Source of the DNA: Brenneria izadpanahii
GTDB lineage: Bacteria > Pseudomonadota > Gammaproteobacteria > Enterobacterales > Enterobacteriaceae
NCBI RefSeq assembly: GCF_017569925.1
Contig: NZ_CP050854.1
Location: 2,294,001 to 2,358,000, forward strand
DNA: 64,000 nucleotides
Reading direction: 5' to 3'
The notes beneath the pieces were generated by a model that saw only the letters and a program-made list of their open reading frames with translations, ran no database searches and was not told the DNA's origin. Shown in pieces: positions 1 to 64,000 of this stretch; positions within the stretch are counted from its first letter, which is position 1, and every line of letters starts with the position of its first letter. A program made the translations under genes and the position numbers.

Positions 1-310
1 TATTGGCATAAAAGAAACCCGTCGATTTAAACAACAACTTAGGGCGCCGAATATAGGCAAGATAGATCGCCATAAATGCCAGAGAAAGCAAAAGCGAGGT
101 GGTAATAATCGGACCGTTATTGATTACATTCCGATAAATAAGGATGACCACCAAACCGATGAAGATCAGGGCATCCAGGCGGTTTACCCGCTTCAGCAAC
201 ACGCGCAGCCGGGTTTTCCCTTTAAGTTTATCCATGATGAACTCGTCATAGATGGCATAAGCCAGCGCCAGCGCGATTGATAAAATCAGAGCGATATCCG
301 TACCCGACAT
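1..310 (-). CDS. yobD: YobD family inner-membrane protein (DUF986), 3' end outside the window
   Basis: The reading frame opens at an ATG at 310 and runs off the left edge, so about 103 N-terminal residues are visible. It shows a hydrophobic helix at residues 5-20, a basic segment, and two more helices at about 48-62 and 70-90. The sequence resembles E. coli YobD throughout, including the motif VVILIYRNV. YobD is a small membrane protein of unknown function. It follows manZ in the same direction, as in E. coli, so co-transcription is plausible. The C-terminal soluble part cannot be seen. Confidence 0.88.
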
Positions 311-396
311 AGATAACTCCAGGCGTGAAGATGAGGAAAGGGTAGTTTACTCGGCAATGCGGTTTCCCGCGTGGAATAATTCTTTAGATAGCGTAT

Positions 397-417
397 GCCG
401 GAGGCTTGGCCTCCGGC
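397..417 (-). other. Hairpin in the manZ-yobD spacer
   Basis: A perfect 9-bp inverted repeat (GCCGGAGGC / GCCTCCGGC, 3-base loop) lies between manZ and yobD. No clear run of U follows on the minus strand, so it is more likely a processing or mRNA-stabilising hairpin, or a partial terminator, than a strong terminator. Confidence 0.5.
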
Positions 418-428
418 GGATTAACGTA

Positions 429-1271
429 TTACAGACCTAACAGACCGATCCAATAACCAAAGATGCCGATGACGAAGAATCCCATGATAAGCCACAGGGC
501 ATTCACTTTACGTCTCAGCAGCCACATACAGCCGAATGTGAGCAGCAGAGGGATCAACCCCGGCATGAGCTGGTCCAGAATCGACTGAACCGTGGTTACC
601 GTGGTTTCCCCGTTTTGATTGGTTACCCTTGAAACCACCATCGGAACGTTAACGTGGGTCCATTTATTAACCAGCGCGCCCATGACAAACAGGCCGAGAA
701 TAGATGCCCCCTCGGTCATCTTCTGCAGGAAACCGCCGCCCATATCGCTCACGATGTCCACGCCTTTACGGTAGCCGTATGCGACGCCATAGTAGCGAAC
801 CAGCAGGCGAACCAGGTTGAACAGAACAAAGAACAGAACGGGGCCGAGCAGACTGCCGCTCATGGCGATGCCTGCGCCCAGCGCGGCAAAAACGGGACGT
901 GCGGTCCCCCAGAATATCGGGTCGCCAACGCCCGCCAACGGCCCCATCAGACCAACCTTCAGGCCGTTGATCGCGCCATCGTCAATCGGCGCGCCGTTCG
1001 CACGTTGCTCCTCCATCGCCATCGTTACCCCCAGAATCGGGGCGGCGACAAACGGCTGAGTATTAAAGAACTCCAGGTGGCGCTTAATCGCCTGTTTACG
1101 CTCTTCCGAGTTTTCAGGGTAAAGACGGCGGATTACCGGCACCATGGAAAAACAGAAACCAAGCGCCTGCATACGTTCAAAGTTCCATGACCCCTGGAAA
1201 AGGTTGGAGCGAATAAACACACCGCGAATATCGCTGGCGGTGAGTTTCTTGACATTAGTTGATTCAACCAT
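429..1271 (-). CDS. manZ: Mannose PTS permease subunit IID
   Basis: ManZ is the IID membrane subunit of the mannose phosphotransferase system and forms the sugar channel with ManY. The protein is about 280 residues and closely matches E. coli ManZ: SNLFQGSWNFERMQ near the start, GPLAGVGDPIFWGT in the middle and C-terminal hydrophobic helices. I place the start at the ATG at 1271 because an AGGAG lies about 8 bases upstream. A GTG at 1280 adds three residues and matches the E. coli N-terminus, but it sits directly against that ribosome site. It is the last PTS gene of manXYZ. Confidence 0.95.
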   Translation of the reverse strand: MVESTNVKKLTASDIRGVFIRSNLFQGSWNFERMQALGFCFSMVPVIRRLYPENSEERKQAIKRHLEFFNTQPFVAAPILGVTMAMEEQRANGAPIDDGAINGLKVGLMGPLAGVGDPIFWGTARPVFAALGAGIAMSGSLLGPVLFFVLFNLVRLLVRYYGVAYGYRKGVDIVSDMGGGFLQKMTEGASILGLFVMGALVNKWTHVNVPMVVSRVTNQNGETTVTTVQSILDQLMPGLIPLLLTFGCMWLLRRKVNALWLIMGFFVIGIFGYWIGLLGL

Positions 1272-1285
1272 TTCTCTCACTCCTA

Positions 1286-2083
1286 TTAGTCCAGTTCATT
1301 ATCAAGATCGTTGCTGCCAGCCGCCGCAGGTTGACCCGGCACCCTGTTGTATTTCGGGCTGAGCTGGATATACAGCACGGCCATGACAACGCCAATCACA
1401 CCCAGCGCGACCAGGTTGAAATCGGTGAATGCGGCGGTAACGAAACCGAGATAGAAGAAAGGCATCAGATAGCCGGCGCGCATCATGTTGATGACCATGG
1501 CATAACCAACGACCACAATCATGCCCCCGGCGATATTCAGGCCGTTGGTGACGACGTCGGGTATCGAATTCAACATGGCGTGAACGGCATCCGTACCGAC
1601 GGATATCGCAACGATAACGGCAGGGATGGCGATACGCATCGCCTGGAGGAACAACGCCGAGACGTGAAGCCAACTGATGGCGCTCAGGTTGCCGCGTTCC
1701 GCCGCGCTGTCGGCCGCGTGTTGGAAGGCGACGGTGATGGTGCGGACGATAATCGTCAGCACTTGTCCTGCCGCGGCCAACGGAATAGCCAGCGCGATCC
1801 CCGCACCGACGCTCTGTCCGCCGGCAATAACCAGGATGGTTGAAATAATGGAAGCCAGAGCCGCATCGGGCGCGACCGCCGCGCCGATGTTCATCCAGCC
1901 GAGAGCGATCATTTCCAATGTGCCGCCGATAATGATCCCGGTTTGCAGATCGCCCAGTATTGCGCCAATAAGCGTACAGGCGACAAGCGGACGGTGGAAC
2001 TGAAACTCATCAAGAATCGATCCCATCCCCGAGACGCAAGCTACAAGAAATATCAGCACAATTTGAAGCGTAGTAATCTCCAT
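1286..2083 (-). CDS. manY: Mannose PTS permease subunit IIC
   Basis: ManY is the IIC transmembrane subunit of the mannose/glucose/glucosamine PTS. It has 265 residues, about the family length. It opens with MEITTLQIVLIFLVA and carries the conserved segment GTLEMIALGWMNIGAAVAP around residues 55-72, followed by several long hydrophobic helices. The ATG at 2083 has AGGAG upstream. It lies between manX (67-base gap) and manZ (a few bases), so the three form one operon. In E. coli this permease also serves as an entry route for phage lambda DNA and some bacteriocins. Confidence 0.96.
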   Translation of the reverse strand: MEITTLQIVLIFLVACVSGMGSILDEFQFHRPLVACTLIGAILGDLQTGIIIGGTLEMIALGWMNIGAAVAPDAALASIISTILVIAGGQSVGAGIALAIPLAAAGQVLTIIVRTITVAFQHAADSAAERGNLSAISWLHVSALFLQAMRIAIPAVIVAISVGTDAVHAMLNSIPDVVTNGLNIAGGMIVVVGYAMVINMMRAGYLMPFFYLGFVTAAFTDFNLVALGVIGVVMAVLYIQLSPKYNRVPGQPAAAGSNDLDNELD

Positions 2084-2150
2084 TGTACTTCTCCTATGAA
2101 AAACGTTTCTGAGTAAAATAAATCGTTACACAGCGTTATTTATAAATGCG

Positions 2151-3110
2151 TTAACGAGCCATCTTATTGATTAAGTCCATCATTTTGATTTTGGTATCGC
2201 TTGAAACTTTTCTTACCTCTAATTCAATTCCGCGTTTATCCAGTTCTTTAAACGCGGCAATATCTTTTTCATCAATAGAAACCGCGTTATTGACCTGCGT
2301 TTTCCCCTGGCGGAATGCCATTCCCCCAATATTGACCGACGTTATTTTCACGCCATTTTCAACCAGCGTGAGAACGTCGGTCGGATTGGTAAATAACAGC
2401 ATGACGCGATCGGACGCGTATTTCGGATTGTTATAAACGCGAATCGCTTTCTCCACATCGACCACATGAGCGGTAACGCCCGGCGGCGCGACCTGCGTCA
2501 ACAGCGTTTTGCGCACGTTATCGGCGGCGACCTCATTACTGACGACGATAATGCGGCCGACGTTGGTTTCTTTGGTCCAGCGGGTGGCGACCTGACCGTG
2601 AATCAATCGGTCGTCGATGCGCGCTAACCCTATCTTCATATGCTCGCCCGAGCCGGAGACCGGCGCCGCGGGCTGAGCCTTGGGAGGCGCGGATACGGCG
2701 GGTTTCTGCCGCTCTTGCGTTTTCAGGGCTTTTACTCCGTCCCGGCCGGCTTCAAGGGCGATGGACACCAGATCGGCAAATGCGGGATTGTCGTCTCTGG
2801 CCATAAAGGTTTCCACCAGCAAGGGGATATTCACCCCGGCGATGACTTCGTAGTTCTCCTTATCCGTTACCATTCGGCTGGCGGCGTTAAAAGGGCTGCC
2901 TCCCCAGGTATCGACTAAAAACAATACGCCAAGCGAAGTATCTAACTGGGATAGCTTCTCTTGATATTTTTCCATCAATGTTTCAGCATTCTCACCGGGG
3001 ATGAAATCTATCCAGGCAACGTTTTGCTGTTCACCCAGAATCATTTCGGCTGTTTTAAGCAGCGGCCCTGCGGTGGTACCGTGAGTGCATAGCATTATTG
3101 CAATACTCAC
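2151..3110 (-). CDS. manX: Mannose PTS subunit IIAB
   Basis: ManX is the soluble phosphotransfer component. The IIA domain (about 1-130) has its phosphorylated His10 in CTHGTTAG. The IIB domain (about 158-319) has His171 in DDRLIHGQVATRW. An Ala/Pro-rich linker (about 135-155) joins them, as in E. coli. The start is a GTG at 3110 with GAGGAGG upstream. HPr phosphorylates His10, which passes phosphate to His171 and then to the sugar entering through ManYZ. It is the first gene of manXYZ. In E. coli the operon is controlled by Mlc, CRP and the small RNA SgrS. I did not recognise those sites here. Confidence 0.97.
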   Translation of the reverse strand: MSIAIMLCTHGTTAGPLLKTAEMILGEQQNVAWIDFIPGENAETLMEKYQEKLSQLDTSLGVLFLVDTWGGSPFNAASRMVTDKENYEVIAGVNIPLLVETFMARDDNPAFADLVSIALEAGRDGVKALKTQERQKPAVSAPPKAQPAAPVSGSGEHMKIGLARIDDRLIHGQVATRWTKETNVGRIIVVSNEVAADNVRKTLLTQVAPPGVTAHVVDVEKAIRVYNNPKYASDRVMLLFTNPTDVLTLVENGVKITSVNIGGMAFRQGKTQVNNAVSIDEKDIAAFKELDKRGIELEVRKVSSDTKIKMMDLINKMAR

Positions 3111-3450
3111 TTGCTACCTCCTCATTATTCACGATCAAATTATGTGTGTAATGTATCGGGATATTGGGTTAACGCCTCTCTATAGAGAATTAACCGTACA
3201 GTATCTGTATAGTCGAAAGAATCTAATTTGGTTGTCCAATAGGTGAAAAACCCACAATGAATTCATGGTGTTCAATGAATTCTCGTTCTAGCTATAAACC
3301 GTAAATCAACGGTTTGCCGGATTTATTTTACCCAGCGAAAAAATAAATAGTGTGATGGTGATCGCGTAAAGTTTGCACTGTTATGAAAGTGTGGAGCATA
3401 TAACGAAATTGTTACACGGTTTTAGATAATTAAAGTGTGTAAGAAAATCT
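3111..3450. promoter_or_regulatory. manX upstream region with two perfect inverted repeats
   Basis: This non-coding stretch separates divergent manX and yoaE. It holds two inverted repeats: GAATTCAT-N8-ATGAATTC at 3259-3282 and AAACCGT-N6-ACGGTTT at 3296-3315. Both lie about 150-200 bases upstream of the manX start and look like operator-type dyads or a hairpin pair. I could not assign a regulator. No convincing manX -10/-35 pair was found. Confidence 0.4.
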
Positions 3451-3704
3451 TTGTGAAAAATGGGAGCAACCTGCTAGAGTAATCTTCTGTTAAATTACTT
3501 AGGAGCACTGGGCATTAGCCCTTCCCATGGACTGTCACCGACAAAACGTTCTCTGTGTACCCGCTAACGATGGTGGTTTTCTGTACTTGGTTGGCCATTC
3601 TGACCACCTTCAGAGTCATTCTGCTTCATACCAACTTTTCTTATTACCATTCAATGCAATTGACGCATTGATGTCATTTGCTCGTTCATTTTTCGGAGTC
3701 TGAC
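3451..3704 (+). promoter_or_regulatory. Probable yoaE promoter and long leader
   Basis: TTGTGA (3451-3456) and TAGAGT (3475-3480) are 18 bases apart, and the latter is preceded by TG (extended -10). Transcription would start near 3487, leaving an untranslated leader of about 215 bases before the yoaE ATG. The leader contains a small hairpin (GGGC-ATTA-GCCC, 3510-3521) and a possible GGTGG/CCACC pairing at about 3574-3606. It does not match the yybP-ykoY manganese riboswitch consensus that I know. What the long leader does is unknown. Confidence 0.4.
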
Positions 3705-5276
3705 ATGGAATTCTTTTTGCTGGATCCTTCAATCTGGGCAGGCTTATTGACGCTGGTGGTACTTGAAATTGTTCTGGGCATCGACAACCTGGTATTTATC
3801 GCCATTCTGGCGGATAAACTACCGCCCAGACAGCGGGATAAAGCCCGTATCATCGGTTTATCGCTGGCCTTATTAATGCGTTTGGGGTTGTTGTCCTTGA
3901 TTTCCTGGATGGTTACGCTGACCCGTCCGCTGTTTCACATCGGCGATTTCAGCTTCTCCGGCCGCGATCTCATCCTGTTGGGCGGGGGGCTGTTCTTACT
4001 ATTTAAGGCCACCATGGAGTTGCATGAACGGCTGGAAAATAAATCGCACGATGAGCAAGGCAACCGCTCGCACGCCAGCTTTTGGGCCGTTGTGGCGCAG
4101 ATTGTCGTCCTGGATGCGGTATTTTCGCTGGATGCGGTGATTACGGCGGTGGGAATGGTTAACCATCTTGGCGTTATGATGACCGCGGTCATTATTGCGA
4201 TGGGAGTGATGCTGCTGGCATCCAAACCGCTGACCAACTTCGTAAACGCGCATCCCACCGTGGTGGTGCTGTGCCTCAGCTTCCTGCTGATGATTGGCTT
4301 AAGTTTGGTGGCGGAAGGTTTTGGTTTCCATATTCCCAAAGGCTATCTGTATGCGGCGATCGGCTTCTCGATCCTGATCGAACTGTTTAACCAGATTGCC
4401 CGGCATAACTTTATGAAGCATCAGTCGCGGCGGCCTTTGCGTGAGCGCACCGCCGAGGCGATTCTACGGCTGATGGGCGCCAGAAAGACCGCTAGCGATG
4501 AAGACGACGAACCGCAGAAGGTTATGTCTGAAGAGTTTGCGGAGGAAGAGCGCTACATGATCAACGGCGTTCTGACGCTGGCGTCACGTTCTTTGCGCAG
4601 CGTGATGACTCCCCGGACAGAAATTTCCTGGGTGGACTGTGAGCGCTCCGTAGAAGAAATACGGATGCAGTTGCTGGATACGCCTCACAGCCTGTTCCCG
4701 GTTTGCCGCGGTTCTCTGGATGAATTAATCGGCGTTGTGCGGGCCAAGGATCTGCTGGTGGCGCTGGAAGAGCATGCCGATGTGGAAAGTTTCGCCGCAG
4801 CAAACCAACCGATTGTGGTGCCGGAGACGCTGGACGTCATTAATCTGCTGCCGGTGCTGCGCCGGGCCAAGGGCGGCCTGGTGATGGTAACCAACGAGTT
4901 CGGCGTGGTGCAGGGGCTGGTGACGCCGTTGGATGTGCTGGAGGCTATCGCCGGCGAGTTTCCGGATGAGGACGAAACGCCGGAGATTATCGCCGATGGC
5001 GATGGCTGGCTGGTAAAGGGCGGTACGGATCTGCACTCGTTGCAGCAGGCGCTCGACAGCAACGATCTGGTCAGCCCGAAAGAGGACTATTCATCGTTGG
5101 CGGGGATGCTGCTGTCGCACTGCGATGAGTTTCCTAAAGTCGGGGATGTTATCGAACTGCATCAACTGCGCTTTCGCATTATGGAAGTGTCGGAATATCG
5201 TATTGAACTGGTGCGGGTGGAGAAAATCACCGAGCCGGTTGAAGACGAGGAAGAGCGGTCGCATGCTTCCCGCTAA
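3705..5276 (+). CDS. yoaE: TerC-family membrane protein with CBS pair and CorC/HlyC domain
   Basis: YoaE has an N-terminal TerC-type membrane domain (residues 1 to about 230; motif [15 protein letters not shown] near 18-32 and a second acidic motif [10 protein letters not shown]), a CBS-domain pair (about 290-410) and a C-terminal CorC/HlyC transporter-associated domain. It closely matches E. coli YoaE over its whole length. TerC relatives have been linked to metal export, chiefly manganese, but YoaE itself is not well characterised. The ATG at 3705 has CGGAG upstream; an in-frame TTG at 3678 is less likely. It is divergent from manX. Confidence 0.93.
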
Positions 5277-5295
5277 ATGATCCCGACGGGTGACG

Positions 5296-5326
5296 ATACG
5301 GCTTGTTCCTGGCGGACAAGCCGTAT
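5296..5326. terminator. Hairpin terminator after yoaE
   Basis: An 11-bp inverted repeat (ATACGGCTTGT / ACAAGCCGTAT) lies 19 bases after the yoaE stop, followed by a short T-rich tail. It sits between two convergent genes and may serve both. Confidence 0.65.
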
Positions 5327-5345
5327 TTCGTTGCCGCCGGTCTTG

Positions 5346-5666
5346 TTAAGAGGCGTTTGGCGATTGCGACCAGTGCGCCATTTCTTCAGCAATAAACCAT
5401 GTCACCAGATCGCGGTACATCTTTTCTATAACGTCGGGGTTTAGCTCTGCATTTTCCGCCCAGGTTCTGCGCTGTGCGAGCATGCTTTCAAACCGGGCTT
5501 TGGCCTGAACCTGATCAGGATTTTTCTTGAACCTGGCGGCGGATTTAACATACGCAAAGCGCTGCGACAGCAGTTGGATTACTTCCCGATCCAGCGCGTC
5601 GATTTCCGCTCTTATTTCACCCATGTCGGAACAGCTTTCCGGCGCGTTCGTTTGTTTGTATCCCAT
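5346..5666 (-). CDS. AroQ-fold chorismate mutase / isochorismate pyruvate-lyase family protein
   Basis: A 106-residue all-helical protein of the AroQ family, closest in layout to PchB of Pseudomonas. Helix 1 carries EIRAEIDALD with Arg19 and the motif YVKSAARFK with Lys47 (PchB Arg14 and Lys42 by my alignment). The C-terminal helix reads WFIAEEMAHW. In PchB the matching position is Gln90, but here it is Glu95. PchB makes salicylate from isochorismate, yet no isochorismate synthase or salicylate-siderophore gene lies nearby, so a chorismate mutase or other role is possible. The ATG at 5666 has AAGGATG upstream. It is a single-gene unit convergent with yoaE. Confidence 0.8.
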   Translation of the reverse strand: MGYKQTNAPESCSDMGEIRAEIDALDREVIQLLSQRFAYVKSAARFKKNPDQVQAKARFESMLAQRRTWAENAELNPDVIEKMYRDLVTWFIAEEMAHWSQSPNAS

Positions 5667-5763
5667 TGCTCATCCTTTTTTATTCAACGAATGGCGCAGT
5701 CAGCGGACGATTGGCCGTTAATGAACAACAATGCGCTCCCCTGGCTACCCGCTCGGCTTGACA

Positions 5764-6380
5764 TCAACTTTTACGATAGACAGCCAGGCCACCGGCCAGA
5801 AAGACCATGATCGCCGCGCAGGCGCGGTTAAGCCTTCTTAACCCAACAGCGGTAAAGGCGCGGGCGGCCTGCATTCCGCCAAAGGCATATCCCGCCATAA
5901 TGGCGATATCAATGACTATCGTGGCGCAGGCGAAGGCGACATACTGAGGTAGCTGCGGTTCATTGACAACGATGAACTGCGGTAAAAACGCAGAAAAAAA
6001 CAGTAACCCTTTGGGGTTGGATAAGGCGACCAGCAGGCTGCGCATAAACGCGCGATTGGCCGAATACGAAGGGCGATCGGTCGGCGCCGTCGTCAACAAG
6101 GACGAGGGTTTCGCCTGCCAAAGTTGTAGCGAGAGCCAGAATAAGTAACCGACGCCGATCCATTTAACCAGCGAAAACAGGGTTTCGGAGGCGGCCACCA
6201 ATGAGCCCAGGCCAATGGCGACCAGACCAATCAGGATGAAGTCGGATAAGGCCGCACCCAAAATACCGAAAGCAATTAATTTCTTAATCACTGTTCTGCA
6301 ATGCAACAACGGCAAAAGGGAGTGGCGGAAAAAGAGGATAACGGGTATGGATAAGCGATGGTGAAGCGGAACGATTCCAT
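5764..6380 (-). pseudogene. LysE/RhtB-family amino-acid exporter, damaged 5' end
   Basis: From about 6300 downward the frame encodes a normal LysE-type exporter body: GILGAALSDFILIGL, the motif SNPKGLLFF, and several membrane helices up to the C-terminus. The expected N-terminal helix and TPGP motif are missing from this frame. An ATG at 6380 starts MESFRFTIAYPYPLSSFSATPF, which looks like the family N-terminus (the start of helix 1 up to ATP) but in another frame, and it hits stops within 35 codons. Part of the region after the TPGP motif also seems deleted. I read it as a frameshifted pseudogene. A shortened protein starting inside the frame cannot be excluded. Confidence 0.6.
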
Positions 6381-6431
6381 GCTGATAGATCGGCGGGCGC
6401 CGACCGCCCACCGATTATTGTGAAGAGGACG

Positions 6432-7796
6432 CTAGTCGCACTGCACCTTTATCGCCAGTCCGCCGCGTGACGTTTCGCGATATTTGGCGTTCATATCCTT
6501 GCCGGTTTCATACATGGTTTCTATGACCTTATCCAGCGACACGCGCGGTTCGCTGGTGCGACGCACCGCCATACGCGCGGCGTTAATGGCTTTTACCGCA
6601 GCGATGGCATTACGCTCAATGCACGGAACTTGAACCTGACCGGCGACCGGGTCGCAGGTTAAGCCCAGATTGTGCTCCATACCAATTTCCGCGGCCACGC
6701 AGACCTGTTCCGGGCTGGCGCCCATTAATTCGGCCAGGCCGGCCGCCGCCATTGAACAGGCGACGCCCACTTCACCCTGGCAGCCCACTTCAGCGCCGGA
6801 AATGGAGGCGTTCATTTTGTATAGGATCCCGACGGCTCCGGCGGCAAGGAAATAACGGATATATATTCCCGGCTCAACCGGTTCAATAAAGTGATCGTAA
6901 TAAGCCAGGACGGCAGGCACGATGCCGCAGGCGCCATTGGTCGGCGCCGTCACGACGCGTCCGCCGGCCGCATTCTCTTCGTTCACGGCCAGAGCGAACA
7001 TGTTTACCCAATCGACAACATTCATCGGGTCATTCGATAATTTATCGGAAGCCACCAGCATACGGCGCAGCGCGGAGGCGCGGCGGGGAACGCGCAGCGG
7101 GCCGGGCAACACCCCTTCAGTATTCACGCCGCGGTCGATACAGGCGCGCATGGCATGCCAGATATCCGAAAAATAAGTTTCGATATCCTGACGACTATGT
7201 AACGCCAGTTCATTGCGCATCATCAGACCGGACAGCGAAAGGCCGCTTTGTTTGCAGTGCGCCAGCATCTCTTTCGCCGAATTAAAGGCGTAGGGCACGG
7301 AAACTTCGGTTAAAACGCTTTTGCCAAAGTTTTCTTCGTCGACGATAAATCCGCCGCCGATGGAATAATAGGTCTTGCTGAAAACCGCCTTATTCCCGGC
7401 AAACGCAGTGATGGTCATACCATTTTCATGCAGCGGCAGGTTTTCGCTGCGGAAAACCATGCCGCCTTCACGGGGAAAATCGACTTCATGCCGGCCGTCC
7501 GCCAGCAACAGCCGTTCACGCTGCTCAACATCTCGGATAAAGCCTGGTATGGCATCGATATCGACGTTATCCGGCATACTGCCGGCCAGTCCCATGATGA
7601 TGGCGATATCGGTATGGTGTCCTTTCCCTGTTAGCGATAGCGAACCGTAAACATCAACGGCAATACGCGTGGCGGCCGTTAGTAAATTCCGATTTATTAA
7701 CTCATCGACAAACTGCTTACCGGCTTTCATCGGTCCTACTGTATGAGAGCTGGAGGGGCCAATACCGATTTTAAACATGTCGAAAACGCTTATCAC
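6432..7796 (-). CDS. sdaA: L-serine dehydratase (deaminase), iron-sulfur type
   Basis: SdaA converts L-serine to pyruvate and ammonia using a [4Fe-4S] cluster rather than PLP. The 454 residues equal the E. coli length. It opens with FDMFKIGIGPSSSHTVGP, the substrate-binding segment, and the C-terminal half carries conserved cysteines (GCQGEVGVACSM; LTCDPVAG) that hold the cluster. The start is a GTG at 7796 with AAGGAG 8 bases upstream. Neighbours differ slightly from E. coli: nudL lies upstream across a 260-base gap, but yoaD is absent. Confidence 0.96.
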   Translation of the reverse strand: MISVFDMFKIGIGPSSSHTVGPMKAGKQFVDELINRNLLTAATRIAVDVYGSLSLTGKGHHTDIAIIMGLAGSMPDNVDIDAIPGFIRDVEQRERLLLADGRHEVDFPREGGMVFRSENLPLHENGMTITAFAGNKAVFSKTYYSIGGGFIVDEENFGKSVLTEVSVPYAFNSAKEMLAHCKQSGLSLSGLMMRNELALHSRQDIETYFSDIWHAMRACIDRGVNTEGVLPGPLRVPRRASALRRMLVASDKLSNDPMNVVDWVNMFALAVNEENAAGGRVVTAPTNGACGIVPAVLAYYDHFIEPVEPGIYIRYFLAAGAVGILYKMNASISGAEVGCQGEVGVACSMAAAGLAELMGASPEQVCVAAEIGMEHNLGLTCDPVAGQVQVPCIERNAIAAVKAINAARMAVRRTSEPRVSLDKVIETMYETGKDMNAKYRETSRGGLAIKVQCD

Positions 7797-8056
7797 GCTA
7801 AAAACTCCTTAAAAGCGCAACCATACCCACAGGCTAGAATAAAACTCTCAGAACGGGCTATTGTAGTGTGGAATATGTTGCGAGGTTTCCCTTTTCGCAT
7901 GAAATAAACTTATGCCAATGGATAAGTTTATTTATTTTCGGGAACGCTAGAGCGTATTAAGCGGGAAGAAAAGGATTAATAATAAAATTAACTATTTTTA
8001 CTTTATGGATAATGGGGCGAAAGCGGCGTGGGGAAATAACAAAAAGAGTAAAAATA

Positions 8057-8674
8057 TCATGGGCTATTGGCCACATGCAGCGCGAGCTGACGAATGATCG
8101 ATGCCGTTAATCCCCAGACAAATTGCTGCCGATACCAGGAAAGATAAACCCGGTGCGGTTTCCGCTGCCGCTCAATATCAAGGGCATGATAGCGTTCCAG
8201 CGCGAACGCGACCTCAAGCGGCATTTCAAACAGTTCAGCCACTTCTCCCTCATTCGGCTGAAAGCGGATCCGAGAGGAAATCAGGCCGACGACCGGAGTG
8301 ACCTGGAATCCGCTCACGCTGTCGACGGGCGGCAAGACGCCGAGAACCTGCACGTCCTGGGGCGGGATCGCCACTTCTTCCTGCGCTTCGCGTAAGGCCG
8401 TTGCAATCAGCGACCGATCGTCGCTGTCGGCGGCCCCGCCGGGGAAGGCGACTTGCCCGGCGTGTTTCCTGAGATCCGATGCCCGGCGGGTCAGAAGCAA
8501 GGTCGGGGTTGTGCGGCGGACAATCGGCACCAGGACGGCGGCTTTCCGTAACTGGCGCGCCGGCGATGCGGCGCGCAGCGTTTGCAGTTGAAAGCGCGTA
8601 ATGAACTCCGCCAGATCGAAAGGCGTGGTAGAACGGAACGGCGGCGAATTTATCTCAATCACTGGATGCGTCAC
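8057..8674 (-). CDS. nudL: Nudix CoA pyrophosphatase NudL
   Basis: NudL belongs to the Nudix hydrolases that cleave coenzyme A and related pyrophosphates. The Nudix box runs from Gly80 to about 103 (FPGGAADSD... [11 protein letters not shown]), with the metal-binding REAQEE at 95-100. It is preceded by the family motif [13 protein letters not shown]. The start is a GTG at 8674, only five bases after the pabB stop codon, so translation is probably coupled to pabB, as the gene order in E. coli suggests. The first 20 or so residues are poorly conserved and the exact start is less certain. Confidence 0.92.
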
Positions 8675-8679
8675 GAATA

Positions 8680-10074
8680 TTAACCTGTCTTTTCCTGCTG
8701 CTTATCCAACTGGCTCAATACGGGCAGGATACGATCTATTTTATCAAAAGTTTCCTGATATTCCGCCTGCTCCCGACTATCGGCGACGATACCGCCGCCG
8801 GCCCAGCAGTATATTTTACCCTGTTCGGTCAACAAGGTTCGGATGGCGATATTGGTATCCATGGTTCCGCAGATGCTCAGATAACCAATGCTGCCGCAAT
8901 AGCCATTACGCCGCTGCGGCTCCAGCTCTTCAATAATCTGCATCGCACGGATTTTGGGCGCGCCGGTAATGGAGCCGCCGGGAAAACAAGCTCGCAGCAG
9001 CGCCGCCGCATGGCGGGTCGGGGGCAATTCGGCCACGATCGTACTGACTAGATGATGTACCGCGGGGAATGGCTCGACGACGAACAACTCTGGCACGCGA
9101 ACGCTGCCGGGAACTGCGACCCGGCCGATATCATTGCGCAGTAGATCGACAATCATCAGATTTTCCGCCCGATCCTTCTCCGACTGGGCCAGCCGCGCGG
9201 CCTGTAGGGCGTCGGCGTCCTTATCCGCCAGTCGCGGCAGCGTGCCCTTAATCGGACGGGTCTGGATTCGCTGGTTCTCCAGCCATAGAAAACGTTCGGG
9301 AGATACGCTGATAACCGTATTTTGCGGCAGACGCAGGAAAGCGGAAAACGGCGCCTTATTGCCGGATGACAGCCGTAAAAACGCCTGCCACTCATCGCCT
9401 TCATAGTCGGCGACAAAACGCTGCGCCAGATTGACCTGATAGCAGTCCCCGGATAGCAGGTAGTCCTGTATTTTACGAAATTTCTCGCCGTATTCTGCCC
9501 GCGACATATTGGCGCGCCACGGGCCGGCGAGTTGAAAGTCTGATTGATGGCGGCGCGCGGGCGGATTTGCCAGCCAGTTCAATCTGGCTTGGAGATCGCC
9601 ATGTACGATCAGCGTTAACGTCTGGCGCTGATGATCGGCGATTAACGCCCAGTCATACAGGCCGACGGCCATGTCGGGCAGGTCGATATCCCGTGCCGCC
9701 TGCGCCGGCAACTTCTCCACGCGCCGCCCTAAATCATAACCAAACAGGCCGAGCGCGCCGCCCTGAAAGGGAAAATCGGATTGCGCGCCGGCCGCTATCT
9801 CCATTCCCATCAGGTCAAGGTGCTGTTGCAGTAGCGTAAAGGGATCGGCGTCGGATATCTGTTGGCTGCCGTCCTGGGTGATTTCCGTCCGTCCGCCGCG
9901 GGTGCATAGCGTGACCTGCGGGTCGGCGACCATGATGTCAAAGCGGCTATGAGGATGCTCGGCAAAACCTGAATGCAACAACATTGCCCACGGCTGCTGT
10001 GAAAACGCCGCGAAAAGCGTCAATAACGCCTCAGGCTGATAGGGCAGCGAGTGGTAGGTAGGGGATGAACGCAT
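8680..10074 (-). CDS. pabB: Aminodeoxychorismate synthase component I
   Basis: PabB, with the glutamine amidotransferase PabA, turns chorismate into 4-amino-4-deoxychorismate for p-aminobenzoate and folate synthesis. The protein matches E. coli PabB along its length: PWAMLLHSG and HSRFDI near the start, a TrpE-like core, IQTRPIKGT (catalytic Lys of the PIKGT motif), [11 protein letters not shown] and [10 protein letters not shown]. The ATG at 10074 gives the family N-terminus. The open frame continues further upstream only because it runs antisense through yoaH. The ribosome site is weak. Confidence 0.96.
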
Positions 10075-10245
10075 GGTATTTTTGTATAATCTCTTGCTGT
10101 GCAGGTGGATATTTTTTCTTGCCGGTCTGAAACCCGGTCTGAAACCGCGTCTCTTTAGGGGGAGCGTATCACAAACCGGAAGTTCTGGTGTATGGCTGAG
10201 ATAGCGTGCGATGATATGCCCCGTTTCAATTAGCAGGAGTTTAGC

Positions 10246-10485
10246 ATGATTGCCGGTATGCCCGCGCTGACGCATGAGCAGCAGCAAAAAGCCGTAGAGC
10301 GGATTCAGGAACTGATGTCGCAGGGAATGAGCAGCGGTCAGGCGATTGCCGTCGTGGCGGCTGAGATCCGTGAAGAACATCGGGGAGATATGGTCGCCGC
10401 GATGTTTGAAGATGAAGAAAACGACCAGCAGGAAGAGGGCGAAACCTACTCTTTTGATGATGGAGAAGAAGAGGAAGAGCACTGA
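10246..10485 (+). CDS. yoaH: UPF0181 protein YoaH
   Basis: YoaH is a small conserved enterobacterial protein of unknown function. Residues 1-45 match E. coli YoaH almost exactly ([26 protein letters not shown]). The C-terminus is longer than the roughly 59-residue E. coli protein, with a very acidic tail (about 55-79, mostly Glu and Asp). The ATG at 10246 has GCAGGAG upstream. It is divergent from pabB and convergent with yoaB. Confidence 0.9.
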
Positions 10486-10507
10486 TCGTCTTCCCCTCTG
10501 GTTATTG

Positions 10508-10852
10508 TTATAGCGCGGCAATCACTTTTATTTCAATTTTGTATCTGGGGTCCATCAGCTTAGCCTGTACGGTGCAGCGTACCGGCGCGCTGCCCGCAAC
10601 CACCCAGGCGTCCCATTCGGCGTTCATGGCCGCAAGATCATCGGCGTCGGCCAGAAAAATCGTCACATCCAATAGGCGGCTTTTGTCGGTTCCCGCGCGC
10701 TGTAAAACATCGTCCAACGCCGCCAGCGCATTTTTTGTCTGCGCCCGGGCGTCCTGGTCCAGATTATCCGCCACGCAGGTGTGGTATAGCGTGTGGTTAT
10801 GAATAACGGCGTTGGACCAACGGGCTTCGGGTTCGATTCTGGTGATTGACAT
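10508..10852 (-). CDS. yoaB: RidA/YjgF-family protein YoaB
   Basis: YoaB is a RidA-like protein. RidA enzymes hydrolyse reactive enamine/imine intermediates made by PLP enzymes. The key Arg lies in SAPVRCTVQA near residue 98, and the closing KIEIKVIAA is typical. The 114 residues from the ATG at 10852 match the E. coli length. A TTG six codons upstream also opens the frame, but homology begins at MSITRIEPEARW. YoaB is one of the less studied RidA subgroups, so its exact substrate is unknown. Confidence 0.92.
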   Translation of the reverse strand: MSITRIEPEARWSNAVIHNHTLYHTCVADNLDQDARAQTKNALAALDDVLQRAGTDKSRLLDVTIFLADADDLAAMNAEWDAWVVAGSAPVRCTVQAKLMDPRYKIEIKVIAAL

Positions 10853-11128
10853 AACGTGCGCTCTCTCCAATTTGAGTGAAATAACGCAGCCAAGCGTAAC
10901 ATAATCTTTTATGCGGCTTTAAGTTCCGCGGCAAAAGCCCAACCCCATCTGACGACCGATATCAGGCGCAACGCGGTGTCTCGCCTTGCGTATTTCGTTC
11001 CATAAGCGGCGGTGTCAGGCAAAAGCCATCTGATTTTAGGTGGTAGCGCTAGTTGAGTATTGGCATAATCAGCGCGGCGTTGTTATTAACGGCGCCGGCC
11101 GCCGGAATATCCTACAAAGAGAGACAGT

Positions 11129-13054
11129 GTGACGAATGATCGCGTAATAGATGATTTTGCAACCGATGGCGCGCTGGCGAAGGCCATCAGCGGGTTTAAA
11201 CCACGCGAGCCTCAGCGGCAAATGGCTCAGGCCGTTGTTCAGGCTATCAGCAAGCAGCAGGCGCTGGTGGTGGAGGCGGGAACCGGAACAGGCAAGACTT
11301 ATGCTTATCTGGCTCCGGCTTTGCGGGCGGACAAGAAAGTCATCATTTCGACCGGTTCGAAAGCGTTACAGGATCAGCTCTACAACCGAGACCTGCCGAT
11401 GGTGGCGCAGGCGCTTAAATACAAGGGAAAACTGGCGCTGCTAAAAGGGCGCTCCAACTATCTTTGCCTGGAGCGTCTCGACCAGCAGGCGATGGCCGGG
11501 GGCGATCTGCCCGCCGAAACGTTAAGCGAGCTGGTGCGGCTGAGGGGATGGGCCTCTGAAACGGCGGAGGGCGACGTCACGACCTGTGCCGGTGTGGCGG
11601 AAGATAGCTCCGTCTGGCCGTTGGTGACCAGTACCAATGATAATTGCCTGGGCAGCGATTGTCCGCGCTACAAAGAGTGTTTTGTGGTTAAGGCCCGCCG
11701 CAAGGCGATGGATGCCGATATTGTAGTGGTCAATCACCATTTATATCTGGCCGATATGGTGGTGAAAGAGAGCGGTTTCGCCGAGTTGATCCCGGACAGC
11801 GACGTGGTGATTTTTGATGAGGCCCACCAGATCCCCGATATCGCCAGCCAATATTTCGGCCAGCAGTTGTCCAGCCGTCAACTCATGGATTTAGCGAAAG
11901 ATATTATTATCGCCTACCGGACGGAGGTGCGTGATGCGGCGCAATTGCAAAAGAGCGCCGACCGCCTGACGCAAAGCACGCAGGACTTTCGGCTGGCGCT
12001 GGGCGAACCCGGATACCGGGGCAATCTGCGCGAGATCCTTAATCAGCCGTCTCTTCAGCGTGCGCTGGTGCTGCTGGATGACGCGTTGGAGCTGTGTTAC
12101 GACGTGGCCAAACTCTCTTTGGGGCGCTCCGCGCTGTTGGATGCCGCTTTTGAGCGGGCAACTCTATATCGCGGCCGTTTAAAGCGGCTGATGGATGTAC
12201 AGCAATCAGGATACAGCTACTGGTACGAATGCAGTTCTCGCCACTTTGTTCTGGCGCTGACGCCGCTTTCCGTGGCCGATCGCTTTCGCGAACTGATGAA
12301 AGAAAAACCGTCGGCCTGGATTTTCACCTCGGCTACGCTGTCGGTGAACGATCGGCTAAACCATTTTACCGATCGGCTGGGACTGGATGAGACGAATACC
12401 CAAACCTTGCTGCTGCCAAGCCCGTTTGATTACGCCAGTCAGGCCTTGCTCTGCGTGCCGCGTTATCTGCCGGAAACCAATCGTCCGGGGGCCGCGCGTA
12501 AACTGGCCGCTATGCTGCGTCCGCTGATTGAAGCGAATCAGGGGCGCTGTTTTATGCTGTGTACCTCCCACCTGATGATGCGCGATCTGGCCGCCGAGTT
12601 CCGCGCCACGCTGACGCTGCCGGTATTATTGCAGGGCGAAACCGGTAAAGCGCAGTTGCTTTCGCAGTTCGTGTCTGCCGGCAATGCGCTTTTGGTGGCG
12701 ACCAGCAGTTTTTGGGAAGGGGTCGATGTGCGTGGCGATACGCTGTCCTGTGTGATTATCGATAAACTTCCGTTTACTTCCCCGGAGGATCCGCTATTGA
12801 AGGCGCGCATTGAAGATTGCCGCCTGCGGGGCGGGGAGCCATTCGACGATGTGCAATTACCGGATGCGGTTATCACCCTGAAACAGGGCGTCGGGCGGTT
12901 GATTCGGGATATTGACGATCGCGGCGTGCTGGTTATCTGCGATAACCGGCTGGTTATGCGGCCGTATGGCGAGGTCTTTCTCAACAGTCTGCCGCCGGCG
13001 CCGCGTACGCGCGATCTCGGACAGGCCATCGAATTTCTTACCCGAAAAGCCTAG
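11129..13054 (+). CDS. yoaA: DinG/XPD-like ATP-dependent DNA helicase YoaA
   Basis: YoaA is an iron-sulfur superfamily 2 helicase that in E. coli works with the replisome protein HolC in repair of damaged forks. The Walker A motif is EAGTGTGKT (about 48-56). Four cysteines for the cluster lie at CAG... and NCLGSDCPRYKEC (about 150-190). The DEAH box is VIFDEAHQIPD and the C-terminal motif VI includes QGVGRLIRD. It has 641 residues, close to the family's usual length. The start is a GTG at 11129 after AAAGAGAGAC. It is divergent from yoaB across about 275 bases that hold no other recognisable gene. Confidence 0.95.
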   Translation: MTNDRVIDDFATDGALAKAISGFKPREPQRQMAQAVVQAISKQQALVVEAGTGTGKTYAYLAPALRADKKVIISTGSKALQDQLYNRDLPMVAQALKYKGKLALLKGRSNYLCLERLDQQAMAGGDLPAETLSELVRLRGWASETAEGDVTTCAGVAEDSSVWPLVTSTNDNCLGSDCPRYKECFVVKARRKAMDADIVVVNHHLYLADMVVKESGFAELIPDSDVVIFDEAHQIPDIASQYFGQQLSSRQLMDLAKDIIIAYRTEVRDAAQLQKSADRLTQSTQDFRLALGEPGYRGNLREILNQPSLQRALVLLDDALELCYDVAKLSLGRSALLDAAFERATLYRGRLKRLMDVQQSGYSYWYECSSRHFVLALTPLSVADRFRELMKEKPSAWIFTSATLSVNDRLNHFTDRLGLDETNTQTLLLPSPFDYASQALLCVPRYLPETNRPGAARKLAAMLRPLIEANQGRCFMLCTSHLMMRDLAAEFRATLTLPVLLQGETGKAQLLSQFVSAGNALLVATSSFWEGVDVRGDTLSCVIIDKLPFTSPEDPLLKARIEDCRLRGGEPFDDVQLPDAVITLKQGVGRLIRDIDDRGVLVICDNRLVMRPYGEVFLNSLPPAPRTRDLGQAIEFLTRKA

Positions 13055-13173
13055 CGGCGGCTATCGGACTCCGATGATCCGGCGATCAGACGAGTCCGCC
13101 ATCCAAAGCCGTGACGCATCAATCAGATAAAACCAGAGGAGACCGCTATGCTTAACTCAAGTCTGCGGGGGAT

Positions 13174-13200
13174 ATATGCTATGATGCGCGCCGTTAAGAT
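13174..13200 (+). promoter_or_regulatory. Possible tsaB promoter (extended -10)
   Basis: TGCTATGAT with TATGAT at 13180-13185 forms an extended -10, followed by a GC-rich discriminator, about 35-40 bases ahead of the tsaB ATG. The -35 is poor. Confidence 0.35.
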
Positions 13201-13224
13201 TTATTTTTCCCGCCTGAGGTTGGC

Positions 13225-13926
13225 ATGTCTACGCGAATTCTAGCGCTTGATACCGCAACGGAAGCCTGTTCCGTCGCACTCTGGAATGATGGTGAAATTC
13301 ATTCTTTATTTGAAGTTTGTCCCCGAGAACACACTCAACGCGTGTTGCCGATGGTCCGGCAAGTGCTGGCGGAAAGCGGTCTGACGCTCAATGTGTTAGA
13401 TGCGCTGGCGTTTGGCCAGGGACCGGGAAGTTTTACCGGCGTGCGCATTGGCATTGGCATCGCGCAGGGGCTCGCTCTGGGCGCCGATCTGCCGATGATA
13501 GGTATTTCCACGTTGGAAACCATGGCGCAGGGCGCTTTTCGTTGCCGCGGCGCGACGCGGGTATTAGCGGCGATAGATGCTCGCATGGGCGAGGTTTACT
13601 GGGCGCAATACCTGCGGGAAAGCGACGGCCGCTGGCAAGGCGGATCGTCTGAAGCGGTGCTGACGCCGCAGCAGGTTCAGGCGCTGACCGAACCGTTGAG
13701 CGGCGAGTGGGCGACGGTCGGCACGGGATGGAAAACCTATGCCGATCTGGTGAATCATCCGGCGATCGCCTTGCAGGACGGCGAGACGCTTTTGCCGCGG
13801 GCGGAAGATATGCTGCCGCTGGCGCTTCAGCAGTGGATCGCGGGCCGGACCGTGAGCGTTGAACAGGCGCAACCGCGTTATTTGCGTAATGAAGTCGCCT
13901 GGAAAAAACTGCCCGGCCGTGAATGA
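13225..13926 (+). CDS. tsaB: tRNA threonylcarbamoyladenosine modification protein TsaB
   Basis: TsaB (YeaZ) is the scaffold and partner of TsaD in making threonylcarbamoyladenosine at position 37 of ANN-decoding tRNAs. It is an essential gene in E. coli. The N-terminus [19 protein letters not shown] is the ASKHA-fold start, and [14 protein letters not shown] is the typical family signature (about 64-77). The length of 233 residues is standard. The ATG at 13225 has GAGG upstream. It follows yoaA in the same direction and precedes the Slp lipoprotein gene, as in E. coli. Confidence 0.96.
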
Positions 13927-13986
13927 GCGGCAACTTATTCTGTGCGTTACAGTCTAATTAGCAGGCATTGAAAAAAGGTGTATGTC

Positions 13987-14601
13987 ATGAAAATGGTGAT
14001 TATGCATATGAATCAGCGCGCTCGGCTAATTCAACTTCCCCGCGCGCTGCTGGGCGGCATTTTCGCGGCGGCCGCACTGTTGCTGGCCGGGTGCGTATCT
14101 GTCCCTGATGCGATAAAGGGCACATCGCCAACGCCGCAGGACGACCTTGTCCGGGTAATGAATGCGCCGCAACTCTATGTCGGGCAAGAATCCCGTTTTG
14201 GCGGGCGCGTGGTCAGTATTCGAAACGAAGCCGACAGAACCCGTTTGGAAATCGCCAGTATGCCGTTGGATGGCGCGGCCAGACCTCGTCTGGATTCGCC
14301 TTCTGAAGGGCGGTTTATTGCTTACGTCAATCGTTTTCTGGATCCGGTTGATTTTCGAAACAGATTGGTTACAGTTGTCGGCCCGATTACGGGAACGGAG
14401 CAGGGCGCTATTGGCGATCGTCCCTACCGCTATGTGGTGGTCGACGTCCGCGGATATCAGCGCTGGAACGTCGCGCAGCGGGTGGTTAATCCTTATGGGC
14501 CGGGCCCATGGGGATGGCATGGCCGCTATGGCTGGGGCCCCGGTTGGGGGTTCGGCGGTTGGTATGGTCCCGCTGAGATTGAAACTTTCGTGACTGAATA
14601 A
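13987..14601 (+). CDS. yeaY: Slp-family outer-membrane lipoprotein (YeaY-like)
   Basis: The protein has a signal peptide with a lipobox LLAGC, Cys36 being the lipidated residue when the ATG at 13987 is used (AAGGTG lies 6 bases upstream). The mature part contains the Slp domain ([15 protein letters not shown]...) and ends in a Gly/Trp/Tyr-rich tail. Slp proteins are induced in stationary phase or starvation in E. coli, but their biochemical role is unclear. The position between tsaB and fadD identifies it as the YeaY paralogue. An upstream GTG at 13978 overlaps the ribosome site and is unlikely. Confidence 0.9.
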
Positions 14602-14629
14602 ACATACTGCCGATATGCGCGATAGTGAA

Positions 14630-14658
14630 TCAGGCGACCTGGGTCGCCTGATTTTTTT
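14630..14658 (+). terminator. Intrinsic terminator after the slp gene
   Basis: A perfect 10-bp stem (TCAGGCGACC / GGTCGCCTGA) with a 2-base gap is followed directly by seven T. It lies 29 bases after the stop codon. Confidence 0.9.
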
Positions 14659-14807
14659 AATGATTTTTTAACATGGAATTAAGTGATCGACCTCGCAACC
14701 TTGACATTGCTTGATTATTAATTAGCGTCATAAGTTAAAATAATGTTAATGGCAATTCGGCGCAGAGGTTAACGATGCTATTAAGAAAATCTCTCGGGAG
14801 TAATGTC

Positions 14808-16496
14808 TTGGACAGAATTTGGCTATCCCGCTATCCGGAGGATGTTCCCGCAAGCATCGATCCGGATCGCTATTCCTCGCTGGTTGAAATGTTTGAGAAT
14901 GCGGTAAGGCGTTACGCCGACCGGCCCGCATTTATCAATATGGGCGAGGTGATGACCTTCCGTAAATTGGATGAGCGCAGCCGGGCGTTCGCCGCCTATC
15001 TGCAAAACCAGCTTAAGTTGAAAAAAGGCGATCGTGTGGCATTGATGATGCCGAATCTGCTGCAATATCCGGTCGCGCTGTTTGGCGTTTTACGGGCGGG
15101 TATGGTGGTGGTTAACGTTAATCCGCTATATACCCCGCGTGAGCTGGAGCATCAGTTGAAAGACAGCGGGGCCGACACGATCGTCATCGTCTCCAATTTT
15201 GCCCATACGCTGGAAAAAGTAGTGCATAACACCCAGGTGCGGCACGTTATCCTGACTCGCATGGGCGATCAGCTTTCCGCCGCCAAAGGAACGCTGGTCA
15301 ATTTTGTGGTCAAGTACATTAAACGGCTGGTGCCCAAATACTACTTGCCTGACGCTATTTCTTTTCGTCAGGTATTGCAGCAAGGACGGCATATGCAATA
15401 TACGAGGCCGGATATCGATAACACCGATCTGGCTTTTCTGCAATATACCGGCGGGACGACGGGCGTCGCCAAAGGCGCAATGCTGACTCATCGCAATATG
15501 CAGGCGAACATCGAGCAGTGCAAGGCGGCTTACGGTCCCGTATTGCAGGAACGGCATGAAGTGGTCGTTACCGCATTGCCGCTGTATCACATATTTGCGT
15601 TAATGGTGAATTGTCTGCTGTTTATTGAATTTGGCGGAACCAATCTGCTGATTACCAATCCGCGGGATATTCCCTCGCTGGCCAAGGAGCTGGCAAAGCA
15701 TCCTTTTACCGTTATCGTCGGCGTGAATACGTTATTTAACGCCTTATTGAATAATGAAGAATTCCATAAGCTTGATTTCTCTACGCTCAGCTTATCGGTC
15801 GGCGGCGGCGCTTCCGTTCAGCAAGCGGTCGCTGAACGATGGGAAAAACTTACCGGCAAACATCTGCTGGAGGGATATGGGCTGACGGAGAGCTCGCCGC
15901 TGGTTTCGGGCAACCCTTATAATATGAAATATTACAGCGGTAGTATCGGTCTGCCGGTGCCTTCCACCGATGTCAGAATTGTCGATGAAGAGGGCAATGA
16001 CGTCCCGCTCGGCGAATCCGGCGAACTGTGGGTCTGCGGTCCGCAGGTGATGAAAGGATATTGGCGGCAGCCTGCCGCAACCGATGAAGTTTTGAAAGAC
16101 GGCTGGTTGGCTACAGGTGACATTGTCACCTCTGATGCGGAAGGCTTTTTACGCATCGTCGATCGTAAGAAAGATATGATTCTGGTATCGGGATTTAACG
16201 TTTATCCAACTGAAATTGAAGATATTATTACCCGTCACCCAAAAGTATCGGAATCTGCGGTCGTCAGTATGCCAAGTGAATTATCCGGCGAAGCGGTGAA
16301 GGCATTTGTCGTACGACGAGACAATTCGCTGACCAAAGATGAGTTGATTGCGCATTGTCGCCGGAATTTAACCGGCTACAAGGTGCCGAAAGAGATTGAG
16401 TTCTGCGAGGATTTGCCCAAATCGAATGTAGGAAAGATCCTGCGCCGGAAGCTGCGTGAGGATAAAAATTCACTCAAGTCGGTAGCAAATGCTTAG
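14808..16496 (+). CDS. fadD: Long-chain fatty acid-CoA ligase
   Basis: FadD activates long-chain fatty acids to acyl-CoA at the inner membrane, linked to uptake through FadL. AMP-binding motif [16 protein letters not shown], the motif [13 protein letters not shown] and [23 protein letters not shown] are all present. I chose the TTG at 14808: CGGGAG lies 7 bases upstream, and the following [13 protein letters not shown] aligns with the E. coli start, which is also UUG. An ATG at 14775 would add 11 residues. In E. coli fadD is repressed by FadR, which is encoded 15 kb away in this window, but I saw no clear FadR box here. Confidence 0.96.
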
Positions 16497-16566
16497 GCTC
16501 CATACTATTTATCGTTAAATCCGCTGCCAGAAGCAGCGCGGACGCGCTATCATCACTAACAAGCCC

Positions 16567-16596
16567 GACGCCGGTATAGCCGGCGTCAATTTTTAT
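16567..16596 (+). terminator. Stem-loop plus U-rich stretch between fadD and rnd
   Basis: An 8-bp stem (GACGCCGG / CCGGCGTC, 16567-16587) is followed by AATTTTTAT. It can end fadD transcription. In E. coli a similar stem-loop and U-run lie ahead of rnd, where the U-run was reported to be needed for translation, so it may belong to the rnd leader. Confidence 0.6.
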
Positions 16597-16646
16597 ATCT
16601 ATATAATGGTCAGATCCATTATGAACATAACCAAGAGAATGATGTT

Positions 16647-17768
16647 TTGAATTATCAGTTGATCGCTACCGATTCCGGGTTAAAACAGATTTGCACGCAG
16701 GCGCGCCAATATAAACAAGTCGCGCTGGATACCGAGTTTGTCAGAACGCGTACTTACTACCCGCAACTAGGGCTGATTCAATTGTATGACGGCGAACGGC
16801 TTTCGCTTATCGATCCCTTGACGATAACGGATTGGACGCCTTTTCAGGCGTTGTTGAGCGATAAGCAGGTCACCAAATTCCTTCATGCCGGCAGCGAAGA
16901 CCTGGAGGTTTTTCTGAATGCTTTCGGCATGACGCCGGAGCCGTTTATCGATACCCAGATTCTGGCGGCTTTTTTAGGTAAGCCGCTCTCTTATGGCTTC
17001 GCCGCGCTGGTCGCCGACTATATGGACGTCGCGCTGGATAAAAGCGAATCGCGTACGGACTGGATAGCTCGTCCATTGAGTGAAAAGCAGTGCGATTACG
17101 CCGCCGCCGATGTGTTCTATCTGTTGCCGATGGCAATAAAACTGGTGGCGGAAACGCAAACTGCCGGCTGGATGAACGCCGCGCTGGATGAATGCCGCGC
17201 GCTGTGTCAGCGCAAGCAAGAGATATTGGCGCCGGAGCTGGCTTATCGGGAGATCGGCAACGCCTGGCAGTTGCGCGGCCGGAATTTGGCCTGCCTTCAG
17301 CGGCTTGCCGAGTGGCGTCTGCGTAAAGCGCGGGAGCGCGACAGCGCGGTGAATTTTGTCGTGCGTGAAGAGAACCTGTGGCAGGTGGCACGCTTTTTAC
17401 CCGCCTCGCTGGGCGAGTTGGATTCTCTGGGGCTGAGCGGTCCGGAAATTCGCTATCACGGTAAAACGCTGCTGGCGATTGTCGAACAGACCAACGGAAT
17501 AACGGAAGCGGACTGCCCTGAGCCGGTGATAAACCTTATCGAACATCCTGGCTATAAAAAAGCATTTAAAGACATTAAAGCGATGATACAGAGCATCAGC
17601 GTCCGTAGTGGCTTATCAACCGAACTGCTGGCGTCGCGGCGTCAGATTAATCGGGTGCTTAACTGGCATTGGAAATTAAACGGGCGGAACGGCGAACCTG
17701 AAATGCTGTCTGGTTGGCGCAATGATTTATTCGGCGATGAACTACGGGTAATTCTTCAGGCGTATTAA
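16647..17768 (+). CDS. rnd: Ribonuclease D
   Basis: RNase D is a 3'-5' exoribonuclease that trims tRNA precursors. The DEDD catalytic residues appear as DTEFV (Asp28, Glu30), the FLHAGSEDLEVF segment with its Asp, and CDYAAADV near 148-155. Two HRDC domains follow (about 205-290 and 295-370). The start is a TTG at 16647, matching the unusual UUG start of E. coli rnd. The length of 373 residues is standard. It is a single gene, convergent with minE. Confidence 0.96.
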   Translation: MNYQLIATDSGLKQICTQARQYKQVALDTEFVRTRTYYPQLGLIQLYDGERLSLIDPLTITDWTPFQALLSDKQVTKFLHAGSEDLEVFLNAFGMTPEPFIDTQILAAFLGKPLSYGFAALVADYMDVALDKSESRTDWIARPLSEKQCDYAAADVFYLLPMAIKLVAETQTAGWMNAALDECRALCQRKQEILAPELAYREIGNAWQLRGRNLACLQRLAEWRLRKARERDSAVNFVVREENLWQVARFLPASLGELDSLGLSGPEIRYHGKTLLAIVEQTNGITEADCPEPVINLIEHPGYKKAFKDIKAMIQSISVRSGLSTELLASRRQINRVLNWHWKLNGRNGEPEMLSGWRNDLFGDELRVILQAY

Positions 17769-17838
17769 GCGCGGGCCGCCGAATTAACAGCGAGAGAAAT
17801 TCGCTAACGAAAGATCGCGTTGGGTAATAGAAGCAGGC

Positions 17839-17866
17839 AACACCCCGAAAATAAGCCGGGGGTGTT
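17839..17866. terminator. Hairpin between rnd and minE
   Basis: An 8-bp stem (AACACCCC / GGGGTGTT) lies between the convergent rnd and minE genes. No long T-run is present on either side, so it is likely a weak or bidirectional terminator. Confidence 0.55.
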
Positions 17867-17878
17867 ATAGCAGAAAAA

Positions 17879-18148
17879 TCATTTAGGCGTTTCTTCCGCT
17901 TCAGGTAATGTTACGTTCAGTTCAAGCACGGAAATATCATCTCCTTTTTGCTCTAACTGAACGCTTACCATTTCAGGATCTATCTGTACGTATTTACAGA
18001 TAACTTCGAGAATATCCCGCTTTAACTGCGGCAGATAATGGGGCTCGCTATCTCCCCGACGTCGCTCCGCAACAATAATTTGCAGCCGCTCCTTGGCGAT
18101 ATTAGCCGTCGTTTTTTTGCGGGACAGAAAGAAGTCGAGTAATGCCAT
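17879..18148 (-). CDS. minE: Cell division topological specificity factor MinE
   Basis: MinE drives pole-to-pole oscillation of MinCD by stimulating the MinD ATPase. The 89-residue protein has the MinD-binding helix region ([20 protein letters not shown], residues 11-30) and the topological specificity domain ([15 protein letters not shown] and beyond). The stop of minD and the start of minE are only three bases apart, so they are co-translated. It is last in the minCDE operon. Confidence 0.97.
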
Positions 18149-18151
18149 AAT

Positions 18152-18964
18152 TTATCCCCCAAAAAGTCGTTTAAGGAAACTTTTCTTCTCTTCTTCAACG
18201 AAGCGGAAGGGCTTTTCTTCGCCTAACAAGCGGTCGACGGTATCAGCGTAGGCTTTACCCGCGTCGGCTTCGTTATCGAGAATAACCGGTTCGCCCTGGT
18301 TGGATGCGCGCAGCACCGACTGATCTTCAGGAATGACGCCCAGCAGCGGGATCCTGAGGATCTCCAACACATCTTCCATGCTCAGCATATCGCCGCGGCT
18401 TACCCGGCCAGGATTGTAGCGGGTCAGCAGCAGGTGCTCTTTTATCGGCTCTTCAGAACGTTCCGCACGACGTGATTTAGATGACAAAATGCCAAGAATA
18501 CGGTCGGAGTCGCGTACCGAAGAAACTTCCGGGTTGGTCGTGATAATGGCTTCGTCGGCGAAATAGAGCGCCATCAGCGCCCCGGTTTCAATACCGGCCG
18601 GAGAATCGCAGACGATGAAATCAAATTCCATTTCGTGCAGGTCGTTAAGGACTTTTTCAACGCCTTCACGGGTAAGCGCGTCTTTATCACGGGTTTGCGA
18701 TGCCGGCAGGATATACAGATTATCGGTGCGTTTGTCTTTAATCAGCGCCTGGTTTAATGTGGCATCGCCTTGAATGACATTAACAAAATCGTAAACCACC
18801 CGCCGCTCACATCCCATGATCAGGTCGAGGTTACGCAGACCGATGTCAAAGTCGATGACAACCGTCTTTTTTCCTTTCTGGGCTAAACCGGTAGCAATGG
18901 CCGCGCTTGAAGTGGTCTTGCCAACGCCCCCTTTACCCGATGTAACAACAATGATGCGTGCCAT
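18152..18964 (-). CDS. minD: Septum site-determining ATPase MinD
   Basis: MinD is a membrane-binding ParA-like ATPase that recruits MinC to the cell poles. The deviant Walker A motif is GKGGVGKTT at residues 10-18, followed by the conserved DFDIGLRNLDLIMG. The C-terminal amphipathic membrane-targeting sequence KKSFLKRLFGG is intact. Its 270 residues equal the E. coli length. It lies 22 bases after minC and 3 bases before minE. Confidence 0.98.
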   Translation of the reverse strand: MARIIVVTSGKGGVGKTTSSAAIATGLAQKGKKTVVIDFDIGLRNLDLIMGCERRVVYDFVNVIQGDATLNQALIKDKRTDNLYILPASQTRDKDALTREGVEKVLNDLHEMEFDFIVCDSPAGIETGALMALYFADEAIITTNPEVSSVRDSDRILGILSSKSRRAERSEEPIKEHLLLTRYNPGRVSRGDMLSMEDVLEILRIPLLGVIPEDQSVLRASNQGEPVILDNEADAGKAYADTVDRLLGEEKPFRFVEEEKKSFLKRLFGG

Positions 18965-18986
18965 AAGTGTTTCCTTGTCAAAGGGC

Positions 18987-19673
18987 TTAGTCTAAAGGTT
19001 GTATGTTTAAAACATTGTCCAGCAGGTTCAAATTGATCCTGACTGCCTGTCCGGAATAGGGTGCGGGTATCTGATCGCTCAGCCAATAGCGGCCGGCGAT
19101 GGATACCAACTCTGCGGCCAGATGCGTGCAAAAAATCTGGCTTTGTACATCGCCAGAAACGCCGGCCAGGGCGCGGCCGCGCATCATGCCGTAAATATGA
19201 ATATTGCCGTCGGCGATGACTTCGGCGCCGGCGCTGACGCTGCTGGTGATAATCAGATCGCTGTTCCGGGCATAAATCTGCTGACCGGAACGAACCGGCG
19301 CATTGATAACTTTGGTTTTCACCACGGAAGGGGCTGCGACGACAGGGTCGAGCGCCCGGCGCTGTTCTTTCCCTTCGCTCAACAGCGGCAATCCTGCTTG
19401 AGTAATCGCCTGTTTCAGCTTCTCGTCTTTGCAACCGCTGATGCCAACGACGTGAAGCCCTGTTGATGAAATTGCCTGCTGTAATCTTATCCAGTCGGTT
19501 TCGGCATTTAAGCCTGCGACATTAATGACAACGGGAGCATTTTTCAGAAAAGCCGGCGCTTGCTCAATCTTTTCCTGCAATGCCTGATAAATTACCTCGG
19601 GTTGGGAATCATGCAAATGAACAACCGATAAGGTAAAGCTGCTGCCTTTTAGTTCAATTGGCGTTTGTGACAT
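18987..19673 (-). CDS. minC: Septum site-determining protein MinC
   Basis: MinC inhibits FtsZ polymerisation and is the effector of the Min system. The N-terminal FtsZ-inhibiting domain covers about residues 1-110. The C-terminal beta-helix domain has [18 protein letters not shown] and [20 protein letters not shown], which bind MinD. Length is 228 residues. It is first in minCDE and divergent from ycgL, the arrangement shared with E. coli and Yersinia. Confidence 0.97.
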
Positions 19674-19809
19674 CTATCCTGACTCAGTTTCAGCATCTTT
19701 TAATCCCCAGAGTAACATTTAAGGTATGATATTCCAGAGCGCTGTAAGCATGTTATAGTCACAATTATATACAGGCAAGACGCCATTCTCATTAAGTAGA
19801 GTAAAAAAA

Positions 19810-20067
19810 ATGTTTTGTGTGATCTATCGAAGCGCCAAACGCGATCAAACATATCTTTATGTCGAAAAAAAAGACGATTTTTCCCGCGTGCCTGAAGAAT
19901 TGATGAAGAGTTTCGGTATGCCGCATTTCGCCATGTTATTGCCGCTGGACGGCAGTAAGAAATTGGCCAGAGCGGATATTGAAAAAGTGAAGCAAGCGCT
20001 CAAAGAGCAGGGGTTTTATCTCCAGGTTCCGCCGCCGCTGGAGAATTTATTAAACACGCTTGGATAA
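19810..20067 (+). CDS. ycgL: YcgL domain protein
   Basis: This conserved 85-residue protein closely matches E. coli YcgL ([23 protein letters not shown]-type end). YcgL forms a compact alpha/beta fold. It has been linked to RNA metabolism by association with RNase D in some studies, but its role is not settled. The ATG at 19810 follows an A-rich stretch with GTAGAGTAAA. In E. coli ycgL is followed by ycgM; here the ttd genes intervene. Confidence 0.93.
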
Positions 20068-20140
20068 ATGTAAAAAAATAATACCGGCTTTATTTTCGGA
20101 CAATGCCTTAGTCGTAATATCCGTTCGCGCATCATTCAAA

Positions 20141-20178
20141 AAAGAGATCCGGTATTAATAACCGGATCTTTGTTTTAA
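20141..20178. terminator. Bidirectional terminator between ycgL and ttdB
   Basis: A perfect 9-bp stem (AGATCCGGT / ACCGGATCT, 20145-20169) is flanked by A-rich sequence on the left and TTTGTTTT on the right. It can stop ycgL transcripts and transcripts coming from ttdAB. From 20179 to 20326 I see no gene. Confidence 0.8.
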
Positions 20179-20326
20179 AGCGATCCGGCTTCCGGGGGAT
20201 GATTGCTCCGCATCAACGATATGGCGGGGCGGGTCCAAGGGCAGCCGTGGCGACGGCGATGCCGCCGCCGCGATCGCCGTATCTACGGCTATTCTTGCCG
20301 AACGCGTTTTTTCCGACGGGGTAACG

Positions 20327-20932
20327 TCACTTGATGTAATGAACGTGTTCGCAGATCTCTTCGACAATGGCATCACGTTTTGCTGCAAATCGCTTTTTAT
20401 TTTTCTCTATCAGGTTGTTTCCATGCGTATCGATGGAAACAATCAGCGGACCGAAGTTCTTTACCCGGCAAACCCATAAAGACTCGGGCATACCTAAATC
20501 CATCCAGTGTACTTCCTCTATTTCCTCAACCTGAGTCGCCGCTAATACGGCGCACCCTGCGGGGAATATAGCGTGCAGCGCTTTATATTTCATACAGCCC
20601 TGCTCGGTATTCGGCCCCATCCCGCCTTTACCCACGACTAATTTCACACCTGTTTGCTCAAGAAACGCTTGCTCGTATTTTTCCATGCGCATACTGGTTG
20701 TCGGGCCGACTGAAACCATCTCCCATTTGTCGCCGTTTTTTCTGACGATTGGGCCGGCATGAAATATTGCTTTGCCCTGTAAATCAATAGGCAGTTCTCG
20801 CTTTAATTCAATTAAACGGCGATGACAAACATCTCGGCAGGTAACCAGGGTTCCATTAAGATAGATGATATCTCCCGCTTTGATATCCGTCAGATCTTCA
20901 TCCTTGATTGGCGTGGTTAATACCTTTTTCAT
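20327..20932 (-). CDS. ttdB: L(+)-tartrate dehydratase subunit beta
   Basis: TtdB is the small subunit of the iron-sulfur L-tartrate dehydratase, which makes oxaloacetate from L-tartrate under anaerobic conditions. It has 201 residues, the same as E. coli TtdB, and near-identical motifs: [39 protein letters not shown] and [11 protein letters not shown] at the end. The start ATG at 20932 overlaps the ttdA stop by four bases, so the two are coupled. Class I fumarases are related, but the separate subunits and the TtdR neighbour support tartrate. No ttdT antiporter gene follows. Confidence 0.93.
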
Positions 20933-21840
20933 AGCGATGCCCCCTGATGAGAAATATTTTCATAAGTCATATCCGCATGAATTAATAATGTTCCGCGGCG
21001 ATGAGCCCAGCACCCGGTGGAAACGGCTACGCCGATGGTTGAAGGATGACGGGCCGCGGATTCGATATGCACGCCCATGACCGATGCTTTTCCGGTCAGT
21101 CCCTGTGGACCGATCCCCAGTTTGTTCAACCCTGTTTCCAGCCGTTTTTCCAACTCGGCCGCTTTCGGGTTGGCGTTATGCGAGCCGATGGGGCGCAGAA
21201 TCGCCTTACGTGAAAGTACGGCGGCCGTTTCTACCGACGTGGCGATCCCGACACCGACCAGCACCGGCGGGCAGGCATTGACGGCCAATGTCGAGATGTT
21301 TTCAAAAACGAATTTAACCACGCCCTCATATCCTTCGGACGGCATTAATACCTTTGCATGGCCGGGTAATGTGCAGCCGCCGCCCGCCATATATATTTCT
21401 ATTTCAATGTCATCGCTGTCGGGTATTAAATCCCATGTCACCCACGGAACACCTGAGCCGGTATTGGTGCCGGTATTGAATTCATCAAAAATCTCAACGG
21501 CGTTATGGCGTAGCGGCGTGTTTATCGTCGCCGTTTCCACGGCGCGCCTTAATATCGATTGCAACTCCGCCAATAATGGGAAACGGGTGCCGGCCTTAAC
21601 GAAAAACATAATTTCGCCGGTGTCCTGGCAGGCCGGCCGATTTAGCTTGATGGCCCTTTCCATATTGTCGAACATGGTGTTATAGATGATCTTCGCTATG
21701 CCTTCGTTTTCTATATTGCGTAATTCTTGTAATTTTTTAACCACATCATTCGGCATACGGGTTGAAATCATCGCCATAAATCTGGCGACAATATCGGTCA
21801 GTTTTTCCACCTCTTGGCTTTTATCTTCTAGCGTGATCAT
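20929..21840 (-). CDS. ttdA: L(+)-tartrate dehydratase subunit alpha
   Basis: TtdA is the large iron-sulfur subunit of L-tartrate dehydratase. It matches E. coli TtdA in length (303 residues) and in blocks such as [16 protein letters not shown] (cluster Cys), [21 protein letters not shown] and [15 protein letters not shown]. The ATG at 21840 opens the ttdAB unit, which is divergent from the regulator gene ttdR. In E. coli the operon is induced by tartrate and anaerobiosis through TtdR. Here it sits between ycgL and ycgM, a site without these genes in E. coli. Confidence 0.93.
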
Positions 21841-22139
21841 TTGCGAGCTCCAGTATCAATGGGGGAAAATATTGATATTAATTATCATTTGATTTTTTTA
21901 ATCATCGATTTGCTAACAGCGAAAAACTAACACAGATTGTGTGGTTTATTGGCGGGTGAAAGTATGAATGTAAGATTTACGATTCATGAATTAAGGTTTT
22001 ATATTCGCCGTACTTCACGTTACGGGCGAAACGGATACAGCGTGATATGTTTCACAGAAGCGGACTTCATACTGTTATTTTAAATAGTCATGGATTACGG
22101 TCTTTTGCATAACATTTCCCGCTGAGGATCGCGTTTTCG
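21841..22139. promoter_or_regulatory. ttdA-ttdR divergent control region
   Basis: This AT-rich 299-base gap should hold both promoters. A dyad at 21930-21942 (ACACA-GAT-TGTGT), with weaker AAAC/GTTT arms outside it, is a candidate TtdR (LysR-type) operator. No clear -10/-35 pair was assigned. Confidence 0.35.
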
Positions 22140-23045
22140 ATGAACAGCCGATATCCCATCCCTAAAGATTTACTGGTGCTGACCACCGTCGTTAACAAGG
22201 GCAGCTTTGCCGGCGCCGCAGAAGAGTTGGGGCAGACGCCGGCTTTCGTCACCAAGCGGATACAATTTTTAGAGAGTCAGCTCGGCGTGAAATTGCTACA
22301 CCGCTCGTCACACGGCATTGCGCTGACGGAGAGCGGCAAGCTGGTATATCAACGCGGGGGCGATATCCTTGAACAGCTACAAAGCCTGCTTGACGCGGTT
22401 TCGCAGGTTAAGACGGAACCGAAAGGGATGGTGCGCATCGGCTGCAGTTTCGGCTTCGGGCGTAACTATATTGCGCCGGCGATTACGCAACTTATGGAGC
22501 GCTATCCGGAATTACAGATACATTTCGAACTTTTTGATCGCCAGATTGATTTACTTAAAGACCGAATCGATCTTGATATCCGGGTTAATGATGATATCGC
22601 CGATAATTGCATCGCCCGGCTGTTAACGAAAAACCAGCGTATACTATGCGCCGCTCCTGAATATATACGGCAGCGGGGAATGCCGGATTCGCTGGCGGCG
22701 CTGCGGCAACATGACTGCCTGATCACCAAGGAGCGCGATCAAACGGCGGGCGTCTGGGAATTGGAAAATAAGCAGGGCCGGAAATCGGTAAAAGTATCTG
22801 GCCATTTATCTTCCAATAGCGGAGAGATTGTTCTGCGCTGGGCGCTGGAAGGCAAAGGGATTATGCTGCGCTCGATGTGGGATATCGCTACGTTGCTGAA
22901 AGAAGGCGCGCTAATCCGGGTGTTGCCGGAGTATGCGCAAAGCGCCAATATTTGGGCGGTATACCAGACCCCGTTATATTCTTCCGCAAAGCTGCGGGTT
23001 TGCGTGGAACACTTTACTCGCTATTGTCAGCAACAGAAATTTTGA
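22140..23045 (+). CDS. ttdR: LysR-type regulator of tartrate utilisation
   Basis: This 301-residue LysR-family regulator has an N-terminal winged helix-turn-helix ([22 protein letters not shown], about 21-42) and a C-terminal ligand-binding domain. Blocks such as [29 protein letters not shown] and [29 protein letters not shown] match E. coli TtdR (YgiP) closely. In E. coli TtdR activates ttdABT. The gene is divergent from ttdA, as expected for autoregulated LysR genes. The ATG at 22140 has GAGGATC about 13 bases upstream. Confidence 0.9.
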
Positions 23046-23266
23046 TGTTTGCTTTACAGTAGGTGTAGATTGTCGTGACGCCGCAAGATGAAATACAGGC
23101 GCGTAAACCGATATCCATGGCGCCGATACTCGGGTCGCCGGCGTTGGTTTGCCGCCGCGTTGGCTGATGATGGCCGTGATTGATCGTAGTACATGATTAC
23201 ATTTTCACGCGATTTTCACCGTGATGAAGTGTGATATTTATTTAACTGACAGGGCAGGAGATCTCC

Positions 23267-23923
23267 ATGTATCAACACAGAGACTGGCAGGGCGCGCTGC
23301 TGGACTTCCCGGTAAACAAAGTGGTGTGCGTCGGCAGCAACTATTCGGCGCATATTAAGGAAATGGGAAGTGCGACGCCGACTGAGCCGGTTCTATTCAT
23401 TAAGCCGGAAACTGCGCTGTGCGATCTGCGTCAGCCCGTCGCTATTCCAAAGAATTTCGGTGCCGTTCATCATGAAGTCGAATTGGCGGTGCTGATCGGC
23501 ACGCCGCTTAAGCAAGCGACGGAAGAACGCGTCGCTCGTGCGATTGCGGGTTATGGCGTTGCGCTGGATTTAACCCTGCGTGACTTGCAGTCCGCCTTCA
23601 AGAAGGCGGGGCAGCCGTGGGAAAAGGCGAAAGCGTTTGATGGTTCTTGCCCCATCTCCGGTTTTATTCCGGTAGCGGAATTCGGCGATCCGCAGCAGAC
23701 CGATCTGGGCGTGAAAGTGAATGACGAAATACGCCAACAGGGTAATACCCGCGACATGATTACGCCGGTTCTGCCGTTGATTGCCTATATGAGCCGTTTC
23801 TTTACTCTGCGGGCGGGTGACATTATTCTGACCGGAACGCCGCAGGGCGTGGGGCCGATTCAGTCTGGCGATATGCTGAAAATCACCATCAATGACCGGA
23901 CCCTGAATACCCGCATTATCTAA
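23267..23923 (+). CDS. ycgM: FAH-family hydrolase/tautomerase YcgM
   Basis: YcgM belongs to the fumarylacetoacetate hydrolase fold with FAHD1. It has the metal-binding Glu motif GAVHHEVELAVLIG (about 65-78), DLTLRDLQ, and LTGTPQGVGPI near the C-terminus. FAHD1-like proteins act on oxaloacetate as decarboxylases or as enol-keto tautomerases that remove the inhibitory enol form. The substrate here is not provable from sequence. ATG at 23267 with CAGGAG upstream. It precedes ycgN as in E. coli. Confidence 0.92.
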   Translation: MYQHRDWQGALLDFPVNKVVCVGSNYSAHIKEMGSATPTEPVLFIKPETALCDLRQPVAIPKNFGAVHHEVELAVLIGTPLKQATEERVARAIAGYGVALDLTLRDLQSAFKKAGQPWEKAKAFDGSCPISGFIPVAEFGDPQQTDLGVKVNDEIRQQGNTRDMITPVLPLIAYMSRFFTLRAGDIILTGTPQGVGPIQSGDMLKITINDRTLNTRII

Positions 23924-24008
23924 ATACCGCGTTACCCGTTCCGGCGAGGGCGGGTAACGTTTTTCGCCTCCATACAGAGCATTCGATACAGATTAACCGG
24001 AAAGAAAA

Positions 24009-24455
24009 ATGACTGAACGCCCCTTTTGGCAGCATAAAACGTTGTCTGAAATGACTGACGACGAGTGGGAGTCGCTGTGCGATGGCTGCGGTCAGTGCTG
24101 TTTGAACAAACTCATTGATGAAGATACGGAAGAGATTTACTTCACCAACGTAGCCTGTAATCAATTGAACATCAAAAGCTGTCAATGTCGTAACTATGCG
24201 CGCCGATTTGAGTATGAGCCTGACTGCATCAAGCTCACGCGGGAAAATTTACTGACCTTCAACTGGCTGCCCGCCACCTGCGCCTATCGCCTGATCCACG
24301 AGGGAAAAGCGTTGCCGCAGTGGCATCCGTTGATTGCGGGATCGAAAGCGGCAATGCACGGGGAGCGCATTTCCGTCCGGCATATCGCCGTGCGGGAAAG
24401 TGAAGTGGTGGACTGGCAGGACCATATCATCAACAAACCTGAATGGGCCAGATAG
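24009..24455 (+). CDS. ycgN: UPF0260 cysteine-rich protein YcgN
   Basis: YcgN is a YkgJ/CxxCxxCC-type protein of 148 residues. The cysteines lie at [14 protein letters not shown] (about 24-32), the following [16 protein letters not shown], and CAYRL, and probably bind zinc or an iron-sulfur cluster. Function is unknown. It follows ycgM by 85 bases in the same direction. The ATG at 24009 has GGAAAGAAAA upstream. Confidence 0.92.
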
Positions 24456-24864
24456 CTTATTGGACACAAGACAATGCCCGGAGCGGCGTTGACATTATCA
24501 GGGGTGAAGGATACGGAGATAACCAGGAAATGCGCTATCGCCGCGACAGAATTAACCTGCCGTATCCTTAACAAAAATAAACATGAGACACCGTTATCAA
24601 CACCAATCTGAATTTTATCGGTGATAGGAAACCGCCCTTTGAAGTGGACGCGCGAGCGGCGCTTTATCCAGGCGGTTTTTTTGATGGATATCACCGGTTG
24701 TAAAGCGTCACTCCCGCCGATTTTCGGACATGTATCACAGATCTATTTCAAACCTGTCGGCTTTAGCCAAATAAGCTAAAGTCAGCGTACCTTCTCCCAT
24801 GTGAAAACCTGAATGTGCAGTATACTTTTAATACAGCAATGGGCGAATGAAAGGGGGGAAGCAG
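24456..24864 (+). other. Intergenic region with a long nested hairpin
   Basis: No gene is apparent in this stretch. At 24620-24695 two nested stems occur: GGTGATA/TATCACC outside and AAACCGCC/GGCGGTTT (24629-24636 / 24671-24678) inside, with a run of seven T (24676-24682) directly after the inner stem. The inner hairpin looks like an intrinsic terminator, either of ycgMN or of a small RNA starting within the gap. Confidence 0.45.
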
Positions 24865-25062
24865 ATGATTAATTTTGAGAAGATGATTCTTGGATACAGC
24901 GATCAGTACGCTGATTTTGCTGCTTCCACGATTGCTTTTATGGAAAGTCAGAAAAAGCAAATTAATGCTGACGAAATTTCAAAAAAAATCCCACCGGAGA
25001 AAAGACAGTACTTCAAAGAACGATTGGACCATTACAGGGATATTTATGGATCGCCGCACTAA
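24865..25062 (+). CDS. Small protein of unknown function
   Basis: A 65-residue frame starts at the ATG at 24865 with a strong GGGGGGAAG ribosome site and ends just before a good terminator, which together argue that it is real. The sequence is charged and probably helical (MINFEKMILGYSDQYADFA ... EKRQYFKERLDHYRDIYG), with no signal peptide or membrane helix. I do not recognise the family. An upstream in-frame ATG at 24847 overlaps the ribosome site. It lies between ycgN and the siderophore genes and is convergent with the latter. Confidence 0.65.
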   Translation: MINFEKMILGYSDQYADFAASTIAFMESQKKQINADEISKKIPPEKRQYFKERLDHYRDIYGSPH

Positions 25063-25089
25063 CGCACGCACGAAAGAGATTGATAAAGA

Positions 25090-25118
25090 AGCCCGGTTTG
25101 CGCAGCCGGGCTTTTTTA
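25090..25118 (+). terminator. Intrinsic terminator after the small gene
   Basis: A 7-bp GC-rich stem (AGCCCGG / CCGGGCT, 9-base loop) is followed by six T. It ends 28 bases past the small gene's stop. Confidence 0.9.
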
Positions 25119-25158
25119 TTGACTATTACCTTCGCTTTTCGCCTAAAGGCGTTCGCGG

Positions 25159-26106
25159 TTAGCGCGCCGGATGTTGATCCAACGCTTTGGCGACGTCATC
25201 CATCATCCGGGAATAGGATTGCAGCCCGCCCGCCAAATACAGCGCTGCGGAATCCAGATAAACGATCTGATTTTTCTGCCATGCGGTGGTTTTGTGAACC
25301 AGCGGATTATTCAGCACCTGTCTTGCCGATTCCGCTTCGCCGCTCCCGATCGCGCTGTCGCGGCTCACCACAAACAGCCAGTCGGGGTTGTATTGCAGCA
25401 AAAATTCCGCACTTACGATATTGCCGTGTAATCCTTCCTTCGGCAGAACAGCGGCGGGTGTAAAACCAAGAACGCCGAAGATAAAGCCAAAACGCGAGTT
25501 CGGGTTATAAGAGTAGAGTTTTCCACCGCCGATCATCAGTACCATGGCGCTACCCGCGCCGGCGGCTTTGGCTTTAACCTGCTCGGCCTGTTGGTTAAAC
25601 GCATCCAGTTTCTGTTGCGCCTCCTTCTCTTTGCCGAAAATAACTCCGATTTGCTGCATACGCTGGGCCAGGCTAGCCACGAAGTTATTACTGTCGATGT
25701 TCAGGGAAACCGTGGGCGCGATGGCGCTGAGTTTGTCATACGCATCGCGCATGCGCCCGCCGGCGACGATCAGGTCCGGTTCGGCGTCGCTCAGCGCTTC
25801 GTAATTGGGTTCAAACAGCGTACCGGCGTTCATGTATTCGCTGCCGCGATATTTGGCTAAAAATGACGGCAAGTGGGTGTTGGTTTGCGGCACGCCGCTG
25901 ATGTTAACCCCCAGGGCATCCAGAATATCCAGCGTTTCCAGGTTGAATACGATCACTTTCTGCGGGTTTAGCGGCACCTGCGTGGCGCCCTGCGCATGTT
26001 CGATAGTTATCGTTTGCGGGGCGGCGGGGCGGTTAAGTCCGGCCGATAAAAACAGCGCCATAGCGATGGCCGCCGAACGTGCTGGAGAGAATTTTATTTT
26101 GCTCAT
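25159..26106 (-). CDS. Siderophore ABC transporter substrate-binding protein (FatB/CeuE type)
   Basis: This periplasmic binding protein has a signal peptide (basic start MSKIKFSPAR, hydrophobic AAIAMALFLSAGL) without a lipobox Cys. The mature protein has the class III fold with the typical opening TITIEHAQGATQVPLNPQKVIVFNLETLDIL and an ALSDAEPDLIVAGGR block. Family members bind catecholate or mixed siderophores. The ATG at 26106 gives the normal signal peptide; the frame is open 19 codons further upstream. It lies 70 bases after the receptor gene in the same direction. No permease or ATPase gene is adjacent. Confidence 0.88.
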   Translation of the reverse strand: MSKIKFSPARSAAIAMALFLSAGLNRPAAPQTITIEHAQGATQVPLNPQKVIVFNLETLDILDALGVNISGVPQTNTHLPSFLAKYRGSEYMNAGTLFEPNYEALSDAEPDLIVAGGRMRDAYDKLSAIAPTVSLNIDSNNFVASLAQRMQQIGVIFGKEKEAQQKLDAFNQQAEQVKAKAAGAGSAMVLMIGGGKLYSYNPNSRFGFIFGVLGFTPAAVLPKEGLHGNIVSAEFLLQYNPDWLFVVSRDSAIGSGEAESARQVLNNPLVHKTTAWQKNQIVYLDSAALYLAGGLQSYSRMMDDVAKALDQHPAR

Positions 26107-26176
26107 AACAAGGCCTGTCTGTGTGATTGATGCGTCATGAGAAATTGCCGGGTGGCCCGGCAATCGGCATGAGAAG

Positions 26177-28372
26177 TCAGAAGTTATAGGTCACGCCGGC
26201 GTAATAGGCGCGCCCCGGCTCGTTATAGGTAAATGCGCCCTGATTATCACGATAGACTCGCTTGTCCAGCAGGTTGCTGACGCCCGCATTAACCTGCACA
26301 TTTTTCGTGACGGCGTAATTCACGCTGGCGCCCAGGACGGAATAGGCGCCCAGCTCTTTGGTCGACATGAGGGTGCCGCCGCCTACGCCGGAATCCGCGC
26401 CATTTTCATAATGCTGGCGCGGTTTCTGGCGGCCGTACAGGGTCCAACTCAAATTGGCGGACAGATCTTCGTTCACCTGCCAGTCCAGCATCGTGTTTAT
26501 GGTGTACTTGGGGATGACGGACAGCGGGTTGCCGGTCGTCTTGTCCTTGGAGTTGATCATCCAGGTGGCGTTGGTGCGCCAGTCCAGCGTATCCCGCACC
26601 AGCGGCACCGTCAGATAGGCTTCCCATCCATGCACCAGCGCCTTGCCGCCGTTTTCCCACTGATAGACGCTGCGTCCGTTGCTCAAGGTATCCAGGGCGC
26701 CGGTACTGGAGACAATCTTGTTTTTATAGTCATTGCGGAAGTAGGTGAGCCCGGCGTCGTAGCCTTCATAAGTAAACTCCAGCCCGATCTCCTTATTGAC
26801 GCTGACTTCCGGATCCAGATCGTCGTTGCCGATCAGATAGCAACCGCCGCTGGTTCCGAGCGGACAACCGCCGCCGTTGCTATACAGCAGGTAACCTTTG
26901 CTGGACTGATAGAGATTAGGAGCCTTGAATACCCGGGCGATCCCCGCCTTTAGCTTGAAATAGTCGCCCAGTTCCTGGGATGCGTTCAGGCTCGGGCTCC
27001 AGTTGGCGCCAAACCGATTGTGGTAATCGAGACGCAGTCCGGGGATGATATGGGTGCCCGGCGCGGCTTCGATATTATCTTCGAAATAGATGGCGCTCAG
27101 GGTGGCGCTGTTTTTGCTGCTGCGTTCGTTCGGATTGCCCGGGATGCCGCCGATGTCGCTATCGGTGGCGGTGTAGCTGGTTGAGTCCGGATCGTCCAAC
27201 TCTTCGCGGTTCCATTCGGCGCCGATAGTGGCGGTCTGCTCCGCCAGCAGGCGGAACGGAATATTCAACTCGCCGCTAGCCTTATAGTTATCCAGCCGGC
27301 TGGTGGAATATTCGTCGGCGTTAACGTCAATCATCCCTTCACCGCGCCCGAATAGCCCCTCGGACAGGCGAGTGTTGTTGGTCTTCTCATAGTAGAAACC
27401 CAGCCGCGACTGGCCCCAGTCCCAGATGCCGTTATGCGTGACGCCATAGCTCTGGCGGTACATGCGGTTGGTTTCCTCGCCGTAGTAAGCGGGCAATAGG
27501 GGCTGGATATTACTGTTGCTATGCTGGGTATCCCCGGTATAGATATTGCCCTGGCGGCTATAGGCATACTCGAAGTCCAGGATCTGCAGCGGATTGATCT
27601 TCCACGACAGCAGCGTATTGATATCCCTGTTGCGCACCCCTTCGCGCCCGGCGGCGTAGGAGCCGTTCTGCGCATGATTGATATCGTAGTCGTCGGCGTC
27701 GGTTTTATTGATGTTGCCGTACAGCCGCATGGTCAGCACATCGTCGATCAACGGGCCGTTCAGACTGAAGTTGGCGCGTCGGGTCGCGCCTTCCTTACTG
27801 TCTTCCGGCTGATTGGCGTACAGGGAGAACGAACCGCGCCAGTCGTTGGTGGGGCGTTTGGTGATGATATTGACTACGCCGCCGGCGGCTCCGGAACCGT
27901 AGCGCGCCGCCGCCGGGCCGCGCAACACTTCGATGCGTTCCACCATTTCCACCGGAACCCAGTTGCTGTCGCCGCGGGTGTCGCGCTCGCCGCGCCAACT
28001 GTAGCGGACGGAGTTGCGTGACGTGACCGGTTTGCCGTCGATCAGGATCAGGGTGTTTTCCGGCCCCATGCCGCGAATATCGATTTGCCGGTTATTGCCG
28101 CGAGCGCCGGTGGCGCTGTTGCCGGTCAGGTTGACGCCGGGCATTTTGCGAATAATCTCCGACAGATCGTTGACCGGCGGCGAACGTTCGATGTCCTCCT
28201 TGGTTATGATGGAAACACCGGGTTGCTGCTTAAGCGCTTCTTCCGCCGTCGCCTGCACCACCATTGTATCTTCGTCATAGGATTCCGTTGCGCCATAACT
28301 GCCGCCGCCCATGAATCCTGCCAGTAACAATGTCAGTGGTTTCTTGCTGTATTTAATACCCTGAAAATACAT
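26177..28372 (-). CDS. FepA-type TonB-dependent catecholate siderophore receptor
   Basis: This 731-residue outer-membrane receptor has a signal peptide (about 1-28), a TonB box DTMVVQA, a plug domain with NNRQIDIRGMGPENTLILIDGKP and RIEVLRGPAAARYGSGAAGGVVNIITK, and a 22-strand barrel ending in YYAGVTYNF with the terminal Phe. It resembles E. coli FepA along its full length but is shorter in some loops, so it may be a paralogue for another catecholate, for example the chrysobactin-like siderophores of this family. A Fur box lies upstream. The ATG at 28372 has GAGGAGG upstream. The binding-protein gene follows in the same unit. Confidence 0.92.
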   Translation of the reverse strand: MYFQGIKYSKKPLTLLLAGFMGGGSYGATESYDEDTMVVQATAEEALKQQPGVSIITKEDIERSPPVNDLSEIIRKMPGVNLTGNSATGARGNNRQIDIRGMGPENTLILIDGKPVTSRNSVRYSWRGERDTRGDSNWVPVEMVERIEVLRGPAAARYGSGAAGGVVNIITKRPTNDWRGSFSLYANQPEDSKEGATRRANFSLNGPLIDDVLTMRLYGNINKTDADDYDINHAQNGSYAAGREGVRNRDINTLLSWKINPLQILDFEYAYSRQGNIYTGDTQHSNSNIQPLLPAYYGEETNRMYRQSYGVTHNGIWDWGQSRLGFYYEKTNNTRLSEGLFGRGEGMIDVNADEYSTSRLDNYKASGELNIPFRLLAEQTATIGAEWNREELDDPDSTSYTATDSDIGGIPGNPNERSSKNSATLSAIYFEDNIEAAPGTHIIPGLRLDYHNRFGANWSPSLNASQELGDYFKLKAGIARVFKAPNLYQSSKGYLLYSNGGGCPLGTSGGCYLIGNDDLDPEVSVNKEIGLEFTYEGYDAGLTYFRNDYKNKIVSSTGALDTLSNGRSVYQWENGGKALVHGWEAYLTVPLVRDTLDWRTNATWMINSKDKTTGNPLSVIPKYTINTMLDWQVNEDLSANLSWTLYGRQKPRQHYENGADSGVGGGTLMSTKELGAYSVLGASVNYAVTKNVQVNAGVSNLLDKRVYRDNQGAFTYNEPGRAYYAGVTYNF

Positions 28373-28434
28373 TCCATGCCTCCTCGTTGCTGTGGTTGTT
28401 TTTTGTACAGGTCGAGTCGGATGATAAATGTAAT

Positions 28435-28452
28435 ATGAATGATAATCATTAG
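28435..28452 (-). promoter_or_regulatory. Fur box upstream of the receptor
   Basis: The sequence ATGAATGATAATCATTAG lies about 63 bases ahead of the receptor start and matches the core of the Fur consensus (TGATAATCATTA). It predicts iron-repressed expression of the receptor and binding protein. Confidence 0.8.
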
Positions 28453-28793
28453 CGTTATTTTCAGGAGTAGAATTTTTCTCAGAATCACGGTTTTTTTAAA
28501 TAAATTGATAGTGTGAATAAATTATGGAGATTCCTATTTTGAGGTATGCAGGTCTTTACACCCGTGCGTTTTGCTGCGCAACGCGAGACTGGTGAAGTCG
28601 GCGGCGGCAGGCTGTGATATCCATTATCGGGATGAGTCGCGCCGTTTGTATTCAGCGGGAAGCCGGCGGCGGCGGATGCAGGTTTTTGACAGGCCGGAGT
28701 CAGAGGTAGTCATGTGGAAGCAAGGGAGCGGGGAAAGACGTTCCGCCCGGCGGAAGAAGCGTCAACGGCGACATCCACCGCCTATTCAGACAG
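28453..28793. other. Intergenic stretch without a recognised gene
   Basis: Between the receptor promoter and the dsbB terminator there is no recognisable gene. An 82-codon frame at 28571-28819 has no homology that I recognise and runs into the terminator, so I regard it as chance. Confidence 0.5.
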
Positions 28794-28826
28794 AAAAAAT
28801 CCAGAATCAGGGGAACTGATTCTGGA
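28794..28826 (-). terminator. Intrinsic terminator of dsbB
   Basis: An 11-bp stem (TCCAGAATCAG / CTGATTCTGGA, 28800-28826) is followed on the minus strand by six U. It lies about 80 bases after the dsbB stop. Confidence 0.9.
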
Positions 28827-28907
28827 TGATCTCTTGCCGGCAGGGGCGTTTAAACGGGCGGCGCCGGGTTTATTCAGCCGGGCGGCTATCGTTCAATTCG
28901 TCGATTT

Positions 28908-29438
28908 TTAGCGGCTGAAAAGGTCGCGTCGTTTAGGGCGGAAAGGCTGGGCGATTAATACCAGCACGGCAATCAACAGATAGGCGGCGAATATGCCAAT
29001 CAGCCACTGCGGCATTTCCAGCGACAGGAATTGCCATTGGCGCTCCGAACAGTCGCCCGTTGCGTTGAATATAGCGGGGAGCCATTTATCCAGCGGCAGC
29101 CATGATGGGAAACTGACGAAAAAATCACAGGTAGTAAAAGGAGATGGGTGAAGTTGTATATTGGTATGTTCCCAGGCCAGACGCAGTCCTTCGAACGAAC
29201 TGTATATCCATAGCGCAATGGCGGGATAGCGTAACAGACTGGCGGGAGCGATGGCGCCCAGCAGACCCGCGCCCATAATGCCGAAGAGCGCATTTCGCTG
29301 ATAAATGCAGAGCACGCAGGGTTTTAACCCCAATACGTGCTGGAAATAAAGCGCGACCAGTTCCAGAATCAAGGCTGTGAATGCCATTAACAGCCAGGCG
29401 CCGCGCCCGCGTGAGCAACGGTTAAGAAATCGCAACAT
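28908..29438 (-). CDS. dsbB: Disulfide bond formation protein B
   Basis: DsbB is the four-helix inner-membrane protein that reoxidises DsbA and passes electrons to quinone. Both cysteine pairs are at the E. coli positions: Cys41-Cys44 in [10 protein letters not shown], and Cys104 (FTTCDFF) with Cys130 (TGDCSERQW). It has 176 residues, the usual length. It is divergent from fadR. In E. coli nhaB lies between dsbB and fadR, but it is absent here. Confidence 0.97.
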
Positions 29439-29883
29439 AACAAGTATTCCATGCTAAAAATGATCGAATCAGCAGTGTAAACCGAAGCGGCTCCACTACC
29501 ATCATTTCACTGTGCAAAACGTAGCGTGTATTTATTTGATTCTCTTATTTATTCCGCGACGGTTCAATAATCGTCGACCCGGTGTGGTTTCGGGGCCGAA
29601 ATCGCATCGTATTGACTACTATACACGAATGTGAGCGCTAATAGCTGCCGGATATGTTTCCGGCTAATACGATGCCGGGCATCGGCCGGGTTACGCGGCA
29701 TGTCCGAAAATATTTATGACCAGTCAATGAGTATATCGATGCCGTAGGGAAGGGAGTTGTTGATAGTCACAGTTTTATATTGAATTTGTTTCGGGTATGG
29801 CGGCGGCGCTATATCATGGCTGGCTCATCTGGTATGATGAGTGTGTTTTTCATCGGTAAATATCGCTACGGAACATCAAACCC
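29439..29883. other. dsbB-fadR intergenic region (nhaB absent)
   Basis: This 445-base gap should hold the divergent promoters of dsbB and fadR. I see no open frame of note and no recognisable remnant of nhaB. Confidence 0.6.
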
Positions 29884-30603
29884 ATGGTTATAAAGGCGCA
29901 AAGTCCGGCTGGATTCGCGGAAGAGTATATTATCGAAAGTATATGGAATAACCGCTTCCCGCCGGGATCAATTCTGCCGGCGGAAAGAGAGCTTTCCGAG
30001 CTGATAGGCGTGACGCGCACCACGCTGCGAGAAGTGCTTCAGCGTTTAGCGCGTGACGGCTGGTTGACTATTCAGCATGGTAAACCGACGAAAATCAATA
30101 ATTTCTGGGAAACCTCAGGGCTGAATATTCTGGAAACGCTTGCCCGGCTCGATCACGACAGCGTACCGCAACTCATCGATAACCTACTGTCCGTTCGTAC
30201 CAATATCGCGGCTATCTTTATCCGCACCGCGTTGCGGCAGCACCCGGAAAAGACGCAAGACGTGTTGAAGCAAACCGAAACGGTGGATGATAACGCGGAC
30301 GCTTTTGCCCAACTTGACTACAACGTATTCCGCGGACTGGCGTTTGCGTCCGGCAATCCTATTTATGGGTTAATCTTGAATGGATTGAAAGGGCTGTATA
30401 TCCGCGTAGGCCGTTATTATTTTTCCAATCCCGATGCGCGCAAACTGGCGTTGGATTTTTATGGCCGGCTGGAAGCATTATGCCGCGAAGGGTTATATGA
30501 GCAGGTGCTGGATGTTGTTCGGCATTACGGCAAAGAGAGCGGCGCTATCTGGCATAGCATGCAAAGCGCTATTCCGCGCGATATCGCTGAAATCCGACGC
30601 TAA
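29884..30603 (+). CDS. fadR: Fatty acid metabolism regulator FadR
   Basis: FadR is a GntR-family repressor of fatty acid degradation and activator of fabA and fabB. It releases DNA when it binds long-chain acyl-CoA. The N-terminal winged helix contains [31 protein letters not shown] (about 31-62), and the C-terminal all-helical domain carries the acyl-CoA site. The 239 residues equal the E. coli protein. The ATG at 29884 is taken by homology. Its likely target fadD is in the same window. Confidence 0.97.
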
Positions 30604-30607
30604 AGAA

Positions 30608-30637
30608 AAGGGTATTCAGCATTGCCTGAATACCCTT
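30608..30637. terminator. Bidirectional terminator between fadR and ycgB
   Basis: A perfect 12-bp stem (AAGGGTATTCAG / CTGAATACCCTT) with a 6-base loop lies between the convergent fadR and ycgB. T-runs are short. Confidence 0.7.
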
Positions 30638-30668
30638 GGCCTTATATCCGCCTTTCAGTTAATTCCGC

Positions 30669-32216
30669 TCAAGGCTGTGAGGATGAAACATTACGGGGCG
30701 GGCACCGCTCCAGCAGTTCGACGCTGCCGTCTTCGTTCACCTGCTCCATAAATACCTCAAATCCCCATAAACGATGAACATGCTTCATCACTTCGTTGCT
30801 GCTCTTATCCAGCGGCGCGCGATTATGCGGGATGTAGCGTAACGTCAGCGAACGGTTACCGCGTAAATCGACATTCCAAACCTGAATATTCGGTTCGAGA
30901 TAGCTCAGGTTGTACTGCGCGGACAACTCCTGCCGGATTAAACGATAGCCTTCTTCATCATGAATCGCAGCGATTTCAAGATAATTGTTGTTATCGTCGT
31001 CAAGAACGGTGAACAGGCGGAAATCACGCATCACTTTCGGCGACAGGAACTGACTGATAAAACTTTCATCCTTAAAGTTCTGCATGGCGAAATGAAGCGT
31101 TTCCAGCCAGTCTTTACCGGCGATATCCGGGAACCAATAGCGGTCTTCTTCCGTCGGATCCTGACAGATGCGTTTGATGTCCTGGAACATCGCAAAGCCC
31201 AGCGCATAGGGGTTTATGCCGCTATAGTAGGGACTGTTATACGGCGGCTGGTAGATCACGTTGGTATGACTGTGCAGAAACTCCAGCATGAAACGTTCGG
31301 AAACCCGGCCTTCATCGTATAAATGATTAAGAATGGTGTAATGCCAGAACGTGGCCCATCCCTCATTCATGACCTGCGTCTGTTTTTGCGGATAGAAATA
31401 CTGGCTGACCTTACGGACGATGCGCAAAATTTCACGTTGCCAGGGTTCCAGCAGCGGCGCGTTTTTTTCCATAAAGTAGAGCAAATTTTCCTGCGGCTCC
31501 TGCGGGAAACGTCGGCGCGTCTGCTCATGCGCCACGTCTTGTTCACGGCGCGGAAGCGTTTTCCACAGCTCGTTGACCTGACTTTGCAGGTAAGCCTCAC
31601 GGCTCTTCTGGCGGGACTTCTCCTCCTCCAGGGATATTTTTTGCGGACGCTTGTAGCGATCGACGCCGTAGTTCATTAGCGCATGGCACGAGTCCAGCAG
31701 GCGTTCAACCTCTTCCACGCCATAGCGCTCTTCGCATTGCGCAATATATTGCCGGGCGAAGATCAGATAATCGACGATAGAACCGGCATCGGTCCAGCTA
31801 CGGAATAGATAATTGCCTTTGAAGAACGAATTATGCCCATAGCATGCATGCGCCATGACCAGCGCTTGCATGGGCATGGTATTTTCTTCCATCAGATAAG
31901 CAATACAGGGATCCGAATTGATAACGATTTCGTAGGCCAGCCCCTGTTGACCGTGCTTGTAACGCTGCTCGGTTTCAATAAATTTTTTCCCAAATGACCA
32001 GTGAGCATAGTTGATCGGCATACCTACGCTGGAGTAGGCATCCATCATCTGTTCAGACGTAATCACTTCAATTTGGTGAGGGTAGGTATCCAGACGATAA
32101 AGTTTCGCTACCCGATCTATTTCATCGAGATAGACCTGCAATAGCTCAAACGACCAGTCTGGCCCGTCATCCAGGCGATTAGGTTTCTTTACCGGGTTAT
32201 CAGTCGATATAGCCAT
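30669..32216 (-). CDS. ycgB: SpoVR family protein YcgB
   Basis: YcgB is the enterobacterial SpoVR homologue, a cytosolic protein of unknown biochemical role that is RpoS-dependent in E. coli and functionally linked to the YeaG kinase and YeaH. Family blocks are visible: MMDAYSSVGMPINYAHWSFGKKF, VMAHACYGHNSFFKGN, MNEGWATFWHYTI and NPYALGFAMF. The His/Glu residues in these suggest a metal site. I chose the ATG at 32216 (AAGGGG upstream); the frame is open ten codons further. 515 residues is close to the E. coli length. It is divergent from dadA. Confidence 0.95.
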   Translation of the reverse strand: MAISTDNPVKKPNRLDDGPDWSFELLQVYLDEIDRVAKLYRLDTYPHQIEVITSEQMMDAYSSVGMPINYAHWSFGKKFIETEQRYKHGQQGLAYEIVINSDPCIAYLMEENTMPMQALVMAHACYGHNSFFKGNYLFRSWTDAGSIVDYLIFARQYIAQCEERYGVEEVERLLDSCHALMNYGVDRYKRPQKISLEEEKSRQKSREAYLQSQVNELWKTLPRREQDVAHEQTRRRFPQEPQENLLYFMEKNAPLLEPWQREILRIVRKVSQYFYPQKQTQVMNEGWATFWHYTILNHLYDEGRVSERFMLEFLHSHTNVIYQPPYNSPYYSGINPYALGFAMFQDIKRICQDPTEEDRYWFPDIAGKDWLETLHFAMQNFKDESFISQFLSPKVMRDFRLFTVLDDDNNNYLEIAAIHDEEGYRLIRQELSAQYNLSYLEPNIQVWNVDLRGNRSLTLRYIPHNRAPLDKSSNEVMKHVHRLWGFEVFMEQVNEDGSVELLERCPPRNVSSSQP

Positions 32217-32501
32217 CAGCGCGCCCCTTACATGATCGGCCTGCACAAGATCGCACAGACATTATTAATCGTAGCTCAATCTGATAAAAGTGACGTAAAA
32301 ACGGTAGGTTGGCGGAAAAGATTTACAGAGTTTTATTCCATAATATGACGCTATTACGCCTTATGAACAATAGTTAAATGCTATATCTGCGCCTGATGAC
32401 ATTTTTTACCTAAATGCTAGAGTAGCTTTTTATTTCAGTGCATAAATAATTATCCAGCATATTACATGGTAATTCAGAATGATTGGGGGAGATAAGTAAA
32501 G

Positions 32502-33758
32502 ATGCGGGTTGCGATTCTAGGGAGTGGCGTTATTGGCGTCAGTACCGCCTGGTATCTGGCGCAGGCCGGGCATGAGGTAACCGTGATCGATCGGCAACCG
32601 GAACCGGCGCTTGAAACCAGTGCGGGAAACGCCGGACAAATCTCTCCCGGTTATTCAGCTCCCTGGGCCGCGCCGGGTATTCCGCTGAAAGCCGTCAAAT
32701 GGTTATTTCAACGCCATGCTCCGTTGGCTATTCGGCCAGACTTTTCCACTGAACAGTTAGGCTGGATGTGGCAGATGCTGCTGAATTGCGACGGCAGACA
32801 CTATAAAGTCAATAAAGCCCGTATGGTCCGGCTGGCGGAATATAGCCGCGATTGCTTACAGACGCTGCGTCAGAAAACCGATATCCACTATGAAGGACGA
32901 CAGGGCGGTACGTTGCAACTGTTCCGAACCGAGCAGCAGTACGAAAATGCGGTTCGCGATATTTCGGTATTAGAAGAGGCGGGAGTGCCTTATCAATTAC
33001 TGGATCGGCTCCAGCTATCGACGGTCGAACCGGCGCTGGCCAATGTGGCGGATAAACTTACCGGCGGTTTACGCTTGCCGAATGATGAAACGGGGGATTG
33101 TCAGCTATTTACCCGCAGCCTGGCGAAAATGGCCGAAGAGGCCGGCGTCGTCTTTAAGTTTGGTCAGGAAATCAGCCGGCTGCAGGTAGAAGGTCAGCAA
33201 GTCAGCGGCGTGCAATGTAACGGCGAAGCGGTAACCGCGGATGCGTATGTCATGGCCTGCGGCTCCTACTCGACGGGACTGCTGCGTAGCTGGTTCCATA
33301 TTCCGGTTTATCCGCTGAAGGGATACTCTTTGACTATTCCGTTGGCGAATGAGGCGGCGGCGCCGATCTCTACCGTACTGGATGAGACGTATAAAGTCGC
33401 CATCACGCGTTTTGACCAGCGCATCCGCGTAGGCGGCATGGCGGAAATCGTCGGTTTTAACACCGCGTTGAATGCGAAGCGCCGGGAAACGCTGGAGATG
33501 GTGGTTCGCGATCTCTACCCGAATGTGGGGCCGGTTGAACAGGCGACATTCTGGACCGGTCTGCGCCCTATGACGCCGGACGGAACGCCGTTAGTCGGGC
33601 GCTCCCCGCTAAAGAATCTGTATCTGAACACCGGACACGGCACGCTAGGATGGACGATGGCCTGTGGTTCGGGGCAACTGCTGGCCGATATTATTTCGGG
33701 TAAGACACCGGATATTCAATCCGATGATTTGTCCGTATTCCGTTACGCCAAGGTCTAA
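32502..33758 (+). CDS. dadA: D-amino acid dehydrogenase
   Basis: DadA oxidises D-alanine and other D-amino acids to keto acids, feeding electrons to the respiratory chain. The N-terminal FAD-binding motif is [15 protein letters not shown], and the C-terminal FAD segment reads [25 protein letters not shown]. The 418 residues are near the E. coli length. ATG at 32502 with GGGGGAG upstream. In E. coli dadX (alanine racemase) follows in the operon, but here the next gene is a convergent broken MFS gene whose stop overlaps the dadA stop. Confidence 0.95.
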
Positions 33759-34299
33759 CTCTGGGACAGTTCGGTAATGCTGCCCTTCAGCCTGCGGGTC
33801 AGCAGCCTGGCCCGTAGGGCCAGCAAACCCGCGCATAGCATGACCAATGCCAGTGATATTTTGGCTGGTAGAGGTAAAGCCATTGCCGCCAGCCCCAGTG
33901 CCGCGCCGCCTGCCATCTGAATAAAGCCGATCATCGCCGAAGCAATGCCGGCTTCATTCGAATAGGGCTCCAGGGCATAGCTGGTGGCCGGCCCCATCAG
34001 AAAAGCCAAACCGGCGCAGGACAGCGCGACCGGCAGCATGTAGCTCGGCCAGGTATCTTGTAAATGCGGCGGCAGCAGCGCAACCCCCAGGGTTAGGCTG
34101 AGAAATCCGGCGCCCATCAATAGGCTTCCCGTGGTCAAGCACACCGGGCGGCCAAGCTTACGAATAAGGCGGTTGGCGAAACGTTAAGAAAACCGGAAGT
34201 CCGGGCGGCGTCATCGCCATTCAGCCGGTCGCGTACGCAGCTGAAAATCGCGACGGCGGTGCAGCAGACGGCGAGTCCCTGAAAAATGTCCGCTGTTAA
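33755..34299 (-). pseudogene. Bcr/CflA-type drug efflux MFS gene, middle and 3' remnants
   Basis: Two remnants are fused out of frame. At 34190-34299 the minus strand reads ADIFQGLAVCCTAV ... VRDRLNGDDAARTSGF, the Bcr/CflA segment around helix 4. At 33755-34183 another frame reads FANRLIRKLGRPVCLTTGS and continues through the last helices to the C-terminus. A stop codon (34184-34186) blocks the second frame, and roughly 120 residues between them are deleted. The 5' part of the same kind of gene lies at 37286-37483, across the inserted segment. Function must be lost. Confidence 0.8.
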
Positions 34300-34565
34300 G
34301 TTTTTTGTGGAAATGCAGCGGGAAAATAAGTCATGCAGGACAATGGGTTAGACCATATTCTGGCCCTTTCCTGCTTTTGGCCTCAATACACTAGGCGCCA
34401 CATAGGGGCGTTGCGGTGGGAAGCCTTGAAGTAACGCGGCGAGTTCTGGCGAAGGCTACCGAGGGCATCCACCGCCGCAGCAGCTCAGAGCATCGTCCAA
34501 AGGCGAACACATAAGGCATGGACAGCCTCAACCTCCACTCGGCACCATCCACTCATTGACGAACG

Positions 34566-35255
34566 CTATGCATTATCCAGAATACGGCGACTGATTCCCA
34601 GCAGAAGGCAATCAAGGGCGAAATTCCATTCAGTGGCACTGCTCGTGCTGGTGCCCGATTCGGCGCGAAAGGCCAGCACCGGGTCTTGCGGAGATCGTTG
34701 CGCTAGTTGGCGAGTTAGATCGTCTAATTCACCTTGCGAGCCCTTTGCCATCCATGCAGCCTCTATGGCTCCGTGTCCATGAGCAAGGGCGAATACGGCG
34801 GACAGCGATGCCGTAATGAGATGGGGCGGCAGACCGCCGTCTGACAACGCATTGGCTGCCAGAGTTGTCATTGACGTTACGTTGGGGCCTGCATTGAGAT
34901 ACCGGCCTGCCAGCGTGGGCAACCAGGGATGGGCAACAAGTAGTCGCCGATAGTCATCTGCCAGTTGACGCAGCACGGCATCCCAAGGGCCGGGGGCCAC
35001 CTTCAATGCGCCCATGACATGATCTTGGGCGAGTTCAAGTACGTCATCTTTATGACGGACATGGGCATAAAAGGCCATCGCGCTGACACCGAGTCGTCCC
35101 CCTAGGGCTCGCATGGTGAATGCTTCCAGGCCATTCTCATCAAGCAACTGCGCAGTGTGGCTTGCAATAAGGACACGGTCAATGGTGCCTTTTGCAATTT
35201 TCCGGCTGGTTGGCTGCACCAGCCACACGCTCATTGCGGTGCTTTTGCCAGTCAT
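34566..35255 (-). CDS. TetR-family transcriptional repressor
   Basis: The 229-residue protein has the TetR helix-turn-helix near the N-terminus (MRALGGRLGVSAMAFYAHVRHKDDVLEL, about 51-78) and a C-terminal ligand-binding domain of the TetR_C type with an FALAHGHGAIEAAW segment. I chose the ATG at 35255 because GGGAGA lies 10 bases upstream; longer in-frame starts at up to 35372 have no support. It is divergent from the ABC-F gene across about 200 bases that contain a dyad over the ABC-F promoter, so it probably represses that gene and itself. The inducer is unknown. Confidence 0.85.
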   Translation of the reverse strand: MTGKSTAMSVWLVQPTSRKIAKGTIDRVLIASHTAQLLDENGLEAFTMRALGGRLGVSAMAFYAHVRHKDDVLELAQDHVMGALKVAPGPWDAVLRQLADDYRRLLVAHPWLPTLAGRYLNAGPNVTSMTTLAANALSDGGLPPHLITASLSAVFALAHGHGAIEAAWMAKGSQGELDDLTRQLAQRSPQDPVLAFRAESGTSTSSATEWNFALDCLLLGISRRILDNA

Positions 35256-35395
35256 TTGTACTTTATCTCCCATCGTGGTCGATGCGTCATGGTTCAGTAG
35301 CCAGTGCGCAAGGGGTAAGTGTCGCATTGCCGATGCCGACCCCGCCAGGGTACCAACAGCAGAGACAACCATTAGCGCAAGTATCTGCCATCTTA

Positions 35396-35424
35396 TTTAC
35401 GTTGTAAAGAAGATGATCTATCAT
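35396..35424 (+). promoter_or_regulatory. ABC-F promoter with overlapping dyad operator
   Basis: TTTACG (35396-35401) and TATCAT (35419-35424) are 17 bases apart, a good sigma-70 layout. The perfect inverted repeat TTTAC-GTT-GTAAA (35396-35408) overlaps the -35. This is a fitting site for the neighbouring TetR protein to block RNA polymerase. Confidence 0.6.
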
Positions 35425-35459
35425 TGTCTCCACTGCGAACCCAATGAAGGGAGTTCTCT

Positions 35460-37067
35460 ATGTCTATGCCCTGCATTTTGTTCAACCGAACCTCTTTTAG
35501 CTGGCCAGACGGCACCCGCGTCCTGGACGACACGACGGCAGCTTTCGGGCCAGGACGCACCGGCCTGATTGGTGACAACGGTGCAGGCAAAACAACGATT
35601 CTTCGATTGATAAACGGAGAATTGGCACCTACCTCTGGGACGATCAACGTTTCTGGCGAGATTGGCTATCTTCCTCAAAATCTGACGCTGGCGACGGACG
35701 CTCTTGTTTCTGATTTGCTAGGAATTCGCCCGCAGTTGGACGCCCTCGCGGCGATTGAGGCGGGAGAAACGGCCTCTATGCTTTATGAGACGCTAGGTGA
35801 TGGCTGGGACGTCCGTGCCCGTGCAGAAGCTGTGCTTTCCAGAGTCGGATTAGGGGCGTTGGGCCTCGATCGCTCAGTGGGCACGCTGTCAGGGGGAGAG
35901 GCCATGCTTGTCTCTCTTCTCGGACTGCGCTTGGCCGCGACGCCAATCGTGTTGCTGGATGAGCCGACAAACAATCTCGATGCAGTTGCTCGGCAACAGT
36001 TCTATGAAGTCGTCTCCTATTGGCAAGGTACTTTGGTTGTGGTCAGCCACGACATCGAACTACTTGACCTCATGCAAGAGACGGTGGAGTTGCATGACGG
36101 AAAACTTGAAATCTATGGCGGCGGATATACCGCCTACAAAGAATTGGTAACGACCGAGCAAGCAGCCGCAGCGCAAGCGCTGCGTACCGCTGAACAGGGG
36201 CTGCGCAAAGAGCGGCGACAACGGCAAGAGGCCGAAACCAAACTTGCCCGCCGGACTCATAGTGCGGACAAAAGCCACGCGACCAAGCGTGCCGCAAAAA
36301 TTGTCATGAATACCCGTCGATTCCAGGCGCAGGTATCCGCCGGGAAACTGCGGGAAAGCCACGATGATCGCATCCAGTCCGCGCGAGACATCGTGGCCGA
36401 GCAGAAATCTCGTCTGCGCGACGACGATAGGGTTCGCATTGAACTTCCTGACCCTGCTGTTCATGCTGGTCGTCGTTTGATCGAATTGCACCACGCTGGC
36501 GGCATCCACACCATCATCGGGCCGCAGAGAGTTGCAATCACAGGGCGCAATGGTGTTGGCAAGACGCGCTTGCTTGCAACGATTTTCGACGATGCGCTGC
36601 GTGCGTCACGGGCAACCCACGCTGTGCCCATCACCTCGGCAATTGGATACCTGTCCCAACGTCTTGACGGTCTTGATAACAACCTTTCTGCCATTGAGAA
36701 CGTCCACACAGCGGCAAAGCGAGTACCGACCGGTGAAATACGTACCCAACTGGCCAGGTTCCTGATTCGTGGTGAGGCAGCAAACCGATCAGCAGGCACG
36801 CTGTCCGGTGGCGAACGGTTTCGCGTTGCCTTGGCGCGCCTATTACTGGCAGACCCGCCCCATCAAATCCTTGTCCTTGATGAGCCGACCAACAATCTGG
36901 ACATCAAGACCCGACAGGCCCTCATTGACAGCCTGCGCGTCTATCGCGGGGGGCTTCTTATTGTCAGTCACGATCATGACTTGCTTGAGCAGCTTGGGCT
37001 CGATCTGCAATTAGCGCTGGATGATTCGGGATGGCTCACTGTTGCGACAGAGACAGCATTGACGTAA
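35460..37067 (+). CDS. ABC-F family ATPase, candidate antibiotic-resistance ribosome protection factor
   Basis: This 535-residue soluble protein has two ABC domains and no membrane helix, the ABC-F layout. Domain 1: Walker A GDNGAGKTT (about 38-46), signature LSGGEAMLVSLL, Walker B VLLDEPTNNLD. Domain 2: Walker A GRNGVGKTRLL (about 360), signature LSGGERFRVALARLLL, Walker B LVLDEPTNNLD. A charged, probably helical linker (about 215-330) joins them. It is not EttA, Uup, YheS or YbiT. ABC-F proteins bind the ribosomal E site; those under dedicated repressors often protect against antibiotics, but this is inference. The ATG at 35460 has AAGGGAG upstream. Confidence 0.85.
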   Translation: MSMPCILFNRTSFSWPDGTRVLDDTTAAFGPGRTGLIGDNGAGKTTILRLINGELAPTSGTINVSGEIGYLPQNLTLATDALVSDLLGIRPQLDALAAIEAGETASMLYETLGDGWDVRARAEAVLSRVGLGALGLDRSVGTLSGGEAMLVSLLGLRLAATPIVLLDEPTNNLDAVARQQFYEVVSYWQGTLVVVSHDIELLDLMQETVELHDGKLEIYGGGYTAYKELVTTEQAAAAQALRTAEQGLRKERRQRQEAETKLARRTHSADKSHATKRAAKIVMNTRRFQAQVSAGKLRESHDDRIQSARDIVAEQKSRLRDDDRVRIELPDPAVHAGRRLIELHHAGGIHTIIGPQRVAITGRNGVGKTRLLATIFDDALRASRATHAVPITSAIGYLSQRLDGLDNNLSAIENVHTAAKRVPTGEIRTQLARFLIRGEAANRSAGTLSGGERFRVALARLLLADPPHQILVLDEPTNNLDIKTRQALIDSLRVYRGGLLIVSHDHDLLEQLGLDLQLALDDSGWLTVATETALT

Positions 37068-37095
37068 CCACTTTCTATGATGCAGGGGAAGCAAA

Positions 37096-37209
37096 TTGGA
37101 ATTTCGCCATCTTCGTTGCTTTCTCGCCGTGGCCGAAGAACTTCACTTCGCCCGCGCCGCGCAGAAACTGCACGCAGGTCGCCGCGTGCCGCACAGCCGA
37201 CGTGACTAG
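37096..37209 (+). pseudogene. Truncated LysR-family regulator start
   Basis: From a TTG at 37096 (AGGGGAAG upstream) the frame reads EFRHLRCFLAVAEELHFARAAQKLH, the classic LysR N-terminus up to the helix-turn-helix. Homology then breaks off and the frame stops at 37209 after 37 codons. It is a fragment of a LysR gene cut at the segment's right end. From 37210 to 37312 nothing is recognised. Confidence 0.75.
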
Positions 37210-37285
37210 CCGCCCGTTGGCCGGGCTTACCTATTTGCTAAGGCCCGACAAGGTCGCATCCGAGTCTCTTCGGGCTCCAAGTCCT

Positions 37286-37483
37286 CTATATATTCCATTT
37301 CACCCGCGGCAGCGCTAACTGACCGAGCCCCATGACCATGATGAAAAGCGCAATGGTTGATTGGATCAATGGTTCAGGACTGTTTAAACCGTGAGCGATA
37401 GCGGGAATCAGGGGCAAATAAATATCGTTCCCTAGCGGCCCCAGCAACACCAGCGCCAGCAAGAGCAGAACAAACTTTTGCAT
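37286..37483 (-). pseudogene. Bcr/CflA-type drug efflux MFS gene, 5' remnant
   Basis: From the ATG at 37483 the frame encodes the first helix and the start of the second of a Bcr/CflA exporter: LLGPLGNDIYLPLIPAIAHGL (family LSIDMYLPALP) and FIMVMGLGQL. Homology ends at GLGQL (about 37313) and a stop follows nine codons later. The remaining parts of the gene lie at 33755-34299 on the same strand. Confidence 0.8.
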
Positions 37484-37640
37484 GAGAAAACAGAAACCTG
37501 AATTTTACCTTTCCGCTAAGGGTAATGCCCGGCGGCGAATGGAAGCGTTATATCGGTGACGTTGTAACGAACGTGGCCTTGATAACCGTATATGGCGCGG
37601 GCGCCGCCGCGTCAGCTTAGGCGGGAAAAGGGGACGGCAG

Positions 37641-37679
37641 CATAAAATCAGCCAGAAAATAGAGGTAACTGGCTGATTT
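37641..37679 (-). terminator. Intrinsic terminator of yeaH
   Basis: An 11-bp stem (AAATCAGCCAG / CTGGCTGATTT, 37645-37679) is followed on the minus strand by UUUUAUG. It lies just after the yeaH stop codon. Confidence 0.75.
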
Positions 37680-37687
37680 ATATTATG

Positions 37688-38962
37688 CTAATGGCCTACG
37701 GTTTGTTTCCGGAAAAGCTCCCGGAACACCGGATAGATGTCATCCGGATCGCGAATATGCTGCATGGCGAAATTATCAAACTCATCGCGCAACATTTCAT
37801 ATTCACGCCACAGCGTTTGATGTGAACGCCGGGTGATTTCAATATAGCTATAGTAGCGCACGATAGGCAGCAGTTGATTCGCCAGGATTTGATGACACAG
37901 CGGCGAGTCGTCGGCCCAGTTATCTCCGTCAGATGCCTGTGCCGCATAGATATTCCACTGCGCCGGATCGTAACGCTCCTGAACCACTTCCTCCATCAGC
38001 TTCAACGCGCTGGAAACAATCGTGCCGCCGGTTTCCTGCGAGTAGAAGAACTCTTGCTCATCAACCTCTTTAGCCTGCGTATGGTGGCGAATATAGACAA
38101 CTTCGACGTTTTTATAATTTCTACTGAGGAACAGATAGAGCAGAATATAAAAGCGTTTCGCCATATCCTTGGTCGCCTGATCCATGGAGCCGGAAACATC
38201 CATCAGACAGAACATCACCGCCTGACTGGATGGCTCGGCCCGGCGTTCATAGTTTTTATAACGCAGGTCAAACGTATCGATAAACGGCACGCGGGCGATC
38301 TTCTGGCGCAGATCCGCAATTTCCTGGCGTAGCCGTTCCTCTTCCAGTAATTGAACCGGCTCAGAGTGTTCCAGTTGATCCAGCGTCTCCTCCAGGGCAT
38401 GCAACGCTCTGCGTTTCCCTGCGGTCATCGCCATACGGCGGGCCAGGGAATTTTGCAGCGATCGCACAACGCTGATGTTGGCGGGAACGCCGTTGGCCGT
38501 ATAGCCCGCGCGATGCGTTTTGTATTCATTAAGCTGCCGGTGCTGCGTTTTTTTCAGGTTCGGCAGGGCCAAATCCTCAAACAACAAATCCAGATATTCA
38601 TCTTTGGAGATCTGGAATACGAAGTCATCCTGACCCTCGCCGTCTTTACTGGCGTCGCCCTGACCCGATCCGCCGCCGCCACCTCCTTGTGGCCGCTCGA
38701 TTCGGTCATTTTGTACAAAATGATCATTCCCCGGGTGAACGCGATGGCGTCGTCCACCGCGGCCCTGATGAAACATCGGTTCATTGATGTCCCCGTTGGG
38801 GATCGATACTGACTCCCCACTTTCGATATCAGTCACCGAACGCTTATTAATGGCCTCGGAAATCGACTGTTTTATTTGCGACTTGTAGCGGCGCAGAAAG
38901 CGCTGGCGATTAACCATGCTCTTGTTTTTGCCGTTTAGCCGTCGATCAATGAAATAGGCCAT
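37688..38962 (-). CDS. yeaH: YeaH/YhbH family protein (UPF0229)
   Basis: YeaH is the partner of the YeaG kinase in E. coli, where both are induced by stress and nitrogen starvation. The protein has a basic N-terminus, a Gly-rich stretch ([11 protein letters not shown], about 91-101) and a von Willebrand A-like domain with a metal-site motif MDVSGSM near residue 250. Its 424 residues are close to the E. coli length. It starts 36 bases after yeaG, so the two form an operon. Confidence 0.95.
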
Positions 38963-38998
38963 ACTCCCCCCAAACGACTTTGCTCGCTTCGCATCTCA

Positions 38999-40933
38999 TT
39001 ACGATGATTTCCGCACCCGCAGATACCATTCGCACAGCAAACGTACCTGCTTCCGGGTATAGCCTTTCTCCATCATACGATCAACGAAGTCATCATGCTT
39101 CTTCTGCTCATCCGTTGAGGTCTTGGTATTAAACGAAATAACCGGCAACAGCTCTTCAGTGTTAGAGAACATTTTCTTCTCAATCACTGTCCGCAGCTTC
39201 TCGTAACTGGTCCAGTTCGGATTGCGGCCATTGTTGTTGGCGCGGGCGCGCAGCACAAAGTTGACGATTTCGTTACGGAAATCCTTGGGATTACTGATAC
39301 CCGCAGGTTTCTCAATCTTTTCCAGCTCGGCATTGAGCGATTCCCGGTCAAACAATTGTCCGGTATCCGGATCACGATACTCCTGATCCTGAATCCAGAA
39401 ATCCGCGTAGGTGACATAACGATCAAAAATGTTTTGTCCGTATTCGGAATAGGATTCCAGATAGGCGGTTTGGATCTCTTTGCCGATAAATTCCGCATAT
39501 TTGGGAATGAGATAACCCTTCAGGTGCTCAAGATATTTTTCCGCCAGATCCTGCGGAAATTGTTCACGTTCAATCTGTTGCTCCAGTACGTAGAACAGGT
39601 GTACCGGGTTCGCCGCCACCTCGCTGTGGTCGAAGTTAAATACCCGGGAAAGGATTTTAAAGGCGAATCGGGTTGAAAGGCCGTTCATCCCTTCGTCCAC
39701 GCCCGCGTAATCGCGGTATTCCTGATAGGACTTCGCTTTCGGATCGGTATCCTTCAGGCTTTCACCGTCATACACCCGCATCTTGGAATAAATGCTGGAA
39801 TTTTCAGGTTCTTTCAAGCGCGATAAAATCGAGAAGCGGGCCAGCGTTTCCAGCGTGCCGGGCGCGCAAGGCGCATGGGCAAGCTCGCTGTGGTTAAGCA
39901 GTTTGTCATAGATCTTGACCTCTTCGGAAACGCGCAGGCAATACGGCACTTTCACGATATAGACACGGTCAAGGAAGGCTTCGTTGTTTTTGTTATTACG
40001 GAACTGTACCCATTCAGATTCATTGGAGTGAGCCAGAATGATGCCGTTAAACGGCAGGGCGGCGATGCCTTCCGTACCGTTGTAGTTTCCTTCCTGCGTC
40101 GCGGTCAGCAACGGGTGGAGCACCTTGATGGGCGCTTTAAACATTTCCACAAACTCCATGATGCCCTGGTTGGCGCGGCATAGCGCGCCGGAGTAACCGT
40201 AGGCATCGGGATCGTTCTGGGCGTAATGTTCCAGCTTGCGGATATCCACTTTCCCGACCAGCGCCGAGATATCCTGATTGTTTTCGTCCCCCGGTTCGGT
40301 TTTGGCGATGGCGACCTGCGACAAAATAGACGGCCACACTTTGATCACTTTGAATTTAGTGATATCGCCGCCAAATTCCTGCAGGCGTTTAGCCGCCCAC
40401 GGCGACATGATGGTGCCCAGATAGCGCCGCGGAATGGCGTACTCTTTCTCCAGAATGGCGGCGTCTTCCTGCGGGTTAAACAGGCACAATGGATGATCGT
40501 TAACCGGGCTGCGCTCGCCGTTCGCGCTCAAAATATAAATCGGCACACGCTGCATCAGCACCTTCAGGCGTTCCGCCAGCGAGGATTTACCCCCGCCGAC
40601 CGGGCCCAGCAGATATAGAATCTGTTTCTTCTCTTCTAATCCTTGCGCCGCGTGTTTCAAATAAGACACGATCTGCTCTATGGCGTCTTCCATGCCATAG
40701 AATTCTTCGAAAGCGGGATAACGGGCAATAATCCGGTTTGAAAATAAGCGGGACAAACGCGACTCATGGGCGGTATCCACCATTACGGGTTCACCGATGG
40801 CCATTAGCAATCGTTCAGCAGCGTTTGCATATGCGCTTCGATCTTGCTGACAGATAGTAAGGAATTCCTGCAGTGTGAACTCTTCATCCTTGGCAGCGTC
40901 GTAACGCTGACGGTAGTGATCAAATATGTTCAT
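38999..40933 (-). CDS. yeaG: PrkA-family serine protein kinase YeaG
   Basis: YeaG combines an N-terminal AAA+ ATPase domain (Walker A LLGPVGGGKSSLAERLK, about 107-123) with a C-terminal PrkA kinase domain. E. coli YeaG autophosphorylates and affects survival under prolonged nitrogen starvation. The 644 residues match the E. coli length, and the segment LYLLGPVGGGKSS is typical. A good sigma-54 promoter lies about 105 bases upstream. It is first in the yeaGH operon. Confidence 0.96.
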   Translation of the reverse strand: MNIFDHYRQRYDAAKDEEFTLQEFLTICQQDRSAYANAAERLLMAIGEPVMVDTAHESRLSRLFSNRIIARYPAFEEFYGMEDAIEQIVSYLKHAAQGLEEKKQILYLLGPVGGGKSSLAERLKVLMQRVPIYILSANGERSPVNDHPLCLFNPQEDAAILEKEYAIPRRYLGTIMSPWAAKRLQEFGGDITKFKVIKVWPSILSQVAIAKTEPGDENNQDISALVGKVDIRKLEHYAQNDPDAYGYSGALCRANQGIMEFVEMFKAPIKVLHPLLTATQEGNYNGTEGIAALPFNGIILAHSNESEWVQFRNNKNNEAFLDRVYIVKVPYCLRVSEEVKIYDKLLNHSELAHAPCAPGTLETLARFSILSRLKEPENSSIYSKMRVYDGESLKDTDPKAKSYQEYRDYAGVDEGMNGLSTRFAFKILSRVFNFDHSEVAANPVHLFYVLEQQIEREQFPQDLAEKYLEHLKGYLIPKYAEFIGKEIQTAYLESYSEYGQNIFDRYVTYADFWIQDQEYRDPDTGQLFDRESLNAELEKIEKPAGISNPKDFRNEIVNFVLRARANNNGRNPNWTSYEKLRTVIEKKMFSNTEELLPVISFNTKTSTDEQKKHDDFVDRMMEKGYTRKQVRLLCEWYLRVRKSS

Positions 40934-41380
40934 AGCGATGCCCGTCCTTCGTCGATTAGCACAGATTAAGAGAGCGTGTAAAAATGCGTACGGCCTATAA
41001 TATTGCTCCCCGAAAGAAGAAATCCTCCTGAGTACAGCAACCCTTATGCCAACTTGCGGTATAAGGACAATGTCATGGTTTTATCCATTTCTGCTGACTC
41101 GAAAAACTTCGCCTTCTGTATTAAAGCGTAGTTTGCATCCGCAAAATTTCCTCCACTCTGCGGACATATTTTTAAGATATTTCAATGACTCACTTCCTGA
41201 CAATACCAGGTAATATCCTGTAATGCGGCAGTATAGGCCGCTTGGCGCCGCTGTTCATGAAACAGAGACAATATTGATATAAATTATTCGTTTATCTTAT
41301 TTTTATTTAAACTAAGAGAAGATGTGAACAGTAGAGTCATCATGTTTAACGATGTTTGTTCGTAACAGGAAACGAAAACT
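40934..41380. other. yeaG-mipA intergenic region
   Basis: This 447-base gap holds the yeaG sigma-54 promoter (41036-41052) and presumably the mipA promoter further right. I did not find an NtrC-type enhancer dyad, nor any open frame. Confidence 0.5.
41036..41052 (-). promoter_or_regulatory. Sigma-54 promoter of yeaGH
   Basis: On the minus strand TTGGCATAAGGGTTGCT matches the sigma-54 consensus TGGCAC-N5-TTGC at all but one position, with correct GG to GC spacing. Transcription would start near 41024, about 90 bases ahead of yeaG. In E. coli yeaG is known to be under sigma-54/NtrC. Confidence 0.8.
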
Positions 41381-42130
41381 GTGAATAAATTCCAAATATT
41401 TTTGTCATCCGCTCTGGCGTCGGCGGCTATGGCGCAACCCGCAGCCTATGCCGCTGACGTGTCGTTAGGCGTTGGGGCGCTCGGCTCGACGTCGGTGTAT
41501 CGTGGCGATGATAGCCACGTTTACCCGTTTCCCATGTTGAATTATGAAAGCGAACGCTTCTATTTTCGTGGCTTGGGAGGCGGATACTACTTATGGAACG
41601 ACGGTGAAAATCAGCTATCGCTGACCGCCTATTACCTGCCGTTGGGGTTTAAACCCGGCGACAATGATGATGCCCGCATGCAGCAGTTGGATAAGCGGCG
41701 CAGCACGCTGATGGCCGGCGCCGCCTATCGCCACCTGGCCGAGTGGGGCGAAATTCGCACCGTACTGGCGGGCGATACGCTGGATTACAGCAACGGGATT
41801 ATCTGGGATACCGCCTATCTTTACCACTTTACCATGGGCGACCTGAATATAACACCCGGTATTGGCGCCAGTTGGTTCAGCGAAAACATGAACCGCTATT
41901 ATTATGGGGTCAGCAGCCAGGAATCCGCACGTTCAGGGTTTAGCCGCTATCGTCCCGGAGATGGGTGGTCGCCGTATGTTGAGCTTAGCGCCAACTATCG
42001 ACTAACCCCAAACTGGAGTGTTTGGGCCGTTGGCCGTTATATCCGGCTATCCGATGAAACCAAGGATAGCCCGATCGTCGATAGCAGCTACAGCGCGGTA
42101 ATGGGCGCGGGCGTCAGCTACCAATTCTAA
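41381..42130 (+). CDS. mipA: MipA/OmpV family outer-membrane protein
   Basis: MipA is an outer-membrane beta-barrel protein that in E. coli scaffolds the murein hydrolase MltA with PBP1B. The signal peptide runs about 1-24 (ALASAAMAQPAAYA, cleavage near AYA-AD). The barrel begins VSLGVGALGSTSVYRGDDSHVYPFPML and ends in GAGVSYQF with terminal Phe. The start is a GTG at 41381 with AGGAAACG upstream. It lies between yeaG and yeaE as in E. coli. Confidence 0.92.
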   Translation: MNKFQIFLSSALASAAMAQPAAYAADVSLGVGALGSTSVYRGDDSHVYPFPMLNYESERFYFRGLGGGYYLWNDGENQLSLTAYYLPLGFKPGDNDDARMQQLDKRRSTLMAGAAYRHLAEWGEIRTVLAGDTLDYSNGIIWDTAYLYHFTMGDLNITPGIGASWFSENMNRYYYGVSSQESARSGFSRYRPGDGWSPYVELSANYRLTPNWSVWAVGRYIRLSDETKDSPIVDSSYSAVMGAGVSYQF

Positions 42131-42242
42131 GCCCGTTCGATATCATGGTGCGTTGCCTGCACGATAATGGGGCGACGCCGCTCCATTTGCTCGTTAATGG
42201 TGCACGGGCTATTGCGCTACTTTATCAAGGGGAGAAGCAGTC

Positions 42243-43097
42243 ATGGCGATAAAAGAAGTCAGCTTTCCGGATGGAACGAAAGTGCCGGCTATTGGGCAGG
42301 GCACTTGGTTCATGGGAGAAAACGCGCAAACGAAAGCTCAGGAAGTTAAAGCGTTGCAGTCGGGGATCGATCAAGGGCTGCGTTTGATCGATACGGCTGA
42401 AATGTATGCGGATGGCGGGGCGGAGAGCGTCGTCGGCGAGGCGATTCGCGGGCGGCGCAATAAGGTATATTTGGTTTCCAAAGTTTACCCGCACAATGCG
42501 GGAGGCGCAAAGGCGATTAACGCCTGTGAGCGGAGCCTGAAACGTCTGCAGACCGACTATATCGATCTGTATTTACTGCACTGGCGCGGCAATATTCCAT
42601 TGATCGATACTATCTCCGCCATGCAGCAACTACAGCGTTCCGGCAAGATTGGCCGTTGGGGCGTATCCAACCTTGATATTGACGATATGCGTGAGCTCTG
42701 GTCGCTGGATGGCGGTCGGGAATGCATGACCGATCAGGTGCTTTATCATTTGGCGTCGCGCGGAATAGAGTTTGATTTACTGCCCTGGTGTCAGCAACAG
42801 CATGTACCGGTTATGGCTTATTGTCCGATTGCTCAGGCAGGGCGGTTGCGCAGCGGGCTGTTCGCGCATCCCGCAGTTAACGCCATCGCCAGCGCGCATG
42901 CAATCACGCCGGCCCAGGTATTGCTTGCCTGGGTGATTCGCCAGCCTGGGGTGATAGCCATTCCTAAAGCCAGTTCAGAGCAGCATATTAAAGAGAATGC
43001 GCAGGTATTGGATATTACGCTTCACCCCGATGAACTAGCCTTGTTGGATCAGGCGTTCCCGCCGCCGAAGCATAAACAGCATCTTGATGTTGTGTAA
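42243..43097 (+). CDS. yeaE: Aldo-keto reductase YeaE (methylglyoxal reductase)
   Basis: YeaE belongs to the aldo-keto reductases that use NADPH to reduce aldehydes; the E. coli enzyme reduces methylglyoxal. The catalytic tetrad appears as Asp50 and Tyr55 (LIDTAEMYADGG), the Lys in LVSKVYPHN (about 80) and His in LYLLHWRG (about 113). The C-terminal IPKASSEQHIKEN binds cofactor. The ATG at 42243 has AAGGGGAG upstream. The length of 284 residues is standard. Confidence 0.94.
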   Translation: MAIKEVSFPDGTKVPAIGQGTWFMGENAQTKAQEVKALQSGIDQGLRLIDTAEMYADGGAESVVGEAIRGRRNKVYLVSKVYPHNAGGAKAINACERSLKRLQTDYIDLYLLHWRGNIPLIDTISAMQQLQRSGKIGRWGVSNLDIDDMRELWSLDGGRECMTDQVLYHLASRGIEFDLLPWCQQQHVPVMAYCPIAQAGRLRSGLFAHPAVNAIASAHAITPAQVLLAWVIRQPGVIAIPKASSEQHIKENAQVLDITLHPDELALLDQAFPPPKHKQHLDVV

Positions 43098-43146
43098 TGT
43101 TTGGGAAGATGGCGTATGAACGCGTGTTCATACGCCCATTTCGTCG

Positions 43147-44022
43147 TTATGACGATTTCTTAATACGGATAAGCGTGGATAAGCGGGCCGGTGACTGTAC
43201 TGTCGCGGTTAAAGGCTGACTAATGCGCGCCGTTTCTACGCAGACAAACGTTTTATAGCCATCGTCGGTCATATCGCCGATGGTATGCGATAGCTCTGCG
43301 CCGGGATTCCATGCAACAACGTCGCTATAGTTGGTGTGGTGCACTTCAATCGTGCGTTGTAATACCGGGTCATTAATAACGCTAATACTTTGCGGATGCG
43401 TGTAAATACGGTCGGTACGATCGGTAAATACCAGATCCCCTTGCTGAGCGGATACCTTGCCCTGGTTTACTTTATCAATAAATTGATCGCCCAGTCCGCT
43501 GATACCGATCTGGCCAATATCGCCGATTTGGAAATAGGTGTGTAACGCGCTGGTGTAGCTGTAATCGCCGTGCGCTTCCAATTCGACATGACACGTTTTA
43601 CCCAATTTGAAACGGGCGATAAGGGTAAATTCGTGCGGCCAGGATTCTCTGGTTTTCGCCGTGTCGCGCAGCGTGAAAGTCAGTTCCACACCTTGTTCAT
43701 CTTCGCTGTGAGATGTGAATTCCCACGGCAGCAGACGTGCAAAGCCGTGATTAGGTTCAGCATACGGGCCGAACCATGGGAAACAGACAGGGATACCGCC
43801 ACGAATAGCCACATGTTCGGCGAACGCCGTGTTATCGCTGAGCCAAAGAACCGGCGCTTCACCCGCTGGCTGCCAGTTCAACAGATGCGCGCCCTGCAAT
43901 GCTACGGCGGCGCGGACCTGGGGATGCTCGACAACGATCACCGGCAGTTGTTCTAGCTGTCGTTGGCTGATGGTTGAGGTGATGGACTTAGTGATGGGGA
44001 GTTTGAAAATCTTATCATTCAT
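43147..44022 (-). CDS. yeaD: Glucose-6-phosphate 1-epimerase-type protein YeaD
   Basis: YeaD is an aldose-1-epimerase-fold enzyme that interconverts the anomers of glucose-6-phosphate. Conserved blocks are GAHLLNWQPAGEAPVLWLS, GGIPVCFPWFGP, ALHTYFQIGDI with the catalytic His, and WNPGAELSHTIGDM. The 291 residues are close to the usual 294. It follows gapA in the same direction, separated by a terminator, as in E. coli. Confidence 0.94.
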   Translation of the reverse strand: MNDKIFKLPITKSITSTISQRQLEQLPVIVVEHPQVRAAVALQGAHLLNWQPAGEAPVLWLSDNTAFAEHVAIRGGIPVCFPWFGPYAEPNHGFARLLPWEFTSHSEDEQGVELTFTLRDTAKTRESWPHEFTLIARFKLGKTCHVELEAHGDYSYTSALHTYFQIGDIGQIGISGLGDQFIDKVNQGKVSAQQGDLVFTDRTDRIYTHPQSISVINDPVLQRTIEVHHTNYSDVVAWNPGAELSHTIGDMTDDGYKTFVCVETARISQPLTATVQSPARLSTLIRIKKSS

Positions 44023-44057
44023 GATGTTGCCTATTTTGGTTGTTGTTAATCAGCAAG

Positions 44058-44084
44058 TAAAAAGGGCGACCGGAGGCCGCCCTT
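44058..44084 (-). terminator. Intrinsic terminator of gapA
   Basis: A stem AAGGGCG / CGCCCTT with an inner GGCC pairing (44062-44084) is followed on the minus strand by UUUUUAC. It lies 24 bases after the gapA stop. Confidence 0.85.
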
Positions 44085-44107
44085 CATCATTGAACTATCA
44101 CTCGAAC

Positions 44108-45448
<1,341 letters not shown>

Positions 45449-45871
45449 ATGACTAACAAACTCGTTCAGCAAACTTCTTCAGATGCGACTGAATTGACCG
45501 AAATACAACGTTACGTGACTCAGCAGAGAGGCACCGAACCCCCGTATTCCGGCAAGTTGCTGCATAACAAGCGTACCGGTATCTATCACTGCCTGTGCTG
45601 CCAGAGACCGTTGTTTTATTCAGGCAACAAGTATGACTCAGGGTGCGGCTGGCCGAGTTTCGACCAACCGGTATCCTCTGACGCCGTTCGTTATCTTGAC
45701 GACCATTCACATCATATGCACCGTATTGAGATCCGCTGCGGCAATTGTGATGCACATTTGGGACATGTATTCCCCGACGGCCCTCAGCAGACCACCGGCG
45801 AACGGTATTGCGTCAATTCCGCCTCGTTAAGTTTTATTGATGCCGATGACGGCAACCGGGTCGATGGCTAA
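45449..45871 (+). CDS. msrB: Peptide methionine-R-sulfoxide reductase
   Basis: MsrB reduces the R form of methionine sulfoxide in proteins. Zinc cysteines lie in HCLCCQ (about 49-52) and [15 protein letters not shown] (about 95-98). The substrate loop is SGCGWPSF and the catalytic Cys is in [11 protein letters not shown] near residue 121. Length of 140 residues is near the E. coli 137. The ATG at 45449 is supported by homology. It is divergent from gapA and followed by yeaC, as in E. coli. Confidence 0.96.
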
Positions 45872-45950
45872 CCTGCCGCCGTTTTAAAGAGGGCGGTGTG
45901 TGGGTTGAGAGTTAGCTAAAACGTTTCAGCAATGCGCGCGAGAACAAACG

Positions 45951-46223
45951 ATGCAACTTGATGATTTGATCGATGCCATGACGCCGGAAATCTACCAACG
46001 GCTGGCGACGGCCGTTGAACTGGGAAAATGGCCGGACGGCGTTTCTTTAACCACGGAACAGAAAGAAAACTGCTTGCAGATGGTGATGCTGTGGCAATCA
46101 CGCCACAATAAACAAGCGGAGCATATGACCATCGGCCCTGATGGGGAGATCGTGATGAAAAGCAAGCAGGAGCTGAAACAACAGTTCAGCGATCCCGCTA
46201 TTGCGAGGCTTTATCCAACGTGA
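45951..46223 (+). CDS. yeaC: YeaC family protein (DUF1315)
   Basis: YeaC is a conserved 90-residue protein of unknown function. The match to E. coli YeaC is clear in LIDAMTPEIYQRLATAVELGKWPDGVSLT and QENCLQMVMLWQ-type sequence. It follows msrB by 79 bases in the same direction and is convergent with pncA. Confidence 0.9.
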   Translation: MQLDDLIDAMTPEIYQRLATAVELGKWPDGVSLTTEQKENCLQMVMLWQSRHNKQAEHMTIGPDGEIVMKSKQELKQQFSDPAIARLYPT

Positions 46224-46276
46224 TTGGCGAGGACTGATGTCGGCTCCTCAGCATCCCGATATAAATAGCCGTCCGG

Positions 46277-46918
46277 CTACGCCGGCAGGGCGGCGATGAA
46301 TGTGTCCAGATCGATTAGGCTTGCTCCTTGCCGCTGCATCTCCTGAAGCGCTAGGCGGCTATCTTCCGGATTAAGATTGACGCCTCGACATCCATCCACC
46401 AGAACATCCGTTTTGTAGCCCAGCGCGAGGGCGTCCAGCACGCTGAATTTGACGCAATAGTCCGTTGCGATACCCATGATGATCAAGTGCGTGACGTCAT
46501 GAGCGCGCAGCCAGTCATCCAGATCGGTTTTGGCGCGGTGACCGTTGTCAAAGAATGCGCTATAGCTATCAATGTTGGCCTGAGTACCTTTGCGCACCAC
46601 CCATTCAATCGCTTGCTGATTTAGCGCCGGATGAAACCGGGCGCCCGGTTGATCCTGGACGCAATGGACCGGCCACCAAACTTGAGGCAGACCGTCAAGC
46701 TCGCCGATTTCGCCTACTGATGCGTTGGCGTTGACGGCAAAACTGCCATGATTGGCCGGATGCCAGTCCTGACTGGCGATGACCGCGACATTCGACGCGG
46801 CGCAGGCCGCAATCGCGCGATTCGCCACCTCAATCACGCGATCGCCTTCTTTGACGGCCAATGCGCCGCCAGGGCAGAAGTCATTTTGCAAATCAATCAA
46901 TAATAAAGCGCTGTTCAT
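46277..46918 (-). CDS. pncA: Nicotinamidase / pyrazinamidase
   Basis: PncA hydrolyses nicotinamide to nicotinate in NAD salvage and activates the drug pyrazinamide. The catalytic Asp9 is in LLLIDLQNDFCPGGAL, metal ligands lie in SQDWHP, and the catalytic Cys is in GIATDYCVKFSVLDA (about 158). Length of 213 residues is normal. It follows ansA by 18 bases on the minus strand, as in E. coli, and is probably co-transcribed. Confidence 0.96.
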   Translation of the reverse strand: MNSALLLIDLQNDFCPGGALAVKEGDRVIEVANRAIAACAASNVAVIASQDWHPANHGSFAVNANASVGEIGELDGLPQVWWPVHCVQDQPGARFHPALNQQAIEWVVRKGTQANIDSYSAFFDNGHRAKTDLDDWLRAHDVTHLIIMGIATDYCVKFSVLDALALGYKTDVLVDGCRGVNLNPEDSRLALQEMQRQGASLIDLDTFIAALPA

Positions 46919-46936
46919 GGTGGCCCCCGTAGTTGC

Positions 46937-47956
46937 TTAGTCTTTATCGCTCAGTTCGCCGCGCAGATTTTGCTGCATCAGTTGCCTGATCTGGTCGGGA
47001 CTAAGCGCCTGCTGACTCAGTAGGTAGTGCAATTTAGTCAGCGTTGCTTCGACCGTCATATCGAAACCGCTGATTACGCCGGCCTGAGCCAACGCATTAC
47101 CGGTGGCGTAGCCGCCCATATTCACCCGGCCGGAAATGCATTGCGTTAGATTAACCACCACGATGCCGCGTTCCGACGCTTGACGCAACTCATTCAACAA
47201 ACCAGGACTTTGCGGGGCGTTGCCTACGCCGTAGGAGCGTAATATCAGCGCCTTCACCGGCTGCCGCAGAAAATTGCTGACCACATCCGCGGAGATACCC
47301 GGATAAATCGTAATAACCCCGATGGGCTGCGGCGTAATGACGTTCACCCGCAACGGAGGACAATTTTCGCATACCGACGGCGGCGCCAGGCGGCGAATAT
47401 GAATGCCGGCCTCCAACAGCGGCGGATAGTTGGGCGAAGCAAAGGCGTCAAAACCATCAGCATGCGCTTTGGTGGTTCGGTTGCCGCGCAGCAGTTTGTT
47501 ATTAAAAAAGAGGGCGACCTCGTTGATCGGGTGATTGGCGGCGACATACAGCGCATTCAGCAAATTGGTCTGCCCATCCGAACGTAATTCCGCCAGAGGA
47601 ATTTGTGACCCTGTCACTATCACCGGCTTAGACAGGTTCTCCAGCATGAAAGATAGCGCCGATGCGGTAAACGCCATGGTGTCGGTGCCGTGCAGAATGA
47701 CGAAACCATCATACTCATCGTAATGCTGCTGAATATCATCCGCGATGGCCTGCCAGTCGGCGGGCGTCATATCGGATGAGTCGATAAGCGGCGAATACTC
47801 ATGAATAGTGAATGCCGGCATCTCGGAGCGATGGAATTCCGGCATCTGCGCCAATTGTTGCTGTAAATGCCCGGAGACGGGGATATAGCCGTTAGCGGAG
47901 CGCTGCATTCCGATTGTGCCGCCCGTATAGGCAACGTAGATAGACTTTTTCTGCAT
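46937..47956 (-). CDS. ansA: L-asparaginase I, cytoplasmic
   Basis: AnsA hydrolyses L-asparagine to aspartate and ammonia in the cytoplasm. Both catalytic threonine motifs are present: AYTGGTIG with Thr14 region, and ILHGTDTMAFTAS with Thr91/Asp92. No signal peptide, which separates it from the periplasmic AnsB. 339 residues, close to the E. coli length. It lies 18 bases upstream of pncA, with sppA further upstream on the same strand. Confidence 0.95.
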   Translation of the reverse strand: MQKKSIYVAYTGGTIGMQRSANGYIPVSGHLQQQLAQMPEFHRSEMPAFTIHEYSPLIDSSDMTPADWQAIADDIQQHYDEYDGFVILHGTDTMAFTASALSFMLENLSKPVIVTGSQIPLAELRSDGQTNLLNALYVAANHPINEVALFFNNKLLRGNRTTKAHADGFDAFASPNYPPLLEAGIHIRRLAPPSVCENCPPLRVNVITPQPIGVITIYPGISADVVSNFLRQPVKALILRSYGVGNAPQSPGLLNELRQASERGIVVVNLTQCISGRVNMGGYATGNALAQAGVISGFDMTVEATLTKLHYLLSQQALSPDQIRQLMQQNLRGELSDKD

Positions 47957-48004
47957 AGGTGCGGGTTATCTGGGTAAAAGCAGGATTATAGAGATTACCG
48001 GGAG

Positions 48005-48036
48005 GAAAAACAGCCCGGCGTATTGGCGCGCCGGGC
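48005..48036 (-). terminator. Intrinsic terminator of sppA
   Basis: A perfect 8-bp GC stem (GCCCGGCG / CGCCGGGC, 48013-48036) is followed on the minus strand by GUUUUU. It lies 15 bases after the sppA stop. Confidence 0.85.
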
Positions 48037-48050
48037 CGTAAGGCTGGTTT

Positions 48051-49901
48051 TTACTGGATGTCGCCGCAGGTGAGGCACAGTGCGTACCGGTGCTGCGGAT
48101 CGTTGAGGTTATTCATGATGGAAGGCTGCGCGTGTATCGCATTGGTCAGTTGCGCTACCGGAGCAGGCAGCATCGACTGAACGGCCGTAGGCAGCCAAGC
48201 GTAGACCGACGCATTGATCTGATTCATCATGGCATCAAACAGGCTTGGCTGTTCTGCGAACCAGCTAAGCTGATATTGCCCCAGTTTCGCCAGTTCGGCG
48301 GCTTTCTTCACCGCGTCGTCGAAATCGCCTAATTGGTCGACCAGGCCGTTTTCTTTCGCATCGCTACCGATCCAGACATGTCCCTGCGCAATCTGATCGA
48401 TTTGCTCCGGCGTTTTTTTACGGGCCTGGGCGACGATATCGATAAAGTTCTTATACCCGCGTTCGATACTCAACTGAACCATTTGGCTGAACTCCGGCGA
48501 TAACGATTTGGTTACCGATAGATCGGCCAGCGGCGAGGTGGCGACGCCATCCGTATGCACGCCGATACTTTCCAGCGAATTTTCAAACGTATTGATTACG
48601 CCGAAGATACCGATAGAACCGGTTAACGTGCTTGGGCTGGAGATAATGGCGTTCGCCGGCGTCGAAATCCAGTATCCGCCGGATGCCGCCATTCCGCCCA
48701 TTGAAACCACCACCGGCTTGCCCGCGAGACGCACGGCCATGAGTTCCGAGCGGATCATTTCCGATGCCGACACGCTGCCGCCGGGGCTGTTGACGCGCAG
48801 GATCACGGCTTTGACTTTAGAATCAAGACGCGCTTCGCGGATCTGGGCGGCCGTCGTGTCGCCGCCCACCATTCCGGGCGTTTCCTGACCGTCAATAATC
48901 GCGCCATTGGCAAAAATCACGGCTATCTGATTATTGTTCTGAACCGGCGGTTTCGGCTCATAGTCGTAAATGCTGGTGAAATTAAAGTTGCTGGTCTTGT
49001 TATTCCAGCCAAACGCCTTGATCAGCGTTTGTTCAATAACGGTACGGGAAGCGACTTCATCCACCAGCTTGTTTTGCAGGGCATAGCGTGCGGTGTCGCC
49101 CTGAACTTCCCGCAGGCCCGCGATGATGCCGGCGGCGCCGGGGAACAACTGCTCCGGCGTGATCTGACGATTCGCCGCGACGGTATCCAGATAATGCTGC
49201 CAGAGGGTGTTGATCCAGCGGCTGTCGGCCTCTCTGGCTTCCGGCGACAGATCATCGCGCAGATAAGGTTCAACCGCGGATTTATAAGTGCCGACCCTGA
49301 AAATATTGGTGGTGACTTTCAGTTTATCCAATAACGATTTGAAGTAGAGGTTATTGGTGGCTAAACCATGGAGATCCACCTCGCCTTGGGGCGTCAAGGC
49401 AATGGTGTTGGCGAAGCTGGCCAGATAATATTGCGCCTGGCTATAGCTATCGCCTACGGCATAGATAGGTTTACCGCTGTCGCGGAATTCACGCAGAGAT
49501 TTGCCGATATATTGCAAGGATGGCTGGTCAGCCCCGGAAAAATCGCTCAGATCCAGCACGATACCGGTAATATTATCATCGGTTTTGGCCTGACGGATGC
49601 TGTCGACAATGTCAAACAGGGAGTTCTCCTGCCGCCGGTTGCTGGATGCGCCGAAAAATTCACGTCCCAGCTGACGTAATTTGTTGTTCATTGACGGCTG
49701 ATCGACCACAACGCCGGTTAGATCGACCAACAATGCGCCACGGGTAATTTCTGCTGGCGAACTTGTGAACTGTGCGTAAATCCCGACTCCAATCAGAATG
49801 AGCGCGATAAGAAAAATATTGAGAATAAATTCTCTGATAAAATTAAGCAGACGCCAGGTCCACTTAAAAATGCCGCTAAAAATTCGCCACAATGTGCGCA
49901 T
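48051..49901 (-). CDS. sppA: Signal peptide peptidase / protease IV
   Basis: SppA is a membrane-anchored serine protease that degrades cleaved signal peptides. An N-terminal helix (about 18-46) anchors it. The Ser-Lys dyad is the Lys in FRVGTYKSAVEPY (about 205) and the Ser in MGGMAASGGYWIS (about 405). The tandem S49 domains include the motif LRVNSPGGSVSASE. 616 residues is near the E. coli 618. It has its own terminator and lies upstream of ansA. It is divergent from ydjA. Confidence 0.96.
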   Translation of the reverse strand: MRTLWRIFSGIFKWTWRLLNFIREFILNIFLIALILIGVGIYAQFTSSPAEITRGALLVDLTGVVVDQPSMNNKLRQLGREFFGASSNRRQENSLFDIVDSIRQAKTDDNITGIVLDLSDFSGADQPSLQYIGKSLREFRDSGKPIYAVGDSYSQAQYYLASFANTIALTPQGEVDLHGLATNNLYFKSLLDKLKVTTNIFRVGTYKSAVEPYLRDDLSPEAREADSRWINTLWQHYLDTVAANRQITPEQLFPGAAGIIAGLREVQGDTARYALQNKLVDEVASRTVIEQTLIKAFGWNNKTSNFNFTSIYDYEPKPPVQNNNQIAVIFANGAIIDGQETPGMVGGDTTAAQIREARLDSKVKAVILRVNSPGGSVSASEMIRSELMAVRLAGKPVVVSMGGMAASGGYWISTPANAIISSPSTLTGSIGIFGVINTFENSLESIGVHTDGVATSPLADLSVTKSLSPEFSQMVQLSIERGYKNFIDIVAQARKKTPEQIDQIAQGHVWIGSDAKENGLVDQLGDFDDAVKKAAELAKLGQYQLSWFAEQPSLFDAMMNQINASVYAWLPTAVQSMLPAPVAQLTNAIHAQPSIMNNLNDPQHRYALCLTCGDIQ

Positions 49902-50090
49902 GGTATCTCCGGAAACGGGAAAACAGCTATTATTCTAATATCCTAATAAGCGGATAGTAAAAAGTCAGCATTAAATAATCCCCAGGTGGCTCTTGAGTGG
50001 GGCTATCTTGTAACAAATCTTCTTCTTATGCTACCGTGGCGCGCACTGCGTCTTACCACAGAAATCACATTGTAATACAGGAGATGTGCG

Positions 50091-50642
50091 ATGGATGCTC
50101 TCGAACTGTTGCTTAATCGTCGTTCGGCTTCGCGCCTGACGACGCCCGCGCCTTCCGGCGAGGCGCTTAATAATATTATTCACGCTGGCATGCGTGCGCC
50201 CGATCACGGAACGTTACAGCCCTGGCGGTTCTTTGTGATTGAAAATGAAGGACTGGCTCGCTTTAGCGCGCTGCTTACCGAAGCGGCGGAGCAGGAAGGT
50301 CTGGATGAAGCCGGCATAGAAAAAGCCCGGCAGGCTCCGTTTCGCGCCCCGCTGATTATTACCGTGGTGGCGCATTGCGAAGAAAATCCGAAGGTTCCCC
50401 GCTGGGAGCAGGTCGTTTCCGCCGGCTGCGCCGTTCAGGCGATGCAGATGGCAGCGCTGGCTCAGGGTTTTAACGGCATCTGGCGCAGCGGCGCCTGGAC
50501 GCACAACCCGCGAGTACGCGAGGCGTTTAATTGCCGCGAACAGGATGAAATCGTCGGTTTTCTCTATTTGGGAACGCCGCAACTGAAAGCGTCAACCTCG
50601 GTGACGCCGCTCGCCGCCGAAAAATTTGTCCATTATTTCTGA
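50091..50642 (+). CDS. ydjA: NAD(P)H nitroreductase YdjA
   Basis: YdjA is one of the smallest members of the FMN nitroreductase family. The FMN-binding start is [17 protein letters not shown], with [12 protein letters not shown] around 38-49. Length of 183 residues is typical. The physiological substrate is unknown. The ATG at 50091 has CAGGAGATGTG upstream. In E. coli selD follows ydjA in the same direction, but here topB follows directly after 99 bases. Confidence 0.93.
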
Positions 50643-50741
50643 TAAGCGCCAATTGAAAAGTTTTCGTTTCTCCTCTCTGCATTCAGCGGGCGTTTTATCC
50701 CGTGGCTGCGGGGGGACAATCTTCCTGCGCAATGGTACGTA

Positions 50742-52664
50742 ATGCGACTTTTTATTGCTGAAAAGCCCAGTTTGGCGCGGGCGATCGCGGATGTGCTGCC
50801 TAAGCCGCATCGCCGCGGCGATGGTTTTATCGCCTGCGGTCAAAACGATGTTGTGACATGGTGCGTCGGGCACTTGCTCGAACAGGCGCAACCCGATGTT
50901 TATGATGCGCGCTATGCGCGCTGGTCATTGGCCGATTTACCCATCATTCCCCAGAAATGGCTGCTTCAGCCCCGGCCTTCCGTGAGCAAACAGCTCAACA
51001 CCATTAAAAAACTCCTGGCGGAAGCCAGCGAAATCATTCATGCAGGCGACCCCGATCGCGAAGGACAACTGCTGGTTGACGAGGTGCTGGAATATCTCGC
51101 CTTGCCGGAAGAAAAACGGCATCAGGTACGGCGTTGTCTGGTGAACGATTTGAACCCTCAGGCGGTGGAGCGCGCGGTCGCAAGGCTGCGTGAAAACAGA
51201 GAGTTCATTCCGCTGTGCGTCTCTGCGCTGGCGCGTTCCCGCGCCGACTGGCTGTATGGCATCAATATGACGCGCGCCTATACGTTATTGGGGCGCAATG
51301 CGGGCTATGACGGCGTTCTATCGGTCGGACGGGTTCAAACGCCGGTGCTGGGACTGGTGGTGCGCCGCGACGAAGAGATCGAGAATTTCGTTCCTAAAGA
51401 TTACTTCGAGGTAAAGGCGCACATCCTCACGCCGGCCGGCGAACGATTTGTTGCGATCTGGCAGCCAAGCGAATCCTGCGAACCTTATCAGGATGAAGAA
51501 GGGCGCTTGTTGCATCGTTCTCTGGCGGAACACGTCGTCAAAAGAATCGATGGCCAGCCCGCTTTTGTGACCGGCTATAATGATAAACGGGAATCAGAAA
51601 CCGCGCCGCTGCCTTATTCGCTATCGACGTTGCAGATTGAGGCCGCTAAGCGTTTTGGGCTCAGCGCTCAGCAGGTGCTGGATATTTGTCAGAAGCTCTA
51701 TGAAACCCATAAGCTGATTACTTATCCGCGCTCTGATAGCCGTTATCTGCCGGAAGAGCATTTTGCCGGGCGTCATGCGGTACTGAATGCGATTTCGGTG
51801 CATCAGCCGGATCTTTTGCCTCAGCCGGTTATGGATATCGAACGGCGCAACCGCTGCTGGGATGACAGTAAGGTCGACGCCCACCATGCGATTATTCCTA
51901 CGGCGCGCACCTCAGGCGCGGCGCTGTCCGATAACGAGCAAAAAGTTTATGGGCTGATCGCCCGACAATACATCATGCAGTTCTGTCCTGACGCCGTGTT
52001 TCGCAAATGCGTGATCGATTTGGATATCGCCGGCGGAAAATTTGTCGCCAAAGCGCGGTTTCTGGCCGAAGCGGGCTGGCGCGCGCTGTTGGGGGGAAAA
52101 GAGCGCGATGAAGAGAACGAAGGTACGCCGTTGCCGATCGTCGCCAAAGGCGATGAGCTGTTGTGCGAACGCGGCGAGGTGGTTGAGCGGCAAACGCAGC
52201 CGCCTAGACCGTTTACCGATGCGACCTTGCTGTCGGCGATGACGGGGATCGCGCGTTTTGTTCAAGATAAAGCGCTAAAGAAAATCTTGCGGGCGACCGA
52301 TGGTTTAGGTACGGAAGCGACGCGCGCGGGTATTATCGAGTTGCTGTTCAAACGCTCATTCCTATTCAAGAAGGGACGTTATATCCATGCCAGCGAAGCG
52401 GGGCGGGCATTGATTCATTCTCTGCCGGATATGGCGGCGCATCCGGATATGACGGCTCACTGGGAAGCGACGCTGACGCAGATCAGCGAAAAGAAATGCC
52501 GCTATCAGGATTTTATGCAGCCGCTGACGCATTCGTTGCAGGAACTGATTCATCAGGCCAGACAGAACCGTGCCGTGAGCGCTTTCAAAGGTATTGCTGC
52601 CCCTCCGGTGAGCAGTAAAAAACGGCGTAAAGCCCAGCCCAAAGTGAAGGAGCAGAATAAATGA
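50742..52664 (+). CDS. topB: DNA topoisomerase III
   Basis: TopB is a type IA topoisomerase that decatenates replication intermediates with RecQ. The TOPRIM domain starts at [20 protein letters not shown] and includes [15 protein letters not shown]. The active Tyr lies in [14 protein letters not shown] near residue 328. The decatenation loop region and [14 protein letters not shown] are also present. It is 640 residues versus 653 in E. coli; the C-terminal basic tail is shorter ([15 protein letters not shown]). Its stop overlaps the ynjH start by four bases. Confidence 0.96.
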
Positions 52665-52948
52665 GGTCGTTAATTTCCTGGTTTATTGCCGGCGCCGTGT
52701 TGGCGCTGCCGGCGGCGGTTTTGGCGAGCCGCGGCGGGACGGACGTAGTGGTGCCGGTCCCTCCGGAAGTGTGGGGCGCGGGAACCGCGCGTGAACCGAA
52801 CAATAATTGTATGCGCTGCTGCGTTTATGAAAACCGTAACTATTCGGAAGGCGCGGTGTTGAAATTGGACGGGGTGATCCTTCAGTGCGTTCGGGATAAA
52901 CAGACGGTGGGAACGAACGATCTGATTTGGCAGCCGCTCAAGCAGTAG
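52661..52948 (+). CDS. ynjH: YnjH family periplasmic protein (DUF1496)
   Basis: YnjH is a small exported protein of unknown function. The signal peptide (about 1-22, [18 protein letters not shown]) is followed by [15 protein letters not shown] and a cysteine motif [19 protein letters not shown], which match E. coli YnjH. A further Cys lies in VILQCVRD. The ATG at 52661 overlaps the topB stop (ATGA), so translation is coupled to topB, unlike the separate gene in E. coli. It is convergent with xthA. Confidence 0.9.
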
Positions 52949-52983
52949 CGTAAGACGCCGATTCAGGCGGGTAGATCTCAAAG

Positions 52984-53021
52984 GCGCAGTCGCGACGGTA
53001 AAATCGCCACTGCGCTTTTTT
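52984..53021 (+). terminator. Intrinsic terminator after ynjH
   Basis: A stem GCGCAGT / ACTGCGC (52984-53015) with a partly paired loop is followed by six T. It ends the topB-ynjH unit. Confidence 0.85.
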
Positions 53022-53087
53022 ATGACGGGCGTTTTGCTTTTCGCGCCGCGGCAAGCGGCGTTTAACATCGCTCCCGGCGACTTTTAC

Positions 53088-53894
53088 TTATAACGCGAAC
53101 TCGGCCCAGATCGGCGCATGATCGGACGGTTTTTCCATCGCCCGAATATCATAGTCGATGCCGGTATCGGTACAGCGTTCGGCCAGCGGTCGGCTTGCCA
53201 GTATCAAATCGATACGCAGCCCGCGATTGGTATCAAAACCGGCGGAACGATAGTCGAACCATGAAAAACGATCGTCGCAGTCTGGGTTGGCGGCGCGGAA
53301 CGTATCGGTAAGCCCCCAGGTTTGCAGACGGGACAGCCACTCACGCTCTTCCGGCAAGAACGAACATTTACCCGTACGCAGCCAACGCTTGCGGTTGTCT
53401 TCGCCAATGCCGATATCAAGATCGGTCGGGCTGATATTCAGATCGCCCATAACGATCAACGGTTGGTCGGCGGCATGGTGCTGCTCAATATAGTTTTGCA
53501 GATCCTGATAAAAGCGGGTTTTGGCCGGGAACTTAATCGGATGGTCGCGATTTTCTCCCTGAGGAAAATAACCGTTCACCACCGTCAGCGTGCCCTGTTC
53601 CGTCGCAAAATCCGCCATGATGATCCGCCGCTGCGCGTCTTCTTCATCCGTTGGAAAACCGCGCCGCACCGCTATCGGTTGGTTTTTGCACAGCAGTGCG
53701 ACGCCGTAATGGCCTTTTTGTCCGTGATAAAAGACGTGATAGCCATATTGGCCCACTTCTTCCAGTGGAAACATGTCGTCATGGACCTTGGTTTCCTGTA
53801 GTCCGATCACATCTGGCTGGTGCTGCTCGATAATTGCGGCCAACTGATGCGGCCGCGCTCGCAGTCCATTGATATTAAAAGAAACAACTTTCAT
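53088..53894 (-). CDS. xthA: Exodeoxyribonuclease III
   Basis: XthA is the main AP endonuclease and 3'-5' exonuclease of base-excision repair. It begins [18 protein letters not shown] with the catalytic Asn7, and has GLQETKVHD (Glu34), [15 protein letters not shown] (Asp/Asn) and the terminal [10 protein letters not shown] (Asp258, His259). 268 residues equals E. coli. The minus-strand gene is convergent with ynjH and divergent from the riboswitch-controlled gene. Confidence 0.97.
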
Positions 53895-54007
53895 ATTAGC
53901 TGCCGTTCAATGAAAATGTTTCCAGATGGTAACAGATATTGGCGTCGTGAGTCACGGCAGAGAGAGAACCCGCTCGCGGCGGGTAAATAAGACTCAATCA
54001 TGATTAG

Positions 54008-54036
54008 TTGAACCATAAGCGCGGAGCCCGTATACT
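54008..54036 (+). promoter_or_regulatory. Promoter of the glycine-riboswitch transcript
   Basis: TTGAAC (54008-54013) and TATACT (54031-54036) are 17 bases apart, a strong sigma-70 layout. A perfect dyad GCGGAG / CTCCGC (54021-54040) spans the -10 and could be an operator. The start point near 54043 falls exactly at the 5' edge of the riboswitch. Confidence 0.75.
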
Positions 54037-54043
54037 CCGCAAC

Positions 54044-54220
54044 TCGCAGGAGAGAGCGCGTCAATTGACGCTCCGCCGAAGGCGCAAACTCCCATAATCG
54101 CTCAGGTCACCATACTGCGAATTTCATTCAAGCCAACTGGAGAGAGGTTGTTGCGACAACCCACCGAAGGGGCAAGCGCCGCGAACGGCGTAAACTCTCA
54201 GGTAAACGGACAGAGGGAGG
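54044..54220 (+). ncRNA. Tandem glycine riboswitch
   Basis: Two consecutive glycine-aptamer motifs are visible. Aptamer 1 (54044-54120) has P1 TCGCAG/CTGCGA, GGAGAGAGCG, CCGCCGAAGGCGCAAACTC and GCTCAGGTCACC. Aptamer 2 (about 54130-54220) has CTGGAGAGAGG, CCACCGAAGGGGCAAGC, AAACTCTCAGGTA and GGACAGAGGG. These are hallmark elements of the tandem glycine riboswitch. The expression platform is the next 25 bases: GCACA (54222-54226) can pair with TGTGC (54244-54248) across the ribosome site and GTG start, which suggests control of translation. That last point is inference. Confidence 0.92.
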
Positions 54221-54244
54221 GGCACATTTCACAGGAAATTTTTT

Positions 54245-54865
54245 GTGCTTACTTATATCTATCTGATCGCGATCACGGCGGAAGGCATGTCTGGCGCGCT
54301 GGCTGCAGGGCGGCGCAATATGGATATTTTCGGCGTGAGTATGATCGCCTTTATCACCGCGCTCGGCGGCGGTACGGTGCGCGATATTCTGCTTGGTCAT
54401 TATCCCATCGGTTGGACTCAACATCCCGGCTATATTTACCTCACTATCGGCGCAGGTCTCTTCACTATCGTCATCGCCCGCGTGATGCATCATCTGCATC
54501 GCTTGTTTCTGGTGCTGGATGCCATGGGGCTGATTGCATTCACGATCATCGGCTGCAATGTCGCGCAAGGGCTGAATTACTCTATTACGATTGTCGTTAT
54601 GGCGGGGATTGTGACGGGGATTTTTGGCGGCATTCTGCGGGATATATTCTGTAACCGAACCCCAATGGTTTTGAAAAAAGAGCTCTATGCCTGTGTGTCA
54701 CTGCTGGTTGCGCTGCTTTATCTGGGGCTGAAGGCGTTGAATGTGGATCATGATATCAACCTGCTGGTTTCCTTCGGCATCGGTCTGTCCGTGCGTCTGG
54801 CCGCGATTCGCTGGTCATGGCAGCTTCCGGTTTTTTCTTATATGTCGGAAAGTTGGAAGGGCTAA
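54245..54865 (+). CDS. TRIC/UPF0126 membrane protein (YicG-like)
   Basis: The 206-residue protein has seven predicted membrane helices with the UPF0126/TRIC repeat: GALAAGRRNMDIFGV and GGGTVRDILLGHYPIGW in the first half, VLDAMGLIAFTIIG and GGILRDIFCNRTPMVLKKELYA in the second. It resembles E. coli YicG. Bacterial TRIC homologues form trimers with a channel in each subunit. Its place behind a glycine riboswitch suggests a role in glycine or related amino-acid transport. The start is a GTG at 54245 with CAGGAAA upstream. Confidence 0.9.
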   Translation: MLTYIYLIAITAEGMSGALAAGRRNMDIFGVSMIAFITALGGGTVRDILLGHYPIGWTQHPGYIYLTIGAGLFTIVIARVMHHLHRLFLVLDAMGLIAFTIIGCNVAQGLNYSITIVVMAGIVTGIFGGILRDIFCNRTPMVLKKELYACVSLLVALLYLGLKALNVDHDINLLVSFGIGLSVRLAAIRWSWQLPVFSYMSESWKG

Positions 54866-54871
54866 CCAGAC

Positions 54872-55297
54872 GAACCTTGGTCGAAGGTTCTCACCTTCCC
54901 CCAACGGGGTTCTGGAAATATGGTATTGGAATTTGATTCAGAGAAGTAATTTGAAGTGGTGGTGGGGGAAGGATAACTCGCCGCTACGCGTCTCGCCCTG
55001 CGGGCCAACGCTGACGCGTTGTTCAAAACCTTCGGTTTTGTCGAACCTTGGTCGAAGGTTCTCACCTTCCCCCCAACGGGGTTCTGGAAATATGGTATTG
55101 GAATTTGATTCAGAGAAGTAATTGAAGTGGTGGTGGGGGAAGGATAACTCGCCGCTACGCGTCTCGCCCTGCGGGCCAACGCTGACGCGTTGTTCAAAAC
55201 CTTCGGTTTTGTCGAACCTTGGTCGAAGGTTCTCACCTTCCCCCAACGGGGTTCTGGAAATATGGTATTGGAATTTGATTCAGAGAAGTAATTGAAG
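54872..55297 (-). repeat. rtT-like tandem repeats downstream of tRNA-Tyr
   Basis: About 2.5 near-identical units follow the tRNA on the minus strand: unit 1 at 55128-55297 (170 bp), unit 2 at 54957-55127 (171 bp) and a partial unit at 54872-54956. Full units end in a copy of the last 18 bases of the tRNA (55128-55145, 54957-54974). The copies differ only by one-base indels in the parts I compared. Hairpins CAAAACC/GGTTTTG and AACCTT/AAGGTT recur in each. This is the arrangement of the E. coli tyrT locus, whose repeats give the 171-nt rtT RNA. Frames through the units are probably not genes. Confidence 0.9.
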
Positions 55298-55382
<85 letters not shown>

Positions 55383-55416
55383 ACTGGCCTTGCTGCAAAA
55401 CGCTTTTGCTTCAAGC

Positions 55417-55451
55417 GGGGCGCATCATATCAAATGACGCGCCGCTGTAAA
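55417..55451 (-). promoter_or_regulatory. tRNA-Tyr promoter with stringent discriminator
   Basis: On the minus strand TTTACA (55451-55446) and TATGAT (55429-55424) are 16 bases apart, followed by the GC-rich discriminator GCGCCCC (55423-55417). This matches the E. coli tyrT promoter, the classic stringently controlled one. About 35 bases of leader precede the tRNA. Confidence 0.9.
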
Positions 55452-55547
55452 GCCTGATATATCAAAAATTAACGTGTTTGCCGATTTTTTATTCCAGATG
55501 GCGCATCCTTGTACATTTAACGTGTAAAGCGATGTCCGATCGGCAGA

Positions 55548-56396
55548 TTAAAGAATAATGGTGCGATTTCCGTAGACAAAAACACGTTGTGCCAGCACCC
55601 GGTAAAGCGCGCGGCTTAACACATTTTTCTCAACGTCGCGTCCGGCGCGCATCATGTCATCCGCCGTATAGGTATGGTCGACGTTGATAACGTCCTGCAT
55701 GATGATCGGGCCTTCGTCCAAACTGTCGTTCACGTAGTGAGCCGTAGCCCCGATGATTTTCACGCCTCGTTCATAGGCTTGATGGTACGGGCGGGCACCG
55801 ATAAATGCCGGCAGGAATGAGTGGTGAATGTTGATAACCTGGTTCGGATAATGTTGAACAAATGCCGGTGTTAATACACGCATGTATTTCGCCAGAACAA
55901 CAAAGTCAGGCTGATATTGATCGATCTGCGCGATCATGTGCTGATCGTGCTCTTCGCGGGTGAACCCTTCATGGCTGACCAGATGGAAGGGAATGTCAAA
56001 CCGCTCGACCAGCGTGCGCAAAGTGTCGTGGTTGCCGATGACGGCGGCGATTTCGACATCCAGCCCGCCGTATGCGCTTTTCATCAATAAGTCGCCCAGG
56101 CAGTGAGCTTCTTTCGTTACCAGAATGACGATGCGGCGACGGCCGGAAGTCGTCAGTTCACGAGCAGAACCGGCAGGGAGCGCGCCGTCGAGATCGGCCA
56201 GCAAGGTGACATCATTAAATATCCCTTCCAGTTCGGTACGCATGAAAAAACGCCCGGTGCGGTGATCGACAAACTCATTGTTTTGCACGATGTTGAGCTC
56301 GTGCTTGTAACAAATATTAGTGATTTTTGCGATTAGCCCTTTAGCGTCGGGGCAAATGGTCCGTAATACTTTTCTTTGGGTATTTTGGGGTTGCAT
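55548..56396 (-). CDS. purU: Formyltetrahydrofolate deformylase
   Basis: PurU hydrolyses 10-formyl-THF to formate and THF, supplying formate to PurT and balancing one-carbon pools with glycine. An N-terminal ACT domain (VLRTICPDAKGLIAKITNICYKHELNI) precedes the formyltransferase-like domain with VLAKYMRVLTP, INIHHSFLPAFIGARPYHQAY and the closing VFVYGNRTIIL. I chose the ATG at 56396; an in-frame TTG at 56417 would add seven residues but overlaps the best ribosome site. The protein ends just upstream of tRNA-Tyr, as in E. coli. Confidence 0.95.
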   Translation of the reverse strand: MQPQNTQRKVLRTICPDAKGLIAKITNICYKHELNIVQNNEFVDHRTGRFFMRTELEGIFNDVTLLADLDGALPAGSARELTTSGRRRIVILVTKEAHCLGDLLMKSAYGGLDVEIAAVIGNHDTLRTLVERFDIPFHLVSHEGFTREEHDQHMIAQIDQYQPDFVVLAKYMRVLTPAFVQHYPNQVINIHHSFLPAFIGARPYHQAYERGVKIIGATAHYVNDSLDEGPIIMQDVINVDHTYTADDMMRAGRDVEKNVLSRALYRVLAQRVFVYGNRTIIL

Positions 56397-56487
56397 GGGT
56401 GTGTGGATCCTGTCCAAAACTTAATGGCGTATCTGTGTTTAGGGTTTAGGTTGAGCAGTGCCGGAATTCACCGCGTTTATGTCTGTT

Positions 56488-56955
56488 TTACTGTCCGCAA
56501 CACTTTTTGTATTTTTTGCCGGAACCGCACGGACAGCGCTCATTTCTGCCGGTTTGCAGATGAATGCCGTCCGTATAGTACCAGCGATCGTGATGGCGAA
56601 GGAAGCGTGAGCGTTCTCGCATTAATCCAGCCTGTTGTTTATCGCTAGCGGACGTATAGCGGGCGGCGAATTCTACATAACCTTCGTCCGGCGTTTTACC
56701 CGGCGCGCTAGCCAATATGTTAAGCCCGAGCCAGAGCGTGTCCTGACAACTTTCCTGAATCGAACGCCGCCATTTTTCCGGCTGATGATCGGGGTGCCAG
56801 GTCGCTATCAGGTAGTCCACATCATGCTTAACGTAGGCCGTATAGCGGGAGCGCATCAGCGTAACAGGGTCGGCCGCCGCCGCATCATTGCTGAGATACG
56901 GCTGACAGCATGATCGGTATGGCAGACCGCTGTTACAGGGGCAAATTTCCGGCAC
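56488..56955 (-). CDS. ychJ: YchJ family SEC-C motif protein
   Basis: YchJ has two zinc-binding SEC-C-type motifs, at the N-terminus (PEICPCNSGLPYRSCCQPYL) and at the C-terminus (RNERCPCGSGKKYKKCCGQ), around an NTF2-like core. Its function is unknown. The 155 residues are close to the E. coli length. It is divergent from rssA and lies upstream of purU on the same strand. Confidence 0.94.
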   Translation of the reverse strand: MPEICPCNSGLPYRSCCQPYLSNDAAAADPVTLMRSRYTAYVKHDVDYLIATWHPDHQPEKWRRSIQESCQDTLWLGLNILASAPGKTPDEGYVEFAARYTSASDKQQAGLMRERSRFLRHHDRWYYTDGIHLQTGRNERCPCGSGKKYKKCCGQ

Positions 56956-57090
56956 GACATCTCCTGAAGAATATGTAATTAAAAAAAGTTGATAAATAAT
57001 AGTGGGATCCTTATTCAGGATGCCGATATGTTACCTAATAATCTCTGGATGTAGCAATGTGCGCTAGAATGAAAGCACACGAGGTCAACC

Positions 57091-57990
57091 ATGCGACAGA
57101 AAAAAGTTGGTCTGGCATTAAGTTCAGGGGCGGCCAAAGGATGGGCTCACATTGGCGTGATCAATGCGCTAACGGAGCTTGGCATTAAGATTGATGTCGT
57201 TGCGGGATGTTCCGTAGGGGCATTGGTAGGCGCCGCCTATGCGACGAATCGATTGGATGCCATGGAGCGTTGGGTCACTGGGTTTGGTTACTGGGACGTC
57301 ATCCGTCAGATGGACCTTTCCTGGCAACGCGGCGGTTTGTTGCGTGGCGACAGAGTATTCAATAACGTAAAAAATCTGTTAAGAACAAAACAAATTGAAG
57401 ATTGTGCGATTAAATACGGCGTGGTTGCGACGAATCTGAGTACAGGACGTGAGCTTTGGTTAACGACAGGGGATTTGCATCAATCGATTCGGGCTTCTTG
57501 CAGCATACCTGGTTTGTTATCCCCCGTTTGGTTTAATGGTTACTGGCTGGTTGACGGCGCGGTGGTAAATCCGGTGCCGATATCGTTGGCGCGGGCTATG
57601 GGCGCAGATGTTGTGATCGCGGTTGATTTGCAGCAGGATGCCAGCCTTAACCACCACGATTTGCTGTCGATTAAACCAACGACGCCAGAGCCGGAGACTG
57701 CGTCAAACTGGCGCAGGATGATTCGTAAACGTTTGGCGCGCGGACGACGCCAGTCGGCGGCGATCTCGCCAACAGCGATGGAGATTATGAGTACATCAAT
57801 TCATATTCTTGAAAACAGATTGAAGATGACCCGGATGGCGGGAGACCCGCCTGACGTGCTCTTACAGCCTTCTTGTCCGCAAATAGCCACTCTGGATTTT
57901 CATCGGGCGCAGGAAGCGATCGAAGCCGGTCGACAGGCAGTGGAAAAAAAACGTGATGAATTGTTACCGCTGGTAAATAGTCCGCACTGA
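57091..57990 (+). CDS. rssA: Patatin-like phospholipase family protein RssA
   Basis: RssA is a patatin-like protein with the catalytic dyad Ser41 (VAGCSVGALVG) and Asp155 (WLVDGAVVNP), and the oxyanion loop SSGAAKGWAHIG near the N-terminus. In E. coli it lies directly upstream of rssB and its own role is unclear. The 299 residues match the family. ATG at 57091 with GAGGT upstream. It lies 80 bases before rssB, in the same direction. Confidence 0.94.
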   Translation: MRQKKVGLALSSGAAKGWAHIGVINALTELGIKIDVVAGCSVGALVGAAYATNRLDAMERWVTGFGYWDVIRQMDLSWQRGGLLRGDRVFNNVKNLLRTKQIEDCAIKYGVVATNLSTGRELWLTTGDLHQSIRASCSIPGLLSPVWFNGYWLVDGAVVNPVPISLARAMGADVVIAVDLQQDASLNHHDLLSIKPTTPEPETASNWRRMIRKRLARGRRQSAAISPTAMEIMSTSIHILENRLKMTRMAGDPPDVLLQPSCPQIATLDFHRAQEAIEAGRQAVEKKRDELLPLVNSPH

Positions 57991-58070
57991 AAATTCAGAA
58001 CACCGGAGTTAAACGAGCATTGCTGATAATGCGAATCTGAACATTAAGAGTTTGAAGTAAGGGGTAACTG

Positions 58071-59087
58071 ATGGAACAACCATTAGCGGGTAAACGTGTG
58101 TTGATTATTGAGGATGAAGCTGTTTTCCGCTCCGTACTTTTCGGTTATCTGACTTCGCTCGGCGCTTCGGTTTTAGAGGCGGTACATGGTTTGGAAGCGT
58201 TAAGTATCCTGGAGCACCATTACCCGGATTTGATCATCTGCGATCTAAAAATGCCGATGATGGGCGGTATCGAGTTCCTTGAACGCCTGCGTTTGAAAGA
58301 TAATCGTACCCCGATACTCGTGATCTCCGCGACCAGCCAGATGGCCGATGTCGCGAAGGTTCTGCGGCTGGGCGTTCAGGATGTGCTGCTGAAGCCTATT
58401 CGTGACTACGCGCGCTTGCGCGAGGCGGTCATGTCTTGTCTTTACCCGGATATGTTTACTTCGCCGGTGAATGAGATTGAACAATTAATGCAGGATATGG
58501 ATTCCCTTAATCAATCTCCGGATGCGGTTGCAAAACTTTTAGCCCAATTACAACCGCCGGTTCAGCAAACGCTTGCGCGTTGCCGAATAAACTATCGCCA
58601 GTTAACGGTGGCCGAACAACCCGGCTTGGTTTTGGATATTGCGGCGCTGTCCGACGATGATTTGGCTTTTTATTGTCTTGATGTTACCCAGGCGGTAAAC
58701 AATAACGGTACGCTGGCCGCGCTGTTGCTGCGTACATTATTTAACGGCGTACTTCAGGAACATATGGCGAATCAACAACATCGTCTGCCTCATTTACCGT
58801 TGTTATTAAAACAGGTCAATCAGCTATTGCGCCAGGCGAGTCTGGAAGGGCGTTTCCCTTTGTTGGTCGGTTATTATCATCGTGAATTAAAAAGGCTGAT
58901 ACTGATATCCGCCGGTTTGAATGCCACATTAAACGTTAATGAAAGCCAAATTGCTCTCAACAGCGGCGTGCCGTTAGGAACGCTTGATGAAGCCTACCTC
59001 AATCAGTTAAATCACGATTGCGATGCCTGGCAATGCCAGATATGGGGCGGCGGCGGGCGCTTACGGCTGATGCTTTCTACAGAATAG
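58071..59087 (+). CDS. rssB: RpoS-targeting response regulator adaptor RssB
   Basis: RssB delivers the stress sigma factor RpoS to the ClpXP protease. The N-terminal receiver domain has the phosphorylated Asp58 in IICDLKMPMMGG and Lys in VLLKPIRDY. The C-terminal PP2C-like domain ends NQLNHDCDAWQCQIWGGGGRLRLML, nearly the same as in E. coli, and contains LVLDIAALSDDDLAFYCLDV. Length is 338 residues. It follows rssA and precedes galU, as in E. coli. Confidence 0.96.
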   Translation: MEQPLAGKRVLIIEDEAVFRSVLFGYLTSLGASVLEAVHGLEALSILEHHYPDLIICDLKMPMMGGIEFLERLRLKDNRTPILVISATSQMADVAKVLRLGVQDVLLKPIRDYARLREAVMSCLYPDMFTSPVNEIEQLMQDMDSLNQSPDAVAKLLAQLQPPVQQTLARCRINYRQLTVAEQPGLVLDIAALSDDDLAFYCLDVTQAVNNNGTLAALLLRTLFNGVLQEHMANQQHRLPHLPLLLKQVNQLLRQASLEGRFPLLVGYYHRELKRLILISAGLNATLNVNESQIALNSGVPLGTLDEAYLNQLNHDCDAWQCQIWGGGGRLRLMLSTE

Positions 59088-59289
59088 TCCGATAGGTGGG
59101 GTAATAGCCCTTGTCAGACCTTGTTCTCCTTCCGTTAGCATTTTTTATTCCCTACTATTAAGTCATATCCTAATTTTTAATTGGACTATGATGTTGGATA
59201 AGAGTAACCCGGTAAAACTGGTATACTCATCCGGTTTTTAGACCAGACAATTTAAGTTCGTTATTTGAACGATATATAAGAGGTTGTTT

Positions 59290-60201
59290 ATGTCGATTGT
59301 GAATAAAAAAGTTAAAAAAGCGGTTATCCCGGTGGCCGGGTTGGGAACGCGTATGTTGCCAGCCACAAAAGCCATTCCAAAAGAGATGCTGCCGTTGGTT
59401 GATAAACCTCTAATCCAATATGTTGTCAATGAGTGTATTGCTGCGGGTATCAATGAAATAATCTTAGTTACGCACTCATCTAAGAATTCAATTGAGAACC
59501 ATTTTGATACCAGTTTTGAGTTGGAAGCCATGCTTGAAAAGCGTGTTAAACGCCAACTGTTGAAAGAAGTACAATCTATTTGTCCAAAACATGTCACCAT
59601 TATGCAGGTTCGTCAGGGGCTGGCGAAAGGGCTGGGCCACGCCGTATTGTGCGCTCATCCATTAGTTGGCGATGAGCCTGTCGCTGTTATTTTGCCGGAT
59701 GTGATTATTGATGAATATAAATCAGATTTGACGAAAGATAACTTAAGCGAAATGCTGCGTCGTTTCTCCGAAACGGGTCATAGCCAGATTATGGTTGAAC
59801 CTGTTGAAAATGTCAGCAGTTATGGGGTTGTCGATTGCAAAGGCGTGGAATTAAAACCAGGCGATAGCGCGCCAATGGTTGGGGTAGTAGAGAAGCCGAA
59901 AGCTTCCGAAGCGCCATCTAACTTAGCCGTTGTCGGTCGTTATGTTCTATCCGCTGATATTTGGTCTTTGCTGGAAAAAACGCCCCCAGGCGCCGGTAAT
60001 GAAATCCAGTTAACGGACGCCATTGCGATGTTAATGGAAAAAGAAACGGTGGAAGCGTATCACTTAAAAGGCGTGAGTCATGACTGCGGCAACAAACTTG
60101 GCTATATGCAGGCCTTCGTGGAATATGGCATGCGCCATGAAAATTTAGGTTCTCAGCTTACCCATTGGCTGCAGGAAACTATTGAAGAAGAAGAAAATTA
60201 A
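59290..60201 (+). CDS. galU: UTP-glucose-1-phosphate uridylyltransferase
   Basis: GalU makes UDP-glucose for LPS core, exopolysaccharide, trehalose and glycogen-like pathways. It opens [31 protein letters not shown] (nucleotide-binding), has [11 protein letters not shown] and [24 protein letters not shown], and ends in an acidic tail. The length of 303 residues is usual. The ATG at 59290 has AAGAGG upstream; a TTG at 59284 is less likely. A terminator separates it from the convergent hns. Confidence 0.96.
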
Positions 60202-60286
60202 TATTTAGAAAAAAATGCTCTCTGTTTTATTACATAAGGCGGAGAGCACGGATTTTCACCGGTTTAGCGTTTATTTCCTCAAAAAA

Positions 60287-60312
60287 ATACCCTTGATAAA
60301 AATCAAGGGTAT
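60287..60312. terminator. Bidirectional terminator between galU and hns
   Basis: An 11-bp stem (ATACCCTTGAT / ATCAAGGGTAT) is flanked by seven A on the left and TTTTG on the right, so it can act on both strands. Confidence 0.85.
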
Positions 60313-60339
60313 TTTGCATTTAATTATTTAAAAAATAGA

Positions 60340-60747
60340 TCAGAGAAGGAAATCGTCTAAAGATTTACCTTGTTCTTCGATCGCTTTTTTGATTACGGCA
60401 GGCGTGCGGCCCTGGCCAGTCCAGGTTTTTACTTCACCGTTTTCGTCAGTATATTGATATTTGGCAGGGCGGGCGGCGCGTTTGCTTTTACCTGCGGTTT
60501 TGACAGAACCTAAAGATTGCAATAGTTCATTCGGATCAATACCGTCGGCAATCAGCATATCGCGGTATTGTTGTAATTTACGCGCGCGTTCTTCAACTTC
60601 TGCCTGAACCTGGCTTTCTTCTTCGCGGCGTTCATTTACCACTACTTCCAGTTTTTCCAGCATTTCTTCCAAAGTATCCAGACTACATTCCCTAGCTTGG
60701 GCGCGCAGAGTACGGATGTTGTTTAGAATCTTTAGTGCTTCGCTCAT
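60340..60747 (-). CDS. hns: Nucleoid-associated repressor H-NS
   Basis: H-NS binds and silences AT-rich, often foreign, DNA. The N-terminal oligomerisation domain is coiled coil ([30 protein letters not shown]), and the C-terminal DNA-binding domain has the core [16 protein letters not shown]. 135 residues, close to E. coli's 137. It is divergent from tdk across an AT-rich gap, the classic autoregulated arrangement. Confidence 0.97.
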
Positions 60748-61134
60748 TGTGATAATCTCAAATTTATATTATTGGTGGCGTGTAGGGAGATAATAGAGTG
60801 CTATTTTCTTTTCTGCAATAGTCAAATTTGTAAGTTTGTTAAAAATTCCCATTTTTAAAACAGATATCACAAGTCATGTTACATGAATATAAATACGGGC
60901 ATCTCAATATGAAATACATTTAACCTATCATTTCTCCAGCATTGATGGGTTTGATAAGATATTGAGGCATAGCCAACGTTATAAGGAATGATTATATCCA
61001 TATTGCATCATCAATAGATGAAACTTAGTGAGCTTGCACAAGTAATAGCCCGTTGCATGGCTTGTCGGAGAGTTGTTACAATAAAACTTTCCTATTACAT
61101 ACGTGATATAGCCTCTTTTTGGGAGCATCGGAGT
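60748..61134. promoter_or_regulatory. hns-tdk AT-rich intergenic region
   Basis: This 387-base gap is strikingly AT-rich and must hold the hns promoter, probably with H-NS autoregulatory sites. The in-frame extension of tdk at 61018-61134 lacks homology and I treat it as leader. No exact promoter was assigned. Confidence 0.5.
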
Positions 61135-61731
61135 ATGGCTCAACTTTATTTTTATTATTCAGCAATGAATGCAGGGAAATCTACCGCGTTATTGCAATCA
61201 TCATATAACTATCAAGAACGTGGTATGAGAACGGTGATTTTCACCGCAGAAATAGACAGCCGATATGGTTCCGGTGTAGTTAGTTCGCGTATCGGTCTTT
61301 CCGCGCCGGCGCTATTGTTTAATCCGCAGACGCCGTTATTTAGTTTGCTGGCTAAAGAACATCGCAGCCAGCCTATTCACTGCGTATTAATTGATGAGTG
61401 CCAATTCTTAACTCGTGAACAAGTCAGCGAACTTTCTGACGTAGTTGACCAATTAGATATCCCCGTATTGTGCTACGGTCTGCGCACGGACTTTCGCGGC
61501 GAATTGTTTTCGGGAAGTCACTATTTATTGGCCTGGGCGGATAAGCTGATTGAGCTTAAAACGGTGTGTCATTGCGGTCGAAAAGCGAACCGCGTATTAC
61601 GATTGGACGCCCAGGGAAATCCTCTGCACGAAGGGGAGCAAGTGGTTATCGGCGGTAATGAAAACTATGTTTCCGTTTGCAGAAAACATTATAAATCGGC
61701 GCTCGGATTGATCAGACTTGAAGCCGAATAA
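61135..61731 (+). CDS. tdk: Thymidine kinase
   Basis: Tdk phosphorylates thymidine in pyrimidine salvage. The Walker A motif is [15 protein letters not shown] (about 8-17), VLIDECQFL carries the catalytic Glu/Asp (about 87), and the lasso domain has zinc cysteines in [12 protein letters not shown] and the VCRKHY end. The ATG at 61135 has GGGAG 9 bases upstream; the frame is open for 39 codons upstream but homology starts at [11 protein letters not shown]. Length is 198 residues. Confidence 0.96.
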
Positions 61732-62378
61732 CAAGGCCGTAATAACTTTAATTACTTGCCGCCGTTGACGACAAACGCGTTTCTAACTCATTTATGCTAT
61801 TACGATTATTCCGCGTGTGATATTGATTCGCTCCGTTTCCATTGAACAACGATACCCGGTCGCAAGAGGGCGGCGAGCGGACGAGTCGCCTGGCGTTTAG
61901 ACGACGTAACCCTAGAATGGGCGGAGCGCAACGGATTCACAAAATAAGCCATTTACCGCGTGTGATTGTTAGCGGTGGAGTTATACCCTCCCATTAACGC
62001 AATTCAGCGCTGTAAACGGGCGCTGAAGCGCCAGAAATCAATCCGTGTTCTGAGATGCCGATATGTTCGGACCGCATCGCCGAGGATCGCGAAATCGTAA
62101 GTGATTCAGGCTGCGGAAAGAGGCGGTATCGTTGTGAATTGCCAGGGGCCAAAGCAAGCAGGCGGGTGACATATCAGTCGGGGGCATGTCTGAAAACGGC
62201 TTATAACCTCATCAATGCGAAAGGCCGATATAGGCTCCATTTACCTCAAGGCCGGCTCCTGGCGCCGCATGGCGTTTAAAGGGCCAGGGAAGGCCGTCAG
62301 GCGCGTTTTCTCGATGGATATAGGGTTCTCTTCTTCGTCACTCGGCGTAAGCTTGTCAAGCGCTGCATTAGATCGGGA
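61732..62378. other. tdk-adhE intergenic region without a gene
   Basis: This roughly 650-base stretch has no gene that I recognise. A 74-codon frame at 62055-62279 shows no family features. In E. coli the same gap carries an insertion-sequence remnant, but I could not identify one here. It may be decayed sequence. Confidence 0.5.
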
Positions 62379-62414
62379 TAAAAAAATACCCTGACAGCTG
62401 AACTGACAGGGTAT
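62379..62414 (-). terminator. Intrinsic terminator of adhE
   Basis: An 8-bp stem (ATACCCTG / CAGGGTAT, 62386-62414) is followed on the minus strand by a run of seven U. It lies about 60 bases after the adhE stop. Confidence 0.85.
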
Positions 62415-62471
62415 ATGCGATGCTTGTCCGGGATAAACAGCCTCGGCAGAGGCTGTCATCTCAGGGAGGCA

Positions 62472-64000
62472 TTAGTTAGTCACTTTCTTTGACTGCTTGA
62501 CTGCTTTCGCGACGGGAGCAGGGGCAGCCGCTTCGGCAGTCGCTTCCTTCTTCTCGTCATTTTCGGTGTACTTACGTCCATAGTAAGTATCCAGCAGGAT
62601 TTGTTTCAGTTCTGAAATCAGCGGATAACGCGGGTTAGCGCCGGTACACTGGTCATCGAACGCATCTTCAGACAGCTTATCCACTTTCGCCAGGAAATCA
62701 GCTTCCTGTACGCCAGCCTCACGGATAGAAGCAGGGATGCCCAAATCCGCCTTGATTTCTTCCAACCAGTTCAGCAATTTTTCAATTTTCTGCGCGGTGC
62801 GATCGCTTGGCGCAGTCAGACCCAGGTGATCCGCTACTTCGGCATAACGGCGGCGAGCCTGCGGACGGTCGTATTGGCTGAATGTCGTTTGCTTGGTCGG
62901 GTTATCGTTAGCGTTATAACGGATAACGTTTGAAATCAACATGGCGTTGGCCAGGCCGTGAGGAATGTGGAACTCGGAGCCCAGTTTATGCGCCATGGAG
63001 TGACAAACACCCAGGAAGGCGTTGGCAAACGCGATACCGGCGATGGTGGCGGCGTTGTGGACGCGTTCGCGAGCAACTGGGTTTTTCGCCCCTTCGTGGT
63101 AGCTGGCCGGCAGGTTTTCTTTCAGCAGTTTCACCGCCTGCAAAGCCTGACCGTCTGAGTATTCATTCGCCAGTACGGAAACATATGCTTCCAACGCGTG
63201 GGTCACGGCATCCAAACCACCGAATGCGCACAGTGATTTCGGCATATTCATAACCAGATTCGCATCAACAATCGCCATGTCCGGCGTTAATGCGTAATCG
63301 GCCAACGGATATTTCTGACCGGTTGCATCATCGGTTACTACGGCGAACGGCGTAACTTCAGAACCCGTACCGGAAGTCGTCGTAACGGCGATCATTTTCG
63401 CTTTCACGCCCATTTTCGGGAACTTGTAGATACGTTTACGGATATCCATGAAACGTAATGCCAGTTCTTCAAAGTGGGTTTCCGGATGTTCATACATTAC
63501 CCACATGATCTTCGCGGCATCCATCGGGGAACCGCCGCCCAGCGCGATGATGATATCCGGCTTGAAGGAGTTCATCTGTTCCGCGCCTTTACGTACGATG
63601 CTCAGGGTCGGATCCGCTTCAACTTCGAAGAAGACTTCGGTTTCCAATCCGTGTTGTTTCAGTACGTCGGTGATTTGGTCTACATAACCGTTATTGAACA
63701 GGAAGCGGTCAGTAACGATGAATGCGCGTTTTGCTCCGTCGGAGGCGACCTCGCTAAGTGCTACGGGCAATGAACCGCGACGGAAATAGATTGATTTGGG
63801 AAGTTTATGCCACAACATATTTTCTGCTCGCTTAGCTACCGTTTTCCTGTTGATTAGGTGCTTAGGACCGACGTTTTCCGAGATGGAGTTGCCACCCCAG
63901 GAACCGCAGCCCAGCGTCAGTGATGGGGCGAGTTTGAAGTTATACAGGTCGCCGATACCGCCCTGTGAAGCAGGCGTGTTAATCAGGATACGGGAAGTTT
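62472..64000 (-). CDS. adhE: Bifunctional aldehyde-alcohol dehydrogenase AdhE, 5' part outside the window
   Basis: AdhE reduces acetyl-CoA to ethanol in fermentation and forms long spirosome filaments. Only the last 508 or so residues are visible; the frame runs off the right edge. The end of the aldehyde domain (LGCGSWGGNSISENVG, linker KRAENMLWHKLPKS) is followed by the iron-dependent alcohol dehydrogenase domain with ALGGGSPMDAAKIMW, TTSGTGSEVTPFAV and the iron-binding His of CHSMAHKLGSEFHIPHG. The C-terminal tail is Ala/Lys-rich. It lies downstream of tdk on the opposite strand, as in E. coli. Confidence 0.97.
   Translation of the reverse strand, partial: TSRILINTPASQGGIGDLYNFKLAPSLTLGCGSWGGNSISENVGPKHLINRKTVAKRAENMLWHKLPKSIYFRRGSLPVALSEVASDGAKRAFIVTDRFLFNNGYVDQITDVLKQHGLETEVFFEVEADPTLSIVRKGAEQMNSFKPDIIIALGGGSPMDAAKIMWVMYEHPETHFEELALRFMDIRKRIYKFPKMGVKAKMIAVTTTSGTGSEVTPFAVVTDDATGQKYPLADYALTPDMAIVDANLVMNMPKSLCAFGGLDAVTHALEAYVSVLANEYSDGQALQAVKLLKENLPASYHEGAKNPVARERVHNAATIAGIAFANAFLGVCHSMAHKLGSEFHIPHGLANAMLISNVIRYNANDNPTKQTTFSQYDRPQARRRYAEVADHLGLTAPSDRTAQKIEKLLNWLEEIKADLGIPASIREAGVQEADFLAKVDKLSEDAFDDQCTGANPRYPLISELKQILLDTYYGRKYTENDEKKEATAEAAAPAPVAKAVKQSKKVTN

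What the first reader, a model, noticed from the sequence alone, without database searches (positions are those of the whole stretch)
34300..37312. A TetR/ABC-F cassette has replaced the middle of a drug-efflux gene
The 5' (37313-37483) and 3' (33755-34299) remnants of one Bcr/CflA exporter flank about 3 kb with a TetR gene, a divergent ABC-F ATPase and a cut LysR gene. One potential resistance gene is gone and another kind was gained. The ABC-F protein is not one of the four housekeeping enterobacterial types and has its own repressor, a pattern seen with inducible ribosome-protection resistance genes. Seen: the gene layout and remnants. Inferred: resistance function and transfer.
Basis: partly seen in the sequence, partly recalled or inferred. 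Interest (0 to 1): 0.75.

Follow-up and report, generated by a model that had tools for sequence, protein, structure and literature searches.

The report
Stranded drug-resistance-like cargo of mobile element
A tree-associated bacterium carries a two-gene cassette (a repressor and a ribosome-binding type of ATPase otherwise found mainly in actinobacteria) that seems to have arrived inside a conjugative element; the element was then almost wholly lost, leaving the cassette inside a broken drug-pump gene.

Summary
The layout is real. The genome is a Brenneria. Four of eight other Brenneria genomes have an intact 399-aa Bcr/CflA pump gene here; the other four have none at this place. In the window the gene is broken by a 3,014-bp insert (34287-37300) in place of 109 bp, and by a separate 373-bp deletion at 34181/34182. 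The insert is the remnant of a Tn4371-family integrative conjugative element (ICE): its left edge is an ICE terminus beside an att-like core, aligned with three other ICE ends. The 'cut LysR gene' is best read as a decayed traR, the regulator that lies downstream of cargo in these ICEs. Transfer gene traG is absent from the genome, while controls hit. The only intact-looking genes in the insert are TetR (34566-35252) and ABC-F (35460-37067). The ABC-F is not housekeeping; it falls in an Actinomycetota clade, and the TetR is 93% identical to one from Pseudomonas aeruginosa. A 27-bp palindrome overlaps both divergent promoter candidates. Ribosome protection from an antibiotic, derepressed through TetR, is likely but inferred. 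Boldest reading: the ancestral unit TetR/ABC-F/traR tied drug sensing to element transfer.

The parts
33755..34181 (-). 3' remnant of the Bcr/CflA-type exporter
   Evidence: aligns to intact 399-aa gene of G150, G155, G154, G151
34182..34286 (-). internal 105-bp piece of the exporter, between a 373-bp deletion and the insert
   Evidence: 90% identity to G150, 89% to G155; 373 bp of G155 absent at 34181/34182
34279..34286 (.). attachment-like core CTGAAAAA (reverse complement TTTTTCAG), present in the intact relative too
   Evidence: published family attB is TTTTTCAT with variants TTTTTTAT and TTTTTTGT (PMC2789088)
34287..34424 (.). terminal sequence of a Tn4371-family ICE (trb-side end)
   Evidence: local score 70 to the Pandoraea end and 38 to the G149 end, against a maximum of 26 in 5000 unrelated pieces; aligned with Pandoraea, Delftia and Brenneria G149 ends
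34566..35252 (-). intact TetR-family regulator, 228 aa
   Evidence: PF00440 and PF02909; 93% to a P. aeruginosa protein
35389..35415 (.). 27-bp palindrome CATCTTATTTAC-gtt-GTAAAGAAGATG, candidate TetR operator
   Evidence: 12-nt arms, 92% complementary; score reached by 10 of 1000 dinucleotide shuffles and by 11 of 303 other 207-bp pieces of the window
35396..35424 (+). sigma-70-like promoter candidate for ABC-F; its first hexamer lies in the palindrome
   Evidence: 3 sites found in 34200-37500, 1.8 expected
35380..35408 (-). sigma-70-like promoter candidate for TetR; its first hexamer lies in the palindrome
35460..37067 (+). intact ABC-F ATPase, 535 aa
37096..37173 (+). 5' piece of traR (LysR-type regulator of Tn4371-family ICEs)
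   Evidence: 81% over 26 aa to Pandoraea TraR; in two records the DNA match begins 11-12 bp before the start codon, in pTTS12 and in G149 within it
37178..37270 (+). probable 3' piece of the decayed traR, shifted frame
   Evidence: aligns to residues 246-282 of TraR, score 55 (G149), 51, 44, 41; outside a real LysR gene the best of the random window pieces scored 52
37301..37483 (-). 5' remnant of the exporter; homology to all four relatives from 37329

Best explanation
Well supported: a Tn4371-family ICE integrated at an 8-bp CTGAAAAA site inside a Bcr/CflA-type exporter gene of a Brenneria. Almost all of it was later lost (transfer genes, the far end with any second att copy, and 109 bp of the exporter), and traR decayed. 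One ICE terminus, the cargo pair TetR/ABC-F and traR pieces remain. Inferred: TetR binds the palindrome between the divergent genes and represses both; a small molecule, probably a drug that acts on the large ribosomal subunit, releases it. The ABC-F then binds ribosomes at the E site and clears the drug, as known resistance ABC-Fs do. The pair probably reached Gram-negatives from Actinomycetota through an ICE gene pool that includes Pseudomonas. It may have been kept because it is useful while its surroundings decayed.
For: ICE origin: terminus homology to three other ICE ends with an att-like core at the edge; traR piece 28 bp after the cargo, same strand, as in Tn4371-family ICEs; a congener, G149, carries such an ICE with traG, trb, traR and relaxase genes; intact exporter in 4 of 8 congeners. 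ABC-F type: best NCBIfam model is ribo_prot_ABC_F, 314.6 bits (cut-off 380), against 174.8 for EttA, 168.2 for Uup, 163.2 and 152 for the YbiT and YheS models (the last two model names recalled); the tree places it in an Actinomycetota clade, 100/99 support, away from the genome's own EttA, Uup, YheS, YbiT; all 15 rows that name an organism among the 120 listed homologues are Actinomycetota (phylum recalled). Resistance-like build: interdomain region 163 aa against 139-140 in own YheS, YbiT, Uup, and a short arm region (Walker A to signature 105 aa against 116-124 in the four), in line with linker extension in ARE1-5 (PMC6723617); both catalytic glutamates invariant. Regulation: TetR is divergent, the palindrome overlaps both -35 candidates. 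Precedent: msr(E), an ABC-F, on a Tn4371-family ICE in P. aeruginosa (PMC6123621).
Against: No phenotype. The ABC-F is below the curated cut-off of the ribosomal-protection model and in no named resistance family. Linker and arm are not diagnostic: the known factor PoxtA2 has 148 and 126 aa in the same measures. Its Actinomycetota clade could be one not predicted to be a resistance factor: PMC6723617 predicts AAF1-5 but not AAF6, and I could not place it among them. In 20 loci of clade relatives no TetR homologue lay beside the ABC-F, and in 20 loci of distant TetR relatives no ABC-F relative lay in the flanks, so the pairing is not ancestral to either group as sampled. The intergenic gap is 207 bp, just over the 200-bp rule of PMC3511530; the palindrome is only moderately unusual. 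GC of the genes is 57%, against 66-72% in the 11 Actinomycetota loci measured. The second traR piece is only just above the best random score. The att core is one base off the published ones.
Confidence: 0.72

Rival explanations
1. The insert is an ICE remnant, but the ABC-F is a general translation factor of an actinobacterial type (easing hard-to-translate sequences), not a drug-resistance protein; TetR senses a metabolite.
For: The ABC-F clade has no tested member that I could identify; the NCBIfam cut-off is not reached; relatives in Actinomycetota lack the TetR neighbour.
Against: Carriage as ICE cargo, a long interdomain region, absence from the rest of the genus and of the family as sampled. 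A 48%-identical clade relative lies beside virginiamycin B lyase, with another ABC-F next to that, on a Streptomyces plasmid.
Confidence: 0.22
2. The cassette entered by another route (homologous recombination, transposon or integron) and the ICE likeness at its edges is chance.
For: No second att copy was found and none of the larger ORFs in the insert was recognised as a transposase (by eye); the LysR 5' end alone resembles other LysR genes of the genus at ~80%; the second traR piece is weak.
Against: Terminus score 70 against a null maximum of 26 in 5000; the boundary coincides with the att-like core; four ends align; traR at the expected place.
Confidence: 0.04
3. The cassette is dead: TetR and ABC-F are intact by recent arrival only and are decaying like traR and the exporter.
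For: Everything around the pair is damaged.
Against: Both genes are full length with conserved motifs.
Confidence: 0.15

Closest known systems
Tn4371-family ICEs (for example in the Pandoraea record NZ_CP113828, pTTS12, Brenneria G149 contig 40)
   Same: terminus, att-like core, cargo followed by traR on the same strand
   Different: only 3 kb left; no traG, trb or relaxase; terminus and traR are in an order and orientation unlike the usual one, but like that described for alpha-type relatives (traR downstream of the mating genes, reversed; PMC11448139)
ICETn4371 6385 of P. aeruginosa carrying msr(E) (PMC6123621)
   Same: an ABC-F gene as cargo of a Tn4371-family ICE
   Different: Msr(E) is of another ABC-F family (window protein: 208 bits to the Msr model, cut-off 680); the element there has its core genes and both ends
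Actinomycetota resistance ABC-Fs ARE5 (TiaA, Are5sc, LmrC) and the untested AAF groups
   Same: two-domain ABC-F; extended linker; same phylum as the clade of the window protein
tetR/tetA-type divergent repressor and resistance gene pairs
   Same: divergent genes, palindrome over both promoter candidates, PF02909 domain
   Different: target is an ABC-F ATPase, not a pump; TetR far below the tetracycline-repressor cut-off (36.2 of 265 bits)

Membership tests
Tn4371-family ICE | 8-bp att core TTTTT[C/T][A/G]T at the junction | tested here: inconclusive
   TTTTTCAG: 7 of 8 bases of TTTTTCAT; last base differs. The Pandoraea end, TTTTTCAA, differs at the same base
Tn4371-family ICE | conserved terminal sequence inside the att core | tested here: met
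Tn4371-family ICE | traR downstream of cargo, same direction | tested here: met
   ABC-F stop 37067, traR start 37096, both plus; only pieces of traR left
Tn4371-family ICE | relaxase, traG and trb core genes (int not tested) | tested here: not met
   of 25 ICE proteins (no int, no trbB among them) only traR matches at the insert; TraG absent from genome. Hence called a remnant, not an ICE
Tn4371-family ICE | direct repeat of the att core at the other end | tested here: not met
   no second CTGAAAAA or TTTTTCAG in 34271-37484
ARE (antibiotic-resistance) ABC-F | two intact ABC domains with catalytic glutamates | tested here: met
ARE (antibiotic-resistance) ABC-F | membership of a named ARE family | tested here: not met
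   all NCBIfam ARE models in the list far below cut-off
ARE (antibiotic-resistance) ABC-F | protects ribosomes from a drug | not testable with these tools
   needs expression and MIC
Housekeeping EttA, Uup, YheS, YbiT | falls in one of these clades | tested here: not met
TetR family regulator | TetR_N and a TetR C-terminal domain above Pfam cut-offs | tested here: met
   27.6 (cut-off 24) and 23.2 (cut-off 21) bits
TetR family regulator | binds an operator in the divergent promoter region | tested here: inconclusive
   palindrome present; binding untested

The most novel reading that the evidence does not exclude
In the parent ICE, TetR, ABC-F and traR formed one drug-responsive unit: a ribosome-targeting drug that releases TetR would switch on ribosome protection and, through traR in the same transcription unit, excision and transfer of the element. 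The Brenneria locus would be a fossil of such a circuit, carrying an ABC-F of actinobacterial origin that belongs to no named resistance family.
Probability: 0.3. Interest if true: 0.75.

Novelty: new variant of a known kind. Interest (0 to 1): 0.55.

Why it matters
It shows a probable path by which an actinobacterial type of ABC-F reaches Gram-negative bacteria (its TetR has a 93% relative in P. aeruginosa), in an element family known to carry clinical resistance genes. It also gives a testable case of an ABC-F under a TetR repressor, upstream of the ICE transfer activator.

Tried and rejected
Plasmid, phage and E. coli collections hold no DNA match to the TetR/ABC-F genes; E. coli genomes hold no match to the ICE-end piece. 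By protein, plasmids hold only relatives under 60% identity. Viral contigs: none. The genome-contig scan gave only distant relatives. 299 genomes of the family of G404 hold no TetR relative at E<=1e-40 (the output warns that an empty answer without a positive control shows nothing). The P. aeruginosa contig behind P0121 could not be reached, so whether it is an ICE is unknown; the other members of the 90% cluster of the ABC-F (P0001, 8 member sequences) could not be seen. The idea that TetR and ABC-F are an old actinobacterial pair was not supported (0 of 20 loci; 0 of 20 loci). A null was contaminated by the true ends and was redone without them. Agreement of four TraRs there is not independent evidence, as they are homologues. 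The tree has long branches (own_6th, Acin, PoxtA2) and 13 rows of unusual make-up; only the placement of the window protein within its clade is used.
Full report
Setting. The window is G000:C1:2294001-2358000 of a 5.33-Mb single-contig genome. An intact relative of the broken exporter, from genome G150 of the same genus, is 99% identical to a Brenneria goodwinii protein; G155 matches 'unclassified Brenneria' (same 889,800-base contig length). So the genus is Brenneria, which I know from recall as tree-associated bacteria and tree pathogens.

The broken exporter. DNA search of the nine genomes held for the genus and realignment show the same neighbours (yeaH and yeaG, in most also the dadA-like gene) in the relatives. 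Four of the eight other genomes (G150, G155, G154, G151) have an intact 399-aa gene of the Bcr/CflA type at this place; the other four (G149, G152, G114, G153) have no such gene there. Relatives of this exporter are also found in Pectobacterium, Serratia and Yersinia. Against G150, window 34287-37300 (3,014 bp) stands where the relative has 109 bp, and a separate 373 bp present in G155 are missing at 34181/34182. So an old gene was broken by an insertion, and deletions followed or went with it.

What the insert is. The left edge, from 34280 on, aligns with the end of a Tn4371-type element in Pandoraea, which lies 136 bp beyond the DUF2274 gene that closes its trb operon. Score 70 compares with a maximum of 26 in 5,000 unrelated pieces; the match to the end in Brenneria G149 is weaker, 38. 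The same end was found in two Delftia records, of which I opened one. The four ends align with an invariant TGTCCGCTGT next to the att core. The reverse complement of the published primer RE1 for the ICE right end (PMC2789088, passages seen) carries the same CTGTCAAGTCTT as the Pandoraea end. The core in the window is CTGAAAAA (34279-34286), also present in the uninterrupted relative; it is one base off the published attB TTTTTCAT when read on the other strand. No second copy lies in 34271-37484. At the other edge, 28 bp after the ABC-F stop, comes a LysR 5' piece (37096-37173) and then, in another frame, a stretch like TraR residues 246-282. That second piece scores 55; outside a real LysR gene, random pieces of the window reach 52, so it is probable, not certain. 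I opened three of the 100 plasmid records that match the LysR piece: in all three traG follows after one small gene (in one the LysR gene itself is not annotated). TraR is described as a LysR regulator fixed downstream of cargo in this ICE family and as an activator of transfer (PMC11448139, abstract and passages). The LysR 5' piece alone would not prove this, since other LysR genes of the genus reach about 80%, though one of those matches (G149, contig 40, 27875-27951) is itself the traR of that genome's ICE.

What is lost. Of 25 ICE proteins from two records only traR matches at the insert; a second traR match at 22164-22613 (25%) and a ParA match at 18485-18955 (27%) look like ordinary family likeness. 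No integrase and no TrbB was among the 25. TraG is absent from this genome; of the 11 genomes or records searched three ring: the query's own record, pTTS12 and Brenneria G149. In the usual Tn4371 layout the terminus found here would lie beyond the trb genes and traR would point towards them; in the window the cargo lies directly inside the terminus with traR pointing away. This fits the alpha-type relatives, whose traR is said to lie downstream of the mating genes in reverse (PMC11448139), with a single large deletion. A usual layout with inversion and two deletions is not excluded. I saw no alpha-type element myself.

The ABC-F. It has two intact ABC domains; both catalytic glutamates (E168, E475) are invariant in an alignment of 35 sequences. 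NCBIfam's best model is the general ribosomal-protection-like ABC-F, 314.6 bits under a cut-off of 380; no named resistance family and no housekeeping family comes near its cut-off. In a 32-sequence tree it groups with P0002 (87%) and P0003 (76%), known only from unnamed short contigs, then with Actinomycetota proteins, apart from PoxtA2 and from this genome's own EttA, Uup, YheS and YbiT (the four score above their own family cut-offs). The tree held no other proven resistance ABC-F. The interdomain region is 163 aa, against 139-140 in own YheS, YbiT and Uup (EttA could not be measured) and 148 in PoxtA2. PMC6723617 (passages) describes a linker extension of about 30 aa on average in ARE1-5, predicts that AAF1-5 and BAF1-3, among others, are resistance factors, and leaves out AAF6. 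I could not assign the protein to a numbered group. Proteins of neighbouring branches of the tree sit on plasmids: beside IS26 in Klebsiella, near tet(X4) in E. coli and beside estT in Empedobacter; a 48%-identical Streptomyces relative sits beside virginiamycin B lyase. These are contexts, not tests.

The TetR. Its relatives are few: 23 at E<=0.001, the best 93% identical from P. aeruginosa, then 82% (P0122), a Kribbella protein at 61%. P0122 and the ABC-F P0003 have the same longest contig (5,726 bases) and the same number of contigs (4), so they probably lie on one contig (inference). Of 20 distinct loci with Actinomycetota relatives of the ABC-F (flanks mostly about 1.5 kb) none has a TetR homologue beside it; one Streptomyces plasmid has a homologue about 6.7 kb away. 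Of 298 genomes of one Actinomycetota order 23 have a TetR relative at E<=1e-20, at 28-43% identity; none of the 20 loci fetched has an ABC-F relative in its flanks. The gap between the genes in the window is 207 bp and holds a 27-bp palindrome over the first hexamers of both divergent promoter candidates. It is reached by 4 of 500 plain shuffles, by 10 of 1000 dinucleotide shuffles and by 11 of 303 other pieces of the window, so it is suggestive only. In PMC3511530 five of five TetR-family proteins with gaps under 200 bp repressed their neighbours, while of four with longer gaps three showed no effect and one activated.

Spread. Among 149 genomes of the family only this one has the ABC-F at E<=1e-100; among 398 of the phylum, at E<=1e-90, this one and one at 36%. 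In Actinomycetota 6 of 396 genomes and, in the order of the best of these, 14 of 298 have a relative at E<=1e-150, at 50-55% identity.

Literature. msr(E), another ABC-F, has been described on a Tn4371-family ICE in P. aeruginosa (PMC6123621, passages). The listings of my ten searches showed no paper on a TetR-controlled ABC-F in such an element or on a Tn4371 ICE in Brenneria; the one paper with both words was seen only in the listing. Most subscription papers are not in that library.

Verdict. ICE origin: about 0.95. Ribosome protection with TetR control: about 0.6-0.7, untested. The most novel reading is that the cargo and traR once formed one drug-responsive unit; here it is a fossil, since traR is broken.

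Noticed in passing
G149 contig 40 (L093-L095): 10461 to contig end 40273: Another Brenneria genome carries a Tn4371-family ICE (far end beyond the contig) whose cargo next to traR is a CmlA/FloR-type chloramphenicol efflux gene (600.6 bits, cut-off 450; L094:7962-9149).
   Followed up: partly
L093:11141-14312: Three tyrosine-recombinase-like genes in a row lie inside the trbI/DUF2274 end of that ICE and split trbI.
   Followed up: partly
G000:C1:1127624-1129054 (L025:1228-2946): The genome has a sixth ABC-F gene, 572 aa, 307.9 bits to the ribosomal-protection-like model (cut-off 380), on a long branch beside YheS in the tree.
   Followed up: no
L037 (E. coli plasmid NZ_CP041443) and L036 (K. 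pneumoniae plasmid NZ_CP110519): ABC-F genes annotated only as ATP-binding proteins sit near tet(X4) and ISVsa3 with a CatB-related gene, and beside IS26, on plasmids.
   Followed up: no
L038:2980-7238 (Streptomyces xanthii plasmid): Two ABC-F genes flank a virginiamycin B lyase gene.
   Followed up: no
33755-37483 in relatives G149, G152, G114, G153: Four of the eight other Brenneria genomes lack this exporter at this place, so it may have been lost more than once in the genus.
   Followed up: partly
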